This document shows positions 1-64,000 of a DNA stretch of 64,000 nt, in pieces. The stretch lies in NCBI RefSeq assembly GCF_002222595.2, contig NZ_CP022413.2, forward strand, positions 1,566,001-1,630,000, written 5' to 3'. Numbering within the stretch: the stretch's first letter is position 1; each line of letters begins with the position of its first letter. The notes under the pieces are model-generated. The model worked only from the letters and a program-made list of their open reading frames with translations. It made no database searches and was not told the DNA's origin. The stretch is from Blautia hansenii DSM 20583 (GTDB taxonomy: Bacteria; Bacillota; Clostridia; Lachnospirales; Lachnospiraceae). Position numbers and translations under genes: made by a program.

Positions 1-1332
1 TTAAATTTAGGACATTCAGAAGAAGAAACAAAAAAAGAAGTTGAAGAAGTCATTGATTATCTGGAAATTACCCCTTTCCGTCATAAACCAACCCATGCAT
101 TAAGCGGTGGACAGAAAAAGCAGGTTTCTATTGCTGATATTCTTGTCATGAAACCGGAAATTATTATTTTAGATGAGCCTGCTGCTGCTTTAGATCCTAA
201 GCATACGACTATGGTAAACCATATTGTAGATCAGATGACGCAAAATGGGATTACTGTTTTAATGGCAACTCATGATGTAAATTATGCTTATGAATGGGCA
301 GATGAAATTTTATTATTCCACGAGGGGAAAGTTCTGATGCATGGCACTCCGGCTCAGGTATTCAGCAATCGAGGTGTTTTAAAACAAACAAATTTAGAAC
401 CGCCTGCTGTTCTGGAGCTTTTTGAAAGCTTATGCAGAAAAGGAATTTTAAAATCCTCTCTCCCACTTCCGAAAAACTTAAATGCTTTAGAAAAATACAT
501 CTCAGATGTGAAAATAAATACACACTACGGAGGAACAAAAACAGTGTCAAAAGAAACAAAAAAAGCCATCTTGGCTGTAAGCTTTGGAACAAGTCACAAT
601 GATACCAGAAAAATTACCATTGATGCCATTGAACAGGATATGCAGGCTGCTTTCCCTGATTATGCCCTCTATCGTGCATGGACCAGCAAAATGATTATCA
701 AAAAAGTAAATGCCAGAGACGGTGTGCATATTTGCAATGTGAAGGAAGCTATGGAGAAAATGCTTCAGGACGGAATTACAGACGTACTTGTTCAGCCTAC
801 GCATGTAATTAACGGGATTGAAAACGACCTTATGAAAGAAGATGCTCTTGCTTTTCAGGAGCAGTTTCATTCTATTTCTTTTGGAGACCCGCTTCTTACC
901 AGCGAGCAGGATAATTTAGCCGTTATCGATGCCATTACCTCTGAATTTAAGACTTTAACAAAGGATGAGGTTTTAGTCCTGATGGGGCACGGAACAACTC
1001 ACTATGCCAACGCAATTTACGCTGCTTTGGACTATACCTTTAAAGATAAGGGGTATTCCAATATTTTTCTGGGAACCGTAGAAGCTTATCCTACCATGGA
1101 AAGTCTGTTAAAAATGGTTCATGCTTATCAGCCGAAAAAGGTTGTTTTGGCGCCGTTTATGATTGTTGCCGGAGACCATGCGAAAAATGATATGGCAAGT
1201 GATGAGCCGGACTCTTGGTATAGCCAGTTCAAAGCAGCAGGCTATGATGTAGAGCCTGTATTAAAAGGCTTGGGAGAATATACCGGTATCCGAAAACTTT
1301 TTATCGAACATTTAAAAACCATTGATTGTTAA
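1..1332 (+). CDS. cbiO-cbiK: Cobalt ECF transporter ATPase CbiO fused to cobaltochelatase CbiK (5' end outside window)
   Basis: One uninterrupted reading frame enters from before base 1 and ends at 1332. The first half is the C-terminal part of an ABC ATPase: signature LSGGQ (100-114), Walker B IIILDEP (about 160-180) and switch histidine in MATHD (262-276), as in CbiO, which powers cobalt uptake with CbiM/N/Q. From about 544 the frame continues as sirohydrochlorin cobaltochelatase CbiK, which inserts Co2+ into sirohydrochlorin at the entry to anaerobic B12 synthesis. Both CbiK metal-site histidines are recognisable (MGHG and AGDH, residues 149 and 212 counted from 544). A GGAGG (529-533) precedes an in-frame GTG at 544, giving a full-length 262-residue CbiK. 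The chelatase may therefore be made both as a fusion and alone. No stop separates the halves. The domain calls are secure; whether the fusion is biologically real needs checking. Confidence 0.9.
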   Translation, partial: LNLGHSEEETKKEVEEVIDYLEITPFRHKPTHALSGGQKKQVSIADILVMKPEIIILDEPAAALDPKHTTMVNHIVDQMTQNGITVLMATHDVNYAYEWADEILLFHEGKVLMHGTPAQVFSNRGVLKQTNLEPPAVLELFESLCRKGILKSSLPLPKNLNALEKYISDVKINTHYGGTKTVSKETKKAILAVSFGTSHNDTRKITIDAIEQDMQAAFPDYALYRAWTSKMIIKKVNARDGVHICNVKEAMEKMLQDGITDVLVQPTHVINGIENDLMKEDALAFQEQFHSISFGDPLLTSEQDNLAVIDAITSEFKTLTKDEVLVLMGHGTTHYANAIYAALDYTFKDKGYSNIFLGTVEAYPTMESLLKMVHAYQPKKVVLAPFMIVAGDHAKNDMASDEPDSWYSQFKAAGYDVEPVLKGLGEYTGIRKLFIEHLKTIDC

Positions 1333-1339
1333 AAAACAG

Positions 1340-1377
1340 AATGGGATGTCACATCGTATTTAAAGCGACATCCCATT
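1340..1377. terminator. Bidirectional intrinsic terminator
   Basis: An 11-bp perfect stem (AATGGGATGTC with its complement) encloses a loop of about 16 nt between the convergent cbiO-cbiK and HAD genes. The minus strand continues into a run of T (GTTTTTTA). The plus strand continues into ATTATTTTT. It probably ends transcription from both sides. Confidence 0.8.
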
Positions 1378-1379
1378 CA

Positions 1380-2069
1380 TTATTTTTCCATCCAATTCTT
1401 TACTTCTTCCAGTGTCTTTAATTTCCCGTATAAATATTCTTTTACAGGTGTTTCATCCTCCAAAAGGTCGGGTATCATAATTACCTTCATTCCCGCTTTT
1501 CCCGCTGAAATAATTCCGTTATAAGAGTCCTCCAGCGCCAGAGCGGCGGCGGGACTGACTTCTAATTTCTCACATGCCAGTGCGTAAATAGCCGGATGCG
1601 GTTTCCCATGCTCCACACAATCCCCTGTGATGATTTCCTGAAAATAATCAAAAATCCCTTGCTCCTTCAGCGCTTCCTTAGCATACATTTGATGGGTGGA
1701 GGTTGCCACTGCCATAGGAATGTTTTTCTTCTTTAAATAATCTAAAAGAGAAAGCAGACCTTCTTTTTTGGGAATTCCCTTCTCTTTCTCATAGTCATAA
1801 TAGACCTGATGATATCCGTCTAAAAACGCCTCTAAAGGAAAATTTGCGCCGTATTTCTTCAGAAAATAAGCATTTCTTTGGGCTCTGTTCATGCCCAATG
1901 TATTTTTGATGTTATCGCCCAGCTTTCCGTAGCCCAGATTTTCCCCTGTCACATCCCAACTGTACTTAATAATCCGCTCGGTATCCAGCATTAAACCATC
2001 CATATCAAAAACAACTGCTTTTGGTAAAAACGGTTCTTCTTTTATCCAGTATTCTGCCATTTTATTCAC
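1380..2069 (-). CDS. HAD-superfamily hydrolase, beta-phosphoglucomutase/phosphatase type
   Basis: The 229-residue protein has the HAD motif I DMDGLMLDTE (about residues 22-31). An alpha-helical cap follows, then a motif-II threonine/serine region (VATSTH), a conserved lysine (EHGKPHP) and the acidic motif ALEDSYNG. This layout fits subfamily IA phosphatases or phosphoglucomutases acting on small phosphorylated metabolites; the substrate cannot be read from sequence. The first codon is GTG at 2069, which overlaps the stop of the upstream carboxypeptidase gene (GTGAATAA). An ATG nine bases later (2060) is an alternative. The overlap suggests translational coupling with the dacA-like gene. Nothing ties it to cobalamin synthesis apart from position. 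Confidence 0.85.
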   Translation of the reverse strand: MNKMAEYWIKEEPFLPKAVVFDMDGLMLDTERIIKYSWDVTGENLGYGKLGDNIKNTLGMNRAQRNAYFLKKYGANFPLEAFLDGYHQVYYDYEKEKGIPKKEGLLSLLDYLKKKNIPMAVATSTHQMYAKEALKEQGIFDYFQEIITGDCVEHGKPHPAIYALACEKLEVSPAAALALEDSYNGIISAGKAGMKVIMIPDLLEDETPVKEYLYGKLKTLEEVKNWMEK

Positions 2070-3084
2070 TTTGAATTGCAGCTCCTATCTGACTGTAAAT
2101 ATTTTCTGCGTCCAGCACATGGAAAGGCTCGGTGTTATGATTTCCATCTGCTCCTGCTGTTACTAAAATGTATTCCTGTCCCTCTACCATTGCCAGACTT
2201 GCCAGACACTGACCAGCCGCATTGGTAAAGCCTGTTTTGCCGCCCAGAATTTCTCCGTCTGTCACCTCTAAGGTCGATTTCTTGTCATACATGGTGCTTT
2301 CAAAGGTAATTCCGTTTGGCTCTGCTGCTGTGGGAGCAGTTGTATAAGAACGGGTGGTAAAAACCTCATAAAAGGTTTCATTTTTAATTGCCTGCTCTAA
2401 TAATATCATAATATCTGTAACGGTTGTATAGTGCTCCTCTTCATGCAGACCTGAGGCATTTACAAAGTGAGAATTTAACATCCCAAGCTCCTTGGCTCTT
2501 TCATTCATTTTTTCAGCAAAGGCTTCTTCACTTCCTGATATTCTGCATGCCAGCGCAGTACAACATTCTGCTCCTGACGGCAGCATCAGACCATACAGCA
2601 AATCTTTTACAGAAACTTTTTCTCCCGGCTGAAAGCCTGCCATGGAAGCTCCTCTTTCATATTCAGCCAAAACCTCGTCTACCGGAATTTGAACCTTCTC
2701 CTCCAAATCAGAAAGCTCTTCCACGGCAATCAACAAGGTGAGAATTTTTGTCATAGACGCAGGATAAATGCGTTCTTCTGCATTTTTAGAAGCCAGTACC
2801 TTATTGTTTTGTACGTCCTTTACAATAGCGGCTTCACTGTAAATATCCATATCAATCTGAACATTCAGCCGTTCCTCCAGCTTTCGTCTTTCTTCTTCCT
2901 CCTGCTGTCTTCTCCGTTCTTCCTCGGCTGCTATCCTTGCTTTTTCCTCCTGTTTTCTGTCATAAGCCTGTTTTAGCTTTATTCCGCCTAAAAGAGCGGT
3001 CAGGCAAAAAATGCACACAGCTAAAACCGTAAACATAATTCTTCTTTTTCTTCTGACTTCTTTCATTCGTTGTTGTTTCTTCAT
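2062..3084 (-). CDS. D-alanyl-D-alanine carboxypeptidase (S11 family), membrane-anchored
   Basis: This 340-residue protein starts with a basic cytoplasmic tail, one membrane segment (about residues 16-34) and a highly charged Glu/Arg-rich stretch (about 43-72, probably coiled coil). The penicillin-binding catalytic domain follows. The nucleophile motif is S110-M-T-K113 and the KTG motif is at K283-T-G. It trims the terminal D-Ala of peptidoglycan pentapeptides outside the membrane. The second motif, normally SxN, reads S170-G-A172, so the usual asparagine is replaced. Similar SGA variants may exist in the family, so activity is not excluded. GGAG just upstream supports the ATG at 3084. The HAD phosphatase gene overlaps its 3' end. 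Confidence 0.88.
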   Translation of the reverse strand: MKKQQRMKEVRRKRRIMFTVLAVCIFCLTALLGGIKLKQAYDRKQEEKARIAAEEERRRQQEEEERRKLEERLNVQIDMDIYSEAAIVKDVQNNKVLASKNAEERIYPASMTKILTLLIAVEELSDLEEKVQIPVDEVLAEYERGASMAGFQPGEKVSVKDLLYGLMLPSGAECCTALACRISGSEEAFAEKMNERAKELGMLNSHFVNASGLHEEEHYTTVTDIMILLEQAIKNETFYEVFTTRSYTTAPTAAEPNGITFESTMYDKKSTLEVTDGEILGGKTGFTNAAGQCLASLAMVEGQEYILVTAGADGNHNTEPFHVLDAENIYSQIGAAIQSE

Positions 3085-3132
3085 AATTTCTCCATATCCT
3101 ATTATCTATTCTGTTTCAGGCAATAAACGCAG

Positions 3133-3172
3133 TTATTCCATGACAAAGCAATTTCTGTTTGTCATGGAATAA
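3133..3172 (-). terminator. Strong hairpin downstream of the zinc-ribbon gene
   Basis: A 15-bp perfect stem (TTATTCCATGACAAA and complement) with a 10-nt loop lies between the zinc-ribbon gene and dacA. There is no clean T run on the minus strand, so it may act as a weak terminator or an mRNA 3'-end stabiliser. Confidence 0.55.
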
Positions 3173-3181
3173 TAAGCTTGT

Positions 3182-4381
3182 TTATTCATATATTTCTACT
3201 TCTGAAATACCATTGTCATTCCATCTGCTTCCCTCATAAGAGTCTGCAATATACATGGAAATGTAAGACGCATCTATTGGTTCCTCAAAGGAAAGACAGA
3301 ATTTTTTCTTTTCGTCGGAAAATTCAATATCCTTTGTCTCACTGTCTCCCACTTGGATTGTCAATGTCTTTGGCCGTGCACTATATTCCCAGAGCTGGTC
3401 GCTTCTCCAGTTTCCTAAATATAATACAAGATAACGAACCTTATGATTTCCATCGAAATTTATCCGAATACCGGTTGTCTCGCCTGTGTTTTCCTCATTC
3501 TCCTGCCAGGAGGTGCTGCTGTCTCCGTCAACTGCACTTTGTGCACTGTAATCATAAGTGTCAGACTCTTTGATGGAGTTTTGTTCGGTACTGACAGGTA
3601 CAATCTTCTGATATTGGGAAAAATCAATTTCATCCGGATTTACCAGTTGAAAACGCTCCTGTTTTGTCGTTTCCTCTTGCGCAGCATCCTGTTTCTCTGT
3701 TTCATCCACTTCTTTCTCAATCTCCTCAGACGGAGTATCCTGATGAACCACTTCTTTATGTAATTTTTCATAATACTCCTTTTCCTGCCTGTCCAAATCT
3801 TTCATCCGTTTCATTCCCAAAGCAATGCCAATTCCAAGGCATAAAAGCAACAGAAAAGTAATGAGAATGGCAATGTTTCGCCTTTTCTTTTTTTTCTCGG
3901 GACTTAAAGGGGGCTTTTCCTCTTCCTCCTCTTCTTCGTCTTCCTCGTCAAAAAGGTCTTCTTCCCAGACATTCTCCTCTTCTTCCGCAACAGCCGGTTC
4001 AACCTCCTGACATTCCATCTGCGGTTCTTCTTGCGGTTCTTCATTCAGCTTCGGTGTTTCTTCTGGTTCTGTAACAGAAGTATCTTCCTTTTCTTCGGCT
4101 TCTGTGGTTTTTTCAACTTCTGGCTTTTCTTGCTCCGGTTCTTCTTCTGTTTGTATAATTTTTTCTTCTTCCTTTGGAACATTTGTCATTTGTACAGGCT
4201 TTGTAGGCTCTGCCTTCTCTTCTCCCTGCTCTGCCTTTAAAATTTCTTCCAGTTCCTCGTCTGTCTTATAATAAGCCCATCTATCGTCCTCATCCATGTA
4301 TTCGGGAAAAACAGCTTTTCCGCACCGTCCACAGTAGAGATCGGTATCCGGGATTTCTTTTCCGCATCTGTCACATTTCAT
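3182..4381 (-). CDS. Zinc-ribbon membrane protein with C-terminal discoidin/NADase-type glycan-binding-like domain
   Basis: The N-terminus (residues 1-23) carries two CxxC knuckles (CDRCGKE and CGRCGKA), a classic zinc ribbon. A long, very acidic low-complexity stretch follows (about 35-165). One membrane helix lies at about 169-190 (IAILITFLLLLCLG). The C-terminal 140 residues resemble an F5/8-type C or NADase-type glycan-binding beta-sandwich: AVDGDSSTSW, a LVLYLGNW strand and the closing NDNGISEVEIYE. This points to a cytoplasmic metal-binding head and an extracellular sugar-binding or sensory tail. The function is unknown. The gene lies 21 bases after cbiC, but its role is unlikely to be in cobalamin synthesis and it may simply receive read-through. 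Confidence 0.75.
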   Translation of the reverse strand: MKCDRCGKEIPDTDLYCGRCGKAVFPEYMDEDDRWAYYKTDEELEEILKAEQGEEKAEPTKPVQMTNVPKEEEKIIQTEEEPEQEKPEVEKTTEAEEKEDTSVTEPEETPKLNEEPQEEPQMECQEVEPAVAEEEENVWEEDLFDEEDEEEEEEEKPPLSPEKKKKRRNIAILITFLLLLCLGIGIALGMKRMKDLDRQEKEYYEKLHKEVVHQDTPSEEIEKEVDETEKQDAAQEETTKQERFQLVNPDEIDFSQYQKIVPVSTEQNSIKESDTYDYSAQSAVDGDSSTSWQENEENTGETTGIRINFDGNHKVRYLVLYLGNWRSDQLWEYSARPKTLTIQVGDSETKDIEFSDEKKKFCLSFEEPIDASYISMYIADSYEGSRWNDNGISEVEIYE

Positions 4382-4402
4382 GTTTTTTCCTTCCTGAAAT
4401 TC

Positions 4403-5053
4403 CTATTTCCAGTAATCTCTTTCATTATCAATCATGTATAATAAAGCGTTACAGATACATGCGGCAATATTGCTTCCACCTTTTCTTCCTCTGGCAACAA
4501 TATAAGGAACGTCTGTATCCATAATCATTTCCTTAGATTGTACCACATTTACAAAGCCAACGGGAACCCCTATAATTAAATACGGAGAAATTTTTTTCTC
4601 ATTTATCAGTTCATACAGTCTTACAAGAGCAGTAGGCGCATTTCCGATAGCAAAAATTAATGGTTTTCCAAGTTCAGCCGCTTTGTCCATACTTGCTGTG
4701 GCTCTGGTGCTGCCCATCTCCTTTGCTTTTTTTGCCACATCCTCATCAGACATAAAGCAATAAACCTCACCGCCGTACTTTGCCAGTGCCTTTTTGTTAA
4801 TTCCTGCCTTTGCCATCTGTGTATCTGTGACAATACAGGCGCCGTTTTTAATGGCTTCAATGGCTTTTTCCACTGCATTTGGAGAAAAACAAAGATTATC
4901 CGCATAGTCAAAATCAGCGCTTGTGTGAATACATCTTTTTACAATACATTCTGTACCGGGAATTAATTTTTTATCTCCCAGCTCTTCCGTAATAATTTCA
5001 AAGCTTCTTGTTTCGATTTCTTTTGGTTTTACATTTTCTAATTCTACTTTCAT
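4403..5053 (-). CDS. cbiC: Cobalt-precorrin-8 methylmutase CbiC
   Basis: CbiC (216 residues, normal length) moves the C-11 methyl group to C-12, turning cobalt-precorrin-8 into cobyrinic acid. The catalytic histidine sits in RCIHTSADFDY (about residues 41-51). The family end motifs GVPVGFVNV and RGRKGGSNIAA are intact. It is the last recognisable cobalamin gene of the operon, 18 bases after cbiP. The assignment is secure. Confidence 0.96.
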   Translation of the reverse strand: MKVELENVKPKEIETRSFEIITEELGDKKLIPGTECIVKRCIHTSADFDYADNLCFSPNAVEKAIEAIKNGACIVTDTQMAKAGINKKALAKYGGEVYCFMSDEDVAKKAKEMGSTRATASMDKAAELGKPLIFAIGNAPTALVRLYELINEKKISPYLIIGVPVGFVNVVQSKEMIMDTDVPYIVARGRKGGSNIAACICNALLYMIDNERDYWK

Positions 5054-5071
5054 TTGTAGTCTGCCTCTCTT

Positions 5072-6583
5072 TTATTCCAATCCGGCTTCTAAAATCTCAT
5101 AAATTTTCTTCATATCTAAATGCTTTCGAAGACCGTCTGCCAGTTTATCATATTGTGTTTCCTTAAATGCGGCAAAATCAATCCCCGTCATTTCAGAAAC
5201 ATCAAGCCCCTTTTCTTCTCCGATGGCTTTTACTATATTTTTTGCAACAGCTTCCTTATCAAAAATGCCGTGTACATAAGAGCCGTAAACATTGTTGCAG
5301 TAAGCTCCGTCCTGCTTTGTTGTATTTTGAACGTGGTCGGTGATTTCCGTGAAAGGATGTGCACCTTCCAGCAGTACACTTTCTCCCATGTGAATTTCAT
5401 ATCCTTCCAGCTTTACGCCTGTAAGAGAACTTAACGCACCTTCTACCTTTGGGAAAGTACCGGAAACTCTTGTGCGTGTTTTCAAATTCTGAAACACGGT
5501 TTCCATTGGCAAAAGTCCCATGCCCTTTATCTCCCCCCCGGCTTCAACGCCGTCAGGGTCTGAAAGCTTTTCTCCCAACATCTGATAACCGCCGCAAATG
5601 CCAAAAATAATCTTGCCTTCTGCTGCTTTTTTCAAAATCGCCGCTTCCAGTCCGTTTTGTCTTAACCAGAGTAAATCTTCCATAGTGTTTTTCGTTCCCG
5701 GTAAAATAATCATATCGGGATTTTTCAGCTCATTGACTGCTTTTACATAGCGCAGGGAAACACCGGAAATCATTTCCAGAGCATTAAAGTCCGTAAAATT
5801 GGAAATTCTGGGCACACGGATAACTGCAATATCAATGACGCCGATTTCCTGCTTATCGGAAAAACGTTCGGTGAGGCTGTCCTCGTCTTCGACCTCCAAT
5901 TCCATATAAGGGGCTACTCCCACCACGGGAATACCTGTTTTTTCTTCCAAACTTACCACTCCCGGCTCTAAAATGGTTTTATCCCCTCGGAATTTATTGA
6001 TAATCATGCCCTTTACCATTTTCTGCTCGTCTTCCTCCAGCAGCATAACTGTTCCGATTAACTGTGCAAAAACGCCGCCTCTGTCAATATCTCCCACCAG
6101 AAGTACAGGAGCTTTTGCCTGCTTTGCCATACCCATGTTTACAATGTCTTCTTTTTTTAAATTGATTTCTGCAGGACTTCCTGCTCCTTCAATGACAATA
6201 ATATCATACTCTTCTTCCAGCTTACGGTAAGCTTCCATCACCTTGGGAAGAAGCTGTTTCTTGTAAGCAAAATAGTCTCTGGCGCTCATCGTTCCCAGCA
6301 CTTCTCCGTTTACAATCACCTGACTTCCCACATCATTGGTAGGTTTTAAAAGAATAGGGTTCATGAATACGGAAGGCTTAATTCCCGCTGCCTCTGCCTG
6401 CATGACCTGCGCTCTTCCCATCTCCAGCCCGTCTTCTGTAATAAAAGAATTTAACGCCATATTCTGAGACTTAAACGGCGCTACCCGATAGCCATCCTGC
6501 TTAAAAATTCTGCAAAGTCCTGCTGCCAAAAGACTCTTTCCTGCATTGGACATTGTTCCCTGTATCATAATTGCCTTTGCCAT
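5072..6583 (-). CDS. cbiP: Cobyric acid synthase CbiP
   Basis: This is an ATP- and glutamine-dependent amidase that adds four amide groups to adenosylcobyrinic acid a,c-diamide. The N-terminal synthetase domain has the P-loop-like GTMSNAGKS (about residues 9-17). The C-terminal class I glutaminase domain has the nucleophile in [10 protein letters not shown] and the histidine in [10 protein letters not shown]. Length (503) is normal for the family. It abuts cobD (2-base gap), fitting tight operon packing. Confidence 0.96.
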
Positions 6584-6585
6584 TG

Positions 6586-7644
6586 CTATTTCCTCTTTTC
6601 CCCGTTTAAAATATATTCCAAAGCTTCTGTTAAGCGCTCGTTTTCTTCTCTTTTTCGAACTGCAATACGGTAAAATCCTTTTTCCAGATTTGGATAATTA
6701 CTGCAGTCTCTTATGGCAATCCCCTGCTTTAAACAGTTCTCCTTTAAATGTAAAGGGCCTTTAAAAAAGATATAGTTTGCTTTTGAGGGATAACAGAAAA
6801 GCTCTAATTTTCTTAATTTTTCTAACAGCCATTCTTTTTCTGCTTTGATTTTACTAAGTGTTTCTTTTACATACTCTTTTTCTTTTAACGCTGCTATTCC
6901 CGCCTCCTGTGCCAGCACCGATACATTCCACGGCTGCATTACTGCCTGCATATTTTCTAAAGTCTGGTTGTCACTGCAAAATCCATAGCCCAGACGAATA
7001 CCCGCCATTGCATATTTCTTGGTGAACGCCTTCAGCAAAAAGAAGTTGGTATAAGTTTCCAGATAGGCTTTCATAGTATAAGCTTCCGAATTTTCGATAA
7101 AATCAATAAAACATTCATCCAGCACAAGAAAGGCATCTGAACGCTTGCAGCGCTGTAAAAGCTTTTCTACATAGCTTCTGTCTGCCAATATTCCTGTCGG
7201 GTTGTTGGGATTACAGAAGAACACCATATCAATGTCTTCGGTAATTCTGTCTATAAAATTCTCCTGCGGCACAAAGCCTTTTTCCTCTGAAAGCGGCACA
7301 TACACGATTTCACATCCCACAGAAGACAAAGCCTGCTCATATTCGGCAAAAGTAGGAGCTGGAAGCAATGCCTTTTTTGGCTTTCTTGCCAGTACCAGAC
7401 CGAAAATCAAATCTGCCGCTCCGTTGCCGCAGATAATTCTTTCTTCCGGTACTTCTTCTTCCTCTGCCAATGCTTTGCGAAGGGCATCGCAGCTTACGTC
7501 AGGATAACATTCCGCTTTCTCAAGCGCCTGTATGACTGCCTCCTTCACGCCCTTGGGCATCCCGTAGGGATTACAATTTGCGGAGAAATCTAAAATACCG
7601 GGATTACGGTATACGTCTCCGCCGTGTATGTGTATCTTTGTCAT
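6586..7644 (-). CDS. cobD: L-threonine-O-3-phosphate decarboxylase CobD (PLP)
   Basis: This is a 352-residue fold-type I PLP enzyme, related to histidinol-phosphate aminotransferase, that makes (R)-1-amino-2-propanol phosphate for the nucleotide loop. The start [10 protein letters not shown] and [10 protein letters not shown] match CobD. CNPNNPTG, the PLP-phenol aspartate region ([10 protein letters not shown]) and the Schiff-base lysine region ([19 protein letters not shown]) are present. Some CobD proteins carry a C-terminal zinc-finger or kinase (PduX-like) extension; this one does not. The neighbour cbiB uses its product, which supports CobD over HisC. Confidence 0.93.
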
Positions 7645-7658
7645 TGTTTTAATCTCCT

Positions 7659-8639
7659 TTAAAGAAATAGAATACCTGCCAATAAGACAGTTCTTACTGC
7701 CACAAAAAGCACTGCCCCTAAAAAGGAGCTTACATATAATAAGGTATTGGCACGTTTAATATCTTCATATTCAATATCTCGGTTTGCATCTCCGATGGTA
7801 GGTTTTTCATATAATTTCCCAAAATAATAGGCATTTCCCGCAAGCTGCACATTTAAAGCGCCTGCCATGACTGCTTCTGTCTGCGCAGAATTCGGACTGG
7901 CATGCTTGTATCTGTCTCTGAGAAAAATTTTTTTTGCATTTTTGCCGTCAAAGCCTTCCAGATAAGCAGCTGCAATCATCAGCCATGCGGAAATTCTGGC
8001 AGGAATATAATTGACTATATCATCCAGCTTTGCAGCATATCTTCCGAAATTGATATATTTCTCATTCTTATATCCCACCATTGAGTCCATGGTATTTATC
8101 CCCTTATAGATAAACATCAGCACAGGGCCTCCGATTGCCATGTAAAAAAGAGGTGCGATAATTCCGTCTGAAGTATTTTCTGCAACAGTTTCCACTGCCG
8201 CCTTTGTAATTCCTTTTTCATCCAGTGATTTTGTATCACGTCCCACAATCATAGAAACCGCATGTCTTGCGCCTTCTAAATCGCCCTTTTTCAGCTCTTT
8301 ATATACCTTCATGCTTTCCTGCTTTAAAGATTTTACCGCAAGCATCTGGTAGCAAAAAAAGCTTTCAATCACAATTCCCAGTACGGTATGTATTTGATAG
8401 CCGATATACAAAATAGCAAGAGGTACAAAACCGGATAGGAAACAAATGGAAATCACCAGCGCCAGTCCCGCTTTTCGTTCTCCTTTTTCTGTCTTTGGAA
8501 ATAGATTTCTTAAATGTTTTTCAAAAAAAGAAATGCCGTTTCCGATTATTCGGACCGGATGGTAAAGCCATCTGGGGTCTCCCAAAAGTAAATCTATAAA
8601 AAAGCCCAAAAGCAGGGCAGTTCCTGTCCATCTTATCAT
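7659..8639 (-). CDS. cbiB: Adenosylcobinamide-phosphate synthase CbiB (membrane)
   Basis: CbiB joins aminopropanol phosphate to adenosylcobyric acid at the membrane. The 326-residue protein has the N-terminal signature DLLLGDPRWLYHPVR, the central VAENTSDGIIAPLFY, and several hydrophobic segments (for example about 55-80 and the final 25 residues). It lies 14 bases from cobD, whose product it uses. Confidence 0.95.
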   Translation of the reverse strand: MIRWTGTALLLGFFIDLLLGDPRWLYHPVRIIGNGISFFEKHLRNLFPKTEKGERKAGLALVISICFLSGFVPLAILYIGYQIHTVLGIVIESFFCYQMLAVKSLKQESMKVYKELKKGDLEGARHAVSMIVGRDTKSLDEKGITKAAVETVAENTSDGIIAPLFYMAIGGPVLMFIYKGINTMDSMVGYKNEKYINFGRYAAKLDDIVNYIPARISAWLMIAAAYLEGFDGKNAKKIFLRDRYKHASPNSAQTEAVMAGALNVQLAGNAYYFGKLYEKPTIGDANRDIEYEDIKRANTLLYVSSFLGAVLFVAVRTVLLAGILFL

Positions 8640-8643
8640 GATT

Positions 8644-9234
8644 TTATCCTTTCTGTACCAGACTGATTTCTTTTTTCTGCTCCCAAGCTTCCCTGTCTAT
8701 GTGAAGCAGATAAAATTCTCCGTTCCCAATCTGCCATTTAAAGTATTCGCCTTTCGGCTCTGCAAAATGGGAAAGGATGCTCATGATTGTACCTCCGTGT
8801 ACTACCATGGCAATTTGCCTGTGTTCTTTTGAAAAAGCTTTTAAAATACATTCTTCAAAGCCTTTAATACATCTTTCTCGAAATTCTTCCACCCCTTCTC
8901 CGTTTGGAAAAGGCAGTGTTCCGTTGCTGTCAATCCATTCCTGATATTCTTTTACGCTTGACAGCTCCTGATAGTTTTTGTTTTCAAATTTTCCAAAATC
9001 ACACTCTTTTAACTGTATATTTGTTTCCACAGAAAGCTTTGGATAAATCAGCGCCGCTGTTTCCAAGCATCGTTTCATAGGACTTGCATATACAAGCTCT
9101 GCCTTTGGATATTGTTTCTTTCTTATCTCCTCTATGCCAAGAGAGCACAAATTTTCATCGGTCTTACAGCCAATATATCTGCCTTTGAGATTTCCCAATG
9201 TTTTTCCGTGACGGATTAAAACTACTTTAAGCAT
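8644..9234 (-). CDS. cobC: Alpha-ribazole phosphatase CobC-like (histidine phosphatase)
   Basis: This 196-residue histidine phosphatase has the catalytic LIRHGKT (about residues 6-12), the acid/base glutamate region (KECDFGKFENKN) and the second histidine in VVHGGTIMS. Within a nucleotide-loop gene block the likely role is removing phosphate from alpha-ribazole 5'-phosphate or from adenosylcobalamin 5'-phosphate. The start overlaps the preceding cobU paralogue by 8 bases, indicating coupling. The family is certain; the substrate is inferred from context. Confidence 0.87.
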   Translation of the reverse strand: MLKVVLIRHGKTLGNLKGRYIGCKTDENLCSLGIEEIRKKQYPKAELVYASPMKRCLETAALIYPKLSVETNIQLKECDFGKFENKNYQELSSVKEYQEWIDSNGTLPFPNGEGVEEFRERCIKGFEECILKAFSKEHRQIAMVVHGGTIMSILSHFAEPKGEYFKWQIGNGEFYLLHIDREAWEQKKEISLVQKG

Positions 9235-9613
9235 CTTTTATCACCATGCCAAGACCGCATACCACACGGATGACCTGTCTGCTTTTTGCAGCCAGTTGTG
9301 TGCAGAGCCGCCCTGTACTCTCTCTGTATTTTCTGTCAAAGGCATCTATGGGGACTACACCATATCCTAATTCATTGGAAATCACAATTAAATCCGGATT
9401 TTTTTCCTGAATTTTCTCTGCTAAATTCTCAAAATCCCACTCTTTTTCCAGTCCCTTTTTTACCCATTCATGAAAATGATACAGACAGGTACAATGAAAA
9501 ATATCATCATATTCTGCATTTTTTCCGTCTGTCATCTGCTCTTCGGAAAGAGAAAATTTCTCTTTTACATATTCTTTCTTTCCCTGAAAAGCGCCGCCTA
9601 TAATTAACTTCAT
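9227..9613 (-). CDS. Short CobU paralogue (adenosylcobinamide kinase/guanylyltransferase-like)
   Basis: The 128-residue protein has a CobU-like P-loop (IIGGAFQGKKEYV, residues 3-15) and a clear CobU C-terminus (ISNELGYGVVPID, FDRKYRESTGRL). It is much shorter than the true CobU encoded at 10404-10940 and has a different middle. The canonical guanylylated-histidine region is not obvious, although it has a Cys/His cluster (FHCTCLYHFH). It could be a partial-activity or accessory CobU, or a specialised P-loop protein of the nucleotide-loop pathway. It overlaps cobC and lies 15 bases after cobS. Confidence 0.75.
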   Translation of the reverse strand: MKLIIGGAFQGKKEYVKEKFSLSEEQMTDGKNAEYDDIFHCTCLYHFHEWVKKGLEKEWDFENLAEKIQEKNPDLIVISNELGYGVVPIDAFDRKYRESTGRLCTQLAAKSRQVIRVVCGLGMVIKDA

Positions 9614-9628
9614 GGTCTTTCCCTTCTT

Positions 9629-10402
9629 TTATATCATTCTGCTGATGCTTTCACCGATTACACAGGAAAACGCTATCACCAGTTCGCAAATCTGCATGTG
9701 AAAACCGGCTAAATCTCCGGTAATTCCTCCAAATTCCTTCATAGACATTTTATAATAATACCAATATTCCAGAGCAGCTCCGGTTACCGCACATGCCCCG
9801 ATGACAGGGCTGTATGCCAGCATTGCACACACGCAAAGAATAACATAAACGCAGGAAACAATTCTTACGCAATTCTTCTGTGCTCCGTCAGAAAAAGTAG
9901 CTGCAAGCCCTGTATTCTTTGCCATAGGAAAGCTGGCAATGGAAAAGCTTCCCAGCGCTCTGGAAAGCACAAAGCCGATACATACCACCGGCAGGCTCTG
10001 TAACGTAATTTCATGATACATGCCGTAGTACAGGAAAAAATACACCACGGCAGTGATAATGGCAAAGGCTCCTGCATGGGAGTCCTTTAAAATTTCCAGC
10101 TTACGTTCTCTTGGCTGATAGGAATGAATGGCGTCTGAAGTGTCCAGCAAGCCGTCCAAATGAATACCTCCTGTGAGAAATACCGGTATCATAACAAAAA
10201 TCATTGCATAAAAGCCTCTGCTTTCTGTAAGATATCTTCCATAAAAGCCCCAAAGCCATACAACTCCGCCGATTATCACACCAATGAGGGGGAAAAAGCA
10301 CATAATATAGCGCATATTTTCCTTTTTCCAGTCACTGGCAGGCATTGGGATTTTGGAATACATAGAAAATGCAATTTTAAAGCTGTTCCATAATTTTTCC
10401 AT
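9629..10402 (-). CDS. cobS: Adenosylcobinamide-GDP ribazoletransferase CobS
   Basis: CobS joins adenosylcobinamide-GDP to alpha-ribazole (phosphate) at the membrane, completing the cobalamin skeleton. I chose the ATG at 10402 because AGAAGGA precedes it and cobU ends two bases away. A longer frame to 10453 would overlap cobU and adds an unrelated tail. The 257-residue protein has the family motifs TGGIHLDGLLDTSDA and DSHAGAFAI and several membrane helices. Confidence 0.95.
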   Translation of the reverse strand: MEKLWNSFKIAFSMYSKIPMPASDWKKENMRYIMCFFPLIGVIIGGVVWLWGFYGRYLTESRGFYAMIFVMIPVFLTGGIHLDGLLDTSDAIHSYQPRERKLEILKDSHAGAFAIITAVVYFFLYYGMYHEITLQSLPVVCIGFVLSRALGSFSIASFPMAKNTGLAATFSDGAQKNCVRIVSCVYVILCVCAMLAYSPVIGACAVTGAALEYWYYYKMSMKEFGGITGDLAGFHMQICELVIAFSCVIGESISRMI

Positions 10403-10403
10403 T

Positions 10404-10940
10404 TTATTGTCCTTCTTTTCGCTCTGTGTTTTTCTGCTGCACCGGAATGCCATACACCACTTCGGTTACTTCCTTCGCCCACGCGGCAAGTCTCGCATTA
10501 ATTTCTCCCAGATATTTCTGATATTGTTTTGTTTCCTCATCATACTTTATTCCATCGGAAAAAATTTCATTTGTTACAATGACCACCTGCTCGGCCTGTT
10601 TGTCTAAATTTTTCACACCTTCTAAAATTTCTTCCACTACCTTCTCTTTTGCGCCGTTTTCCTGAAACATTTCATTGGCGGTAAGATTGGAAAGACACTC
10701 TAAAAGTACGCAGGAGTGTTTCGGTATTTTCACATTTTTTAAGCCTACATAACATTCCACAGTAGAAAAATTTTTTTCTGCCCGCATAGCACGATGACGG
10801 GCAATCCTTTGATGACTTTCCTCGTCAAAAGGGTACATGGTGGCAATATAAATACGGTTGAAATCCCCGAATTCTACTACCTTTTGCTCTGCATAAGCGG
10901 ATTTTCCGCTGCCGCTTCCCCCTGTAATTAAAGTAATCAT
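10404..10940 (-). CDS. cobU: Bifunctional adenosylcobinamide kinase/guanylyltransferase CobU
   Basis: This is a 178-residue RecA-fold enzyme with P-loop LITGGSGSGKSAYAE (about residues 3-17), the histidine region RIARHRAMR (HR pair, site of GMP attachment in the family) and the tail VVIVTNEIFSDGI. It phosphorylates adenosylcobinamide and then transfers GMP. I placed the start at 10940 because GAGAGGAAAG lies just upstream and the longer frame would run into cobT. It is full length, unlike the paralogue at 9227-9613. Confidence 0.95.
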   Translation of the reverse strand: MITLITGGSGSGKSAYAEQKVVEFGDFNRIYIATMYPFDEESHQRIARHRAMRAEKNFSTVECYVGLKNVKIPKHSCVLLECLSNLTANEMFQENGAKEKVVEEILEGVKNLDKQAEQVVIVTNEIFSDGIKYDEETKQYQKYLGEINARLAAWAKEVTEVVYGIPVQQKNTERKEGQ

Positions 10941-10954
10941 TTTGTCTTTCCTCT

Positions 10955-12004
10955 CTAATCCAAGGGCTGGTAAGCATCCATTCCCCAGTTTCCGAAATCC
11001 CCCATCTGATTGTAAACTGCCAAACCGGTATCCAGCAGCGGGAATAAATTCAATGCTCCCGTTCCTTCTCCCAGACACATGTCACAATACAGAGGCGCTT
11101 CTTTTCCCAGCGCTTCTAAAAGCAATGCGCCTGCCGGTTCTTTGGAAACGTGGGTAGCCAACATATAATCCTTTGCCAGAGGACAAATCGTTGCCGCTGC
11201 CAAAGCTCCTGTGGCAGAAATGACTCCGTCAATTAAAACAGGAATATGAAGGGCTGCCCCTCCTAAAAACAGTCCGGCAATCGCTGCAATATCAAATCCC
11301 CCTACCTTAGAAAGTACATCAATGGCATCTGTTTTATCAGGCTGATGAAGGGCAATGGCTTTTTTAATTGCTGTAATTTTGCGGTTTAAGCCTTCCGTAG
11401 AAAGTCCCGCTCCCCTGCCTGTCATTCTTTCCACAGGAATATCTAAGAGTACAGAAGCCACAGCGCTGCTGGTCGTGGTATTTCCAATGCCCATTTCACC
11501 GGTTGCAAGAATATGATAGCCCTTTTCCTTCATCATCTGCGCTGCTTCTATTCCGATTTCAATGGCACGGATTGCCTGTTCCCTTGTCATTGCAGGCTCT
11601 TTTGTCATATTTTTTGTTCCATAGGCGATTTTGCGGTTAAAAATACGGACGTCTCTTGCCACACCTACATCAATGGGAAAAATATCACAGCCCACACTTT
11701 TGCACATAATGCTGGAGGCTGCTTTTTCCTGTAAGAAATTTTCCGCCACCAGAGCCGTAATTTCCTGCCCTGTCTGTGTGACGCCCTCTTCTACTACGCC
11801 GTTGTCCGCACACATGGGAATTAAAACTCTTTTTTTCACGCACACCTTTGGCGTACCTGTAATTCCCGCAATCTGCACAATCATATCCTCCAGCTTTCCG
11901 AGGCTGTGCAGGGGATGGGCGATACTGTCCCAATGTGCCTGACTGCTTTTCATTGCTTCTTCGTTTAACGGCTGTATTTTTTCTAAAGCTTCCTGCAAAT
12001 TCAT
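10955..12004 (-). CDS. cobT: Nicotinate-nucleotide-dimethylbenzimidazole phosphoribosyltransferase CobT
   Basis: CobT activates the lower-ligand base by forming alpha-ribazole phosphate from nicotinate mononucleotide. The 349-residue protein has the family sequences ATGEMGIGNTTTSSAV and, near the C-terminus, the catalytic glutamate in LGEGTGALNLFPLLD. The start overlaps cbiA by 4 bases. No gene for dimethylbenzimidazole synthesis (bluB or bza) is in this window, so the base bound in vivo is unknown. Confidence 0.96.
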   Translation of the reverse strand: MNLQEALEKIQPLNEEAMKSSQAHWDSIAHPLHSLGKLEDMIVQIAGITGTPKVCVKKRVLIPMCADNGVVEEGVTQTGQEITALVAENFLQEKAASSIMCKSVGCDIFPIDVGVARDVRIFNRKIAYGTKNMTKEPAMTREQAIRAIEIGIEAAQMMKEKGYHILATGEMGIGNTTTSSAVASVLLDIPVERMTGRGAGLSTEGLNRKITAIKKAIALHQPDKTDAIDVLSKVGGFDIAAIAGLFLGGAALHIPVLIDGVISATGALAAATICPLAKDYMLATHVSKEPAGALLLEALGKEAPLYCDMCLGEGTGALNLFPLLDTGLAVYNQMGDFGNWGMDAYQPLD

Positions 12005-13398
12005 TTTTCAAGTCCTCCTGACTGTCTTTTCTTAAAATCCCTGCTGCAATCCAGAAATGCTTTTGGCAATTCCGGATTTCCGTAATAATAAAAATGAGGA
12101 AATCCCGCCGTCATAGTCGGCGTACTGTGAATACAATCCCAGCCTCTTTTACCTGTGGGCTTTTTTGCATAAAAATCAGCTCCGCAGCTTGTAGAGTCAA
12201 AATAGTGAAACTCATGTGCCGGACACATACCAAGCTGTCTTCCGAATACCGGCTTTTTACAGGACGCTTCAATATACCCAAAACGAGACAGCTTTCCTGT
12301 ATTAAAGACCTTCCCTTTAATCTGTCCTACTCCCTGACGAAAAACCCCTTTTTCATCCTCAAAGATATCGTGGAGATAAATAAAACCGCCGCATTCTGCC
12401 AAAACCGGCATCCCCTTTGAAAGAGCTTCTTTTATCTGTTCCCTCATAGAAAGATTTTCTTCCAGCGCTTTTCCGTATAATTCAGGATAACCGCCATACA
12501 GTAATAAGCCCTGAATATCAGGTGGCAGCTCTTTATCGTGAATGGGAGAAAACGGAATGAGCTCTGCGCCCATTTCCTCTAAAAGCTTTAGGTTGTCCTC
12601 ATAGAAAAAGCAAAACGCTTCATCCTTTGCCAAGCCTATTTTTATTTTTTCTCCCTGATTTTTCAAGCTTTGAAAATATTCTTTTGTTTCTTTTTCAACA
12701 GAAATAGCAGGAGCGCTCTTTCCAAGCTCAATAAGTCCATGGAAATCTATGGTCTCCTCCATACGCTTGGCAAGCTTTCCAAGCTTTTCCTTGAAATCCT
12801 GTATTTCATTAGGCATTACAAGCCCTAAATGGCGGCTTTCAATGACACAGTCTGTTACCACAGGAACATAGCCATATACTTTTATTCCCAGCTTTGTTTC
12901 AATCATTTCTTTTACTCTGGGATACAGCATGGAAGAAATCTGGTTCAGCAGTACGCCTTTGATGTTGCTGTCCGGCATAAAATTCACAAATCCCTGAATA
13001 AAGGGAAGAATAGAGACGCTCATTCCTTTACAATTAACAATCAGCACCACAGGTGTCTGTGTCACCTTTGCCAAATCATAGGCGCTTGCCCTTGTGGTTG
13101 TTCCGCCTACGCCGTCATAATAGCCCATAACACCTTCCATTACGGCAATGTCACAGTCTTCCAGATTTCGTTTTAATAAATATCTGGTTCTGTCCGGCGT
13201 GGTAAAAAAAGTATCTAAATTTCGGGATTTTGTTCCGATTACCTTTGTGTGAAACATAGGGTCAATATAATCCGGCCCACACTTAAAAGAGGCTGTTTGA
13301 AGTCCTCTGTTTTTCAATGCCTGTAAAATCCCACAGGTAATCAGGGTTTTTCCGCTGCCGCTCGCACCGGCTGTTAAAAGAAAACGAGCTGTACTCAT
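12001..13398 (-). CDS. cbiA: Cobyrinic acid a,c-diamide synthase CbiA
   Basis: CbiA amidates the a and c side chains of cobyrinic acid using glutamine and ATP. The 465-residue protein has the N-terminal P-loop GASGSGKTLITCG (about residues 11-23) and, in the glutaminase half, the nucleophile in VLAECGGFIYLH and the late histidine pair in AHEFHYFD. It lies 4 bases after the cbiJ-E-T fusion and overlaps cobT. Confidence 0.96.
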   Translation of the reverse strand: MSTARFLLTAGASGSGKTLITCGILQALKNRGLQTASFKCGPDYIDPMFHTKVIGTKSRNLDTFFTTPDRTRYLLKRNLEDCDIAVMEGVMGYYDGVGGTTTRASAYDLAKVTQTPVVLIVNCKGMSVSILPFIQGFVNFMPDSNIKGVLLNQISSMLYPRVKEMIETKLGIKVYGYVPVVTDCVIESRHLGLVMPNEIQDFKEKLGKLAKRMEETIDFHGLIELGKSAPAISVEKETKEYFQSLKNQGEKIKIGLAKDEAFCFFYEDNLKLLEEMGAELIPFSPIHDKELPPDIQGLLLYGGYPELYGKALEENLSMREQIKEALSKGMPVLAECGGFIYLHDIFEDEKGVFRQGVGQIKGKVFNTGKLSRFGYIEASCKKPVFGRQLGMCPAHEFHYFDSTSCGADFYAKKPTGKRGWDCIHSTPTMTAGFPHFYYYGNPELPKAFLDCSRDFKKRQSGGLEK

Positions 13399-13402
13399 AG
13401 TT

Positions 13403-15385
13403 CTATCCTCTCTGCTGACAATTTCCCGTACAGGAAATAATATAAATGGGGTTTTCGCCCATCATCATGTGATATCTGCCGACTGTTTTTGATTTGCTCA
13501 CAGTCATCTGCACAATTTCTGTGTCCGTTACAGGCAGGGTTTTCAAACACTCCAAAGCTTCTGACACGCTCTCCAAGGCAATACAGTTAATAACTATGCG
13601 AACCTTTGAATTTTTCTCTAAAAGCAGTTCCATAATTTCCTTCATATTTCCGGAAGATCCCCCGATAAAGGCATGGGTAGGCGCTTCTAAAGCTTTCATT
13701 GCTTCCGGAGCCAGTCCTTCTATAATCTCCAGATTATCCGCCTGAAACTGCTCTTTGTTTTTCTTTAAAAGCTCCACTGCCAGTTCTTTTTTTTCAATGG
13801 CATATACTTTTCCCTTATAAGCCCTCAGCGCCATTTCGATTGCCACAGAGCCTGTACCTGCCCCTATGTCATAGCATACAGAGTTTTCAAAAAGTCTCAG
13901 CTTGGAAAGAGACACCGTTCGAACCTCTTCCTTTGTCATGGGAACCTTATCTCTTAAAAATTCTTCATCTCTTATGCCGTGGGTTGCCGACTGCTGCCTG
14001 TAATTTTCATTTTCCACATATAAAACGCTTAAGCTGTCGCCTTCATAGTCTGCAAAGGTCTCAGGCGTTCCCTTTTGGATTTTTTCATCTGCATAAGACA
14101 GCCGTTCTCCAACATAGAGAACCACCTCATCCATCCCATAAGCCAGCAGTTTTTTTGCAAGCTCAGAAACGCTGTCATTCTTTCCTAAAATAGAAAAAAC
14201 CTTTTTATTTTGTCTGATAAGAGAAAGCAAATTGGCTTCTTCTCCATGATTGCTGGTTAAAACTGTATCATCCCATGATTTCTGAATACGGCTCATAAAA
14301 TATGCCACCGAAGAAATTCCGCAGATTACCTTTACCTGATTTCCCAAAACCGCAAGAAGCTTTTTGGCCCCACTGTGAAATCCCACATCTCCGGATAAAA
14401 CCACGGCGATTTTTTCATATTCCGGATGCTCCTGTATGTATGATGCAATTTTTTCACTGTTATATTCCACGTAAATATCCTGCTCTTTTTTTTCACAGGA
14501 CTCCAACATTCTGGAAGCGCCGATTAGTAAATCCGCTTCCTGTATGGTTTTTTCTGCCTCTTTTGTAAGACTGTCTGTATTTCCCATTCCAATTCCTACA
14601 AGGGAAATCTCTGCCTGTGACGGCAATGAAAAGCTTCTGCATAAAATCCGTTTACATTCCTGTAAGGAAACTCCTGTTTCTTTTAAAGGCCGCCCCACCA
14701 CAACAAGGGTGCATCCGCAAGCTCTGGCTGCTTCCAGCTTTTCCAGAAAACCGCCGCTTTTACCGGACATTTTTGTTACCATGTATTTACAATTCAGCTG
14801 GCGAAGCATGGCAATATTAAATTCCTTTGAAAAAGGTCCCTGCATGCAGAGCAGATTTTTTCCCTGAAAGCCCAAGCGGGAACATTCTTCTACTACGTTT
14901 GGCAGAGAAAGAACCCGAAGAAAAACACGGTTTTCAAAGTCAGAAAGCACTGTATATTTTGCAGCTTCCTTACTCCCTGTAGTTGCCAGAATATTTCCTG
15001 TTGTTTTTCCAAGATAATCAACTGCCGCTTCCACGGTTTCAACATAAACATAGTCCCCTAAATCAGCATTTTCCTGATTTTCCCGAAGAACCCTTAAATA
15101 TTCTGCGCCTGTATTTTCACATGCGGCTTTTATATTTTTTGTCACCTCCGCAGCATAAGGATGCGTGGCGTCAATAACAAGTGGTTTGTTATTTTTTAAA
15201 ATCAATTCTTCTATCTGTTCCTGATTGAGCCGCTCATGAGAAATTTCCAGATTTTCATTCTCTCCTAAAAGCTGTTCTCCATATTCCGTTGCCACACAGA
15301 TATGGGCAGGAACCTGTCTTTTTTCCAGAAACTGTGCAAGCTGCCTGCCTTCGGTAGTTCCTGCAAAAACAATTACTTTACACAT
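13403..15385 (-). CDS. cbiJ-cbiE-cbiT: Three-domain fusion CbiJ-CbiE-CbiT (precorrin-6A reductase / C5 and C15 methyltransferase-decarboxylase)
   Basis: A single 660-residue frame holds three pathway enzymes. Residues 1-250 are CbiJ/CobK, the cobalt-precorrin-6A reductase (VFAGTTEGRQLA, IDATHPYAAEVT, ATTGSKEAAKY). Residues about 259-455 are CbiE, a tetrapyrrole methylase (LVGIGMGN, LSGDVGFHSGA). Residues about 468-650 are CbiT, a Rossmann methyltransferase/decarboxylase (KVPMTKEEVR, SAM loop DIGAGTGSV, FIGGSSGNM). CbiE-CbiT fusions are known as CobL; adding CbiJ joins three consecutive steps in one chain. It overlaps cbiH by 8 bases. All three active regions look intact. Confidence 0.94.
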   Translation of the reverse strand: MCKVIVFAGTTEGRQLAQFLEKRQVPAHICVATEYGEQLLGENENLEISHERLNQEQIEELILKNNKPLVIDATHPYAAEVTKNIKAACENTGAEYLRVLRENQENADLGDYVYVETVEAAVDYLGKTTGNILATTGSKEAAKYTVLSDFENRVFLRVLSLPNVVEECSRLGFQGKNLLCMQGPFSKEFNIAMLRQLNCKYMVTKMSGKSGGFLEKLEAARACGCTLVVVGRPLKETGVSLQECKRILCRSFSLPSQAEISLVGIGMGNTDSLTKEAEKTIQEADLLIGASRMLESCEKKEQDIYVEYNSEKIASYIQEHPEYEKIAVVLSGDVGFHSGAKKLLAVLGNQVKVICGISSVAYFMSRIQKSWDDTVLTSNHGEEANLLSLIRQNKKVFSILGKNDSVSELAKKLLAYGMDEVVLYVGERLSYADEKIQKGTPETFADYEGDSLSVLYVENENYRQQSATHGIRDEEFLRDKVPMTKEEVRTVSLSKLRLFENSVCYDIGAGTGSVAIEMALRAYKGKVYAIEKKELAVELLKKNKEQFQADNLEIIEGLAPEAMKALEAPTHAFIGGSSGNMKEIMELLLEKNSKVRIVINCIALESVSEALECLKTLPVTDTEIVQMTVSKSKTVGRYHMMMGENPIYIISCTGNCQQRG

Positions 15386-16109
15386 TTTTATAGCCTCTTG
15401 GCGTTACCATTTTGCCCTGAATATTCATTGTCTGTGAATTTCCGATGAAAACAGTGGTAAACATGTCTACCTTTGTATCACGAAGCTCTTTTAAGGTCAT
15501 GACCTGCATGTGCTCTCCGTCTCTGCCGATATTTCCCACAATTCCGCATACGGTTTCCGGTGACTGATGCTGCATCATCAAATCGCAGGCTTTTTGCAAG
15601 TAATCATGTCTCTTTTTACTGGACGGATTATATAAACAAATCACAAAATCCGCTTTTGCCGCATTTAAAAGTCTTGCCTCAATCTTTTCCCAAGGTGTTA
15701 ATAAATCACTTAAACTGATAAGGCAGAAGTCGTGGATAAGAGGCGCTCCCAACACAGCAGCTCCGCCGGTTGCCGCAGTCACGCCGGGAATAATCTCCAG
15801 TTCCACTTCCGGATATTTCACACCGATTTCATACATCAGCCCTGACATTCCGTAAACACCTGCATCTCCGCTGCAAATCATGGATACGGTCTTGCCCTTC
15901 ATGGCTTCCTCAAATGCCATAACACAGCGGTCTACCTCTTTCTTCATAGGTGTTGTCAAAAATTCTTTTCCGCTGAAATGTTCTTTCACCAAATCTACGT
16001 ATACGGTATATCCAATAATTACGTCACTGTTCTTTAAAGCATTTGCTGCCTCGATTGTCATTTTTTCATAAGCGCCGGGACCAATTCCCACAACATATAA
16101 TTTATTCAA
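15378..16109 (-). CDS. cbiH: Cobalt-precorrin-3B C17-methyltransferase CbiH
   Basis: CbiH methylates C-17 and drives ring contraction of cobalt-precorrin-3. The 243-residue protein begins YVVGIGPGAYEKMTIEA, with CSGDAGVYGMSGLMYE and the CbiH-type LISLSDLLTPWEKIE. No C-terminal extension is present. It overlaps both neighbours by 8 bases. Confidence 0.95.
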   Translation of the reverse strand: MNKLYVVGIGPGAYEKMTIEAANALKNSDVIIGYTVYVDLVKEHFSGKEFLTTPMKKEVDRCVMAFEEAMKGKTVSMICSGDAGVYGMSGLMYEIGVKYPEVELEIIPGVTAATGGAAVLGAPLIHDFCLISLSDLLTPWEKIEARLLNAAKADFVICLYNPSSKKRHDYLQKACDLMMQHQSPETVCGIVGNIGRDGEHMQVMTLKELRDTKVDMFTTVFIGNSQTMNIQGKMVTPRGYKNV

Positions 16110-17220
16110 AGTTCACACTCCATTTCTTCATAGCCAGCGCCACTGTCACGCCGTCCTTTGCATATTTTCTCTGTATCAGTCTGCCTTTTCCGTCCTTACT
16201 GCTACCTAAAAGCGCCGCTCTTTCACAGACATTATCTACGCCTGTCACATTCTCCACGAACTGAGAGCTGGCATAAGTGCCTTCTACCTCCTGAAGCTCT
16301 TCCGCAGTATAAGTAATAAACGGGATTTTCCGCTCCTTGCAATATTCCAGAATACCCGCCTCTTCCTTCTTCAAATCAATACTTGCCACCTGCTCCATAG
16401 CCACAGAAGGAATTAAAAGCTCATCGCAGGCTCTGCGTACAACGCTTTCTACGGTTTCCTTATCTGTTCCTTTTTTACATCCCAGACCTGTGGTAATTAC
16501 TCTTGGAATTAAATATAAGGTATGCACAAACGGATGCTCCAAATATCCTGTGGTAACACAAATACCAATCTCCGGTTTTTCTTCATCCTCCTTCTGACAG
16601 AGCTTTAACTCATCCGGAATTTCTCCCAGCCATGGAAAATCACTGACAAATCCAACTTCCTTTCCTGCCAGAAGAGCCGCTGAAATTTCCTTTGCCAATT
16701 CCATATCGGAAATAAAGCAGCCGTTTTTCTTGGCAAAAACATCTACCGCAAACTTATCGTTTAAATCGGTGGCTGTTGTAATAACCGGCTGGGCACGAAG
16801 AATTTCTGCAATTTCTTCCGTAAGCTCATTTGCGCCGCCAATGTGTCCGGAAAGAAGAGAAATGGCAAACTGTCCCTGTTCGTCCACGACCACCACAGCC
16901 GGGTCTATCTTTTTGCTTTTTACAAAAGGAGCAATACTTCTTACCGCAATGCCGCAGGCTCCTACAAACACAATGGCATCACAATCCTCAAATCTTCTTC
17001 CTGTCCACTCTTTAATAGACTCGTCCACAGGTTTTGCAAACTGCTTCACACTTCTGAAATCCTGAGAGTCCTCATCCAGCTGAGACTCATCTAAAACCTT
17101 TTTCGTATATTTACTTTTGGTGTAGGATGCCACCTCATAAGAACGTTCTTTTAATACCCAGTAAAGCATTTCGCTTAACCGATATCCCGACTGACTGAAA
17201 CTGATTATTGCTATTTTCAT
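16102..17220 (-). CDS. cbiG: Cobalt-precorrin 5A hydrolase CbiG
   Basis: CbiG opens the delta-lactone of cobalt-precorrin-5A and releases acetaldehyde. The 372-residue protein has the N-terminal domain signature VGACGIAVRSIAPFV, VVVDEQGQFAISLLSGHIGGAN, and the C-terminal CbiG/CobE domain (TTGLGCKKGTDKE, GTYASSQFVENVTGVDNV). It precedes cbiH with an 8-base overlap and is stand-alone, not fused to cbiH or cbiF. Confidence 0.94.
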   Translation of the reverse strand: MKIAIISFSQSGYRLSEMLYWVLKERSYEVASYTKSKYTKKVLDESQLDEDSQDFRSVKQFAKPVDESIKEWTGRRFEDCDAIVFVGACGIAVRSIAPFVKSKKIDPAVVVVDEQGQFAISLLSGHIGGANELTEEIAEILRAQPVITTATDLNDKFAVDVFAKKNGCFISDMELAKEISAALLAGKEVGFVSDFPWLGEIPDELKLCQKEDEEKPEIGICVTTGYLEHPFVHTLYLIPRVITTGLGCKKGTDKETVESVVRRACDELLIPSVAMEQVASIDLKKEEAGILEYCKERKIPFITYTAEELQEVEGTYASSQFVENVTGVDNVCERAALLGSSKDGKGRLIQRKYAKDGVTVALAMKKWSVNFE

Positions 17221-17265
17221 TTTCTACAATCCTTTCTTACTGTAAAAACCTTCCTGCTTATCTGC

Positions 17266-18027
17266 TTACAAATCTGTTCCCTTGCGAAACTCCGTAGTAA
17301 ATCCGGGGTCATATAATTTTGAACGGTCATACTGCGGATGTGCCACCACATCACCGATAATCATCAGAGCCGTTTTGGTGATATTATTTTCTCTTGCTGT
17401 CTGTGCCAAAGTAGCAACCGTACAGACAAAGCTCTTTTCATCCTCCCATGTGGCACGATATACAATCGCTGCCGGTGTATCCGGTTCATAACCGCCTTCA
17501 ATTAAACGCTTTGACAGCTCCTCCAGCATACCTGTACTTAAAAATACTACCATGGTTGCGTGATGCGCTGCAAAGGACTCAATACTTTCTTTTTCCGGAA
17601 CAGGCGTTCTTCCTGCCATACGTGTAATAATGACACTCTGGGATACATTTGGCAGTGTATATTCCAGATTTAAAGCAGACGCCGCTCCGCAAAAAGAGCT
17701 GACGCCGGGACAATAATCATAAGCAATCCCCTTTTCATCCAGTACATCCATCTGTTCCCGAATTGCACCGTAAAGACAGGGGTCTCCTGTATGTAAACGC
17801 ACGGTCATTTTCCCATCTTTTTCTGCCTGAAGCATAACCTCTAAGACCTCTTCCAGTGTCATTTTTGCACTGTTGTAAATTACACAGTCCTCTTTTGCAT
17901 AATCCAATAACTGCGGATTTACCAGAGAGCCTGCATAAATCAATACGTCTGCTTCTTCTAAAAATGCTTTTCCACGCACTGTGATTAAATCGGCTGCCCC
18001 GCTTCCTGCACCTATAAAATGTATCAT
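17266..18027 (-). CDS. cbiF: Cobalt-precorrin-4 C11-methyltransferase CbiF
   Basis: This is a 253-residue SAM-dependent tetrapyrrole methylase with FIGAGSGAADLITVRG at the start, LHTGDPCLYGAIREQMD in the middle and VIITRMAGRTPVPEKE, all typical of CbiF/CobM. It methylates C-11 of cobalt-precorrin-4. The gap to cbiL is 11 bases. Confidence 0.95.
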   Translation of the reverse strand: MIHFIGAGSGAADLITVRGKAFLEEADVLIYAGSLVNPQLLDYAKEDCVIYNSAKMTLEEVLEVMLQAEKDGKMTVRLHTGDPCLYGAIREQMDVLDEKGIAYDYCPGVSSFCGAASALNLEYTLPNVSQSVIITRMAGRTPVPEKESIESFAAHHATMVVFLSTGMLEELSKRLIEGGYEPDTPAAIVYRATWEDEKSFVCTVATLAQTARENNITKTALMIIGDVVAHPQYDRSKLYDPGFTTEFRKGTDL

Positions 18028-18038
18028 CTTCTTTCACC

Positions 18039-18734
18039 TCATTTGTTTTCTTTCACAATAATTAAAGAATAGTATCCTGCTTTTTCCGGAATGTCTTCTG
18101 CGGACAAATAAATCTTTTCATCCGGCATACCGCAATTTTCAATCATCACTGCCTGCTGCCCGCTGTTTACAATGCTTTCCTTTACCTGCTGCATTTTACT
18201 TCCTGTTTTCATCAGTACCTTTGTTCCCGGCATTTTTAAGATTTCATCCATTTCCTCTGCACGGTAAGTTGCAGGAATTACATGGAGGGGCTCTGCCATT
18301 TCTACCAGTCCCATATTCAATCTTGCCGCTACTGCACAAAAGGATGTAATTCCGCTGACGATTTCGACCTCATAGCCTCTGGATAAAATTCTTTTATGTA
18401 CGTATAAATAAGTCGAATAAACCGTAGGGTCGCCTAAAGTCAGAAAGGCTACCTGCTTTCCTTCTTTTAAATAAGCTTCAATATCATTGGCTGCCTTTTC
18501 ATGATTTGCTTCCAAAACAGCCTTATCCTTTGTCATAGGCATTGCAATGGGAATTAGATTTTTTTCATCCAGCTCCTCATATACCCCTTTTACAATCTGA
18601 TATGCAACACTTTTTTGAATATCGTTCCCCGGAACTGCAATAACATCGCTTTCCTTAATCAGGCGAAGCGCCTTTACTGTTAATAATTCCGGATCACCTG
18701 GTCCTACTCCGAGTCCAAATAATTTTCCCTTCAT
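18039..18734 (-). CDS. cbiL: Cobalt-precorrin-2 C20-methyltransferase CbiL
   Basis: This 231-residue tetrapyrrole methylase has LFGLGVGPGDPELLTVKA at the N-terminus and the CbiL-type FLTLGDPTVYSTYLYV. It is the first methylation after cobalt insertion, at C-20. The start overlaps the cbiD stop by 4 bases. Confidence 0.95.
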   Translation of the reverse strand: MKGKLFGLGVGPGDPELLTVKALRLIKESDVIAVPGNDIQKSVAYQIVKGVYEELDEKNLIPIAMPMTKDKAVLEANHEKAANDIEAYLKEGKQVAFLTLGDPTVYSTYLYVHKRILSRGYEVEIVSGITSFCAVAARLNMGLVEMAEPLHVIPATYRAEEMDEILKMPGTKVLMKTGSKMQQVKESIVNSGQQAVMIENCGMPDEKIYLSAEDIPEKAGYYSLIIVKENK

Positions 18735-19903
18735 TCTTCTTGTCCTTTCCGGTACTGATGATTTAATAAATCCGTCAGTTCCTTTACATTCTCTGTCTCT
18801 CCAAGATAACCAAACTCATTGGAATACAGCACAGCGCCTAAAAGCATTCTGTTATAAGCTCTGTGATTTAAGTAAAACAGAATTCTGTCTGTCAGTTCTT
18901 TCATAACCGGATTTAATAATCCTTCTCTTTGAATAATTTCCAATGCTTCATCCGTCGTAACGGTATTCAGAATTTCCTTCGCACTTTCCAAAGAAATTCC
19001 CGCCCGAAGGGCATTGGCGCTTAAAATTTCTGCTCTGGCATCTGCACATCTGGAATGGGTATTCATAATACCTGCTGCCACCTTCACAAATTTTCCGATA
19101 TGAGAAATGAACAAAATCCCTTCTACGCCCATGGATACTGCCATATCCAGAGCTTCTCCCACATAATTGCTGCACTTTATATTTTCCTCGAAAGGCAGAC
19201 AAAGATGCTCCTTCATATAGGCTGCACCATAATTTCCGGGGGTAATCAGCAGGTATTTTGCACCGTTTTCTACCTTCTGACGCATTTCTACCTCAATACT
19301 TTTTATCAGAGCAGCCTCACTCATAGGCTCTACAATTCCCGATGTACCAAGTATGGAAATCCCCCCTTCAATCCCCAGTCTGGGATTAAACGTTCTTTTG
19401 GCAATTTCCGCTCCTTTTGGCACACTGACGGTTACCAGAAGTCCGCCCTCATAATCTGCATCATTACAAACGTTTTCCATCTCTCTTTGTATCATAGCAC
19501 GGGGAACTTTGTTAATTGCCGCATTCCCTAAAGGCTGTTCCAGCCCTTTCTTCGTTATTCGACCTACGCCAATGCCGCCTTCAATGCAAACGCCTCTGTT
19601 CTCTGTTTTTTCAACCTTTGCAAAAATCTCAATGCCGCTTGTGGCATCCGGGTCGTCTCCTCCATCCTTTTGAATGGCACAGGAAACCCAGTTCTCTCCT
19701 CTGGTAATATGCAGAACCTTCAGATGAAGGGAAATTCCCTTTGGTGTCATGAAATCTACATATCTTTGCTCCTGCCCTGCAAAAAGCATCAGCGCCGCTG
19801 CTTTAGCCGCTCCTGCGGCACAGGAGCCGGTAGTATATCCAAAACGCATTTTTTTATTATTTACAATACTGTAATACTCTTCTAATCCTGTTTTTTCTTC
19901 CAT
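18731..19903 (-). CDS. cbiD: Cobalt-precorrin-5B C1-methyltransferase CbiD
   Basis: CbiD is the first gene of the cobalamin operon. The 390-residue protein has the diagnostic RFGYTTGSCAAGAAKAA near the N-terminus and VSMGVEGILFISHIGKFVKVAAG later. It methylates C-1 of cobalt-precorrin-5B. AAAGGAA stands 7 bases before the ATG at 19903. Expression should pass through the cobalamin riboswitch and terminator upstream. Confidence 0.95.
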   Translation of the reverse strand: MEEKTGLEEYYSIVNNKKMRFGYTTGSCAAGAAKAAALMLFAGQEQRYVDFMTPKGISLHLKVLHITRGENWVSCAIQKDGGDDPDATSGIEIFAKVEKTENRGVCIEGGIGVGRITKKGLEQPLGNAAINKVPRAMIQREMENVCNDADYEGGLLVTVSVPKGAEIAKRTFNPRLGIEGGISILGTSGIVEPMSEAALIKSIEVEMRQKVENGAKYLLITPGNYGAAYMKEHLCLPFEENIKCSNYVGEALDMAVSMGVEGILFISHIGKFVKVAAGIMNTHSRCADARAEILSANALRAGISLESAKEILNTVTTDEALEIIQREGLLNPVMKELTDRILFYLNHRAYNRMLLGAVLYSNEFGYLGETENVKELTDLLNHQYRKGQEE

Positions 19904-19921
19904 TGTCTATTCCTTTAAAAG

Positions 19922-19951
19922 CAAAAATTCGCTGTCCTCTAAGACAACGAA
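19922..19951 (-). terminator. Riboswitch-controlled terminator before cbiD
   Basis: On the minus strand TTCGTTGTC pairs with GACAGCGAA (9 bp, one G-U) around a 6-nt loop, followed by TTTTT. It sits between the cobalamin riboswitch and the cbiD ribosome-binding site. That is the expected place for an expression-platform terminator formed when cobalamin is bound. Confidence 0.8.
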
Positions 19952-19964
19952 CTCTCCATTGGAT

Positions 19965-20120
19965 AATAGATACCCTTTTTTATTTGAAGTCATCCGGTTG
20001 CCGCAGATGCTCTTCATTCCTCTAAGCAATCTATGTATCTGGCTTTACAGTAACGGACTTGCACAGGAATTTCACCTGCTTCCATAAAAATGCTCAGTTC
20101 TGTTTCTTTCCTCAATAACC
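19965..20120 (-). promoter_or_regulatory. Cobalamin riboswitch
   Basis: The minus-strand leader of cbiD contains the aptamer core pieces GGAAGCAGGTGAAATTCC, TGTGCAAGTCCGTTACTG (B12-box-like) and AGCCAGATACATAG, in the right order. It lies directly after a consensus promoter and before a terminator hairpin. It should repress the whole cbiD-cbiC operon when cobalamin is plentiful. The ends are approximate. Confidence 0.9.
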
Positions 20121-20126
20121 GTACTC

Positions 20127-20155
20127 ATTATATAATTTTCCCTGTAAAAAGTCAA
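20127..20155 (-). promoter_or_regulatory. Sigma-70-type promoter of the cobalamin operon
   Basis: On the minus strand TTGACT (20155-20150), a 17-bp spacer and TATAAT (20132-20127). Transcription would begin near 20120, just ahead of the riboswitch. Confidence 0.85.
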
Positions 20156-20175
20156 CGCAAAACCAAGCTTTACTC

Positions 20176-20784
20176 TCAAATCCTCATAGCTGCTATCAAT
20201 CTTTTTGTTCCTGTTTCCGCTAAAACCGGAACGCTTTCCGGATGTGTCCATTGAGCAATCCGATTACCAAAAAGAATATTGGCTGCCGCCGGAAACTCCT
20301 CGTCACTGTCCCAGAAAATATAAGTAAGGGAAATCATTGGAAATGCCTGCAAGGTAATACTGACATCGCCAAATTTTTCCTGTTTGCCGCCTATTTCTAT
20401 GCCCGCCTTTAAAAGCGCATCTCCACGTCCCTGAAAAGCTTTTTTTAAAGGTTCCAGCGCCATTCGGTTATAAGCCGCCTCAAAAACAGCTGCTTCCCTG
20501 ATTTCCCGAAACGGAACCTTCCTGTCACTTTTCTGCGCAAATTCCTGATGGCAGCATAAGTGGTGCATAATGGTCAAACGGTCGCTTACGCAAAGCTCCT
20601 GTCCTGTTTCTCCTGTAATCTCTCCCGTGGCTTTTTCTACACGGCAGTTTTCATTAAAAAATGGAACATACAAATAATAAGTATCTGTTTTCAGTTGTAA
20701 TCTCTTCGCCGTTTCATCTATATTCTTTTTTAAAAAACGTTTTTGAAATTCTTGAAATACTTTTTCATAATTGGAGTCTTCCAT
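20176..20784 (-). CDS. DUF3786 family protein (first copy)
   Basis: The protein has about 202 residues and unknown function. Its C-terminal signature (IFWDSDEEFPAAANILFGNRI) matches DUF3786, a family often seen beside corrinoid and acetogenesis genes. A second member is encoded at 28775-29425 inside the Wood-Ljungdahl cluster. The protein is soluble, with no signal peptide or membrane segment. I start it at the ATG at 20784 because AGAGATGA lies upstream; an ATG at 20796 is possible. It ends just before the cobalamin operon promoter. A role in corrinoid or methyl-group metabolism is only inferred. Confidence 0.75.
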   Translation of the reverse strand: MEDSNYEKVFQEFQKRFLKKNIDETAKRLQLKTDTYYLYVPFFNENCRVEKATGEITGETGQELCVSDRLTIMHHLCCHQEFAQKSDRKVPFREIREAAVFEAAYNRMALEPLKKAFQGRGDALLKAGIEIGGKQEKFGDVSITLQAFPMISLTYIFWDSDEEFPAAANILFGNRIAQWTHPESVPVLAETGTKRLIAAMRI

Positions 20785-20856
20785 GAAAAATATCATCTCT
20801 TTTCTTTTGCTTTTCTTTTTGTCATTTTATCATAAAACTTTCTTTTTCACAACAAA

Positions 20857-20889
20857 AGAGAGACTGCCGCATTCGCATACAGCACTCTC
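20857..20889 (-). terminator. Terminator after spoIVA
   Basis: On the minus strand an imperfect hairpin (GAGAGTGCTG... with CGGCAGTCTCTC) is followed by TTTTGTTG, directly after the spoIVA stop. Confidence 0.65.
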
Positions 20890-20901
20890 CCTCTTTCGAT
20901 T

Positions 20902-22371
20902 TTATATAATAATGCAAACCATTCCGCCTTTGCTGTCATTGACAATTTTCTGCATGGTATCTTGAAGCTTTATCTGACTTTCATCACCGATTTGAATCAG
21001 TTTTGTGTGAATTCCATCCTCCACCAGCTCTCCGATGGATTTCCCGAAAATATTTGTCTGCCAGATACTTTCCTTTCTCTCGTCACTTGTTTTAATATAA
21101 GAAATTAAATCCTTTGCCTGTTCTTCGCTTCCCACAATCGGCGCAATTTCTGTCTCGATATTTGCCCGTATCATGTGAATGGAAGGACTGACCGATTTTA
21201 TTTTTACCCCATATTTATTACCCTGCTTGATTACCACAGGTTCTTCCAGCTTAATCTCGTCTTTTTGCGGTGTAACCACACCATATCCCTTTCCCTTAAC
21301 AGAAGAAATGGCATCCTGCACTTTTACGTATTCTGCCTTCATTTTTGCCAATTCCTGCATGGTATGAATAAGCTCGTATTCATCGGAGATGTCTACCCCT
21401 GTCATTTCACTTAGAATTTCATAATACCACACATCGTCCATATCCACTCGTATTTTCAATTTTCCCGTGGATAAATCAGTCTTTTCCAAAAGAAGATTTT
21501 GGATATATTCAGAAGAAACCCGCATATTTTCTTTTGTCGCATCTTTGACATAACGCATTTTTTCCATAAGCTTTTTAATACTGTCAATTAAATCTTTTTT
21601 CAAATAATGCTCCGAAGGAAGCATTTCCACCCATTTTGGAACGTAAAATTCCATCTGCACAATGGGAAATTCATATAAAATTTTTTCCATAATCCGACAA
21701 ATATCTTCTTTTCTGAGCTGTTCACAGTTCAAGCTTAAAACACCTGTTTGATATTTTTGTTTTAATTCCTCTACCAACTTTAAGGTTTCTTCTTTATAGG
21801 GCTTTTGAGAATTTACTAAAATCAAAAAAGGCTTTCCTGTTTTCTTTAGTTCTGCCACGGTTTTTTCTTCACTGGAAATATAATTTTCTCTTGGAATTTC
21901 ACCGAAAGAGCCATCGCAAGTCAAAACAAGCCCAATGTTTGAATGTTCTGTAATTACTTTTTGCGTACCGGTTTCTGCTGCCTGATGGAAGGGAATTTCA
22001 TATCCAAACCATGGAGTTTTTACCATACGCTCCTTACCATCCTCCATATTTCCGGAAGCCTCAGGCACCATAAATCCCACGCAGTCAATCAAACGTATCT
22101 TTGCCGAAAGGTCTTCTCCTATTTGAATTTTTGCAGCTTCTTTCGGAATAAATTTAGGCTCTGCCGTTGTAATCATCTTTCCCGAACCGCTTAAAGGAAG
22201 CTGGTCTCTGACTTCCTTTTTCAACGGTTCTTCCATATTGGGCAATGCTGCAATTTCCATAAATCTTCTGACAAAGGTTGACTTTCCTGTACGCACAGGG
22301 CCTACCACACCAATATAGATTTCGCCGCCTGTACGTGCCTGTATATCTTTATAAATATTATATGTATCCAT
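20902..22371 (-). CDS. spoIVA: Stage IV sporulation protein A, SpoIVA
   Basis: SpoIVA is the ATPase that polymerises on the forespore surface as the base of the spore coat. The 489-residue protein (family size about 490) begins MDTYNIYKDIQARTGG. Its Walker A is GVVGPVRTGKSTFVRR (about residues 22-37), and the C-terminal region ends with hydrophobic VCIII, as expected for membrane targeting. CATATAAT about 27 bases before the ATG resembles a sigma-E -10 element, but this is weak evidence. Its presence marks a spore-forming lineage. Confidence 0.96.
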   Translation of the reverse strand: MDTYNIYKDIQARTGGEIYIGVVGPVRTGKSTFVRRFMEIAALPNMEEPLKKEVRDQLPLSGSGKMITTAEPKFIPKEAAKIQIGEDLSAKIRLIDCVGFMVPEASGNMEDGKERMVKTPWFGYEIPFHQAAETGTQKVITEHSNIGLVLTCDGSFGEIPRENYISSEEKTVAELKKTGKPFLILVNSQKPYKEETLKLVEELKQKYQTGVLSLNCEQLRKEDICRIMEKILYEFPIVQMEFYVPKWVEMLPSEHYLKKDLIDSIKKLMEKMRYVKDATKENMRVSSEYIQNLLLEKTDLSTGKLKIRVDMDDVWYYEILSEMTGVDISDEYELIHTMQELAKMKAEYVKVQDAISSVKGKGYGVVTPQKDEIKLEEPVVIKQGNKYGVKIKSVSPSIHMIRANIETEIAPIVGSEEQAKDLISYIKTSDERKESIWQTNIFGKSIGELVEDGIHTKLIQIGDESQIKLQDTMQKIVNDSKGGMVCIII

Positions 22372-22439
22372 ACTATACCCCCTTTATTCTATTACTAAAT
22401 TATATGCCTGAGAAAAATAAAAAATTACCAGTCATTGCC

Positions 22440-22453
22440 AGAACGTTTGTTCT
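22440..22453 (+). promoter_or_regulatory. LexA (SOS) operator-like box
   Basis: AGAACGTTTGTTCT is a GAAC-N4-GTTC palindrome, the core of the Firmicute LexA/DinR box. Its last base is the first base of the -35 element at 22453. A bound repressor would block the promoter of the radical-SAM DNA repair pair. Confidence 0.7.
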
Positions 22454-22481
22454 TGACTTTTTCATTTCCTGCTCTTATAAT
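22453..22481 (+). promoter_or_regulatory. Promoter of the radical-SAM DNA repair pair
   Basis: TTGACT (22453-22458), a 17-bp spacer and TATAAT (22476-22481) lie 42 bases before the ATG at 22524. Confidence 0.85.
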
Positions 22482-22523
22482 AAAAGCAGAACATACATTC
22501 GATTTAATTTAAAGGAGTACCTT

Positions 22524-24002
22524 ATGAACATTCAAACCTCATTCACAATAAATCAAAAGCTTGAAATCTTATCCGATGCTGCCAAATACGATGTTGCCTG
22601 CACTTCCAGCGGTGCAGACCGCCGAGGGGCAAAGGGGCATTTAGGCAACTCCTGTGCCTCCGGTATCTGCCATAGCTTTGCCGCTGACGGAAGATGTATT
22701 TCCCTGTTAAAGGTCCTGTTCTCTAACGAATGTATTTACGACTGTAAATACTGTTTAAATCGCCGCTCCAATGACAGAGTCCGCACTACCTTTACGCCGG
22801 AAGAGCTTTGCGGCATTACTGTGGAATTTTATAAGCGCAATTATATTGAGGGCTTATTTTTAAGCTCCGGTGTTATAAAAAGCCCCGATTTCACCATGGA
22901 GCTTATTTACCAAACCTTATATCTTCTGCGAAATAAATATCATTTTCGTGGCTATATCCATGCGAAAGCTGTGCCCGGCGCCCACCCTGACCTAATCCAG
23001 AAAACCGGCTATCTGGCAGACAGAATGAGCGTAAATATAGAACTTCCCACAAAAGAAGGGCTGGCAGCCCTTGCTCCGGGTAAAACGCATGATAAAATCT
23101 TACAGCCTATGTCACAAATACAGCAGAATATCGCAGCTTCCCGTTTAGCGCTGGGAAAATCATCTTCCTTTGAACGCCATCACGGAAACCGCTATTTGCC
23201 AGACTCTATTTTTTCAAATGACAGGCAAAAGCAGCTGAATGCCTCTGCTTCCTCCTTGACTGTGCAAACCGCAGCTTCTCTGTCTGCGCACAACACTTCT
23301 GCTTCTTCTTTCGTTCCTGCCGGTCAAAGCACACAGATGATTATCGGAGCAGCTTTGGAAAATGATTATGAACTTTTAAAAGTCACTCAGACACTGTATC
23401 AGAAGTTCGACTTAAAGCGTGTATTCTTTTCTGCCTATATTCCGTTAAACGAAGACAGCCTGTTGCCCTCACCCGATACTCCGCCACCTCTTTTACGGGA
23501 ACACCGTCTGTATCAGGCGGACTGGCTGCTGCGCTATTACGGCTTTCATGCAGAAGAATTATTAAGCCCTGAAAAACCCAATTTCAACCTGCTCCTTGAC
23601 CCTAAATGTGAATGGGCGCTAAGACACTTAGATCAGTTTCCCATAGAAGTTTCCACTGCAAGTTACAGTCAATTACTAAAGGTTCCCGGCATTGGAAATA
23701 AATCGGCTCTTCGCATTGTTCAGGCAAGAAAAAATTCAACCTTGGATTTTTCTATTTTAAAGCGTCTTGGGCTTGTTCTGAAGCGGGCACAATATTTTAT
23801 TACCTGTCACGGGAAAATGCTCTATTCCATGCCCATTGAAGAAAACTTTATTACCCGACAGCTTACCGCAGAGCAAAAAGAAACCTCATGGAAGCTGGAG
23901 CATCCTCAGACCTACCAGCAGCTATCTCTGTTTGATGACCATTTTCTCGATGTTCCGCCCACCATAGAGGATAAATGCAAAAGTATTCTGGGACAATTTT
24001 AA
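22524..24002 (+). CDS. Putative DNA modification/repair radical SAM protein (TIGR03916 type)
   Basis: The radical SAM cluster motif is ECIYDCKYC (CxxxCxxC, about residues 70-77), followed by the family's NRRSNDR. A Cys-rich lead (GNSCASGICHSF) precedes it. A helix-hairpin-helix DNA-binding motif, LKVPGIGNKSALRIV, lies near residues 385-400. I start at 22524 because AAAGGAG precedes it. The longer frame overlaps spoIVA and adds an unrelated tail. A Ser/Ala/His-rich insert of about 55 residues (about 210-267) looks like a flexible linker. The family is usually encoded with the next gene (TIGR03915) and is thought to act in DNA repair or modification; the chemistry is unknown. The LexA-like box upstream supports a DNA-damage role. 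Confidence 0.85.
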   Translation: MNIQTSFTINQKLEILSDAAKYDVACTSSGADRRGAKGHLGNSCASGICHSFAADGRCISLLKVLFSNECIYDCKYCLNRRSNDRVRTTFTPEELCGITVEFYKRNYIEGLFLSSGVIKSPDFTMELIYQTLYLLRNKYHFRGYIHAKAVPGAHPDLIQKTGYLADRMSVNIELPTKEGLAALAPGKTHDKILQPMSQIQQNIAASRLALGKSSSFERHHGNRYLPDSIFSNDRQKQLNASASSLTVQTAASLSAHNTSASSFVPAGQSTQMIIGAALENDYELLKVTQTLYQKFDLKRVFFSAYIPLNEDSLLPSPDTPPPLLREHRLYQADWLLRYYGFHAEELLSPEKPNFNLLLDPKCEWALRHLDQFPIEVSTASYSQLLKVPGIGNKSALRIVQARKNSTLDFSILKRLGLVLKRAQYFITCHGKMLYSMPIEENFITRQLTAEQKETSWKLEHPQTYQQLSLFDDHFLDVPPTIEDKCKSILGQF

Positions 24003-24022
24003 AAAATGAAAGGAAAATTGAT

Positions 24023-24778
24023 ATGATTGTTTTTACATGCTGTGATACCTTTGATGATATGATGACCTGCATCTACGATGCCTGGGCTGCCCGTTTAGGT
24101 CATTCTAATATTCGCCTTCAGACAGAGCCTATTGGAAATTTCGAATTATTTTGTGAATACCGCCATATTGATGCAGATAAAGAAAAAGTAAAAAAAGTCA
24201 TCCGCTCTATTCAAAATAAAATATGTCCGCAGGCTTTTTATGATGTCTATACCGCATCTCTTTCTTATGAAAGTAATAAACTGGATATTATTTATCGTTT
24301 CTTAATTGTCGGATTTCTCTATCAAAAACAAGTCATCCAAATGCTTGGAAATCCGGCTGTTGCCGCCCTGTTTGAGTTAAAAAGAAAGGTAACAAATGAA
24401 GCCCATCAATTTCGTGAATTTGTACGATTTTCCAGACTTAATGAAAATATACTTCTTTCTGTTATTGAACCAAAATGCAACGTACTTACTCTGCTTGCTC
24501 CTCATTTTGAAGACCGTATGCCTTCGGAAAACTGGATGATTATTGATAAAAATCACATGATTGCTTTAATCCATCCTTTGGAGCAAAAATCCTTTTTAAG
24601 TCCTCTTACCAAAGAAGAACTCTCTTTTCTGGAAAATTCAAGACAGGACACAGACTTGTATTCTGAGCTTTGGAAAACATTTTTTCATTCTGTTGCCATT
24701 AAAGAAAGAAAAAACGCAAGATGCCAAAGAAACCTTATGCCCCTTTGGTTTCGGAAGAATATGACAGAATTTCCATAG
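24023..24778 (+). CDS. TIGR03915-family putative DNA repair protein (DUF4130 type)
   Basis: The 251-residue partner of the preceding radical SAM protein begins MIVFTCCDTFDDMMTCIYDAW, the family N-terminus. The conserved core includes NEAHQFREFVRF and PHFEDRMPSENWMIIDKNH. In other bacteria this domain pairs with, or is fused to, a UdgX-like uracil-DNA glycosylase; no glycosylase is fused here. GAAAGGA supports the ATG at 24023. It is co-transcribed with the upstream gene (20-base gap). The specific function is unknown. Confidence 0.82.
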   Translation: MIVFTCCDTFDDMMTCIYDAWAARLGHSNIRLQTEPIGNFELFCEYRHIDADKEKVKKVIRSIQNKICPQAFYDVYTASLSYESNKLDIIYRFLIVGFLYQKQVIQMLGNPAVAALFELKRKVTNEAHQFREFVRFSRLNENILLSVIEPKCNVLTLLAPHFEDRMPSENWMIIDKNHMIALIHPLEQKSFLSPLTKEELSFLENSRQDTDLYSELWKTFFHSVAIKERKNARCQRNLMPLWFRKNMTEFP

Positions 24779-24817
24779 AATATTTTTATTCGCACATACA
24801 GACAAGAGGTGATATAA

Positions 24818-25192
24818 ATCACGAACGGCAAAATATTTCCTGTTGCATCTTATAATAAAGAATTTCACAACTATCTACCTATACATTTTAATCAAGACGT
24901 TATATATCAATCCTGTGGTCCAGAAAAGCATATAAAAAAAAGACATCCGGAATGTCTTCCCTATCTCAAATTTATCTCATCTATCATTTCATCTCCGGAT
25001 TATATCGGAGTAAATCCTAATGAGATTGGAGACAGTTTTGAACTTGTCAAAAGGTTTCATGATAATATTCAAATCGGAATAAAACTTGATATGAAAGAAA
25101 ATTATTTATATGTTTCCACTCTGCACACTATTACTAATGGAAAATTAAAACATGGTATCGCAAATGTCCGCTTAAAAAAATTTGACAAATAG
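24818..25192 (+). pseudogene. PBECR-like nuclease-fold ORF lacking a start codon
   Basis: A 124-codon open frame follows the repair pair and encodes a compact soluble protein. The segment PEKHIKKRHPECLPYL, then YIGVNPNEIGDSFELVK and YLYVSTLHTI, resembles PBECR (barnase/EndoU/colicin E5-D/RelE-like) nuclease domains found in phage polyvalent proteins and toxins. AGAGGTG (24805-24811) stands 6 bases before codon ATC at 24818, exactly where a start should be. An in-frame TAA precedes it, and no ATG, GTG or TTG occurs in the first third. A mutated ATG-to-ATC start would silence it; initiation at ATC or ATA cannot be excluded. The body has no internal stop, so any loss is recent. The family call is tentative. 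Confidence 0.55.
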
Positions 25193-25210
25193 TATAATTT
25201 CCTCTATAAT
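25182..25210 (+). promoter_or_regulatory. Perfect consensus promoter for a small RNA
   Basis: TTGACA (25182-25187), 17 bp and TATAAT (25205-25210) match the sigma-70/A consensus exactly and overlap the end of the PBECR-like ORF. The only thing downstream before a strong terminator is the structured RNA, so the start point is near 25217. Confidence 0.9.
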
Positions 25211-25216
25211 ATGGAC

Positions 25217-25350
25217 ACAATAAATTAAATTACAAAGGTCGGAAAGGCTCCCGACACACTCGTAAGAGTACCTGAGATGCTGGATACGCCGCCCAGCTTG
25301 TAATTTCTAAAACAAAAGGTGTTTCCATTGCGGAAACACCTTTTGTTTGT
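25217..25350 (+). ncRNA. Candidate structured small RNA (four-way junction), family unknown
   Basis: Between a consensus promoter and a 17-bp terminator hairpin lies about 90 nt of foldable RNA. The closing stem is AAATTACAA with TTGTAATTT (about 25227-25235 and 25298-25306). Inside it are three hairpins: GTCGG/CCGAC (about 25238-25255), ACTC-GTAA-GAGT (about 25258-25269, GNRA-like loop) and GCTGG/CCAGC (about 25279-25297). Together they form a four-way junction with unpaired conserved-looking joints (ACCTGAGAT, ATACGCCG). No ORF of useful size lies inside or follows it. It does not match the small SRP RNA core, 6S RNA, a tRNA or the ZTP, THF or TPP aptamers as I know them. It is probably an abundant trans-acting RNA or an orphan riboswitch-like element. 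Confidence 0.65.
25310..25348 (+). terminator. Terminator of the small RNA
   Basis: A 17-bp perfect stem (AAACAAAAGGTGTTTCC and complement) with a 5-nt loop ends in TTTTGTTTGTTGT on the plus strand. Confidence 0.85.
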
Positions 25351-25356
25351 TGTATT

Positions 25357-25399
25357 AAAAAGGAGTTATCACCTGAAATATACATCAGGTGATAACTCC
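25357..25399 (-). terminator. Terminator of the Wood-Ljungdahl cluster after folD
   Basis: On the minus strand a 14-bp stem (GGAGTTATCACCTG and complement, 10-nt loop) is followed by TTTTTAAT, 15 bases after the folD stop. Confidence 0.85.
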
Positions 25400-25413
25400 C
25401 TTAAAAAATTTCA

Positions 25414-26265
25414 CTAAGCGAATTTTCTCTTAGCCGCTTCTACTACATGACCTACTAAAACAGAGGTTGTAACGCTTCCTACTCCGCCCGGAACAGGTGT
25501 GATTGCTTCTACAATTGGTTCTGCTTTTTCAAAATCAACGTCACCACAAAGCTTGCCTTCTTCGTTTACATTGATACCTACATCAATAACAACCTGACCT
25601 TCTCTCAAATATGTATCGTCTACCACACCTGCACGACCGGCAGCTACAATAACGATATCAGCTTCTTTTACAACAGAAGGCATATCAACAGTTCTTGTAT
25701 GACATACAGTAACTGTTGCATTTTTCTTAATAAGCATCATAGCAGCAGGTTTTCCAACTACTAAGCTTCTTCCAACTACAACTGCCTTTTTACCTGTGCA
25801 GTCAATTCCATAGTGATCCAGAATTTCCATACATGCCTGTGGTGTACATGGTGGGAAACCTACGTTCTTTCCAGTAAATACACCTGACATAGAACCATCT
25901 GTCATACAGTCAACGTCTTTTGCAGGATCCAAAGCATTCTCAATTACGGACTGATCTAAGTGTTTTGGAAGTGGACGGAATAATAATACTCCATGGATGT
26001 TGTCATCTTTGTTTACTTTATCGATTGTTGCTAATAATTCTTCCTGTGTTACATCAGCAGGAAGTAAAATCTTCTCGCAAGCAACTCCTAGAGTTTCGCA
26101 ACGTTTTGTAGCTCCTCTTTCATAGGAAATATCGCTTTCATTTTCACCCACACGAATAATACCTAATGTAGGTTTTACTCCTTTTGCTTCCAATTCTGCA
26201 ACATCTGCTTTAATTCTTTCATTTAACGCTGCTGTTACTTCTTTACCAAGTAATCTTTTAGCCAT
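25414..26265 (-). CDS. folD: Methylenetetrahydrofolate dehydrogenase FolD (cyclohydrolase site altered)
   Basis: The 283-residue FolD-fold enzyme interconverts methenyl- and methylene-THF in the methyl branch. The Rossmann half has VVVGRSLVVGKP and the end has ITPVPGGVGSVTT. Ungapped alignment from memory with E. coli FolD (start of its Y-V-A-S-K motif) places Tyr48 at the conserved tyrosine but Ala52 at the catalytic lysine, and Phe96 (LLFRPLP) at the conserved glutamine of QLPLP. The Asp of DVDC is kept. In characterised homologues the lysine is needed for cyclohydrolase but not dehydrogenase activity. This is therefore probably a dehydrogenase only, with FchA next door supplying the cyclohydrolase. 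It ends the Wood-Ljungdahl operon. Confidence 0.93.
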   Translation of the reverse strand: MAKRLLGKEVTAALNERIKADVAELEAKGVKPTLGIIRVGENESDISYERGATKRCETLGVACEKILLPADVTQEELLATIDKVNKDDNIHGVLLFRPLPKHLDQSVIENALDPAKDVDCMTDGSMSGVFTGKNVGFPPCTPQACMEILDHYGIDCTGKKAVVVGRSLVVGKPAAMMLIKKNATVTVCHTRTVDMPSVVKEADIVIVAAGRAGVVDDTYLREGQVVIDVGINVNEEGKLCGDVDFEKAEPIVEAITPVPGGVGSVTTSVLVGHVVEAAKRKFA

Positions 26266-26300
26266 TTTCTAGCTTCCTCCAATTTCTTTTTCTGATTTTC

Positions 26301-26930
26301 TTATTTTAATCTGGATAATACGCTTTCAAATGTTTCATCTGCAATTTTTGTATATTTTTCCAGCATAGCATCTGCTTTCTGATTTAATTCTTCTGCATAA
26401 GCTCTGTCTGCCATAGATTTTGTATTAATATATACATTCAGACTTGCACCTTTTAATGCAGCTTTACAGAATGCAGCGCCTACACCTGCATCACTGATTG
26501 CTAATGTAGAACCTTTTGCAGCAAATTCAACGATTACTTCAATCGCTTCACAACATTTTTCCATAATTTCCATTGGAACGGAACAAGCGTCTTTTAATAC
26601 GATTTCCATAACTCTTGCTTTTTCTGCTTTTTCTTCTTCTGTACTTCTTGGCATACCATAAGCTTTTGAAAGAGGTTCAAATACTTCCGCATCTCTTTCA
26701 ATCAGACGAAGAAAATCTTTCTGGAGTTCATCGCATTTTTTCTTTAACTCCCACATTTCATCTTCTACTTCGGCATATTTCTTTTTCCCTACGGTCAGAC
26801 TTCCAACCATATTTCCTAAAGCAGTTCCAATTGCACCTACTAATGCAGATGCGCCGCCGCCGCCCGGTACAGGAGCCTTTGATGCTAATACTTCTACAAA
26901 TTCATTACATGGTACTGTTGAAAATCCCAT
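26301..26930 (-). CDS. fchA: Methenyltetrahydrofolate cyclohydrolase FchA
   Basis: This 209-residue helical protein of the formiminotransferase-cyclodeaminase family has the signatures VPGGGGASALVGAIGTALGNMV (about residues 21-42) and a C-terminal AISDAGVGAAFCKAA. It interconverts formyl- and methenyl-THF. It lies between fhs and folD, in the reaction order of the methyl branch. Confidence 0.93.
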   Translation of the reverse strand: MGFSTVPCNEFVEVLASKAPVPGGGGASALVGAIGTALGNMVGSLTVGKKKYAEVEDEMWELKKKCDELQKDFLRLIERDAEVFEPLSKAYGMPRSTEEEKAEKARVMEIVLKDACSVPMEIMEKCCEAIEVIVEFAAKGSTLAISDAGVGAAFCKAALKGASLNVYINTKSMADRAYAEELNQKADAMLEKYTKIADETFESVLSRLK

Positions 26931-26963
26931 TGTTGTATCCTCCTTAAAACTCCGTATCTATTC

Positions 26964-28649
26964 TTAGAATAGACCGGTAATTTTTCCTCTTTCGTCCACG
27001 TCAATCTTCTCAGCAGCCGGTACTTTTGGAAGTCCTGGCATTGTCATGATTTCTCCTGTCAATGCTACGATAAATCCTGCACCTGCGGAAATCTTCAGAT
27101 TTCTTACTGTTACTTCAAAATCGGTCGGTGCTCCCAGTTTTGTCTGGTCATCTGTCAGACTGTACTGTGTCTTAGCAACACAGATTGGGCAGTTTCCATA
27201 TCCCATCGCTTCTAACTGTGCAGCCTGTTTCTGTGCGTTTGCAGTCAGAACGACTCTCTTACCACCGTAGATTTTCTGTACAATCTGGTTCAGCTTATCT
27301 TCAATACTTCCCTCTAAGTCATAGGAGAATGTGAAATCGTTTGGTTCTTCTACCAGACGGATAACTTCTTTCGCCAGTGCAATTCCGCCTTCGCCGCCTT
27401 TTGCCCATACTTCAGACAGTGCAACGTTTACGCCCAGCTCTCTACATTTGCTTTCTACTAAGTCAAGCTCTGCCTTTGTATCGGTTGGGAATGCGTTGAT
27501 TGCTACAACACATGGAAGTTTATATACATTTTTAATGTTGCTTACATGTTTTAACAGGTTTGGAAGTCCTTTTTCCAGAGCTTCTAAGTTTTCGTTATTT
27601 AAGTCTGCTTTTGCTACTCCGCCGTTGTATTTTAATGCACGAACGGTTGCTACGATTACAACTGCGCTTGGAGTCAGACCGGCCATACGACATTTAATGT
27701 CTAAGAATTTCTCTGCACCTAAGTCAGCGCCGAAGCCTGCTTCTGTGATTGCGTAATCCCCTAACTTCATAGCCATCTTTGTTGCGATTACAGAGTTACA
27801 TCCGTGAGCGATGTTTGCGAATGGTCCGCCGTGTACGATTGCAGGTACATGCTCTAAGGTCTGTACTAAGTTTGGTTTTAAAGCATCCTTTAACAGTGCA
27901 CACATAGCGCCTTCTGCATGTAAATCATGAGCTGTTACCGGTTTCTGTTCAGAAACTTTTCCATAAGTATATCCAACGATAATACGTCCCAGTCTTTCTT
28001 TTAAGTCTGTGATGTCTTTTGCAAGACACAGAACTGCCATGATTTCGGAAGCTACGGTAATATCATAACCGTCTTCTCTTGGCATACCGTTTGTCTTTCC
28101 GCCCATACCGTCAAGAACAAAACGAAGCTGACGGTCGTTCATATCCACACATCTTCTCCATGTAATCTTTCTTGGGTCGATGTTTAATTCGTTTCCCTGA
28201 TAAATGTGGTTATCCAGCATAGCTGCCAGAAGGTTATTTGCTGCACCGATTGCATGGAAGTCACCGGTAAAGTGCAGGTTGATATCTTCCATTGGAACAA
28301 CCTGTGCGTATCCGCCGCCTGCTGCACCGCCTTTTACACCGAAAACAGGTCCCAGTGAAGGCTCACGCAGAGCAACCATAACATTTTTACCAAGTCTCTG
28401 CATACCGTCTGCAAGACCAACCGTTGTTGTTGTTTTTCCTTCTCCTGCCGGTGTCGGATTGATTGCTGTAACGAGAATTAATTTTCCGTTTGGCGCATCG
28501 GACTCTTTTAATAAATTGTAGTCAATTTTTGCTTTGTACTTTCCGTACTGCTCCAGATATTTATCATCAATACCTGCCTTTTCTGCAATTTTTGTAATCG
28601 GTTCCATTGTGCACTCCTGTGCGATTTCAATATCTGATTTGAATCCCAT
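26964..28649 (-). CDS. fhs: Formate-tetrahydrofolate ligase Fhs
   Basis: Fhs couples ATP hydrolysis to formate activation on tetrahydrofolate, the entry to the methyl branch. The 561-residue protein (normal length about 555-560) has the P-loop [17 protein letters not shown] (about residues 67-83), [10 protein letters not shown] and a typical C-terminus [18 protein letters not shown]. No formate dehydrogenase gene is in the window, so the formate source is encoded elsewhere or is external. Confidence 0.97.
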
Positions 28650-28774
28650 TCCAAAAACCTCCTTAAAGTTAATAAAATTTAAAGAATAAAATGGCTATGC
28701 CACATTATTTTCATTATCATTTATATGTCCAATTTCAAACTTTAGAAATTTATTTTCTGTTTTCTCTTTTTATT

Positions 28775-29425
28775 TTAAAATAACTTTCTTTCTACCGCTT
28801 TCATCATGTTGATTGCAATATCACCTGCCACTGCCAAATCTTCCGCAGCAAAGCTCACCGCAAAGTTATCTGAAAATAAAATCTGTGAAGAAGGAGGAAA
28901 TTCATCGTCACCTTCCCAAAGGATAAACTTTATAAATAAATTATTCATAAATTCTAATTTATAAGAACAGTCGCCTTCGGTAGATTTTTCTGCTCCTAAA
29001 TGCTCCATAACCTTCTGAAAATGCTCCAGTTTATTCCCATAGGAAAAAGCAAAGCGCATTAAGCATCTGCCCTGAAACTGACGAAAATAAACTTCGCCCC
29101 ACGGAACATCATGATAAGTCAGAAATTTTCCTGAAAAAGGAGCTGCAAAGCGTTCTGCCAAATACCGAATAATAAATATTTTCGCATTCATAGCTTCTTC
29201 TAAAGGATAAACCCCAATCTCATCCTCCACATGAGAGATTTCATAATCCGGGAATGAAACAAGATAAGTGCTTCCCATAAAACATACGGTAAATTTCCGG
29301 CTTTCCTCGTCATAAGAAATTCCCGTTCTTTCACTGATTTCGTTCGGATCCATATCTTTATAAGCTGCTAAATAATGTTCATAGGGACGCTGCTCTTTAC
29401 TGTCTTTTGCGTAGTCAAAATTCAT
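28775..29425 (-). CDS. DUF3786 family protein (second copy)
   Basis: The 216-residue protein has unknown function. Its end (LWEGDDEFPPSSQILFSDNF, then AINMMKAVER) parallels the first DUF3786 copy at 20176-20784, so the two are paralogues. It is embedded between acsV and fhs on the same strand, 26 bases after acsV, with GAGGTGAAGAT before the ATG. This placement favours a role in corrinoid or C1 chemistry, but no catalytic residues can be named. No signal peptide or membrane segment is visible. Confidence 0.8.
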   Translation of the reverse strand: MNFDYAKDSKEQRPYEHYLAAYKDMDPNEISERTGISYDEESRKFTVCFMGSTYLVSFPDYEISHVEDEIGVYPLEEAMNAKIFIIRYLAERFAAPFSGKFLTYHDVPWGEVYFRQFQGRCLMRFAFSYGNKLEHFQKVMEHLGAEKSTEGDCSYKLEFMNNLFIKFILWEGDDEFPPSSQILFSDNFAVSFAAEDLAVAGDIAINMMKAVERKLF

Positions 29426-29451
29426 ATCTTCACCTCGGATAATATTTGTTT

Positions 29452-31386
29452 TTATTCGTCCTGCATACTAGACGGAAATAAAGATGTGTCTGTATGAGGA
29501 ATAAAACAGCATGCTACAAATTCATCCATATAGGTAGGAACTGTAGACAACTCTAAATATGTCATATTTGATGCTAATTCATAACATTTTCTTTCTGCCT
29601 CTGTTGAAAGCAACATAGTATAAGCACCGGATAAAGAAGAATTTCCAATATAGTGGAACTTCTCTATAGGAATATCTGGTAACATACCTATTCTCACTGC
29701 ATTCTGCATATTAATACCGCTTCCGATACCACCTGCAACATATACATCATCAATCATTTCAACATCAAAATCAAGAGAGGCAAGCATAGTACGGATTGCA
29801 GAAAAGATTGCTCCCTTTGCTCGAATAAAGTTATCGATATCAACTTCATTAATCTCTACATCTCTCACAGAACCTGCTTCTTCTTCAAAAGCAAGAACAT
29901 AACTGCCCATTCCGTATTCATCATGACGTACACGCTTTCCTTCGCGCACGAATTTTCCTTTTGGATTAATAATACCTGTTCTGAATAATTCAGCAATTAC
30001 ATCAATAATTCCTGAACCACATAAACCAATTGGTTTTTCACCTTCTTCACCAATCACATGATAAGAAGGCTCCATAGTATCTTTGTCAATGGTACATGAC
30101 TCAATAGCTCCATCTGTTGCACGCATACCGCAACTAATATCTCCGCCTTCAAAAGCCGGGCCTGCGGAACATGCACAACTCATCATAAAATCAGAATTTC
30201 CAAATACTAATTCGCCGTTTGTACCTAAATCAATAAAGAGAGAGAATTCCGGACGATTCCAAAGCATACTGACAAGGGCTCCGGCAGTAATATCTCCTCC
30301 TACATAACTTCCAATATTAGGTGCTATAATAATATGTGCGTCTCTATTAATAGCAATTCCAATATCAGATGCAAACAGAGAGTTTGTCTTATAATAGGTA
30401 GGAATATATGGCTCCATACGAATAGGATCTCCTTCCATTCCCGCCATAAGATGATTCATAGTTGTATTTGCAGCAATTGACATTCTATAAATATGCTCTG
30501 GCTTAAATCCGTTCGCCCTGCACATCTGTTGAATTAATGGATTAATTGTCTCATCAATCACTGCTTTTTGCAGCTTCTCACTTCCACCCGGTTTCATGGA
30601 CTCAATAATACGGTTAATAACATCTGCACCATATCGAATTTGTCCGTTTCCGGCAGAAGCCTTACCGATAATTTCACCTGTGAGCATATTAATCAATAAT
30701 GCTGATACTGTAGTTGTTCCAATATCAATAGCAAGACCACCGATTACTACACTTTCTGACTTTGGATATACATCATATACAAAAATATCTCCCTCATCAG
30801 AAGTACGAATTACACAACGAACTTCAAAATTGCTTTCTCTGAATACTCTTGCTATCTTTGTAAGCACCTGAAATGGCAGTCTAACTTTTGAAGCTCCTGT
30901 TGTTTTTTTAATTGCTCTTACGAATCGCTCGTTATCTGGCATGGTATCATCTAAAGAAGGAACTTCCATAGAAACATCTAAAATACCCATGCTGTTTTTC
31001 AGTGTCAGTCCTGCTTCTTCTAAATCATTTTTTGCCTTTTCAAAAATGGCAATTTCTTTTTTAGAACTTAAATCTGCAACTTTCATTCGACTGCGATAAG
31101 CAGATGCAATATCGGGTACTTCCACCGCAACATCACCCGTAATTTTACTTACACATGCCAGTCGCCAGCCCTCATCATATTCTTCATCAGAAATATGACG
31201 TGTCTTTGGAGAATGTAATTCTCCCTCTACTAATTTCACCTTGCACTTTCCGCAGGACGCATTTCCGCCACATGGAGCATCAATCGCCACATTGGTTACA
31301 CGTGCTACTTCTAACAGGTTTTCACCTTCCTGGGCAAAGGTCGTGACATCCTCGCCGCTACCGAATTTAAAAGTCACTTTAAACAT
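29452..31386 (-). CDS. acsV: Corrinoid activation protein AcsV (RACo-like, ferredoxin plus ASKHA ATPase)
   Basis: AcsV reductively reactivates the inactive Co(II) form of the corrinoid iron-sulfur protein using ATP. The N-terminal plant-type [2Fe-2S] ferredoxin domain has CGGNASCGKCK (about residues 36-46). A middle linker domain follows, then the large ASKHA ATPase domain (IDIGTTTVSALLI, FIDLGTNGELV, GLCGSGIIDVIAEL). Start at 31386, preceded by AAAGG; the longer frame would run into an intergenic hairpin. It lies directly after acsE, whose product delivers methyl groups to the same corrinoid protein. The 644-residue length is normal. Confidence 0.93.
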   Translation of the reverse strand: MFKVTFKFGSGEDVTTFAQEGENLLEVARVTNVAIDAPCGGNASCGKCKVKLVEGELHSPKTRHISDEEYDEGWRLACVSKITGDVAVEVPDIASAYRSRMKVADLSSKKEIAIFEKAKNDLEEAGLTLKNSMGILDVSMEVPSLDDTMPDNERFVRAIKKTTGASKVRLPFQVLTKIARVFRESNFEVRCVIRTSDEGDIFVYDVYPKSESVVIGGLAIDIGTTTVSALLINMLTGEIIGKASAGNGQIRYGADVINRIIESMKPGGSEKLQKAVIDETINPLIQQMCRANGFKPEHIYRMSIAANTTMNHLMAGMEGDPIRMEPYIPTYYKTNSLFASDIGIAINRDAHIIIAPNIGSYVGGDITAGALVSMLWNRPEFSLFIDLGTNGELVFGNSDFMMSCACSAGPAFEGGDISCGMRATDGAIESCTIDKDTMEPSYHVIGEEGEKPIGLCGSGIIDVIAELFRTGIINPKGKFVREGKRVRHDEYGMGSYVLAFEEEAGSVRDVEINEVDIDNFIRAKGAIFSAIRTMLASLDFDVEMIDDVYVAGGIGSGINMQNAVRIGMLPDIPIEKFHYIGNSSLSGAYTMLLSTEAERKCYELASNMTYLELSTVPTYMDEFVACCFIPHTDTSLFPSSMQDE

Positions 31387-31416
31387 ACGAATTCTGCCTT
31401 TCTCTGTTTTTTTACA

Positions 31417-31447
31417 CAGGCTGTTGCAAATCATTTGCAACAGCCTG
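31417..31447. repeat. Perfect 14-bp inverted repeat between acsE and acsV
   Basis: CAGGCTGTTGCAAA, a 3-nt loop and its exact complement form a very stable hairpin. On the minus (coding) strand it is followed by an A run rather than T, so it is not a standard intrinsic terminator for the operon. It may stabilise the upstream mRNA or set the acsE to acsV expression ratio. Confidence 0.8.
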
Positions 31448-31477
31448 TACTTGTATCTTATTCAATAAGTCTTTTTC

Positions 31478-32263
31478 TTACAGTTCCAGATAAGAATCTG
31501 CGTATAATGTATTGTTTTTGAATACATCACAAGATTTGATTGTTTCCATAAGTCTTAAATCACATGGATTTACGATTGCAGATGTTAAGCCCTGCATCAT
31601 GCACATAGCAACTAAAGCGGAGTCCATAATTGGACGGATATGTTTTGGCATACCGTTGGAGTTATTGGACAGACCACCTGTTGAGTTTAATCCCATTTCG
31701 CTGAACATTTTGATTGCTTCTAATACTTCCATCTGTTTGTCCTGCATACCTTTAACAACAAGGAATAATGGGTCGAACCATAAATCTGTTGGTTCCATAC
31801 CAAGCATCATACCTCTTTCCAGCATGTTCTGGCAGTGCATCATACGTTCATCATTGTCTGCTGCAATACCTTCTGCTGAACAAAGAGCGATAACAATTGC
31901 ATCGTTTGCAGCTGCTAAGTCGATGTTTTCAATTCTTCCGCCTGCATCTGCGGAGTTAACGATTGGTTTACCTTTGCTTCTGTTGTATACAGAAATACCA
32001 GCTTCGATTGCTTTTTTATTTGCTGTATCTAATGCTAAAGGTACATTGTCGAAATTAGACTGTAATAACTGAACAGCCCATTTCATTAAATCTTCACCGT
32101 CATTTTCAGCAGGTCCGATGTTAACGTCCAGGTATGTTGCACCTGCGTCTAACTGTTCTTTCGCACGTTTTAAAATTGGTTCTGGATCACGTTCAGCCAT
32201 AGCTTTACGGATTACTGGGGAAATACAGTGAATTCTTTCACCAATTGTAACAAATTTAGCCAT
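31478..32263 (-). CDS. acsE: Methyltetrahydrofolate:corrinoid/iron-sulfur protein methyltransferase AcsE
   Basis: AcsE is a TIM-barrel enzyme (261 residues, family size about 262) that transfers the methyl group of methyl-THF to the cobalt of CFeSP. It begins KFVTIGERIHCISPVIRKA, with the pterin-binding signature LDVNIGPAENDGEDLM and the conserved asparagine region STGGLSNNSNGMPKHIRP. It lies between acsC and acsV. Confidence 0.95.
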   Translation of the reverse strand: MAKFVTIGERIHCISPVIRKAMAERDPEPILKRAKEQLDAGATYLDVNIGPAENDGEDLMKWAVQLLQSNFDNVPLALDTANKKAIEAGISVYNRSKGKPIVNSADAGGRIENIDLAAANDAIVIALCSAEGIAADNDERMMHCQNMLERGMMLGMEPTDLWFDPLFLVVKGMQDKQMEVLEAIKMFSEMGLNSTGGLSNNSNGMPKHIRPIMDSALVAMCMMQGLTSAIVNPCDLRLMETIKSCDVFKNNTLYADSYLEL

Positions 32264-32386
32264 AATACTTCTCCTTTTACTTTATATATAATTTTAAAAT
32301 TATTATTTTCAATCTATTTATTCTATAATTCTCCATTCGCTTCAATGTAAGAATGGGGAAATTTACAGAAATGAAAAAAGATTTGA

Positions 32387-32417
32387 GAAGCTTTGGTCCG
32401 CCGAAGCGGACCGCTTC
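32387..32417 (-). terminator. UUCG-capped hairpin between acsC and acsE
   Basis: On the minus strand GGTCCGC-TTCG-GCGGACC, flanked by GAAGC/GCTTC, forms a very stable stem after the acsC stop. A T-rich stretch (AAATCTTTTTTC) follows after about 12 bases. It may be a partial terminator or mRNA barrier. The 190-base gap also holds AT-rich sequence with weak promoter-like elements before acsE. Confidence 0.6.
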
Positions 32418-32452
32418 CCTAAAAACAGCCTGCCATTACTGTTTTACAAACA

Positions 32453-33799
32453 TTAAGCAGTTAAATCCTTCAGGAATTTTACTAACTGTACTGCTTCCAT
32501 TGGTCCCACAATGATTTCCCATCCTGGAAGTTTTGCTTCGATATCGCCTTTTAATACAGCTACTTTTCCCGGAATAACCAGTTTTCTGGATTTTACTTTA
32601 TCTTCTACATTTTCCTGAATGTATTTAGCAACAGATGTGGAAGATAATTTACCTGCAGCCCATGCAGTTAATACGGAAAGTCCGCCTGCATCGGAGATAA
32701 TCAGGTTACATGGAACGCCGGAACGCTCTAATTCACCGGATACAACAAAATATGTAAGAGCAAAGTCTACGGTTGTCAGGCAGATAGAGTTTTCATCAGC
32801 TCCGTTTAACGGATATACACCCGGTTCTACTTTCATTGGCTTCTGTGGATCTGTAAATACGTTCTGTCTTAAACCGAACAATGGTAATGCTTCTGCATAA
32901 TCCAGAGTTTCCATAACTACGATAGAACCGTATTTAACTGTGAATAAGGAAGCCAGAGCCTGCTGTAAGTGTCTGTCACCATGAGCAACCTTTGCTAAGT
33001 TTACAATTGTAGGATATCCAAATGTTCTATCCTGATCTTTTAATGCTGCACGACGAATTTGAACAGCGTTTCCATAAGCTTCTTTTACAGTTGCACCTGT
33101 TGCATCGATAACCAAGTTTTTGTTTCCTGCTTTTTCTAATGCAGCAACTGTATCGTAAATTTCATTTAAGTCAGCGCCTGCAACACCTAAAACAACGCCT
33201 GCTGCTGTTGCAACTTCGTTCATTGCTTCGTAGTTTGCTGCTGTTGCACCATTTAATACCGGTTTACCATCTTTGCAAACTTCTAATGCTGCTTTTGCAA
33301 CTTCAACATCTGTACATCCAAGAACCAGAGTTCTTCCTGTTGCAGTTGCTTTTTTAACCATTTCTACATAACGGTCTTTGTCTGAACCTTCTTCATAGTT
33401 TACGTAAATTGCTTCAACGTACATTCTTTCGCCGATACGTTCGTAATCAACTTTCTGAAGTTCAGCAAGCTTTGCATCTACTGCTGCATCATCCATACAT
33501 GTGCAAAGAGCTACTGCATATCTTGTTTTGCTTACGAATGTTTTTTCATGTCTGAATAAAACTGTTTCGCCGCCTAATGTATATTCATTGTCGCCCGCAC
33601 CGACTTTGATTGTTTTCATTGGCGGAGCAGTAGCTTCAGATAATTCAGCTAAAGCTTCATCAGACATATGTGGACATTTTGAAATTTCCAAAGCGCCCTG
33701 TGCAACTTTCATAGCGAAAGCCATACATGTAGGGCAACCGCACTCTTTACAGTTTTTCTTTGGTGTCATTTTAAAGATTTGAATACCTGTTAATCCCAT
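32453..33799 (-). CDS. acsC: Corrinoid/iron-sulfur protein large (gamma) subunit AcsC
   Basis: This 448-residue subunit carries the [4Fe-4S] cluster and the corrinoid that shuttles methyl groups to acetyl-CoA synthase. The cluster ligands lie in CKECGCPTCMAFAMKV (about residues 17-32, with a further Cys in ISKCPHM). The TIM barrel and the C-terminal B12-binding domain (LIISDAGGLSVLTAWAAGKLS) follow. It is immediately downstream of acsD. Confidence 0.96.
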   Translation of the reverse strand: MGLTGIQIFKMTPKKNCKECGCPTCMAFAMKVAQGALEISKCPHMSDEALAELSEATAPPMKTIKVGAGDNEYTLGGETVLFRHEKTFVSKTRYAVALCTCMDDAAVDAKLAELQKVDYERIGERMYVEAIYVNYEEGSDKDRYVEMVKKATATGRTLVLGCTDVEVAKAALEVCKDGKPVLNGATAANYEAMNEVATAAGVVLGVAGADLNEIYDTVAALEKAGNKNLVIDATGATVKEAYGNAVQIRRAALKDQDRTFGYPTIVNLAKVAHGDRHLQQALASLFTVKYGSIVVMETLDYAEALPLFGLRQNVFTDPQKPMKVEPGVYPLNGADENSICLTTVDFALTYFVVSGELERSGVPCNLIISDAGGLSVLTAWAAGKLSSTSVAKYIQENVEDKVKSRKLVIPGKVAVLKGDIEAKLPGWEIIVGPMEAVQLVKFLKDLTA

Positions 33800-33824
33800 T
33801 TGTTTTAATCCTCCTGTTTTACGA

Positions 33825-34763
33825 TTACATTAATTCTTTAATCATTTTTGAAATAGTTGCAACGGACTGAGGATGTTTCAGAATAACAGCGTCAGAACCA
33901 GATGCTAAAACAGCAGCTGCTGTCTGCACTTCCATGCTGATACCTCTTTCTTCAAGAGAACCCCATTCTGGCATATCTTCTTCAGAAGCCATAGCTTCTT
34001 TTACACTCCAGGATTCATCAGCAACTGTTGTGATGATTGGCATCTGTAACATATTATCGTTCTGAGATAATGCAGCACCTTTAATACGATCCATAGTAGA
34101 AACTACATATTCAAAACCATATCCTACTGCTGCTGAACCAACGTTCATAACAATATCCTGTGCTTTTACACCTAACTGTGTCATTACAACGTTTAACTGT
34201 TTTGCAAGGTTGATATCTACTGCAGACTCAGCTCCAACTTTCTGATTGTAAGCAAGACCTGCTGCTGCACCAACAGCTTTGTAGTTTTCTTCTCTTGCAG
34301 AAAGAACTAATGCGTTTTTACCCTGTAAAACTTCAGCTACTTTAGGAAGTAATTCAGCGTCTTTTTCAACGTTTTTACATCCTTCTACAACTAATGGGCA
34401 AGTAACAGCATCTCCAACTTCTTTTACGATAGCGATTAATTCATCAACAGATTTGTCAGCTCCATTTGGATCTCCGCCTTCCAAACGTAAGCAAACGAAA
34501 TCAGCACCTTCTACAGCTTCAGCTTTTTTAGCGATTTCAGCCATAGTTGTTGCACCTGCATAGTATTCCTGGATACCTGGAACATTAGCAAGCCCCATAT
34601 CTGAAATTTCCACACCTACTTTTGGTGCATTTTCCATGGGTGCGTCAAAAGTATAGAAAGGAAAAGTATTTTCTCCTCCTAATTTGATTGCTTTGTCCCC
34701 GCAGCCAATTTCAACTGTGTTAATGTTTGCATTGAATTTCTGTGGTTTCTGATTAAACGGCAT
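33825..34763 (-). CDS. acsD: Corrinoid/iron-sulfur protein small (delta) subunit AcsD
   Basis: AcsD (312 residues, TIM barrel) partners AcsC to form CFeSP. Diagnostic pieces are TVEIGCGDKAIKLGGENTFPFYTFD at the start (named in part only), GGDPNGADKSVDELI and NVGSAAVGYGFEYVVSTMDRIK. It has its own promoter-like sequence upstream and follows a hairpin-rich gap after acsB, so the CFeSP genes may be transcribed partly independently of acsB. Confidence 0.95.
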   Translation of the reverse strand: MPFNQKPQKFNANINTVEIGCGDKAIKLGGENTFPFYTFDAPMENAPKVGVEISDMGLANVPGIQEYYAGATTMAEIAKKAEAVEGADFVCLRLEGGDPNGADKSVDELIAIVKEVGDAVTCPLVVEGCKNVEKDAELLPKVAEVLQGKNALVLSAREENYKAVGAAAGLAYNQKVGAESAVDINLAKQLNVVMTQLGVKAQDIVMNVGSAAVGYGFEYVVSTMDRIKGAALSQNDNMLQMPIITTVADESWSVKEAMASEEDMPEWGSLEERGISMEVQTAAAVLASGSDAVILKHPQSVATISKMIKELM

Positions 34764-34834
34764 TTCAGTTAGCCTCCTTCATATTTTTTATAACCGGCAA
34801 ACACTTTATGGCAATCAGTATTTACCACTCTGTA

Positions 34835-34864
34835 TTATACTACATTACGGGCTATATTGACAAG
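34835..34864 (-). promoter_or_regulatory. Promoter for acsD-acsC and downstream genes
   Basis: On the minus strand TTGTCA, an 18-bp spacer and TATAAT (34840-34835) lie about 70 bases before the acsD start. Confidence 0.75.
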
Positions 34865-34973
34865 TTTCCCCTTGCAGTTTCATGAAAAACTTTCCAAAAA
34901 ACTCCTTTTTCCTGTCTTATATCCTTTTTTCATACTTGACTTTTTTCGTCAATTTTCCGTAAAAGTATGAAAC

Positions 34974-35034
34974 GGGAGACTTCCCGCATTTTCGGAAAGT
35001 GTCTCCCATTTCGCATAAGTGGAGAAAACTCCAC
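34974..35034 (-). terminator. Tandem hairpins after acsB
   Basis: On the minus strand two hairpins follow the acsB stop: GTGGAG-TTTT-CTCCAC (35034-35019) and a larger GGGAGAC...GTCTCCC stem (35007-34974), with a modest T-rich tail (GTTTCATACTTTT). They probably reduce read-through from acsB into acsD. Confidence 0.65.
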
Positions 35035-35041
35035 CTTCTTT

Positions 35042-37168
35042 TTACATCATCGGATCCATAGAAAGGGCCGGATGGTTTTTCTCTGTTAAGAATGCAACTA
35101 ATTCTTCAGGGTCTGTTGCGATTGTTTCATCACCAACCATATCGATGAAGTTGTCAATTCCGTACAGTTCTTTTGCTGTCTGATTTACTCTTTCAGCAAC
35201 AGTTTCTTTTAATTCTTTTGGCATCCATACGATACGTTCAATACCGCCTTCTGCTTTCATGAATTTCTTAGAACCAATAAAATGTTTACCATGTCCCATA
35301 AATCCAGGTGTCTGAACACCACCACCTGTCATAGAAGCCAGTTCTGGGAATGTCATTCCAAGTGGTGTCATACCTGCATATTCACGGTTTGTAATAACAA
35401 CACCATTAGAGAATGGTTCAATACCACAGATACATTCAAAACATCCACAAGATGTCATTGGTTTTTCCATGATAGAGTACAGAGATACATCCTGCAGAGC
35501 ACCCTGAGAGAATTTCTGTACAGCTTCATTTACGTCTTCGTATTCACCAATTCTTTCATCGATTGGTCTTTCTTTTGTAATCACCTGGCAAGGTCCGTTT
35601 GGATCAAGTTCATTTGTAGCTTTTGCATCTAACCATGAAACCGCTCCACAAAGTCCCAGACGTTCTGGTGTAACAACACATACGTGAGATGGAGAGAATG
35701 CCTGACAAAGAATACAGCTGTAGTAAACATCAACAGATTCATCTGTCAGAGATTTCAGACGGTCATCACGTTTGTCGAATGTTGGAATTGCAACTTCATG
35801 ACGAATTCTTGTACATTCAGCAGGATCTGTGTAAATAACAACTTCACACTTATCAACAACTGCATCAAATTCATTTTTAACAGAAGCATATAATACTTCA
35901 CCGATATGTTTAATACGGAATCCTGCATTAAATGCATCTTTGCTGATACGAATACGCTGCATATCACGCTGTCCTGTGTGGTATACACCTTCGATACAGT
36001 TAATGTAGTTATGGAATTTACGTTCGATAACCGGTTCAAAATCAGACTGCATGTTTTTACCAGCAACTTTAACAACGTAAGCAATGTTGTTTTTGCTTCC
36101 TAATTCCATTTCGTCTGCTTCAGGACCAACTACTGTAATCTTGTGGTCTTCGATTTCAGAAGCGTCTACTGTCTGTACAAGCTCTGCACAGTCTACACGA
36201 GAACCATCGAATTCAACCTGCATATCACCACGACGGATGATTTCACCTTCAAATGCAGATGCGAATGCAACCGGAATATCAATGTTTGTAATTTTAATCT
36301 TGATATCGCGAGCTTCCAGAGATGTTGCATTAAATTTGCTTACATCTGTCTGAACAATTAAGCTCTTAGGAACTTCAGATACACCTTCCTGATTTGTGAT
36401 AACAGGGAAACCAAGAGCAATAGCGCCAGCTCCACATGCAACGATTACATCATTTAATGGTGCAAACGCATTAACAAATGCAGGAACACGTTCCATTGTA
36501 TATTTCATTAAGTTTCCAGCATCACCTGGTGTAATGTTACCGAAAATTAAAGCAGCTCTTAAAGCAACAGATACAACATGGATTACAGATGTAACGTCTT
36601 TACCTAATGGAATAACACGTACATTTGCACCTGTCTTCATGCCAGCTTCTGTCAACTGGTCAATCACATCACCTACTAAAGTAACAAGAATACCCTGTGC
36701 CTGATAGCTCTTAACTAATGCAACTGCATCTTCTGTTGTAGGAGCTTTTCCTAAGATAACAGCAACACCTGGGATATCTCCTGTAACAAGAGGAACACCA
36801 AGTTCACGGATAACAGCATCTGCTAAATGTCCATAGCATGGTTCTTCATAAGGTGTTGCACCATCAATATATTTTAATACTTCGATAAATTCTGCACAAA
36901 GAGCTGTAGCTACACCTGACATAAAGATGTCATGTGTTCTCATTTCTCTTGTCATAAGAGTTTTTACAACTCCTAATGCTTCTTTTAATTCGCCTAAGGT
37001 ATTTACCTTTACGCCTGTTACAGCATAATAGCAAGGTAAGCTGTATGCTGTATTTGGGAAGCTGACAGCTTTGTCAGCACCATGCTGTTCAATGGCAGCG
37101 TTAATTGCACCTTCTGTTAAACCATAGACAGCGTCATTTCCACTAAATACTGTTTCAAATAATGTCAA
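35042..37168 (-). CDS. acsB: Acetyl-CoA synthase AcsB (CODH/ACS beta subunit)
   Basis: AcsB joins the methyl group, CO and CoA at the nickel-containing A-cluster. In this 708-residue protein the A-cluster cysteines are visible in CILCQAFSPSHVCVV with GLCGAVSW (about residues 485-515) and in CGCFECI (about 573). The C-G-C and Cys spacing matches bacterial ACS. It lies between a CooC-type nickel ATPase and the CFeSP genes. Full length for the bacterial form. Confidence 0.97.
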   Translation of the reverse strand: MTLFETVFSGNDAVYGLTEGAINAAIEQHGADKAVSFPNTAYSLPCYYAVTGVKVNTLGELKEALGVVKTLMTREMRTHDIFMSGVATALCAEFIEVLKYIDGATPYEEPCYGHLADAVIRELGVPLVTGDIPGVAVILGKAPTTEDAVALVKSYQAQGILVTLVGDVIDQLTEAGMKTGANVRVIPLGKDVTSVIHVVSVALRAALIFGNITPGDAGNLMKYTMERVPAFVNAFAPLNDVIVACGAGAIALGFPVITNQEGVSEVPKSLIVQTDVSKFNATSLEARDIKIKITNIDIPVAFASAFEGEIIRRGDMQVEFDGSRVDCAELVQTVDASEIEDHKITVVGPEADEMELGSKNNIAYVVKVAGKNMQSDFEPVIERKFHNYINCIEGVYHTGQRDMQRIRISKDAFNAGFRIKHIGEVLYASVKNEFDAVVDKCEVVIYTDPAECTRIRHEVAIPTFDKRDDRLKSLTDESVDVYYSCILCQAFSPSHVCVVTPERLGLCGAVSWLDAKATNELDPNGPCQVITKERPIDERIGEYEDVNEAVQKFSQGALQDVSLYSIMEKPMTSCGCFECICGIEPFSNGVVITNREYAGMTPLGMTFPELASMTGGGVQTPGFMGHGKHFIGSKKFMKAEGGIERIVWMPKELKETVAERVNQTAKELYGIDNFIDMVGDETIATDPEELVAFLTEKNHPALSMDPMM

Positions 37169-37189
37169 TGTCTTTTCCTCCTAACATTC

Positions 37190-37957
37190 TCATAATCCCT
37201 TATCGATTATGGTCTTGATTTTTGTGATTTCTTCTTTTACTGTATTGCTGAAGTCAAAAGGTGATTTTCCTTGACGATCAGCATCGATAACTTCTGTGTT
37301 ATAGTGAATGAAACCCAGAAGGTCTTCAGCCGGAATTTTACTTCTTACAAATTCCTCATCCTCTGCATTTCGAACCTTATTGGCAACAACACGAACCTGT
37401 TTAACACCAAGATCTTCTGCAAGACGTTTTACATTCTTATATGTCTGAACACTTCTTGCACCTGGTTCAATTACTACAATAAACTGATCCATTGACTCTG
37501 TAGTCCCTCTGCCAAGATGTTCTAATCCTGCTTCCATATCCAGAATAACTACATCGTCACGATGAAGCACCAAATTATTGATAATCCTTCTGAGCATTAC
37601 ATGTTCAGGACAAACACAGCCGCCTCCGCCGGTTTCTACAGTACCTAAAACCAACAGCCTTACACCATTTACCATTTTGGAATATGTATCAGGAATATCA
37701 CTTACCTGCGGATTTAGTTTATAAAACTGATTATCCTCTCCTGAACCTGTTCTTTCTTCTATTAACTTTCTCATTTTTGTGATGGGGATAATAGAATCCA
37801 GAGTTTCCTCATCAAAGCCAAGGGCTAATCCCAAGTTTGCATCAGGGTCTACATCTGCCGCCAGCACATGTTTTCCTTCTTCTGCATATAAACGTGCAAG
37901 GGTTGCTGCAAACGTAGTTTTTCCTACGCCGCCTTTTCCTGTAACTGCAATTTTCAT
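37190..37957 (-). CDS. cooC: CooC-type nickel-insertion ATPase between acsA and acsB
   Basis: This is a MinD/ParA-like ATPase that delivers Ni to CODH or ACS. The deviant Walker A is AVTGKGGVGKTTFAA (about residues 4-18), followed by ADVDPDANLGLALGF. The Ni-binding CxC motif is in GGGGCVCPEHVML (about residues 110-120), and the signature LDMEAGLEHLGRGTT is intact. I use the ATG at 37957 because AGGAAAGG lies before it; a GTG nine bases upstream (37966) is possible. Its position beside acsB suggests AcsF, the ACS-specific version. A second CooC is encoded at 40105. Confidence 0.92.
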   Translation of the reverse strand: MKIAVTGKGGVGKTTFAATLARLYAEEGKHVLAADVDPDANLGLALGFDEETLDSIIPITKMRKLIEERTGSGEDNQFYKLNPQVSDIPDTYSKMVNGVRLLVLGTVETGGGGCVCPEHVMLRRIINNLVLHRDDVVILDMEAGLEHLGRGTTESMDQFIVVIEPGARSVQTYKNVKRLAEDLGVKQVRVVANKVRNAEDEEFVRSKIPAEDLLGFIHYNTEVIDADRQGKSPFDFSNTVKEEITKIKTIIDKGL

Positions 37958-37982
37958 GTCATTCACCTTTCCTGTTTAAAGA

Positions 37983-39875
37983 TTAGATACCAAGAGCAGC
38001 TCTCTTTTCTTCAATTCTTTCAATCATTAAATCGCCCAATTTGTCGATGTCTTTTTCTACAGTAAATGCTGCTTCACACCATTCTCTTGTACCATTTGTA
38101 AGGATTTCAAGCATTTCACTGGAACCTGAAGCATAAGGATCAACACCCAGGTATGTATCAAGTCCGGAACCAATTACATAGTTACCGATAGATACTGCTT
38201 TTTCTGACATCCATTCTGGAGCACATCCAACAACTGGAAGCTGTGAAATACGAAGTCCGGAATCTTTTGCAAGGGTTGCAGCCAGAACCAGCATACGGGA
38301 GATATCAACACAAGAGCCCATGTGAAGTACTGGAGGAATATCAGCCAGCTCACAAACTCTCTTCAGACCATCACCGCAGATATCTTTTGCTCTCTTGTCC
38401 ATAAGACCTGCTTTTGCAGCAGCCTGAGCAGAACATCCGGAAGCAATAATGATGATATCATTTGCAACTAATTTTTTCATTAATTCGATATGAGCAAGGT
38501 CAGGACGAACTTTTGGATTATTACATCCAACCATAGCAACTGCACCACGAAGTACACCAGATGTAATACACTGTAATAATGGTTTTGTTGTACCTGTTTC
38601 ATCAACCTGTGAGTTTGTAACACCATCCAGAACTTTAACGATTGCTTCTGTAGAATAACCTACAGTTGCTTTCTGTTTCATCTGTGGGATATGAACTAAT
38701 TCAGGTTTTCTGTTTTTGAAGTTTTCAATCGCCATTTTAACAATCTGTGTTGCTTTTTCTAATGCTGTATGAGCATCAAAACGAACAAATTCAGAATCAG
38801 GCATCTGAGCAATTGGAGATGTTGTGATGAATTTTGTATGGAAACATTTGCTTAAAGGTCCTAATGCTGGGAAAATACACTGTACGTCTACAACGATTGC
38901 TTCACAAGCACCTGTTAATACAACGTTTTCCTGCTGTAAGAAGTTACCAGCCATCGGAATACCACGGCGCATTGCAACTTCATTAGATGTACAGCATACA
39001 CCGGAAATTGTAATACCTTTTGCGCCCTGTTCTTTTGCATAAGCAATCATTTCTGGGCTGTCAGCAACCTCACAAATCATCTCAGAAAGACTTGGGTCAT
39101 GACCGTGTACAACGATATTTACGTTTTCCTCTACCATAACACCTAAGTTTGCTTCTGTTTCAATTGGCTTTGGAGTACCAAATAAGATATCGGAGAATTC
39201 TGTACCCATCATGGAGCCGCCCCAACCATCACTTAAACCAGCTCTAATAGACTGTTTTACTAAAGCTTCCGGCTTAGAAGAACATCCCATGTGAGCCATG
39301 TGAAGAGAACGGGAAACTTCTCTGTCAATAGCATGAGGTGCTAATTCATTTTCTTCCCACAGCTTCTGCTGTGATTCAGGAGCTCTCTTTAAAAATCTCT
39401 GAGTTCCGAATGGTTTACCATATTCCATTAAACCTTCTAATGCAACTTCATGTGCCAATTCATAAATATCTTTTCCTTCTGTTTCCATTCCCCATTCATT
39501 TGCAATGCGAATCAGTTTTTCAGGATCTTTTACTTTATAGCATCCATCTGCTGATGCTTCATATAAAGTATGACAAATTTCACGGCCATGGTCAGAGTGT
39601 GTAGCAGCTCCGCCTGCTGTAAATTTTAAGTAATTACGACCTACAATACCATGTACGTCACAACCGCAAATACCTCTTGGTGCCTTCTTTGTAATACGGC
39701 ATGGACCCATTGTACAGATACGGCAGCAAATACCTTCTTCTCCAAATTTACAATGTGGTGTCTGATTTTTTACACGAGCCTGCCAGGAATCAGCGCCTAC
39801 TTTAGCGCCTGTTTCCAGAAGTCTCGCAGTAGCAGCTTCAAATTCTTCTACTGTTGTTAATCTGAATTCACTCAT
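37983..39875 (-). CDS. acsA: Anaerobic Ni-carbon monoxide dehydrogenase catalytic subunit AcsA/CooS
   Basis: AcsA (630 residues) reduces CO2 to CO at the NiFe4S4 C-cluster and passes CO to AcsB. The N-terminal D- and B-cluster cysteines are in CKFGEEGICCRICTMGPCR (about residues 43-61) and GICGCDVHG. C-cluster regions include MGCSSKPEA, HGHDPSLSE, GVCCTSNE, VDVQCI, GCNNPKVRPD, ASGCSAQAAAKAG and MGSCVDISRM. GGAGG precedes the ATG. Confidence 0.97.
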   Translation of the reverse strand: MSEFRLTTVEEFEAATARLLETGAKVGADSWQARVKNQTPHCKFGEEGICCRICTMGPCRITKKAPRGICGCDVHGIVGRNYLKFTAGGAATHSDHGREICHTLYEASADGCYKVKDPEKLIRIANEWGMETEGKDIYELAHEVALEGLMEYGKPFGTQRFLKRAPESQQKLWEENELAPHAIDREVSRSLHMAHMGCSSKPEALVKQSIRAGLSDGWGGSMMGTEFSDILFGTPKPIETEANLGVMVEENVNIVVHGHDPSLSEMICEVADSPEMIAYAKEQGAKGITISGVCCTSNEVAMRRGIPMAGNFLQQENVVLTGACEAIVVDVQCIFPALGPLSKCFHTKFITTSPIAQMPDSEFVRFDAHTALEKATQIVKMAIENFKNRKPELVHIPQMKQKATVGYSTEAIVKVLDGVTNSQVDETGTTKPLLQCITSGVLRGAVAMVGCNNPKVRPDLAHIELMKKLVANDIIIIASGCSAQAAAKAGLMDKRAKDICGDGLKRVCELADIPPVLHMGSCVDISRMLVLAATLAKDSGLRISQLPVVGCAPEWMSEKAVSIGNYVIGSGLDTYLGVDPYASGSSEMLEILTNGTREWCEAAFTVEKDIDKLGDLMIERIEEKRAALGI

Positions 39876-39943
39876 GAATATCCTCCTTTTATTGTCGCCT
39901 CTTTTTCAAATATTTTTCCTGAAGTTGGCATTCTTCAATTTTC

Positions 39944-40104
39944 GGGGTGGACTGTATACCCCTATATCCACCCCAGGGGGTTACAAGCTTTATAAAAAAT
40001 CCTCTCTGCCTCAACGGCTGCATCAAAATTGTTTCCAGCCATTGCATAGCTTACGCTACAACAGGTTTTTCTTATGCCCGGACAGAGAGGAGAAAGCTTA
40101 CGCT
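39944..40104 (-). promoter_or_regulatory. Structured leader/attenuator candidate between cooC and acsA
   Basis: The cooC-acsA gap is folded. On the minus strand CCTCTCTG (40008-40001 region) and CAGAGAGG (40090-40083 region) close a domain of about 90 nt, followed at once by ATTTTTT, like a terminator. Inside are TAGC-GTAA-GCTA (GNRA-type hairpin) and GGCTG...CAGCC. AGCGTAAGCT also occurs just after the cooC stop. A second stem, GGGGTGGA/TCCACCCC (39974-39967 and 39951-39944), follows before the acsA ribosome-binding site. A long terminator-like domain with internal structure in front of the CODH gene suggests attenuation. I cannot match it to a known riboswitch; the ligand is unknown. Confidence 0.55.
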
Positions 40105-40875
40105 TTAAATATCTAACTTATCGACTATTTCCCGTATAGCTTTTTTTACCGGAGAGTCTTCCGGAAGATTGATTGTAGGTTTCCCTTCACAATCATAATC
40201 AAAAACAGTCTCGTCCTGAGGTACAACCCCCAGAAGATGAAGTCCCTGATTTTCAATTTCCTGCTTTGTACCCTCATTGAGTACGCCGCCGGGTGCACGG
40301 TTAATAATCAATCCAATCTGACGAGGGTGCATATCACATTCCTCAATCAGTTTTGCAATTCTTCCTACCGCCTGCACACCTCTACGGGAACAGTCGCTGA
40401 CCAGAATTGCTGTCTGCATGCTTGGAAGCACACCTCTGCTGATGTGTTCCATACCTGCTTCATTATCTACGATAATGTATGGATAATTTTTTTCTAATCG
40501 CTGAAGCTGCGCCTGCAAAAGACCGTTTACAAAACAATAACAGCCTTTCCCCTGAGTACGGCCCATTACCAGCAAATCAAAATCATCATCTTCTACCAAC
40601 GCATCATCAAACTTAAATTCCATATAATCCGCCTTAGTCATACCGGCAGGAATAGGATTATCCTTTGCCATTTCAGAACGGGCAACTTCTTCACGGACAT
40701 CACCGAGGGTTGCGTCTACTTTTACACCAAGCACTTCATTTAAATTTGAATTTGCATCTGCATCTACTGCAAGAATAGGACCTTTGCCCTTTTCGCCCAG
40801 ATACTGAATAATAAGTCCTGTCAGTGTTGTCTTACCTACGCCGCCTTTTCCGGCAACTGCAATTACATGCGCCAT
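40105..40875 (-). CDS. cooC: CooC-type nickel-insertion ATPase upstream of acsA
   Basis: This is the second MinD-like Ni ATPase of the cluster (256 residues): Walker A AVAGKGGVGKTTLTG (about residues 6-20), VDADANSNLNEVLG, the metal-binding CYC in GKGCYCFVNGLLQ, and VDNEAGMEHISRG. This family loads nickel into CODH. The start is the ATG at 40875, because AGGAGG ends 8 bases before it and overlaps the alternative GTG at 40884. Next to acsA, it is the better candidate for CODH maturation, with the other copy serving ACS; this division is inference. Confidence 0.93.
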   Translation of the reverse strand: MAHVIAVAGKGGVGKTTLTGLIIQYLGEKGKGPILAVDADANSNLNEVLGVKVDATLGDVREEVARSEMAKDNPIPAGMTKADYMEFKFDDALVEDDDFDLLVMGRTQGKGCYCFVNGLLQAQLQRLEKNYPYIIVDNEAGMEHISRGVLPSMQTAILVSDCSRRGVQAVGRIAKLIEECDMHPRQIGLIINRAPGGVLNEGTKQEIENQGLHLLGVVPQDETVFDYDCEGKPTINLPEDSPVKKAIREIVDKLDI

Positions 40876-40914
40876 AAAGGGCACCTCCTATGTTTCTTTA
40901 CATTTTTATACTTC

Positions 40915-41832
40915 TTATACTAATGTACGAAGTCCGGAACGGTCGATGATTTCAGATACATCTTTCCATTTGTTCAATGCGTACAGATGGATACCATCAA
41001 TACCGCAAGCACGGTATTCATCAATCTGTCTGATTGTATATTCAATACCAGCTTCTTTAAATCTTGCTTTTTTACCTTCTACATCTGCATCAAATGGATC
41101 CTGTACAAATGGATTTGGGAAGATCCAATTTTTGGAGATGATTTCGCAAAGTTCACGTGGCATTACACATGCGTTACGTGACAGAGCCATATTGATTGTA
41201 GCAGCCTGATCTAAGATTGGCATGATACCTACGTCAACCGGCATTGTGATACCTGCGCAACGGATTGCGTCTAACCAGTATTTAAACTGTTCCATATCCC
41301 AGCATAACTGAGTCATGATGTAGTCAGCACCGTTGTCCTGTTTCTGTTTCAGAACTGCGATATCAGCTTCTAAGCTGCGGCAGGAAATATGCCCTTCAGG
41401 AGAACCTGCAACTGCGATTTCGATTTTATCGCCGAATTCTTTACGAACATAAGCAACCAAATCTGTTGCATAAGCGAAATCTCCGCCTGTTCCTGTCCAT
41501 CCGAACGGAAGGTCGCCACGCAGAGCCAGCATATGGTCTACACCGTTGTCCAGATAATTCTGAAGCTGGTCTTTAATACCTTCTGCTGTATTTCCAATAC
41601 ATGTAAAATGTGTAACAGGGATTGTTCCTGCATCTTTAATCATTTTACATACGTCCATGTTTTTACCAACGTTTGTTCCGCCGGCACCGTATGTACAGGA
41701 AATATATTCTGGTTTGTACTTACATAAATGTTCGATTGTTCCCGGAAGATTTTCCATACCTTTGTCTGTTTTTGGTGGAAAAAGCTCAAAAGAAAGGAGC
41801 ATTTTCTCTCTCATTGCATCTGATAATTTCAT
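40915..41832 (-). CDS. metF: Methylenetetrahydrofolate reductase MetF
   Basis: This FAD-dependent TIM-barrel enzyme (305 residues) makes methyl-THF for AcsE. It begins LSFELFPPKTDKGMENL and carries YISCTYGAGGTN, HFTCIGNTAEGI, LALRGDLP and GADYIMTQLCWDMEQF (flavin and folate contacts of the family). The ATG at 41832 follows GGAGG by 9 bases; the upstream ATG at 41850 contains the ribosome-binding site and is unlikely. No metV (zinc/Fe-S partner) or rnfC2-like gene is adjacent, unlike several other acetogens. Confidence 0.94.
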   Translation of the reverse strand: MKLSDAMREKMLLSFELFPPKTDKGMENLPGTIEHLCKYKPEYISCTYGAGGTNVGKNMDVCKMIKDAGTIPVTHFTCIGNTAEGIKDQLQNYLDNGVDHMLALRGDLPFGWTGTGGDFAYATDLVAYVRKEFGDKIEIAVAGSPEGHISCRSLEADIAVLKQKQDNGADYIMTQLCWDMEQFKYWLDAIRCAGITMPVDVGIMPILDQAATINMALSRNACVMPRELCEIISKNWIFPNPFVQDPFDADVEGKKARFKEAGIEYTIRQIDEYRACGIDGIHLYALNKWKDVSEIIDRSGLRTLV

Positions 41833-41891
41833 AAGTTTGTACCTCCGCATTTAAAATATTATATTATTTTAAGGTGTTACCCTTTAAAATC

Positions 41892-42074
41892 TTATTCGCA
41901 ATCCAGCTTTACAAGGCTGTTTGCTAAATCCACCATAAGGATTTTCCCTTTAATCACTGTTTTTTCACCCATGATGTCACGAAGAATAACATTTTCTCCT
42001 TCTACATCAATACGGCTTACCATTTTACAGATAACCGTGTTGTCACTTTCTTTTTGAACAGTTGCAAGACACAT
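41892..42074 (-). CDS. cooT: CooT-family nickel-binding protein
   Basis: A 60-residue protein starting MCLATV, with the N-terminal Cys2 that binds Ni in characterised CooT, and the small beta-barrel pattern VIKGKILMVDLANSLVKLD. CooT proteins assist CODH maturation. It sits 2 bases after the His-rich gene and upstream of metF and cooC, a coherent metal-handling position. Short but fully typical for the family. Confidence 0.88.
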   Translation of the reverse strand: MCLATVQKESDNTVICKMVSRIDVEGENVILRDIMGEKTVIKGKILMVDLANSLVKLDCE

Positions 42075-42076
42075 AT

Positions 42077-42406
42077 TTACGCCTCCTTTAAATGTTCCTT
42101 AACAAGTGTCAGGGCCAGTCCCAAACGCATATTGCCTTTTTTGAAATCTGCAACGCCTTCTTTAATGGTTTTTGCCGCATCCGGCATACCCAGCTTTTCC
42201 AGATTTTCTGCCATCTGATCCAATTCCTCTGCATGATGCTCATTGTGTGATAACATATAATTTAACAAGGCTACCACTTCATCTGTGCAGTTTCCCTGAC
42301 AGTCACTGTTGCAGCTGCCGCAGTGCTCATGTCCATGCTCGTGGTCATGATGATGATCACTTCCGTGAGGAATTACATTGCCATTTTCATCTTTGATTAA
42401 GTGCAT
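42077..42406 (-). CDS. His-rich metal-binding protein, candidate nickel storage/chaperone
   Basis: A 109-residue protein. Residues 14-40 are packed with metal ligands (HGSDHHHDHEHGHEHCGSC and following CQGNC). The C-terminal 70 residues are amphipathic helix (LLNYMLSHNEHHAEELDQM, MRLGLALTLVKEHLKEA). It is the first gene of the operon leading into cooT, metF, cooC and acsA. The architecture recalls CooJ, where a His-rich tail and coiled coil store Ni, but the His tract is N-terminal here. A nickel role is inferred from the neighbours; cobalt or zinc is possible. Confidence 0.72.
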   Translation of the reverse strand: MHLIKDENGNVIPHGSDHHHDHEHGHEHCGSCNSDCQGNCTDEVVALLNYMLSHNEHHAEELDQMAENLEKLGMPDAAKTIKEGVADFKKGNMRLGLALTLVKEHLKEA

Positions 42407-42476
42407 TTTTCCATCCTTTCTGTGCGCTGTTTTATATTTTTACGCACTGAATGACAATAATTTATCAATTAAGCTC

Positions 42477-42505
42477 ATTATACATGGTTTCATTATTTTT
42501 ATCAA
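42477..42505 (-). promoter_or_regulatory. Promoter of the His-rich/cooT/metF/acs operon
   Basis: On the minus strand TTGATA (42505-42500), a 17-bp spacer and TATAAT (42482-42477) lie about 70 bases before the His-rich gene. This is the main upstream promoter I can see for the CODH/ACS genes. Confidence 0.8.
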
Positions 42506-42798
42506 GATATTTTATGTTTTTTTCTAAGTCCAACCCGTAAATATTTTCAATATCTCCACTTATTTATTTAACTTTTTGTTATTTTTGTGCAATAGCTTCA
42601 AAAGCCTCTTTTCCCCTTTTGTATAAGTCTTCTTCCTGACATCTTTTTCCATATACAGAAAACAGCATTTTCCCCTTTATTCGCTATGGATTTTGTAGGT
42701 TTTTGAACAATCTTTTGCCAATTTTGAAATTTAATAAAAACGTTGTACATTCTTCACATTTTCATGTTATACTGTCAATAGTACAAGGAGGTTTTTAT
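42506..42798 (+). promoter_or_regulatory. Divergent intergenic region; promoter for aldo/keto reductase
   Basis: The gap between the divergent His-rich and aldo/keto reductase genes is 392 bases in all. Apart from the minus-strand promoter at 42477-42505, it holds a plausible plus-strand promoter: TTGTAC (42743-42748) or TGTACA with an 18-19 bp spacer and TATACT (42768-42773). The rest is AT-rich, without an ORF or clear structure. Confidence 0.6.
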
Positions 42799-43626
42799 AT
42801 GTCTTTCGGCAATCATATTATTCATTTAAACGACACAAAAGAGATGCCTCTCTTAGGACTTGGCACATATAAAACAACAGATGACAATCAACTAAAACAA
42901 GAAATTCTGGAAGCATTTTCCTGTGGCTACCACCTGATTGATACGGCTTCTTTTTATAAAAACGAGGAAGGCATCGGAAAATCCATAAAAGCCCTTTCCA
43001 TTCCGCGAAGTGAATTATTTATCACCACAAAATTATGGAATACGGCACAGCGCATCGGAAATATTGAAGACAGCTTTTATCGCAGTCTGGAGCGTCTGGG
43101 ACTAGAATATCTGGATTTGTATCTTATCCATTGGCCTGTGCCCGGCTGCTTCTGCAACACTTGGCACGTCTTAGAAAAATTACAGGCTTCCGGTGTTGTT
43201 AAATCCATCGGTGTTTCCAATTTTTCTGTACATGATTTAGAACTTTTAAAGGAATGTTCCGATATTGTTCCTGCCGTTAATCAGGTAGAACTGCATCCGC
43301 TTTTCCAAACTCCTGAGCTTGTTTCCTACTGTCAAAGCAGCGGCATCGCCTTACAGGCTTATGCTCCCCTTGCCAGAGGGGCTTATATGAACAGTCCGCT
43401 TATGCTGGAAATCGGAAACCGACATCAGAAAACACCTGCGCAAATCGGTCTTCGCTGGCTTGTACAGCAGAATATTTCTGTCATCCCAAAAGCAGGCCAG
43501 AAAAATCATTTAGAAGAAAACAGCAAAATCTTCGACTTTTCTCTGACACCGGAGGAAATGTCCGCCATTTCTGCTATGAATACCGGACAACGTATCACAG
43601 GCATTCCCGAAGATATGATGCCTTGA
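42799..43626 (+). CDS. Aldo/keto reductase
   Basis: A 275-residue NADPH-dependent (beta/alpha)8 reductase with GLGTYKTTD, DTASFYKNEEGIG (catalytic Asp/Tyr), TTKLWN (Lys), YLDLYLIHWPVP (His), KSIGVSNFSV, VNQVELHP and VIPKAGQKNHLEEN (cofactor). It resembles the 2,5-diketo-D-gluconate reductase/glyoxal reductase group; the natural substrate is unknown. The start at 42799 is supported by AAGGAGG. It is monocistronic, ending in a terminator. Confidence 0.92.
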   Translation: MSFGNHIIHLNDTKEMPLLGLGTYKTTDDNQLKQEILEAFSCGYHLIDTASFYKNEEGIGKSIKALSIPRSELFITTKLWNTAQRIGNIEDSFYRSLERLGLEYLDLYLIHWPVPGCFCNTWHVLEKLQASGVVKSIGVSNFSVHDLELLKECSDIVPAVNQVELHPLFQTPELVSYCQSSGIALQAYAPLARGAYMNSPLMLEIGNRHQKTPAQIGLRWLVQQNISVIPKAGQKNHLEENSKIFDFSLTPEEMSAISAMNTGQRITGIPEDMMP

Positions 43627-43642
43627 TGCTTATCCTTAACAC

Positions 43643-43677
43643 AAGGAGCTGCATATCATACAAATATGCAGCTCCTT
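43643..43677. terminator. Bidirectional terminator between aldo/keto reductase and gpsA
   Basis: AAGGAGCTGCATAT, a 7-nt loop and its exact complement form a 14-bp stem followed by TTTTA on the plus strand. The convergent arrangement suggests it serves both genes. Confidence 0.85.
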
Positions 43678-43683
43678 TTACTT

Positions 43684-44700
43684 TTATTCCATTGTCCATG
43701 TGCTATCCCAAGACTCAATCTTCTTATCTCTTACCATCAATTCTTTTACCGCAGCTGCCGGCGCTTTTCCTTCAAAAAGCACTTTATTTACCTGCTCGAT
43801 AATCGGCATTTCCACTTTATATTTTTGTGATAATGCAAGACCTGCCTTTGCAGAGTATACGCCTTCTACAACCATGTTTACTTCGTCCATCGCCTGCTGC
43901 ATACTTCTGCCCTGTCCCATGAGATAACCTGCTTTTCGGTTTCTGCTGTGCTTACTTGCACAGGTTACAATTAAATCTCCTATACCGGATAATCCATAGA
44001 AGGTATCAGCTTTTGCCCCCATGGCAATTCCCAGACGGGCAATTTCCGTAATTCCTCTCGTAATTAAGGCTGCCTTTGTATTATCCCCGTATCCCAGTCC
44101 GTCTGCTGTTCCTGCCGCCAGCGCAATGACATTTTTTAGCGCACCGCCCAGCTCAATGCCCAGAATATCCGGACTGATATAAACACGAAATACAGGACTC
44201 ATAAAAACGTTCTGCAAAAACTCTGCCGTTTCTTTGTCCTTTGCTCCGACTACACAGGTTGTAGGAAGTCCTCGGCTTACCTCCTCTGCATGGCTGGGTC
44301 CTGAAAGCACACAGCCCTTTGCTCCGGGAATTTCTTCTTCGATAATATCCGTAAGTGTCATCAGAGTCGTCTCCTCTATTCCCTTTGCCACATTCACAAT
44401 CAGCTGTCCCTTTTTTACATAAGGGGCAACCTTTTTTGCTGTACTGCGCACTGCCACAGAAGGTACTGCAAAGACAAGTACATCTTTTGCCTGTAAAGCG
44501 CTTTCTAAATTACCGGTAATTTCAATTCTCTCCGGTATCTGTACCCCCGGAAGCTTTGATTTGTGTTCTCTGCTTTTTGCCAGTTCTTTTGCTTCTTCTT
44601 CCCTATGCGACCACAAGGTCACCTCATGCCCATTCTTTTCTAAAAGAATTGCCAGAGCCGTGCCCCAGCTTCCTGCCCCAATTACACTTACTTTGCTCAT
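43684..44700 (-). CDS. gpsA: NAD(P)H-dependent glycerol-3-phosphate dehydrogenase GpsA
   Basis: GpsA makes sn-glycerol-3-phosphate for phospholipids. The 338-residue protein has the Rossmann motif VIGAGSWGTALA at the start, VNVAKGIEE, LSGPSHAEEVSRG, the catalytic lysine region GGALKNVIALAAG and GLSGIGDLIVTC. It follows plsY by 6 bases; the two catalyse successive steps in phosphatidic acid synthesis. Confidence 0.97.
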   Translation of the reverse strand: MSKVSVIGAGSWGTALAILLEKNGHEVTLWSHREEEAKELAKSREHKSKLPGVQIPERIEITGNLESALQAKDVLVFAVPSVAVRSTAKKVAPYVKKGQLIVNVAKGIEETTLMTLTDIIEEEIPGAKGCVLSGPSHAEEVSRGLPTTCVVGAKDKETAEFLQNVFMSPVFRVYISPDILGIELGGALKNVIALAAGTADGLGYGDNTKAALITRGITEIARLGIAMGAKADTFYGLSGIGDLIVTCASKHSRNRKAGYLMGQGRSMQQAMDEVNMVVEGVYSAKAGLALSQKYKVEMPIIEQVNKVLFEGKAPAAAVKELMVRDKKIESWDSTWTME

Positions 44701-44706
44701 AAGCTT

Positions 44707-45351
44707 CTACCTCTTTTTCCTAAGAAAAATTTTGTTTTCATTTCCATGTATCAAACGAACAATATTCTGTCTATGCCTCCAATATGCCAGAAGCATTAAA
44801 ACTACTGCCACACCATACATTTCATATAAAGCAGGCTGCGTACAGTCATAAGTCCCCATTTGTCCGAAAATAATAAGCGCCACTACAAATCCAAAATACG
44901 CCAACAAAGAGCCCAAAGACACATAATGTGTCAGGAAAAATGCTCCAAAAAACAATACGGCACAAATCAGAAACAGCCTCCAGTCAAATGCCAACAAAAG
45001 ACCTACCGATGCTGCAATACCCTTTCCACCTTTAAATTTCAGATAAAAAGGAAAATTATGTCCCAAAACACAACCCGCACCTGCATATAACTCTAAAAGC
45101 AGTAAATCATTTCCCTGGTGTGATGCAAAAAGTAATTTTGCAATAAGAATAGCCACAACGCATTTTAAACAATCCCCCAAAAGCGTTAATGCCCCTGCTT
45201 TTTTTCCCAGCGTTCTCAATGCATTCGTACTTCCTGCATTTCCACTTCCATGTTCACGTATATCAATTCCGTTTTTCTTTCCATAAATGTAAGCGGTTTG
45301 AAACAACCCACATACATAACCGATTGCCAGACAAATCACTCGCGCTAACAT
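44707..45351 (-). CDS. plsY: Acyl-phosphate:glycerol-3-phosphate acyltransferase PlsY
   Basis: This 214-residue membrane enzyme acylates glycerol-3-phosphate from acyl-phosphate. The three conserved cytoplasmic motifs are visible: GSGNAGSTNALRTLG, GHNFPFYLKFKGGKGIA and a later glycine-rich helix region, among about six hydrophobic segments. It lies between der and gpsA, a common Clostridia arrangement. Confidence 0.95.
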   Translation of the reverse strand: MLARVICLAIGYVCGLFQTAYIYGKKNGIDIREHGSGNAGSTNALRTLGKKAGALTLLGDCLKCVVAILIAKLLFASHQGNDLLLLELYAGAGCVLGHNFPFYLKFKGGKGIAASVGLLLAFDWRLFLICAVLFFGAFFLTHYVSLGSLLAYFGFVVALIIFGQMGTYDCTQPALYEMYGVAVVLMLLAYWRHRQNIVRLIHGNENKIFLRKKR

Positions 45352-45356
45352 TTTCT

Positions 45357-46682
45357 CTATTCTCCCTCTTTTCGCTCACGAATAATAAACTTCAACGAAG
45401 TTCCTTTAAATCCGAATGCTTCTCTGATTTTATTTTCCAAATATCTCACATAAGAAAAATGCATCAATTCTTTATCATTTACAAAAATAACAAAAGTAGG
45501 CGGTTTTACAGAAACCTGTGTTGTATAGAAGATTTTTAAACGTTTCCCTTTGTCAGAAGGTGGCTGCTGAAGAGCTGTTGCTTCTGTAATAATCTCATTT
45601 AAGACACCTGTCTGAATACGCAGTGTCTGATTTTCCAGAACCATATCAATAGTTTCAAAAAGATTTGGAATTCTCTGTCCTGTATGTGCAGAAATAAACA
45701 TAATCTCTGCGTAAGGCATATAAGAAAGAGTCTCTCTTACTTTATTGGTAAACTTATAAATCGTTTTGTCATTCTTTTCAATAGCATCCCATTTATTTAC
45801 GGCAATTACCACACCTTTTCCTCTGTCATGAGCAATTCCTGCAATTTTTGCATCCTGCTCTGTTACACCTTCTGTGGCATCAATCATCATAACCACCACA
45901 TCTGCTCTTTCTACAGCAGTTACCGTACGAATAATGCTATATCTCTCCAGTTCTTCTTTAATCTTGTTTTTTCTACGAAGACCTGCTGTGTCAATAAAAG
46001 TATATTCTTTTCCTTGATAAGTCACCTTTGTATCAATAGCATCTCTGGTAGTTCCTGCAATGTTAGAAACAATGACTCTATCTTCTCCTAAAATTTTGTT
46101 AATCAGAGAAGATTTCCCTACATTTGGTTTTCCTACTACTGCAATTTTTGGAATTTCATCTTCTTCATCATTTTGTGCATCATCATCGAAATGTTCTACG
46201 ACTTTTTCCAGCATATCTCCTAATCCCAACATAGATGCAGCAGAAATAGGTACCGGTTCTCCAATTCCCAAATTATAAAACTCATAAGTATCCATCATGA
46301 ATTTTTGGAAACTATCCACTTTATTTACAACTAAAACTACTGGCTTTTTACTTCTTCGAAGCATATCCGCTACTTTTGAATCTGCATCTACCAGGCCCTG
46401 ACGAACATCTGTCATGAAAATAATGACATCTGCAGTATCAATAGCAATCTGTGCCTGCTCTCTCATCTGAGAAAGAATAACATCATTACTCTCCGGTTCA
46501 ATTCCTCCGGTATCAATCATAGTAAACGTCTTGTCCAACCATGTTACTTCTGCATAAATTCTATCTCTTGTTACTCCTGGTGTATCTTTTACAATAGAAA
46601 TCTTTTCCCCTGCAAGGGCATTAAAAAGTGTTGATTTTCCTACATTAGGCCTTCCAACAATTGCTACAATCGGTTTGCTCAT
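45357..46682 (-). CDS. der: Ribosome-assembly GTPase Der (EngA)
   Basis: Der is a double-GTPase needed for 50S subunit assembly. Two G domains are present: [12 protein letters not shown] with DTGG and NKVD (about residues 8-120), and [12 protein letters not shown] with DTAG and NKWD (about 183-300). A KH-like C-terminal domain ends in Lys/Arg-rich sequence. Length 441 is typical. Its start lies inside the 3' end of the DUF512 gene (38-base overlap), suggesting coupling. Confidence 0.97.
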
Positions 46683-48027
46683 ACATTGTTCTCCTTTTAT
46701 TTGTTTTTCTTGTATTTTCTCCTAAAACTGCCGCTACAAAATCTGCACCTGCTTCATCTACAATCTGCACAGGAACTTTTAAAGCTGTTTCAATTTCACC
46801 TACGGTTGTATCATCCAGAAATACATCTTCTCCACTTCGAAGCAAATTACAAGGAAGCAACAGACATTCTCCCAAATCTTCATTTGCAAGTTGCTTGATT
46901 ATATCTTGGCCTGTCAAAAGCCCTGACACGGTAATCCTCTCTCCGAAAAAGTCATTGCGTATTTCATATCCTTGGATTTCTATGTGAGGGAACTTTTCCT
47001 TCACTTTATCTGCATATTTGCATATATACGGATATGCCAACCTTCCTGTTGCAAAAGAAATCTTTCTCTTTCTGTTATCAGAAACTGTTTCTTCCAGAGC
47101 CTCTGTCACTTCTGTATCTAAAAGCCGCAACATACCCACTCCGTTTTCTAACTGAAGATAGCCGTCATATCGTTCTTCCTCAGGAAGTTCTCTGCCTGCC
47201 AGCAGATACCATTCATCACTGGCATGAATAAAATGAATCCCAAATTCAGGAAAGATTTTCTTTTGCCAGCTTTCAATGGTGTCAATTACCTGCGCTGCCT
47301 CATCCTTTGTAAAAGGCTCTAATGGATAAAGCCCGTCCCTATATTTACTAAGTCCCACAGGAACCACAGAAACGCTGCGCAAATGAGGCAAATACTGTGT
47401 TAAATCACAAATACTACGTTCTAATTCAGCCTTATCATTTAACCCTTTACACAGAACAATCTGTCCATTCATCTCAATTCCCGCTTCAAATAAGCGCTGT
47501 ACCTTAGGAAAAATATCTCCGGCAAAACGATTATTCAGCATTTTACATCGAAGCTTAGGATTTGTAGTCTGAAAAGAAATATTAATCGGCGCTAAATGAT
47601 AATGAATAATTCTGTCAATATCATGGTCACTCATATTAGTAAGCGTTACATAATTCCCCTGTAAAAAAGACAGTCGAGAATCATCGTCTTTAAAATACAG
47701 CGTTTCTCGCATTCCCGGTGGCATCTGATCAATAAAGCAAAAAACACATTTATTTCTACAGGAACGATATTCATCCATCAGACTGTTTTCAAACTCGATG
47801 CCTAAATCCTCTTCAAACTCTTTTTCGATTTCCAGTTCCCATTCTTCGCCATTTGATTTTCTTATCAGCAATTCTATATATTCATCATTCACCAGATAAT
47901 GATAATCAAAAACATCTTCTATGGTTTCTCCATTGATGCTGATCAACTCATCTCCCGGCTCTAATTCTAACTCCCAGGCAATGCTTCCTTCTTTTACCTG
48001 GCTGATTTTATGTCGGTTATTTTTCAT
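46645..48027 (-). CDS. DUF512 radical-SAM-like protein with N-terminal PDZ
   Basis: A 460-residue protein of the conserved Firmicute family encoded next to der. The N-terminal PDZ-like domain ([21 protein letters not shown]) is followed by a [11 protein letters not shown]xxxCxxC cluster (about residues 90-100), which suggests a radical-SAM-type [4Fe-4S] site. [18 protein letters not shown] and the C-terminal DUF512 ([33 protein letters not shown]) complete it. The function is unknown. The last residues ([11 protein letters not shown]) extend over the der start codon. Confidence 0.85.
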
Positions 48028-48097
48028 ATTCTTCCTCCTGCAAATGCCCGTTATTTTTTATAATACCAACATTATATGAAAAAAGCAATATTTTTCC

Positions 48098-48127
48098 TTG
48101 ACTCTCATGCGTGTCGAATGTTATAAC
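48098..48127 (+). promoter_or_regulatory. Promoter of prs
   Basis: TTGACT (48098-48103), an 18-bp spacer and TATAAC (48122-48127) lie 43 bases before the prs ATG. Confidence 0.75.
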
Positions 48128-48170
48128 TTATTGTGTAATTATGTCAAATAACTGTAAAATGGAGGTCATT

Positions 48171-49334
48171 ATGGTTAATATCAGTTTGCTGGAAAAATCT
48201 ATCCCGGTGGCTCCTATTAAAATAGCAGCATTAAAAAGCTGTTCTGAATTAGCTTCTCAGGTAGATGCTCATCTGGTACAATTCCGAAAAGAATTAAATT
48301 CTCACAATCAATCCGGATTAAACTTCCGGGGTTATGCTGAAAACAGTTTTCTCATTGACTGCAGCTGCCCACGCTTTGGTTCAGGAGAAGCCAAAGGTGT
48401 AATCAACGAATCTATTCGTGGTGCAGATATGTTTGTTATGGTAGATGTCTGTAATCACAGTTTAACTTACAATATGTGCGGACATGTGAATCACATGTCA
48501 CCTGACGACCATTATCAGGATTTAAAACGTATTATTGCTACTGCTGCCGGAAAAGCACATCGTATTAACGTAATCATGCCTTTCCTCTATGAAAGCCGCC
48601 AGCACAAAAGAAGCAAAAGAGAATCTCTCGACTGTGCTCTTGCACTTCAGGAATTAGTTCAAATGGGTGTTTCTAATATCATTACTTTTGACGCTCATGA
48701 TCCACGTATGCAGAATGCAATTCCGTTATCCGGATTTGATAACTTCATGCCAACTTACCAGTTCTTAAAAACATTATGTGCAAATATCGAAGATTTTAAA
48801 ATTGATAACGAGCACTTAATGATTATCAGCCCTGACGAAGGTGCTATGCAAAGAGCTGTGTACTTCTCTAATATTTTAGGTGTTGACATGGGTATGTTCT
48901 ACAAACGCCGTGATTATTCCACCGTTGTAAACGGACGTAATCCAATTGTTGCTCATGAATTTTTAGGCGACTCCGTAGAAGGAAAAGATGTGATTGTTAT
49001 TGACGACATGATTTCTTCCGGAGAAAGTATGTTAGATGTTGCAAGAAAATTAAAAGAACGTAAGGCAAAACGTGTAATTGTATGTACTACTTTTGGTCTT
49101 TTCACAGACGGACTGGAAAAATTCGATGAATATTACGAAAAAGAATATATTTATCGTGTGATTACTACAAATCTAAACTACAGAAATCCAGAATTGCTGA
49201 CACGTCCTTATTATCTGGAAGCTGATATGAGTAAATATCTGGCAAGTATCATGGATATTTTAAACCATGACTTATCTGTAAACAAAGTTCGAAATACAAC
49301 AAAGAAAATCAATAAGCTTCTGAAGAGGTGCTAA
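48171..49334 (+). CDS. prs: Ribose-phosphate pyrophosphokinase
   Basis: This enzyme makes PRPP from ribose-5-phosphate and ATP for nucleotide, His and Trp synthesis. The 387-residue protein is the longer version common in Lachnospiraceae. The PRPP loop VIVIDDMISSGESMLDVA (about residues 272-289) and upstream NVIMPFLYESRQHKRSKRE (ATP/flexible loop region) are intact. The ATG at 48171 follows GGAGG; the longer frame begins inside the promoter region. It is monocistronic with its own promoter and terminator. Confidence 0.93.
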   Translation: MVNISLLEKSIPVAPIKIAALKSCSELASQVDAHLVQFRKELNSHNQSGLNFRGYAENSFLIDCSCPRFGSGEAKGVINESIRGADMFVMVDVCNHSLTYNMCGHVNHMSPDDHYQDLKRIIATAAGKAHRINVIMPFLYESRQHKRSKRESLDCALALQELVQMGVSNIITFDAHDPRMQNAIPLSGFDNFMPTYQFLKTLCANIEDFKIDNEHLMIISPDEGAMQRAVYFSNILGVDMGMFYKRRDYSTVVNGRNPIVAHEFLGDSVEGKDVIVIDDMISSGESMLDVARKLKERKAKRVIVCTTFGLFTDGLEKFDEYYEKEYIYRVITTNLNYRNPELLTRPYYLEADMSKYLASIMDILNHDLSVNKVRNTTKKINKLLKRC

Positions 49335-49351
49335 AAACTTATCAAACATTG

Positions 49352-49384
49352 AAAAACAGATGGTCACAAGGCCATCTGTTTTTA
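49352..49384. terminator. Terminator after prs (also serves the convergent gene)
   Basis: AACAGATGG and CCATCTGTT pair around an 8-nt loop, with TTTTTATT on the plus side and an A run (T on minus) on the other. Confidence 0.85.
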
Positions 49385-49395
49385 TTATGTAATCT

Positions 49396-50604
49396 TTAAT
49401 TCACTTGATATACATCTGCGTACATTCTCCCAAATTCCATCGCATCCTCATGACTTTCAAAATAAATATCAACATGTCCATAAGGTACACCTCTGTCCTC
49501 TACTGTATACACAGATCCATTTATTTTTAATTTCGTTCCAAAAGGAATTCCATTCATAGCTACTGTTCTTCCCTGTACCGGAACAGTTCCGCTGGCAGTT
49601 AAGCCGCTGGAATGCCCTGAACAGCAAGAACCGTTACAATATGCCGTAATCTTAAATTTTCCTAAATATTTCTCACCAGATGTATTCTGACCTTCACTTT
49701 CCTGAGAATTGTTGTTATTATCTTCCGGTTTCTGCGGTGTTTCCGGTTTACTTTCTTCCGGCGCAGGCTTATTTTCCGGTTTTGTTGTGTTTTCCGGTTT
49801 CGCAGTATTATCCGGCTTTGGAGTTTGTACAGACGGTTTCTGTGACTGTGCAGCCTCCTCATCCTTTTCCTGCTTAATTAAAGCATTGATTTTATCACTT
49901 TGCACATTGATTTTATTCAGCAATGCTTTTGTAGTATCCTTTTCCGCAGAAATCTGTGTCTCATATTCTTCCATCTGAGACCGGGTACTTTTCATAACTG
50001 ATGAAATCTCGTCCTGCTTTTCTAAACTTTCTTTATGAAGCTTTTTAAGCTTTTCCTGCTCTTTTTTTATACTTTCTTCTTTTTCTTTAATTTCCGCTGT
50101 TGTCTTTTTATATTCTTCCAGCATCTTTCTATCATACTTTGTCATCTGCGACATATTTTCTGCCTGACTTAAAAATTCTGAAAGATCCTTTGCTTCCAAA
50201 AATAATGTTATATAAGAACTATTTGAATTTTCGTACATATACTGAATACGAAGTTTCATTTTGGAATACTGTTCTTCCTCTTTTTTTTGCGCTTCTCCCA
50301 GTTGGGTTTCAAGCTCCGCCAGTTCTTCCTGTCTTGCATCTGACTGACTCTGAATATCCTGAAGGTTTTCTCCCAATTCGCTAAGCTGGTTATTCAGTTC
50401 TGTCAAGTACTCTTCCAAATTATTTTTCTTGGATTCCAGACTTTTGATTCTTCCCTGAGCATCATTTAACTGTTTCTCATTTTCCTTTTGTTTACCCTGC
50501 TCTGCAGAAATCTTACTCTGTGTAGTCGCAGCGTAACAAGGAGTGATAATCAGACTTGCTGATAAAAGCCCCAAAATCAGACCTGTACTTGTTTTTTTCC
50601 TCAT
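49396..50604 (-). CDS. Secreted coiled-coil protein with C-terminal 3D (MltA-like) domain
   Basis: A signal peptide (LILGLLSASLIITPCYA, about residues 10-27) leads into a long PcsB-like coiled coil (about 33-225). A Pro/Lys/Glu-rich linker of PKPDN/KPEN-type repeats (about 232-290) and a C-terminal 3D domain follow (FKITAYCNGSCCSG, SGTVPVQGRTVAM, GVPYGHVDIYF). 3D domains act on peptidoglycan and the coiled coil may regulate access. It is probably a cell-wall hydrolase. I chose ATG 50604, with AGGAG 8 bases before; TTG at 50610 is the alternative. The cysteines in CNGSCCSG are notable for a secreted protein. Confidence 0.85.
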   Translation of the reverse strand: MRKKTSTGLILGLLSASLIITPCYAATTQSKISAEQGKQKENEKQLNDAQGRIKSLESKKNNLEEYLTELNNQLSELGENLQDIQSQSDARQEELAELETQLGEAQKKEEEQYSKMKLRIQYMYENSNSSYITLFLEAKDLSEFLSQAENMSQMTKYDRKMLEEYKKTTAEIKEKEESIKKEQEKLKKLHKESLEKQDEISSVMKSTRSQMEEYETQISAEKDTTKALLNKINVQSDKINALIKQEKDEEAAQSQKPSVQTPKPDNTAKPENTTKPENKPAPEESKPETPQKPEDNNNNSQESEGQNTSGEKYLGKFKITAYCNGSCCSGHSSGLTASGTVPVQGRTVAMNGIPFGTKLKINGSVYTVEDRGVPYGHVDIYFESHEDAMEFGRMYADVYQVN

Positions 50605-50752
50605 AATCAAAGCTCCTTTTCATAACCGAAACTGATTATAACATAATATTCACAAGAAAAATAGCCTTTTTTCATTTTTTCGTAACATTTATGTAATAGT
50701 ACCTAAGATTTTCTGTTAAATTTATGCAATTATCCCATTGATTTTTTTTCAT

Positions 50753-51100
50753 TTATCTTTGATATTCAAAGGCATTTCGAATAAGCTCTGCCCTATTGGA
50801 AGATATCCCTACTACGTCAAAACGACAAGGCGTATCCTCAGGATATCCCTCTTTGGTAAGATAATACAAGGCTGTTCTGGAAATTTTTCTCTGCTTTGCT
50901 TTCGTCACGGCTTCCAGTGGGCTTCCGTAACTTAAATCACTTCTGTATTTCACTTCAATAAAACACAGATACTCCCCCTCTTTTCCAATTAAATCAATCT
51001 CACCTTGTTTACACCGGTAATTTCGTTCTAATATAAAATATCCTTGTTCTTCCAAAAGTTCAGCTGCTTTTTCTTCATATTTTCTGCCAATTTCATTCAT
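50753..51100 (-). CDS. YraN family protein (UPF0102, endonuclease-like fold)
   Basis: The 115-residue protein has the family signatures GRKYEEKAAELLEEQGY, NYRCKQGEIDLIG and FIEVKYRSDLSYGSP, the last two forming a PD-(D/E)xK-type site. Its substrate is unknown, and it is typically encoded beside rnhB, as here, with an 8-base overlap. Confidence 0.93.
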   Translation of the reverse strand: MNEIGRKYEEKAAELLEEQGYFILERNYRCKQGEIDLIGKEGEYLCFIEVKYRSDLSYGSPLEAVTKAKQRKISRTALYYLTKEGYPEDTPCRFDVVGISSNRAELIRNAFEYQR

Positions 51101-51863
51101 AATTTTCCCCTGTCACATTATGAATGAAACTCCTTCTGTGTATCGGAGTCGGACCATATTTCTTAATGGCCTCAATATGTTCTTTAGAGCCGTATCCTTT
51201 ATTGGATGCAAACCCATATTCCGGCATGATTTTATCATATTCCCTCATCAGGCGATCTCTGGTAACCTTTGCCACAATACTGGCCGCCGCTATGGAAATA
51301 CTCTTTGCATCTCCCTTAATAATAGGCACTTGAGGGATGGTAATCTGAGGAATAGTCACTGCATCATTTAACAAAATTTGAGGTGTGACATCCAATTTTG
51401 AAACAGCTTCTCGCATCGCCTCATAGGTCGCCTGCAAAATATTGATTTCATCAATTCTCTGAGGACTTGCATATCCAACTGCCACAGAAACTGCTTTTTC
51501 CATAATTTCATCATAAAGTTGTTCTCGCATTTTTTCAGAAAGCTGTTTTGAGTCATTCACATATAAAATTTCACAATCCGGCGGCAAAATCACTGCACCT
51601 GCCACTACAGGACCGGCAAAAGGGCCACGCCCCACTTCATCAATCCCACAAATATAGCCTAAATGTTCATATTCACGCTCAAATTCTCTCATTTGCTTTA
51701 AACGTTCTTTTTCCTGTTCCAAAGCTTGTATGCGCTTGTGCCCCTGTTCTACAAGCTTCTGTACACCTTTTCGTTCATCCGCCCTGTAAATTTCACAAAA
51801 AGCAGGCAATTCCTGTATCGGTGTATTCTTAAATCTCTCTTTAATTTCCTGAATACTTTCCAT
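51093..51863 (-). CDS. rnhB: Ribonuclease HII
   Basis: RNase HII removes ribonucleotides and RNA primers from DNA. The 256-residue protein has CGIDEVGRGPFAGPVVAGAV (catalytic Asp/Glu, about residues 73-90), a conserved DSKQLSEKMRE, the catalytic Asp of ILLNDAV, and IVAKVTRDR. The N-terminal 60 residues form the helical extension common in Clostridia. It overlaps yraN and lies 1 base after rbgA. Confidence 0.96.
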   Translation of the reverse strand: MESIQEIKERFKNTPIQELPAFCEIYRADERKGVQKLVEQGHKRIQALEQEKERLKQMREFEREYEHLGYICGIDEVGRGPFAGPVVAGAVILPPDCEILYVNDSKQLSEKMREQLYDEIMEKAVSVAVGYASPQRIDEINILQATYEAMREAVSKLDVTPQILLNDAVTIPQITIPQVPIIKGDAKSISIAAASIVAKVTRDRLMREYDKIMPEYGFASNKGYGSKEHIEAIKKYGPTPIHRRSFIHNVTGENYE

Positions 51864-51864
51864 T

Positions 51865-52710
51865 TTAAGCCTCCGGCTTTTCTAAAGTAATTTTTCCGAT
51901 TTTCCCGTTTCTAAACTCTTCTAATAAAATATTAGCTGCCTTTAAATAATCCAGCTCGTTACCTTTCTGTATACATTTCCTATTTTCTGCAACTTGTTCC
52001 AACATAGAAAGTGCATTTTCGCTTTCCTCAATATCATATCTTTTTGTCAAAACGCCCTCATAAGACTCATGAAGATATTTTAACAATTCCAGAGATAATT
52101 CTTCTAAATTTAAAATTTCGTCTTTAATAGAGCCTACCATAGCGAGTTTTGCTCCTACGCTCTGATCTTCAAATTTCGGCCATAAAATCCCCGGTGTATC
52201 CAGAAGTTCTACGTTTTTGTTAATGCGTATCCACTGTTTTCCCTTTGTCACGCCTGGTTTATTTCCTGTTTTCGTGCAGGCTTTCCCTGCAAATGCATTG
52301 ATAAATGTAGATTTTCCTACATTTGGAATTCCCACTACCATCGCTCTGATTGGTCTGTTGATAATTCCTCTTTTTCTGTCTCGCTCAAGCTTTTCTTTAC
52401 AGGACTCCATGACAACAGGAAGAACTCCTTTTATCCCTGCACCGCTTTTTGCATTTAATTTTACTACATAATAGCCTTTGCTTTTAAAATATTCTGCCCA
52501 TTTCTCATTTTCGCGCTCATCTGCTAAATCTGATTTATTTAACAAAATAAGTCTTGCTTTATTTTTGCCTAATTCATCTATATCCGGATTTCGACTGGAA
52601 AAAGGAATTCTCGCATCCACCACCTCAATAATCAGGTCAATGAGCTTAATATTCTCCTGCATCATACGTTTTGCTTTTGTCATGTGTCCCGGGTACCATT
52701 GATAATTCAT
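51865..52710 (-). CDS. rbgA: Ribosome biogenesis GTPase YlqF/RbgA
   Basis: This is a circularly permuted GTPase for late 50S assembly (281 residues). It begins YQWYPGHMTKAKRMM, with G4 LNKSDL before G1 GIPNVGKSTFIN and G3 DTPGILWP, the permuted order of the family. I placed the start at 52710 because AAAGGAGAA lies upstream; the longer frame overlaps lepB. It lies between lepB and rnhB, the usual Firmicute order. Confidence 0.95.
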   Translation of the reverse strand: MNYQWYPGHMTKAKRMMQENIKLIDLIIEVVDARIPFSSRNPDIDELGKNKARLILLNKSDLADERENEKWAEYFKSKGYYVVKLNAKSGAGIKGVLPVVMESCKEKLERDRKRGIINRPIRAMVVGIPNVGKSTFINAFAGKACTKTGNKPGVTKGKQWIRINKNVELLDTPGILWPKFEDQSVGAKLAMVGSIKDEILNLEELSLELLKYLHESYEGVLTKRYDIEESENALSMLEQVAENRKCIQKGNELDYLKAANILLEEFRNGKIGKITLEKPEA

Positions 52711-52727
52711 GCTATTTCTCCTTTTGT

Positions 52728-53327
52728 CTAATGTTTTATAAATCCCATTTTGTTTACCGGTGCAACTCGAAACCACAGCTTACCTTCAATATATTTCTTC
52801 TTAACTTTCTTTACCTCTGCAAAGCGGCTGTCTTCACTGTTATTTCGATTGTCACCTAACACAAAATATTCATCATTTTTCAAAGTAACCCCTTCGTCTG
52901 CCAGACCGGGATTTGTCATTTTATCCACTTTCATTTTTTCTTTATATTTTTTTCCATCAATATAAACTTCCCCATTCTGAATTTGAATTGTTTCTCCGGG
53001 AAGTCCGATTACTCTTTTAATATGAATTGCCGCATTGTCTTTTCCATCCTTTGTAAAGGCAATCATATCTTCTCTTTTGGGCCCTGTTAGCTTATATGCC
53101 AGCTTATTTATAAAAAAAGTTTCACCTGTCCGCAAGGTAGGTTCCATACTGCTTTCCTGCATACGAATACTCTGAAAAAAGAAAATAGATACCACTGCAG
53201 CAACAGCCAACACCACTGCCACCTGAAATACCCAGCTAAAAACTGTTCTACCTCTTTTACTTTTAATAAACTCCAGCGCCATTTCCCTTTGCTGTTCTCT
53301 CTTTTTTCTGCTTTTCTTCTTTTTCAT
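52728..53327 (-). CDS. lepB: Signal peptidase I
   Basis: This 199-residue membrane protease cleaves secretory signal peptides. A very basic N-terminus is followed by one membrane helix (about residues 33-55), the catalytic serine in QESSMEPTLRTG, the catalytic lysine in HIKRVIGLPGE, and the box GDNRNNSEDSR. Length and layout match Firmicute SipS-type enzymes. Confidence 0.94.
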   Translation of the reverse strand: MKKKKSRKKREQQREMALEFIKSKRGRTVFSWVFQVAVVLAVAAVVSIFFFQSIRMQESSMEPTLRTGETFFINKLAYKLTGPKREDMIAFTKDGKDNAAIHIKRVIGLPGETIQIQNGEVYIDGKKYKEKMKVDKMTNPGLADEGVTLKNDEYFVLGDNRNNSEDSRFAEVKKVKKKYIEGKLWFRVAPVNKMGFIKH

Positions 53328-53360
53328 CCTGTTTTCACCTAAATTATCCGTATTGAAGAA

Positions 53361-53392
53361 ACAGGGACATATACCAAAGTATGTGTCCCTGT
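53361..53392 (-). terminator. Hairpin after rplS
   Basis: On the minus strand ACAGGGACACATA... pairs with ...TATGTCCCTGT, then TTTCTTC. It is a plausible intrinsic terminator or read-through regulator between rplS and lepB. Confidence 0.7.
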
Positions 53393-53405
53393 CATGTTTA
53401 CGTTA

Positions 53406-53753
53406 TTATTTTACTAACTCTTTTACTTTCGCTGCTTTACCTACACGCTGTCTTAAGTAGTTCAATTTTGCACGTCTTACTTTACCACGTCTTATAACTT
53501 CTACTCTTTCTACGTTAGGGGAGTGTAATGGCCATGTTTTTTCAACACCAATTCCGTTAGAATTTTTTCTAACTGTGAATGTTTCACGGTTGCTTCCACC
53601 CTGTTTCTTTAATACAACACCTTCGAAAACCTGAATTCTTTCACGATTACCTTCTTTGATTTTACCGTGAACTCTTACAGTATCTCCTACGTTGAATTCC
53701 GGTGCTTCTGCTTTCATCTGAGCAGCTTCAATGTTTTTAATAATTTCGTTCAT
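53406..53753 (-). CDS. rplS: 50S ribosomal protein L19
   Basis: A 115-residue L19 with [22 protein letters not shown] (quoted in part), [33 protein letters not shown] and [14 protein letters not shown]. Standard length. It has its own perfect promoter, separating it transcriptionally from trmD. Confidence 0.98.
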
Positions 53754-53822
53754 GATTTTTCTCCTTTAAATTCGGACGTTCTTAATGCAATCAGCAACAG
53801 AGGACCATCTCTTTTTACAACA
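53754..53822 (-). promoter_or_regulatory. rplS 5' leader, possible L19 autoregulatory leader
   Basis: About 70 nt lie between the predicted start point and the rplS ATG, ending in AAAGGAG. The position and length suit an L19-type protein-binding leader, but I cannot confirm the consensus by eye. Confidence 0.4.
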
Positions 53823-53828
53823 TGGGTA

Positions 53829-53857
53829 ATTATACTATCTCCCCATATCCTTGTCAA
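53829..53857 (-). promoter_or_regulatory. Consensus promoter of rplS
   Basis: On the minus strand TTGACA (53857-53852), a 17-bp spacer and TATAAT (53834-53829) match the consensus exactly. Confidence 0.9.
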
Positions 53858-53883
53858 GTATTTTCCCTTGATTTTTAAACAGA

Positions 53884-55320
53884 TTAGAAAAATTCCACCT
53901 CTCTCGGTGTCAGAAATTTTTCTTCTAAATGAGCTTTTACCGCAGATGCGTCATAAGCTCTTGCTCCCTTTTTACACAGTAAAGCGCATCGCATACAGGA
54001 AATACATTTCCTTTCGTCAATTTCCAGCGTATCCTTGGAAATGGCATACACAGGACATTTCTGCACGCATACCTGACAGCCTGTGCAGCGTTCTTTTATA
54101 AAAGCTTTTGGTACAGGCTTCATCTCTTTTTTATCCGGCATGGGATTTCCGGAAACTTGAACAGAAGCAAATCCCTGTTCTTCCCCTTCTTCTATGCGTT
54201 TTTTTATCAGTACCGCAAATTTCTTAAAAATTGCCGCATCCTGCTCATTGGGTCTGCCTGCCCCTAGTTTATCCGAATAAATGTGTGGAATAACCGGTGC
54301 AATAGCTCCAATGCACACAAATCCTCTTTCCTCCAGGATTTTTTTCATCTGGGAGAGGGTATCATCATAATGTCTGTTTCCATAAGCAGCCATGATGACA
54401 CAAGGTGTTTGATTTCCCTTTAAATTTGAAAATAACTTGTCATCCAAGGACGGAAGCTGTCCGCCATAGACAGGCGCTGCTGCAAGGAGTAATTCCTGAC
54501 CGGAAAACTCTCTTTTTTCTCTGCGCAGCTTTCTTCTCGTCAAATCAATATATTGCGGATTTTGCGTCAAACAGCAAGCCAATAGCTCCGCTGCTTTTTT
54601 TGTTCCCCCTGTCGGACTGAAATAAGCGGCTGTCACAGGACGGTTTTTTGCTCTTAAATCAGGACGTCTTTCCTTTGTCCTTTTATAAGACTCTTCCAAA
54701 CGCCACGCCTCAATTTTTGTATGGTCTCCGGTCAGCAATACCGCAGGCACATTTTTTCCTCTCCAGCTTTCCGGTCTGGTATAATGGGGATATTCCAGCA
54801 AATTATCCTGCATGGACTCAAACTGAGAAGACTCCTCATTATTTAAAACGCCTGGAACAAATCGGGAAATTGCATCAATCATAACACAGGCAGCCAGTTC
54901 TCCTCCGGTGAGCACATAGTCTCCGATAGAAACATAATCTGTCACGATTTCCTCTAAAACTCTCTCGTCAATTCCCTCATAATGCCCACAGAGAAAAACC
55001 AGCTCCTCTTCCAAGGCAAACTCCTCTGCCATAGTCTGGTTAAAAACCTTTCCCTGAGGAGTGAGATAAATACATCTGGGCTTTGAAGTCCGTTTTTTTA
55101 CAGACTGATATGCCTGATACACAGGCTCTGCCTGTATGACCATTCCTGCACCGCCCCCGTAAGGGTAATCATCTACACGAGAATGTTTATTGTCTGCAAA
55201 ATCTCTGATATTTACCGTATGGAGGGCTATTTTTCCGTTTTTCACTGCTCTTCCTGTAATACTGGTCTGGACTGTATTTTCCACCATTTCAGGAAACAGC
55301 GTAAGTACATGAAAATCCAT
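53884..55320 (-). CDS. trmD: tRNA (guanine37-N1)-methyltransferase TrmD fused to flavodoxin/2[4Fe-4S] (EFR1-type) module
   Basis: A single 478-residue frame. Residues 1 to about 224 are a complete TrmD: LTLFPEMVENT, YGGGAGMV, FLCGHYEGIDERV, the trefoil-knot SAM site SIGDYVLTGGELA, and YTRPESWRGKNVP. TrmD methylates G37 of tRNAs to prevent frameshifting. From about residue 229 the chain continues as flavodoxin (AAYFSPTGGTKKAAELL, LLLAAAPVYGGQLP, IMAAYGNRHYDD). It ends in two ferredoxin clusters (CTGCQVCVQKCP and CISCMRCALLCKKGA). EFR1-type flavodoxin-ferredoxin proteins normally stand alone. No stop, frameshift or good ribosome-binding site lies at the junction (about 54630-54660). The gene occupies the usual trmD place between rimM and rplS. 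Confidence 0.92.
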   Translation of the reverse strand: MDFHVLTLFPEMVENTVQTSITGRAVKNGKIALHTVNIRDFADNKHSRVDDYPYGGGAGMVIQAEPVYQAYQSVKKRTSKPRCIYLTPQGKVFNQTMAEEFALEEELVFLCGHYEGIDERVLEEIVTDYVSIGDYVLTGGELAACVMIDAISRFVPGVLNNEESSQFESMQDNLLEYPHYTRPESWRGKNVPAVLLTGDHTKIEAWRLEESYKRTKERRPDLRAKNRPVTAAYFSPTGGTKKAAELLACCLTQNPQYIDLTRRKLRREKREFSGQELLLAAAPVYGGQLPSLDDKLFSNLKGNQTPCVIMAAYGNRHYDDTLSQMKKILEERGFVCIGAIAPVIPHIYSDKLGAGRPNEQDAAIFKKFAVLIKKRIEEGEEQGFASVQVSGNPMPDKKEMKPVPKAFIKERCTGCQVCVQKCPVYAISKDTLEIDERKCISCMRCALLCKKGARAYDASAVKAHLEEKFLTPREVEFF

Positions 55321-55330
55321 TTTATCCCTC

Positions 55331-55837
55331 CTAGCACAGGCCCTTCAAAAGATGAACGACCATTTTTCCATTCTCTACATCTACTTCTTTGATGCAGTCT
55401 TTAATCGCTGGAATTAAAACTTCTTTTCCCGCTTCCAGATGAACCACATAAACATCGTTTGCTCCTGTTTCCATAACATCCATCAAAGTCCCAAAATGCT
55501 TTCCGTCTTCCAAATAAACTTCCATACCGATTAAGTCTGCAATATAATACTCATTTTCTTTTAAAGGCACTGCAAACTCTCTTGTTACATACAGGCTTTT
55601 CCCTTTATATGGCTCAATATCATTGATATCATCTACGTCCTTAAATTTCAAAATAACATACTGCTTAAAATATTTTACTCTTTCTATATCAAGCTCACAC
55701 AACTCTTTTCCTGTATCTAAAAGTACACTTTTTAAATAATCAAATCTATGCGCATCATCTGTGGTAGGAAAAACCTTTACTTCTCCTCTGATTCCATGTG
55801 TAGTGGTAATTACACCCACCTGCAATAAATCTTCCAT
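55331..55837 (-). CDS. rimM: 16S rRNA processing protein RimM
   Basis: RimM (168 residues) helps 30S head assembly through S19. The N-terminal domain starts [24 protein letters not shown] and the PRC-barrel C-terminal domain has [16 protein letters not shown] and [20 protein letters not shown] (quoted in part). It is 10 bases upstream of trmD. Confidence 0.96.
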
Positions 55838-55869
55838 CAGTTAAATCTCCTCATTAAAACTCTACATAC

Positions 55870-55903
55870 AAAAAGCCGCAGTAAATAAGTATTTACTACA
55901 GCC
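55870..55903 (-). terminator. Terminator between khpA and rimM
   Basis: On the minus strand a roughly 13-bp stem (GCTGTAGTAAATA with TATTTACTGCGGC) is followed by TTTTTG. It splits the rpsP-khpA block from rimM-trmD, perhaps incompletely. Confidence 0.8.
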
Positions 55904-55957
55904 TTCTTTCCTTTTCCTGCATAGCAAAAAGGGGCGCATATAGCGCTCACCTCTTGC

Positions 55958-56188
55958 TTACTGTAAAATATCTACGACTACTTTCTTTTCACTCTTGGAA
56001 GAAGCTGCTTTTACAACAGTACGGATTGCCTTTGCAATACGTCCCTGACGACCGATTACTTTACCCATATCGGAAGCTGCCACCTTAAGTTCAACGAAAA
56101 TCGCATCATTATCTTCTGTTTCTGTCACAATGACTTCTTCAGGACAATCTACGAGAGATTTTGCAATTACTTCAACTAATTCTTTCAT
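55958..56188 (-). CDS. khpA: KH-domain RNA-binding protein KhpA (YlqC)
   Basis: A 76-residue single KH domain with the GxxG loop in VIGRQGRIAKAIRTVVKAA. In Firmicutes it pairs with KhpB/Jag in RNA binding and cell-elongation control. Standard place between rpsP and rimM. Confidence 0.95.
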   Translation of the reverse strand: MKELVEVIAKSLVDCPEEVIVTETEDNDAIFVELKVAASDMGKVIGRQGRIAKAIRTVVKAASSKSEKKVVVDILQ

Positions 56189-56206
56189 TACAAGACACCT
56201 CCCAGA

Positions 56207-56452
56207 TTATTTTTCGATACCAGCCAGTTTAAAGATTTTAGCAACAACATCTGTTGGCTGAGCACCATTTGCAAGCCATTTTTTAGCTGCTTCTTCATCT
56301 ACTTTATATACGCTTGGTTCCTGAGTTGGATCGTATGTTCCGATTTCTTCGATAAATCTTCCATCTCTTGGAGATTTGGAATCTGCTACAACGATTCTAT
56401 AAAAAGGAGCCTTTTTCTGTCCCATTCTTCTTAATCTGATTTTTACTGCCAT
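56207..56452 (-). CDS. rpsP: 30S ribosomal protein S16
   Basis: An 81-residue S16: [22 protein letters not shown] (quoted in part), [13 protein letters not shown] and [12 protein letters not shown]. Normal length. It lies between ffh and khpA. Confidence 0.98.
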
Positions 56453-56494
56453 TTCATTTCACCTCCTGGTTTATTTCATTATCTTTCATATATG

Positions 56495-57841
56495 TTAAAA
56501 GGGAAGTTTGAATTTTCCTCTTTTACCACCTTTGCCACCCATTAGACCGGGCATTTGTTTCATCATTTTCTTAGCCTGCTCAAACTGCTTTACCATACGA
56601 TTGACTTCTGATACATCCACACCGGCGCCTTTTGCAATACGATATTTTCTTGATGGATTTAAGATTTCCGGATGAGAACGTTCTCTCGGTGTCATAGACA
56701 AGATAATCGCTTCTTTACGAGCCATATCCTTTTCATCCACCATACCTTCCAAATCTTTCATCTGAGAACCTACACCTGGAAGCATACTCAATACACTGGA
56801 TAAACCACCCATATTTTTCATCTGGTTCATACTTTCCAGATAATCATCAAAGCCAAAAGAATTTTTGCGGAACTTCTGTTCCATTTCCTTTGCCTTCTCT
56901 TCATCCAGATTTGCCTGTGCTTTTTCAATCAGGCTCATAACATCTCCCATACCTAAAATACGGGATGCCATACGTTCCGGATAAAACTGTTCTAAATCAG
57001 AAAGCTTTTCACCCATACCAACATATAAAATTGGTTTTCCGCTGATTGCCTTTATGGAAAGAGCAGCACCACCTCGAGTGTCACCATCCATCTTTGTCAA
57101 TATAACACCGTCAATTCCTACCTTTTCACCAAAGGTTTCTGCTACATTTACAGCATCCTGACCTGTCATGGCATCTACGACCAGTAAAGTCTGATCCACA
57201 GTAATTGCTTCTTTGATTTTTTCCAGTTCTTCCATCATGTCTTCATCAATGTGAAGACGACCTGCTGTATCCAAAATCAAGACATTATACTTTTCATTTT
57301 TTGCATGCTCGTAAGCAGCCTTCGCAATATCCACAGGACTGTTTTTATCGCCCATGGAAAATACATCCACACCCTGTTTTTCACCGTTTACCTGAAGCTG
57401 TTTAATTGCCGCAGGACGATATACGTCACAGGCTGCTAACAGAGGTTTTTTGCCTTTAGATTTCAACTTTCCTGCCAGCTTTGCGGTAGTCGTTGTTTTT
57501 CCGGCACCCTGAAGTCCTACCATCATGAGAACAGTCACTTCATTTCCTGACTTTAAGGCAATCTCTGTTGTCTCGCTTCCCATAAGCTTCACAAGCTCTT
57601 CGTTTACGATTTTGATTACCATCTGTCCCGGATTCAAACCGGACATTACATCCTGTCCAATGGCTCTTTCCTGTACCGCTTTCATAAACTGTTTTACTAC
57701 CTTAAAGCTTACATCGGCTTCTAATAAAGCCATTTTTACTTCTTTTAAGGCAGCTTTTACATCGGCTTCCGTCAGACGGCCTTTTTTTCTTAAGTTTTTG
57801 AATACATTCTGTAATTTGTCTGTTAAGCTTTCAAATGCCAT
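56495..57841 (-). CDS. ffh: Signal recognition particle protein Ffh
   Basis: This 448-residue SRP54 GTPase directs membrane proteins to the translocon. NG domain: GLQGAGKTTTTAKLAGKL, DVYRPAAIKQL, LDTAGR, TKMDGDTRGGAALS. The Met-rich M domain follows (MNQMKNMGGLSSVLSMLPG, VNRMVKQFEQAKKMMKQM), binding SRP RNA and signal sequences. It lies 3 bases after ylxM. Confidence 0.98.
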   Translation of the reverse strand: MAFESLTDKLQNVFKNLRKKGRLTEADVKAALKEVKMALLEADVSFKVVKQFMKAVQERAIGQDVMSGLNPGQMVIKIVNEELVKLMGSETTEIALKSGNEVTVLMMVGLQGAGKTTTTAKLAGKLKSKGKKPLLAACDVYRPAAIKQLQVNGEKQGVDVFSMGDKNSPVDIAKAAYEHAKNEKYNVLILDTAGRLHIDEDMMEELEKIKEAITVDQTLLVVDAMTGQDAVNVAETFGEKVGIDGVILTKMDGDTRGGAALSIKAISGKPILYVGMGEKLSDLEQFYPERMASRILGMGDVMSLIEKAQANLDEEKAKEMEQKFRKNSFGFDDYLESMNQMKNMGGLSSVLSMLPGVGSQMKDLEGMVDEKDMARKEAIILSMTPRERSHPEILNPSRKYRIAKGAGVDVSEVNRMVKQFEQAKKMMKQMPGLMGGKGGKRGKFKLPF

Positions 57842-57844
57842 CTG

Positions 57845-58189
57845 TTATAACTCCTCTAAAATTTCCTGAGAAATATTTTCCACTTGGAAAACTAATTCCT
57901 GTTTGCTAAGCTTTTCACATTTCTTACTCAGTTCGTGAATACGATGAACTTTTTCTTTGATACTTAAAAACTTTTCTACCAAATGCAGCTTTGCCTCATA
58001 ATCCTGCAAAGCTTTATTGCAGCGCTTAATGTTATCATGTACTCCCTGACGGCTAATTCCCAAGTCGTCAGCTACTTCACTGAGCGAGTAGTCATTTAAG
58101 ACCACATCTTCATAAATTCTTCTCTGATGAACTGTCAGCAGTTCACCATAGAAATCATACAGTAAAGTCTGCTCTACAAATTTCTCCAT
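57845..58189 (-). CDS. ylxM: YlxM-family putative DNA-binding protein (UPF0122)
   Basis: A 114-residue helix-turn-helix protein resembling sigma-70 region 4 ([39 protein letters not shown], quoted in parts of the family core). It is routinely encoded with ffh. I chose ATG 58189: AAGGTGAT stands just upstream, and the promoter -10 (58211-58206) means a start at 58210 would not be transcribed. The mRNA leader would be only about 10 nt. Confidence 0.9.
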
Positions 58190-58205
58190 TCGCATCACCT
58201 TGCTT

Positions 58206-58234
58206 ATCATACAACAGACTTTTTACTCTGTCAA
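58206..58234 (-). promoter_or_regulatory. Promoter of ylxM-ffh-rpsP
   Basis: On the minus strand TTGACA (58234-58229), a 17-bp spacer and TATGAT (58211-58206). The -35 overlaps the larE stop codon region. Confidence 0.85.
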
Positions 58235-59079
58235 GTATTTTTTCTTGACAACTTTTCATTTCTGAATTCATCCATACTTCCGCTTCGAAATCCCTGTATA
58301 TCTAAAGTGATATACTGAAATCCTCTTTTCTGCAAAGCTTCTGTTATTTCCTGCGATTTTTCCAAAAAAGCTCCAAAGTCTGCTTTTGGAATTTCAATTC
58401 TGCAAATCTCTCCGTGGAGTCTTATTCGTACTACGGAAAAGCCTTGTTTTTTTAAATATTCCTCTCCTAAAGCAATTTTCTCCAAAGCTTCTGTTTTAAT
58501 TTCTGTTCCATAAGGAAGCCTTGTGGCAAGACATGGTGTTGACGGGCGACTTGCCACAGAAACGCTCAGCTCCTCTGCCAGTTTTCTTACCTCCTCTTTG
58601 GTAAATCCAGCTTCTGCCAGCGGACTGAATACTCCCAGCTCTTTGATTGCCCTTAATCCCGGACGATACACATGCAAATCATCCTCGTTTGTTCCTTCCA
58701 TGACAACAGAAATCCCCTGACTTTTCGCATACTCCAAAAGCTTCTGAAATAAAGTTTTTTTGCAAAGATAACATCTGTCTTTTGGATTAAACCGAATTTC
58801 TTCCTGCTCTAATTCATTGACAAAAACCACTTTATGAACCGCACCGGCTTCTTTTGCTACTTTTTGAGCAATTTCCAAATCACAGGGCGGATGCAAAACC
58901 GTATGGAAGGTTACTGCATGAATATTCCCTGCTTTTTTCTGTTGCTTCATACATTCTTTTGCCAGCATTAAAAGAAGACTGCTGTCCACGCCTCCCGAAA
59001 AAGCAATACAAATATCTTCTTTTGTGTATTCTTTCATTTTTTCATATAAGTCCCGCTTCTTTTCTTCATAGGTCTTCAT
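58231..59079 (-). CDS. larE: ATP-dependent sacrificial sulfur transferase LarE
   Basis: LarE sulfurises the pyridinium dicarboxylate precursor of the nickel-pincer nucleotide cofactor. The 282-residue PP-loop protein has AFSGGVDSSLLLMLA (about residues 24-38), MEGTNEDDLHVYRPGLRA, and the cysteine in RPSTPCLATRLPYG that would donate sulfur. An extra CYLCKK pair lies mid-protein. I start at 59079, where GGGAGGATATT precedes the ATG. It overlaps larC by 14 bases. No larA or larB is present in the window. Confidence 0.9.
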   Translation of the reverse strand: MKTYEEKKRDLYEKMKEYTKEDICIAFSGGVDSSLLLMLAKECMKQQKKAGNIHAVTFHTVLHPPCDLEIAQKVAKEAGAVHKVVFVNELEQEEIRFNPKDRCYLCKKTLFQKLLEYAKSQGISVVMEGTNEDDLHVYRPGLRAIKELGVFSPLAEAGFTKEEVRKLAEELSVSVASRPSTPCLATRLPYGTEIKTEALEKIALGEEYLKKQGFSVVRIRLHGEICRIEIPKADFGAFLEKSQEITEALQKRGFQYITLDIQGFRSGSMDEFRNEKLSRKNT

Positions 59080-60037
59080 AATATCCTCCCGCCACGGCAG
59101 ATGCTTCATCATACACATCTCTGTAAGCTCTGCCTGTTTCTTCGCACACCTTTTTTACCGTTTCAAATTCCGGATAACAAAATTTCTGCCCGTGGTGTTC
59201 ACATACTTTTACAGTTACTTTCTGTCCGTCTTTTAACTGGATTTCTTTAAAAGTTCTGGGCAAAATTCTACGGTTTTCTTCGTATCTGCGTAATCCTATA
59301 CTGGTAGTTTCTCGAAAAATAATATCTTCCAGCTTTTCCTGCTGCTCTTTTTTGCATAATACCTGCAGCATATAAGCAACTCTGTTTTTCTTCATATAAA
59401 TAGGAAAGCAAGAAGCATCTAATGCGCCTGCTTTCATTAAACACTCTATGGCATACCCCAATTGTTCTCCACTGCAGTCATCCACATTCGTTTCTAAAAC
59501 CTGTACCGTATCTTTTGCTTTTTCTGAAATTTCTGTATCCGAACACAGCAAAAGTTTTATTACACTGTCTTTATCACCTTTTTCTATAATTGTCTGTACC
59601 AAATAACCGGGTGTTTTTTCTGTTTTCCATTCTCCGAAAACAGCCAGAAAACAGACAATTCCCAGGCTTAAAAGCTCTCCCTTTTCCGGCTGCAATTCTA
59701 TAGGAATATGATACCTCTGTAAAATATGAAAAATAGAAACAGATTTCTCCTCAAGAGTTTCTTCATTATTTCCTTCAGTAAGAGAAGAAATACAGATTTT
59801 CTCACATTCCAGTGCATCTAATAGTTTCCCCAGTTCCTCCTGCTGCTTTTTATCTTCTTCTCTGTCTTTTCCTGCTTCTTCTAATAAATCATAGACCTGT
59901 ATAAGTCTTTGTTCAGTTTCCTCTTTTAATTTATTTTTTACAGATAAGTTCTGCTGTTTTACCAGTTTTGTTAAAGCTTGTATTAAAACATTACAATTTA
60001 ACCCATTTCTACATGTCAGATAAAGTCTTTTCCCCAT
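59066..60037 (-). CDS. larC: LarC-like nickel chelatase with divergent N-terminus
   Basis: LarC inserts Ni into the pincer nucleotide. This 323-residue protein has the clear C-terminal half: VQVLETNVDDCSGEQLGYA, LMKAGALDASCFPIYMKKNR, FRETTSIGLRRY and YPEFETVKKVCEETG. The N-terminal half is short and degenerate: YLTCRNGLNCNVLIQAL replaces the usual DCFxGxSGDM start, and a long charged helical stretch (about 32-80) follows. Typical LarC is about 400 residues, often made by programmed frameshift; here it is one frame. The enzymatic role is plausible but the altered N-terminus is a caution. Confidence 0.82.
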   Translation of the reverse strand: MGKRLYLTCRNGLNCNVLIQALTKLVKQQNLSVKNKLKEETEQRLIQVYDLLEEAGKDREEDKKQQEELGKLLDALECEKICISSLTEGNNEETLEEKSVSIFHILQRYHIPIELQPEKGELLSLGIVCFLAVFGEWKTEKTPGYLVQTIIEKGDKDSVIKLLLCSDTEISEKAKDTVQVLETNVDDCSGEQLGYAIECLMKAGALDASCFPIYMKKNRVAYMLQVLCKKEQQEKLEDIIFRETTSIGLRRYEENRRILPRTFKEIQLKDGQKVTVKVCEHHGQKFCYPEFETVKKVCEETGRAYRDVYDEASAVAGGYYEDL

Positions 60038-60234
60038 CTTTTTATCCCTTCATCGTTTTTCAGTAAATTTTATCACATTTCCACTTTCCTGAACAGTCTA
60101 AAGAAAATCCATATTTTTATATTGTATCTTGGTTTTTCCAATGATAAAATATTTTTATACTGCCAGAATAGCAAAAGTGCACAGCACGAAACAATTCGTC
60201 AGGCATCTTTTCATAAATAACAGGAGGATTGAAA

Positions 60235-61359
60235 ATGGAAGTATCAAATGTATATTTTACAGATTTAAGAGTGAAAAACGGCGATAATCTTCTCACAAAA
60301 CTGCAAAGATTAATCAAAACTGCCGGAATTGGAAATATTGATTTTACAGACAAATATGTTGCTATTAAAATGCACTTCGGGGAACCTGGAAATCTTGCAT
60401 TTCTTCGCCCTAATTATGCTAAAGCAGTTGCTGATATAGTAAAAGAATTAGGTGGAAAACCTTTTCTCACAGACTGCAACACCTTATATGTAGGAGGAAG
60501 AAAAAATGCTCTCGACCATTTAGACAGTGCCAATTTAAATGGCTTTAATCCAACTACAACAGGCTGCCAGATTATCATTGCAGATGGTCTGAAGGGTACG
60601 GATGAAACACTGGTTCCTGTAGAGGGCGGCACTTACATAAAAGAAGCCAAAATCGGACGTGCAGTTATGGATGCAGATGTTTTTATCTCTTTAAGCCACT
60701 TCAAAGGACATGAATCAACAGGATTTGGCGGTGCCTTAAAAAACATCGGAATGGGTTGTGGCTCCAGAGCCGGAAAAATGGAAATGCATTCTGCCGGAAA
60801 ACCTCACGTAGACCAAAATTTATGCGTTGGATGTCAAATGTGTGCAAAAATTTGTGCCCATGACGCTCCAGAATTTGAAAATAAAAAAGCAACCATTAAC
60901 CACGATAAATGTGTTGGCTGCGGAAGATGTATTGGTGTCTGTCCAAAAGATGCAATTTTATCTGCTTCTGACGAGTCAAATGAAATCTTAAACTGCAAAA
61001 TTGCAGAATACACAAAGGCAGTTATTGACAATCGCCCTCATTTCCATATCAGTCTGGTAATCGATGTATCTCCATATTGTGACTGCCATGGAGAAAATGA
61101 CGCTGCCATCGTTCCAAATGTAGGAATGTTTGCTTCTTTCGATCCCGTAGCTCTTGATATGGCCTGTGCAGAAGCCGTAAATGCTCAACCTGTTCTTTCT
61201 AACAGTATGTTGGGAGATTGCAGTGAAGAAGAAAGAGCTTGCCACAATCACGACCACTTCCATAGCATTTTCCCTGAAACCTGTTGGGAAACAGCTATTT
61301 CTCATGGAGAAAAAATCGGAATTGGAAACAGTAAATATAAACTTATTACAGTGAAATAA
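60235..61359 (+). CDS. DUF362 protein with two [4Fe-4S] ferredoxin motifs
   Basis: A 374-residue iron-sulfur protein. The DUF362 domain (about 1-180: KMHFGEPGNLAFLRP, FLTDCNTLYVGGRKNA, ISLSHFKGHESTGFGGALKNIGMGCGSR) precedes CVGCQMCAKICAHDAP and CVGCGRCIGVCPKDA (about 198-245). A closing region has DVSPYCDCHGENDAAIVPNVG. Similar proteins are called uncharacterised Fe-S centre proteins; the electron partner is unknown. ATG 60235 follows AGGAGG. It is monocistronic. Confidence 0.88.
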   Translation: MEVSNVYFTDLRVKNGDNLLTKLQRLIKTAGIGNIDFTDKYVAIKMHFGEPGNLAFLRPNYAKAVADIVKELGGKPFLTDCNTLYVGGRKNALDHLDSANLNGFNPTTTGCQIIIADGLKGTDETLVPVEGGTYIKEAKIGRAVMDADVFISLSHFKGHESTGFGGALKNIGMGCGSRAGKMEMHSAGKPHVDQNLCVGCQMCAKICAHDAPEFENKKATINHDKCVGCGRCIGVCPKDAILSASDESNEILNCKIAEYTKAVIDNRPHFHISLVIDVSPYCDCHGENDAAIVPNVGMFASFDPVALDMACAEAVNAQPVLSNSMLGDCSEEERACHNHDHFHSIFPETCWETAISHGEKIGIGNSKYKLITVK

Positions 61360-61372
61360 TACTTTATCAAAA

Positions 61373-61417
61373 AAAGTGTGCTTTATTTTTTTAGGAACCA
61401 TAAATAAAGCACACTTT
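61373..61417. terminator. Terminator between DUF362 gene and thiD
   Basis: AAAGTGTGCTTTATTT and its complement form a 16-bp stem around a 13-nt loop, flanked by T/A runs on both strands. It suits two convergent genes. Confidence 0.85.
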
Positions 61418-61435
61418 AAATTATTATAAATATCT

Positions 61436-62230
61436 TTAATTCTTTATTACCACTGTATTATAGAGATGATTAAGTGGTCCTCTGCCCTTTCCCAAATCCA
61501 GTCCAGCCTCAATGGCTCCAGTGAGATATTCCTTGGCATTTTTTACACTTTCCTGTAAAGAATACCCTTTGGCAAGGTTACATGCAATGGCAGAAGACAG
61601 AGTACAGCCTGTACCATGTGTATTGGGATTTTCAATTTTTTCTTTGCAATACCAGATTTCTTTCTCATTTTCATAGAGAAGATCATCTGCTCCCTGCGTC
61701 AAATGTCCACCTTTTACCAAAACTGCTCCCTGCGTATATTTTCCAATTTCTGCTGCTGCCAATACCATATCTTCCTGACTCTTTATCTCTATTCCCGAAA
61801 GAACCTCAGCCTCAAAAAGATTAGGTGTCAATACTTTTCCTAAAGGAAAAAGCTGTTCCTTCATCACTTTACAAGCTTCTTGCTGCATCAGTCTGCTTCC
61901 ACTTGTCGATACCATAACTGTATCCACTACAATATTTTTCACCTGATATTCCCGTAATTTTTCAGAAATAACACAGACAATCTCGCTATTTGGAACCATT
62001 CCGATTTTCACAGCATCCGGATAAATATCCTGAAAAATACAATCCAACTGCTTTGCTATAAATTCCGGAGATACTTCCACAATATCATAAACACCTGTAG
62101 TATTCTGCGCTGTTAATGCAGTAATCGCTGTCATGGCATACATATTATGTGCACAAATAGTTTTGATATCTGCTTGAATTCCTGCGCCTCCGCTACAATC
62201 CGAACCTGCAATACTTAATACTTTTTTCAT
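61436..62230 (-). CDS. thiD: Hydroxymethylpyrimidine/phosphomethylpyrimidine kinase ThiD
   Basis: ThiD phosphorylates HMP twice for thiamine synthesis. The 264-residue ribokinase-fold protein has VLSIAGSDCSGGAGIQADIKT, TALTAQNTTGVYDI, VLVKGGHLTQGADD and the catalytic GTGCTLSSAIA near the C-terminus. I start at ATG 62230 with AGGAGGT 9 bases before; the longer frame only extends into thiE. Overlaps thiE by 4 bases. Confidence 0.96.
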   Translation of the reverse strand: MKKVLSIAGSDCSGGAGIQADIKTICAHNMYAMTAITALTAQNTTGVYDIVEVSPEFIAKQLDCIFQDIYPDAVKIGMVPNSEIVCVISEKLREYQVKNIVVDTVMVSTSGSRLMQQEACKVMKEQLFPLGKVLTPNLFEAEVLSGIEIKSQEDMVLAAAEIGKYTQGAVLVKGGHLTQGADDLLYENEKEIWYCKEKIENPNTHGTGCTLSSAIACNLAKGYSLQESVKNAKEYLTGAIEAGLDLGKGRGPLNHLYNTVVIKN

Positions 62231-62883
62231 TTTTCTTTTACCTCCTGCTGTGTAATTTCCTTTGACAGCTTTAAAAATCTCTGACAAGCACTTTCTATAT
62301 CTTTTTGAGCATAAATTCCTGAAATCACTGCAACACCTGAAATACCGCAGTCCCTTAATTTTGTTATATTTTCTTCCTTAATGCCGCCAATTGCCACAAC
62401 CGGAATAGCTACTGCCTGACAAATAGACCTCAAACGTTCTGTTGTAATTACTTCTGCCTCTGTTTTTGTAGAAGTTGCAAACATAGCCCCTACTCCCAAA
62501 TAATCTGCTCCCATTTGTTCTGCTTTTTTTGCATCCTCTACAGTGCGACAAGACACTCCCAAAATTTTATCTGCTCCCAGCTTTTGTCTGGCTTCTCCTG
62601 CTTCCATATCCTTTTGTCCTACATGAACACCGGCTGCATCTACCTGTAATGCAATTTCCACATCATCATTGATAATGAAAGGCACACCATACTTGTCCGT
62701 CAATTTCTTCACTTCTTGTGCTTCTTTTAAAAACTCCTCCCTGCTTAAATTCTTTTCACGAAGCTGCAATAAAGTAACTCCACCCTTCAAAGAATCCTCA
62801 ATTTGCTCCAAAAAACTCTTTTCTCCTATCCAGCTTCTATCCGTAACTGCATATAAACACATATTTTTTCTTTCTAATCTCAT
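62227..62883 (-). CDS. thiE: Thiamine-phosphate synthase ThiE
   Basis: ThiE couples HMP-PP with thiazole phosphate. The 218-residue TIM barrel has CLYAVTDRSW at the start, TLLQLREKNLS, FIINDDVEIALQVDAAGVHVGQKDM (quoted in part), GVSCRTVEDAKKA, DYLGVGAMFATSTK and AIGGIKEENI. ATG 62883 is preceded by AGGGGAAA. It is expressed behind a TPP riboswitch. The substrates must come from salvage or from thiC/thiG/thiM genes outside this window. Confidence 0.95.
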   Translation of the reverse strand: MRLERKNMCLYAVTDRSWIGEKSFLEQIEDSLKGGVTLLQLREKNLSREEFLKEAQEVKKLTDKYGVPFIINDDVEIALQVDAAGVHVGQKDMEAGEARQKLGADKILGVSCRTVEDAKKAEQMGADYLGVGAMFATSTKTEAEVITTERLRSICQAVAIPVVAIGGIKEENITKLRDCGISGVAVISGIYAQKDIESACQRFLKLSKEITQQEVKEK

Positions 62884-62948
62884 TTTTTCCCCTATCCTGT
62901 TTTTTATATTATAATGACTGTGAATTTCCAGCATTTACAGCTATAAAG

Positions 62949-62985
62949 TAAAAAACCGGAAAACGCCTGCACGTTTCCCGGTTTT
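62949..62985 (-). terminator. Expression-platform terminator of the TPP riboswitch
   Basis: On the minus strand AAAACCGGGAAACG pairs with CGTTTTCCGGTTTT, ending in a T run (TTTTTTAC), directly after the aptamer and before thiE. Confidence 0.85.
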
Positions 62986-62994
62986 CACATTCAT

Positions 62995-63073
62995 CTCCCT
63001 ACGCTGGCATTACCCATATCAGGTTAAAGGGTCGAAGTTGATAACTTCCTCTCAGCCCGCCCACGGACTCCCC
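62995..63073 (-). promoter_or_regulatory. TPP (thiamine) riboswitch
   Basis: The minus strand contains GGGGAGTCC, GGGCTGAGAGG, ACCCTTTAACCTGAT and GGTAATGCCAGCGTAGGGA, the conserved TPP aptamer blocks in order. It controls thiE-thiD through the following terminator. It begins 9 bases after the arsC-like stop. Confidence 0.97.
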
Positions 63074-63081
63074 TGCTGACT

Positions 63082-63435
63082 TTAATTTAATTTTTCTGTC
63101 CACTCTTTTTCCTTAAAGCCTGTAAGGACAAAATCATTCCCTACAAGCACAGGTCGTTTTACCAGCATACCATCTGAAGCCAGAAGCTCAAGCTGTTCTT
63201 CCTCTGTCATAGCAGGCAGCTTATCCTTTAGCTTCAATTCTTTGTATTTCATTCCGCTGGTATTAAAGAAACGCTTCAAAGGAAGTCCGCTTTTTTCATA
63301 CCAAGCCTTGAGTTCTTCCTTAGAAGGATTGTCTTCTACAATATGACGCTCCTCAAATTCCACCTGATTTTCTACAAGCCATTTCTTTGCCTTCTGACAG
63401 GTACTGCATTTGGGATATTCTACAAATAATATCAT
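63082..63435 (-). CDS. ArsC/Spx-family thioredoxin-fold protein
   Basis: A 117-residue protein starting FVEYPKCSTCQKAKKWL, with the CxxC of the ArsC/YffB/Spx family, then KRFFNTSGMKYKELKLKDKL and the family tail KRPVLVGNDFVLTGF. Firmicute members annotated as arsenate reductase often lack a proven arsenate role and may act as disulfide reductases or transcription modulators. The ATG at 63435 follows AGAGG; TTG at 63441 is less likely. It lies 14 bases downstream of the hemerythrin gene. Confidence 0.88.
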   Translation of the reverse strand: MILFVEYPKCSTCQKAKKWLVENQVEFEERHIVEDNPSKEELKAWYEKSGLPLKRFFNTSGMKYKELKLKDKLPAMTEEEQLELLASDGMLVKRPVLVGNDFVLTGFKEKEWTEKLN

Positions 63436-63449
63436 ATACAACCTCTTAA

Positions 63450-63872
63450 TTATAATCTGTCTGCGTTGGAAGCCATAAATTTATATTCTGCCACAGAACG
63501 GTCAAAGCCTTTAATGTGGTCGAATAACCAATCTACTACATTTTTCTTAACCTGAGCTACAAACGCTTCTGTCGGTCCTTCTTCCTCTTCCAGCATTTCC
63601 TGAAGTTCTTTTACAGCATTTTTAAATTCTGCATGTTTTACTTTATGTTCTTCGATTCCCGGATACTGAATTTCTTCCTGTAATTTTTCTTCTGCGCTGA
63701 AATGAAATTCTGTATAATCTAATAAGTAATCCAACATTTTAATTGCTTTCACTTTGCCCTGTCCGTCTTCGCAGCTTTCTAAAAGCTGGTTAATACGTTC
63801 AATCAGTTCTTTATGTTGTCCATCAATCATTTCATTTCCGGTTACTAATGTTTCATCAAATTCTGCTCTCAT
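63450..63872 (-). CDS. Bacteriohemerythrin
   Basis: A 140-residue four-helix di-iron protein that binds O2 reversibly and may protect or sense oxygen in this anaerobe. The iron ligands are all present: H20 (GQHKEL), H57 and E61 (FHFSAEE), H76 and H80 (EEHKVKH), and H119 and D124 (DHIKGFD). The start at ATG 63872 is supported by GGAGGGAAAG. A complete single-domain form with no sensor fusion. Confidence 0.94.
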   Translation of the reverse strand: MRAEFDETLVTGNEMIDGQHKELIERINQLLESCEDGQGKVKAIKMLDYLLDYTEFHFSAEEKLQEEIQYPGIEEHKVKHAEFKNAVKELQEMLEEEEGPTEAFVAQVKKNVVDWLFDHIKGFDRSVAEYKFMASNADRL

Positions 63873-64000
63873 TTTCTTTCCCTCCAGTGGTTTTTTTATA
63901 GTGTAACACAATTTTTTTCAGTTTCCAATAGGCTTTTTTCTACTTTCTTTGAGCATATAGACGACCACTGACAATTTCCGCATATCTTTTGACGTTCTCC

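Follow-up and report, generated by a model that had tools for sequence, protein, structure and literature searches.

The trmD gene of Blautia hansenii DSM 20583 continues in frame into a complete flavodoxin-ferredoxin module of the EFR1 type, and this fusion is conserved across the genus. It occupies one minus-strand open reading frame (positions 53884 to 55320, ATG start, 478 codons plus stop) in the open reading frame list of the window, i.e., the whole 64,000-nucleotide stretch of DNA analyzed here. The encoded protein scored above the NCBIfam cut-offs for both TrmD and EFR1. We propose that an EFR1 protein was fused to TrmD, that its flavodoxin domain gained a role that does not depend on cofactors, most likely contact with tRNA or with TrmD itself, and that electron transfer was kept in Blautia and lost elsewhere. 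We give this reading an even chance of being correct.

The first part of the window protein is a complete m1G37 tRNA methyltransferase domain. Residues 1 to 222 (54655 to 55320, minus strand) scored 317.3 bits against the TrmD equivalog model NF000648 in the NCBIfam search (cut-off, 220), 211 bits against PF01746, and 252 bits against the TrmD chain 3ky7; the protein also passed TIGR00088 along the whole model (298.6 bits; cut-off, 195). Judging from sequence, this half is expected to work normally. Behind it, residues 227 to 478 form the EFR1-type module. NF038196 (EFR1 ferrodoxin) matched residues 232 to 459 at 77.1 bits, just above its cut-off of 75; scores lay just below that cut-off in other fused tails, for example, those of proteins P0059 (63.2) and P0064 (60.8) and of several genomes of the genus. 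The flavodoxin domain (residues about 227 to 395; 54136 to 54642, minus strand) is predicted to have alternating strands and helices in an AlphaFold model, in which residues 231 to 400 had a pLDDT of 89 to 98 per 10-residue block. As for EFR1 membership, the window protein has the FMN phosphate-binding loop (P-loop) SPTGGT (residues 235 to 240; 54601 to 54618, minus strand) and both [4Fe-4S] motifs. The latter lie in a 2[4Fe-4S] ferredoxin domain (residues about 404 to 478; 53887 to 54111, minus strand), where the alignment of fused tails places the first motif, CxxCxxCxxxCP, at Cys 412/415/418/422 (54055 to 54087, minus strand) and the second, CxxCxxCxxxC, at Cys 439/442/445/449 (53974 to 54006, minus strand). 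Pfam likewise found PF01746 and Fer4 domains on the same chain. The open reading frame list, NCBIfam, and Pfam thus bear out the preliminary description, which had claimed a single 478-codon frame with an intact TrmD, a flavodoxin, and two [4Fe-4S] motifs.

We detected the full fusion in all 20 Blautia genomes searched, including the source genome, at 68 to 100% identity and in a stop-free frame; in one of them, G010, the match ended at residue 468. Among 299 Lachnospiraceae genomes, sampled at nearly one per genus (6 of these had no match at threshold in this search), it was present in the source genome and G006, both of the same genus, and in G111, from another genus. The architecture is hence found in close relatives, where the preliminary description had suggested looking for it. 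In a protein collection, the best 120 of 7,995 matches included 62 clusters with a query coverage of at least 95%, all of them redox complete. Both Cys motifs and YGNR[HD][YF] were present in 62 of these 62 listed clusters and an exact APVY[GA]GQ in 55; the P-loop read SPTxGT in 61 and CPTxGT in one. These results confirm that the joining of TrmD to EFR1 is conserved and that the cofactor motifs are intact. For 12 sequence pairs, dN/dS was 0.012 to 0.042 in TrmD, 0.067 to 0.228 in the flavodoxin, and, for the ten pairs that were computable, 0.028 to 0.223 in the ferredoxin; these ratios are rough, since many dS values exceeded 1. The low values for the flavodoxin and ferredoxin indicate that the tail is under purifying selection, looser than that on TrmD.

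A second class of TrmD, of about 355 to 400 amino acids, carries a degenerate tail of some 130 to 160 residues from which SPTxGT and the Cys motifs are both missing; in the alignment, the remaining FMN loops are likewise not conserved. These tails, found in eight other Lachnospiraceae genera, consist of a flavodoxin domain that lacks the FMN loops and is not followed by a ferredoxin. In three examples (P0074, P0086, and P0116), the TrmD halves passed the NF000648/TIGR00088 cut-off, and NF038196 gave no match at an E value of ≤0.1; the cofactor motifs are gone as well. Homology to EFR1 became visible through profile-profile comparison. A profile of ten degenerate tails (A1) matched a profile of fused tails (A3) with an E value of 4.7e-19 and a score of 120, and a profile of standalone EFR1 proteins (A2) with an E value of 4.5e-15 and a score of 97; both matches spanned some 140 flavodoxin-domain columns. 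When the 299 family genomes were searched with A1, 21 matched at an E value of ≤0.001. Eight matches were strong (7.9e-50 to 1.4e-26), with the tail in frame with TrmD in all eight, although six of these genomes had supplied rows to A1 and therefore match by construction. Of the remaining 13, 3 were the full fusions, and 10 matched weakly in frames of 251 to 327 amino acids that resemble standalone EFR1. Adding the eight degenerate to the three full forms gives a minimum of 11 of 299 genomes, or 10 of 298 genera, in which TrmD has such a tail.

Structure prediction was consistent with a flavodoxin-like tail in this class. In the AlphaFold model of P0074, the tail had a flavodoxin-like order of strands and helices, with a pLDDT of over 90 in 11 of 14 ten-residue blocks; the position of the tail relative to TrmD is uncertain in the models of both P0074 and the window protein (pTM, 0.47 and 0.73, respectively). 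The best 50 listed Foldseek matches of each model were all TrmD, with no flavodoxin among them, which neither confirms nor excludes the fold. A second fold search, spanning model residues 1 to 228, again had only TrmD among the 50 matches listed. The P0074 tail alone, used as a query, reached 5 proteins, and a PDB search with A2 had its best stretch in the Fe-S half among the 60 of 252 matches listed. A match through stops had hinted at a decayed tail behind the plain TrmD of one genome (G056, locus L051); tblastn with the tail and inspection by eye revealed no EFR1-like sequence there. Tails of other kinds also occur in the family. In other genera, two loci encode TrmD with a C-terminal GNAT acetyltransferase (L045:706-1506 and L046:811-1533, both minus strand; Pfam, above cut-off), three more (L095, L096, and L097) have tails that look similar by eye, and the TrmD of L098 has a tail of yet another kind.

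The full and degenerate tails share a basic segment, which in the window protein is TRRKLRREKREF (residues 261 to 272; 54505 to 54540, minus strand). We compared it across aligned tails of three kinds: 62 fused, 98 standalone, and 53 degenerate (the last from 44 proteins and 9 loci). The alignment omitted P0067, P0069, and P0104, along with further atypical or incomplete sequences. The mean net charge of residues 261 to 272 was +5.6 in fused tails (standard deviation [SD], 1.2; range, 1 to 8), +0.7 in standalone EFR1 proteins (SD, 1.4; range, −4 to 4), and +5.7 in degenerate tails (SD, 0.7; range, 4 to 7); the rows behind these values and the residue counts that follow are related, so the counts are not independent. 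The standalone set was retrieved with the window's own tail as the query and hence was not chosen to differ. R262 is present in 100% of fused and 100% of degenerate tails, and K264 in 89% and 98%; the commonest standalone residues at these positions are L (33%) and E (26%), respectively. Residue 373 is K in 90% of fused tails, R in 100% of degenerate tails, and K in 30% of standalone proteins. R266 is unspecific (100% of fused, 83% of degenerate, and 77% of standalone sequences). Degenerate tails also conserve R253-Y254-G255 (98, 98, and 92%), where fused tails have Q-N-P and standalone proteins show no preference. Three redox-complete fusions, P0064 to P0066, fall outside the basic pattern. 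From its charge and conservation, we infer that the segment common to full and degenerate tails contacts tRNA, or the TrmD body beside the tRNA; it could instead bind a protein.

We built a careful tree of TrmD domains from 64 rows (26 degenerate, 17 full, and 21 plain), which we selected from 116 prepared. Tailed TrmDs lay on one side of a branch with values of 92/83, which was not starred. Degenerate rows, together with the full fusion P0059, split from the rest at 100/98, with P0059 inside the degenerate group; plain TrmD joined P0064/P0065 at 99/96. The redox-complete forms sat on deep branches, and this placement makes a redox-complete tail the likely ancestral state. A quick tree, which comprised 106 rows and had an outgroup, instead placed P0064/P0065 among plain TrmDs, and tail presence needed two changes. 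A constraint that makes the degenerate rows one clade was not rejected (p-AU, 0.39), so that one loss and several are indistinguishable; the equivalent constraint for redox-complete rows was borderline (p-AU, 0.06). In a tree of tails (14 of the 62 fused and 33 of the 98 standalone), a group with values of 98/90 united the Blautia type, those of P0056 and P0059, and a single standalone row on a long branch, P0182. P0064/P0065 were placed apart, which suggests that P0064 to P0066 may represent a second fusion event; a single fused clade was not rejected (p-AU, 0.23). P0182 is itself an EFR1-like flavodoxin-ferredoxin; its N-terminal sequence RRDFIK resembles, by eye, a twin-arginine export signal.

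Our preferred reading of these data begins in an ancestor among the Lachnospiraceae, where the 3′ end of trmD would have acquired an EFR1-type flavodoxin-ferredoxin gene in the same reading frame; the fusion is conserved today, and its origin would have been a single event. The flavodoxin half would have acquired a basic face formed by residues 262, 263, 264, 267, and 373. This face would touch tRNA or the adjacent TrmD body and so extend or tune tRNA binding. A review (PMC5372735) describes movement of the C-terminal region of TrmD upon tRNA binding and footprinting that mainly protects the anticodon arm, so that a C-terminal domain could lie near the tRNA. Selection still maintains the FMN and two [4Fe-4S] sites in Blautia and a small number of other lineages, so that the tail of these bacteria should transfer electrons as well, perhaps while positioned at the tRNA. 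Elsewhere, the flavodoxin domain and basic segment would have been retained, whereas the ferredoxin and the cofactor sites would have decayed. A more far-reaching form of this proposal, which we consider unlikely, is that TrmD holds a complete electron-transfer chain on tRNA by means of the basic face, coupling m1G37 synthesis with an electron-requiring tRNA modification (or with redox control of translation fidelity), and that, in sister genera, the same domain became a redox-dead, tRNA-binding part.

The tail might instead be an ordinary carrier that TrmD brings to the tRNA, where it would act as a local electron donor to an Fe-S tRNA-modifying enzyme near the anticodon, for example, one of the radical-SAM type. 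The full set of electron-transfer motifs, together with the basic segment in most redox-complete clusters, fits such a role. However, no partner was found: the partner family searched, TYW1 (PF08608), was matched in 0 of 21 full-fusion genomes, whereas the control search matched 3 archaea among 14 genomes. We consider a local donor unlikely. On the same count, we set aside a wyosine-type G37 pathway, which we regard as poorly supported; the suggestion in the preliminary description of a further G37 modification is weakened to that extent, i.e., for the wyosine type only.

It has also been suggested that the redox module couples m1G37 methylation to cellular redox or iron status. In that case, the FMN/[4Fe-4S] tail would sense redox or iron state and alter TrmD activity, so that the level of m1G37 follows redox. 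The joining of tail and TrmD in one chain in 20 of 20 genomes of the genus, and cofactor motifs that are retained under purifying selection, agree with a switch of this kind in redox-complete lineages, where it is possible. But sensing is not the shared role of the tailed group, because eight genera keep the tail without cofactor motifs, and we know of no sensing role for EFR1 proteins. We judge a redox or iron switch to be quite unlikely.

A carrier captured by an essential, steadily expressed gene could, finally, gain only coexpression and act independently of TrmD, as proposed earlier. trmD occupies a stable operon position, which would suit such a capture. In the window, the fusion lies between a 168-amino-acid open reading frame upstream (55331 to 55837, minus strand), which we take to be rimM-like from operon order, and one of 115 amino acids downstream (53406 to 53753, minus strand), presumably rplS-like, with no EFR1 gene between the latter and the fusion in the open reading frame list or by tblastn. 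The rplS-like frame adjoins the fusion in 16 of 20 loci of the genus and in L038; in L024 to L027, it does not. Around the fusion loci, tblastn detected no second EFR1-like stretch (E value, ≤0.01) in flanking DNA that extended at most about 1.5 kb to either side. The source genome (G000; one contig, 3.07 Mb) yielded a single TrmD, the fused one. One further EFR1 paralogue above the family cut-off, which stands alone, lies far from trmD (C1:941952-942644; L002:1507-2262, plus strand); it is 36% identical to the fused tail and scores 87.4 bits against NF038196.

Among the matches listed, a standalone EFR1 above the cut-off occurs outside trmD in 15 of 20 genomes of the genus and in 7 of 8 degenerate-tail genomes, and its presence therefore does not separate the two groups; at an E value of ≤0.001, NF038196 is unspecific, with matches in 13 of 14 control genomes. 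In the other 5 genomes of the genus (G006, G009, G010, G013, and G015), no EFR1 besides the fused one was detected, which favors a captured carrier. However, eight genera retain a cofactor-less flavodoxin in frame with TrmD, for which mere expression capture is insufficient, and the basic segment marks the fused forms. Simple coexpression is thus poorly supported, and we consider it very unlikely.

An artifact, whether an overlooked stop, a frameshift, or an internal start that yields two proteins, is almost certainly not the explanation, because the frame is open in 20 of 20 genomes of the genus and in G111 and no start codon is conserved at the junction. The window has no stop there, as the preliminary description stated; its further claim that there is no convincing internal start was nearly right, as an in-frame GTG is present at codon 229, with no Shine-Dalgarno-like stretch visible by eye before it. 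This GTG recurs in 11 of 21 scanned loci, the window included, and L024 to L027 and L038 have an in-frame ATG just behind RRPDL. In contrast, L009, the nearest relative, has no start codon between codons 197 and 246, and in L012, L018, and L023, codon 229 is not a start and the only candidate is a TTG, positioned at the end of RRPDL or immediately after it. Separate genes in close relatives, which had been named beforehand as evidence against a fusion, were not found in the genomes searched. The tail forms its own frame in a few metagenome proteins (P0121, P0122, and P0124 to P0128); P0126 closely resembles the tail of L024, where the frame is open in a complete genome, and we therefore suspect broken assemblies.

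Other metagenome proteins are irregular in other ways. In P0063, P0070, P0071, P0123, P0151, and P0154, the fusion frame seems to be interrupted at, or directly beside, the basic segment, so that TrmD has a partial tail. Tail proteins of 169 amino acids are also among the metagenome matches; at least two start with MAAYGNRHY, and two are on contigs sized like those of P0063 and P0070. Possible reasons for the breaks are misassembly, variation between strains, and a mutational hot spot. P0069 is a TrmD of 441 amino acids whose C-terminal half appears, by eye, to be repeated in tandem, possibly through duplication in assembly.

TrmD is an essential enzyme of bacteria and a drug target; S-adenosylmethionine (SAM), Mg2+, and tRNA are usually taken to be all that it requires. 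Its genus-wide fusion to a flavin/Fe-S carrier would connect anaerobic redox metabolism with the maturation of tRNA. In the progression from standalone EFR1 to redox-complete fusion to cofactor-less fusion, an electron carrier was apparently put to a new use, and the stages of this change can be seen. In the open-licence literature, we found no description of TrmD fused to a flavodoxin or ferredoxin in titles or abstract openings, in agreement with the earlier statement that none was known, and no function of the EFR1 family in print, although one paper contains the term "EFR1 family."

TrmD fused to a second SPOUT domain has already been described (PMC1829167 and PMC11187310). TrmD-Tm1570 of Calditerrivibrio nitroreducens, and of Desulfovibrio and relatives, resembles the window protein in that a complete TrmD is naturally extended at its C terminus, and its solved structure, 8b1n, was the best Foldseek match of both models. 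However, its second domain is another SPOUT methyltransferase, whereas that of the window protein is a flavodoxin-ferredoxin; PF09936, the C-terminal SPOUT domain, had no Pfam match in the window protein at an E value of ≤0.001. The EFR1 family (NF038196) has the same flavodoxin plus 2[4Fe-4S] composition as the tail, but the EFR1 proteins that we compared, such as that of L002 in the source genome, stand alone and mostly lack the basic segment. TYW1, of wyosine synthesis, shares with the window protein a flavin domain and a link to m1G37, on which it acts; in contrast to the window protein, in which the partner is a methyltransferase, TYW1 joins its flavodoxin to a radical-SAM domain.
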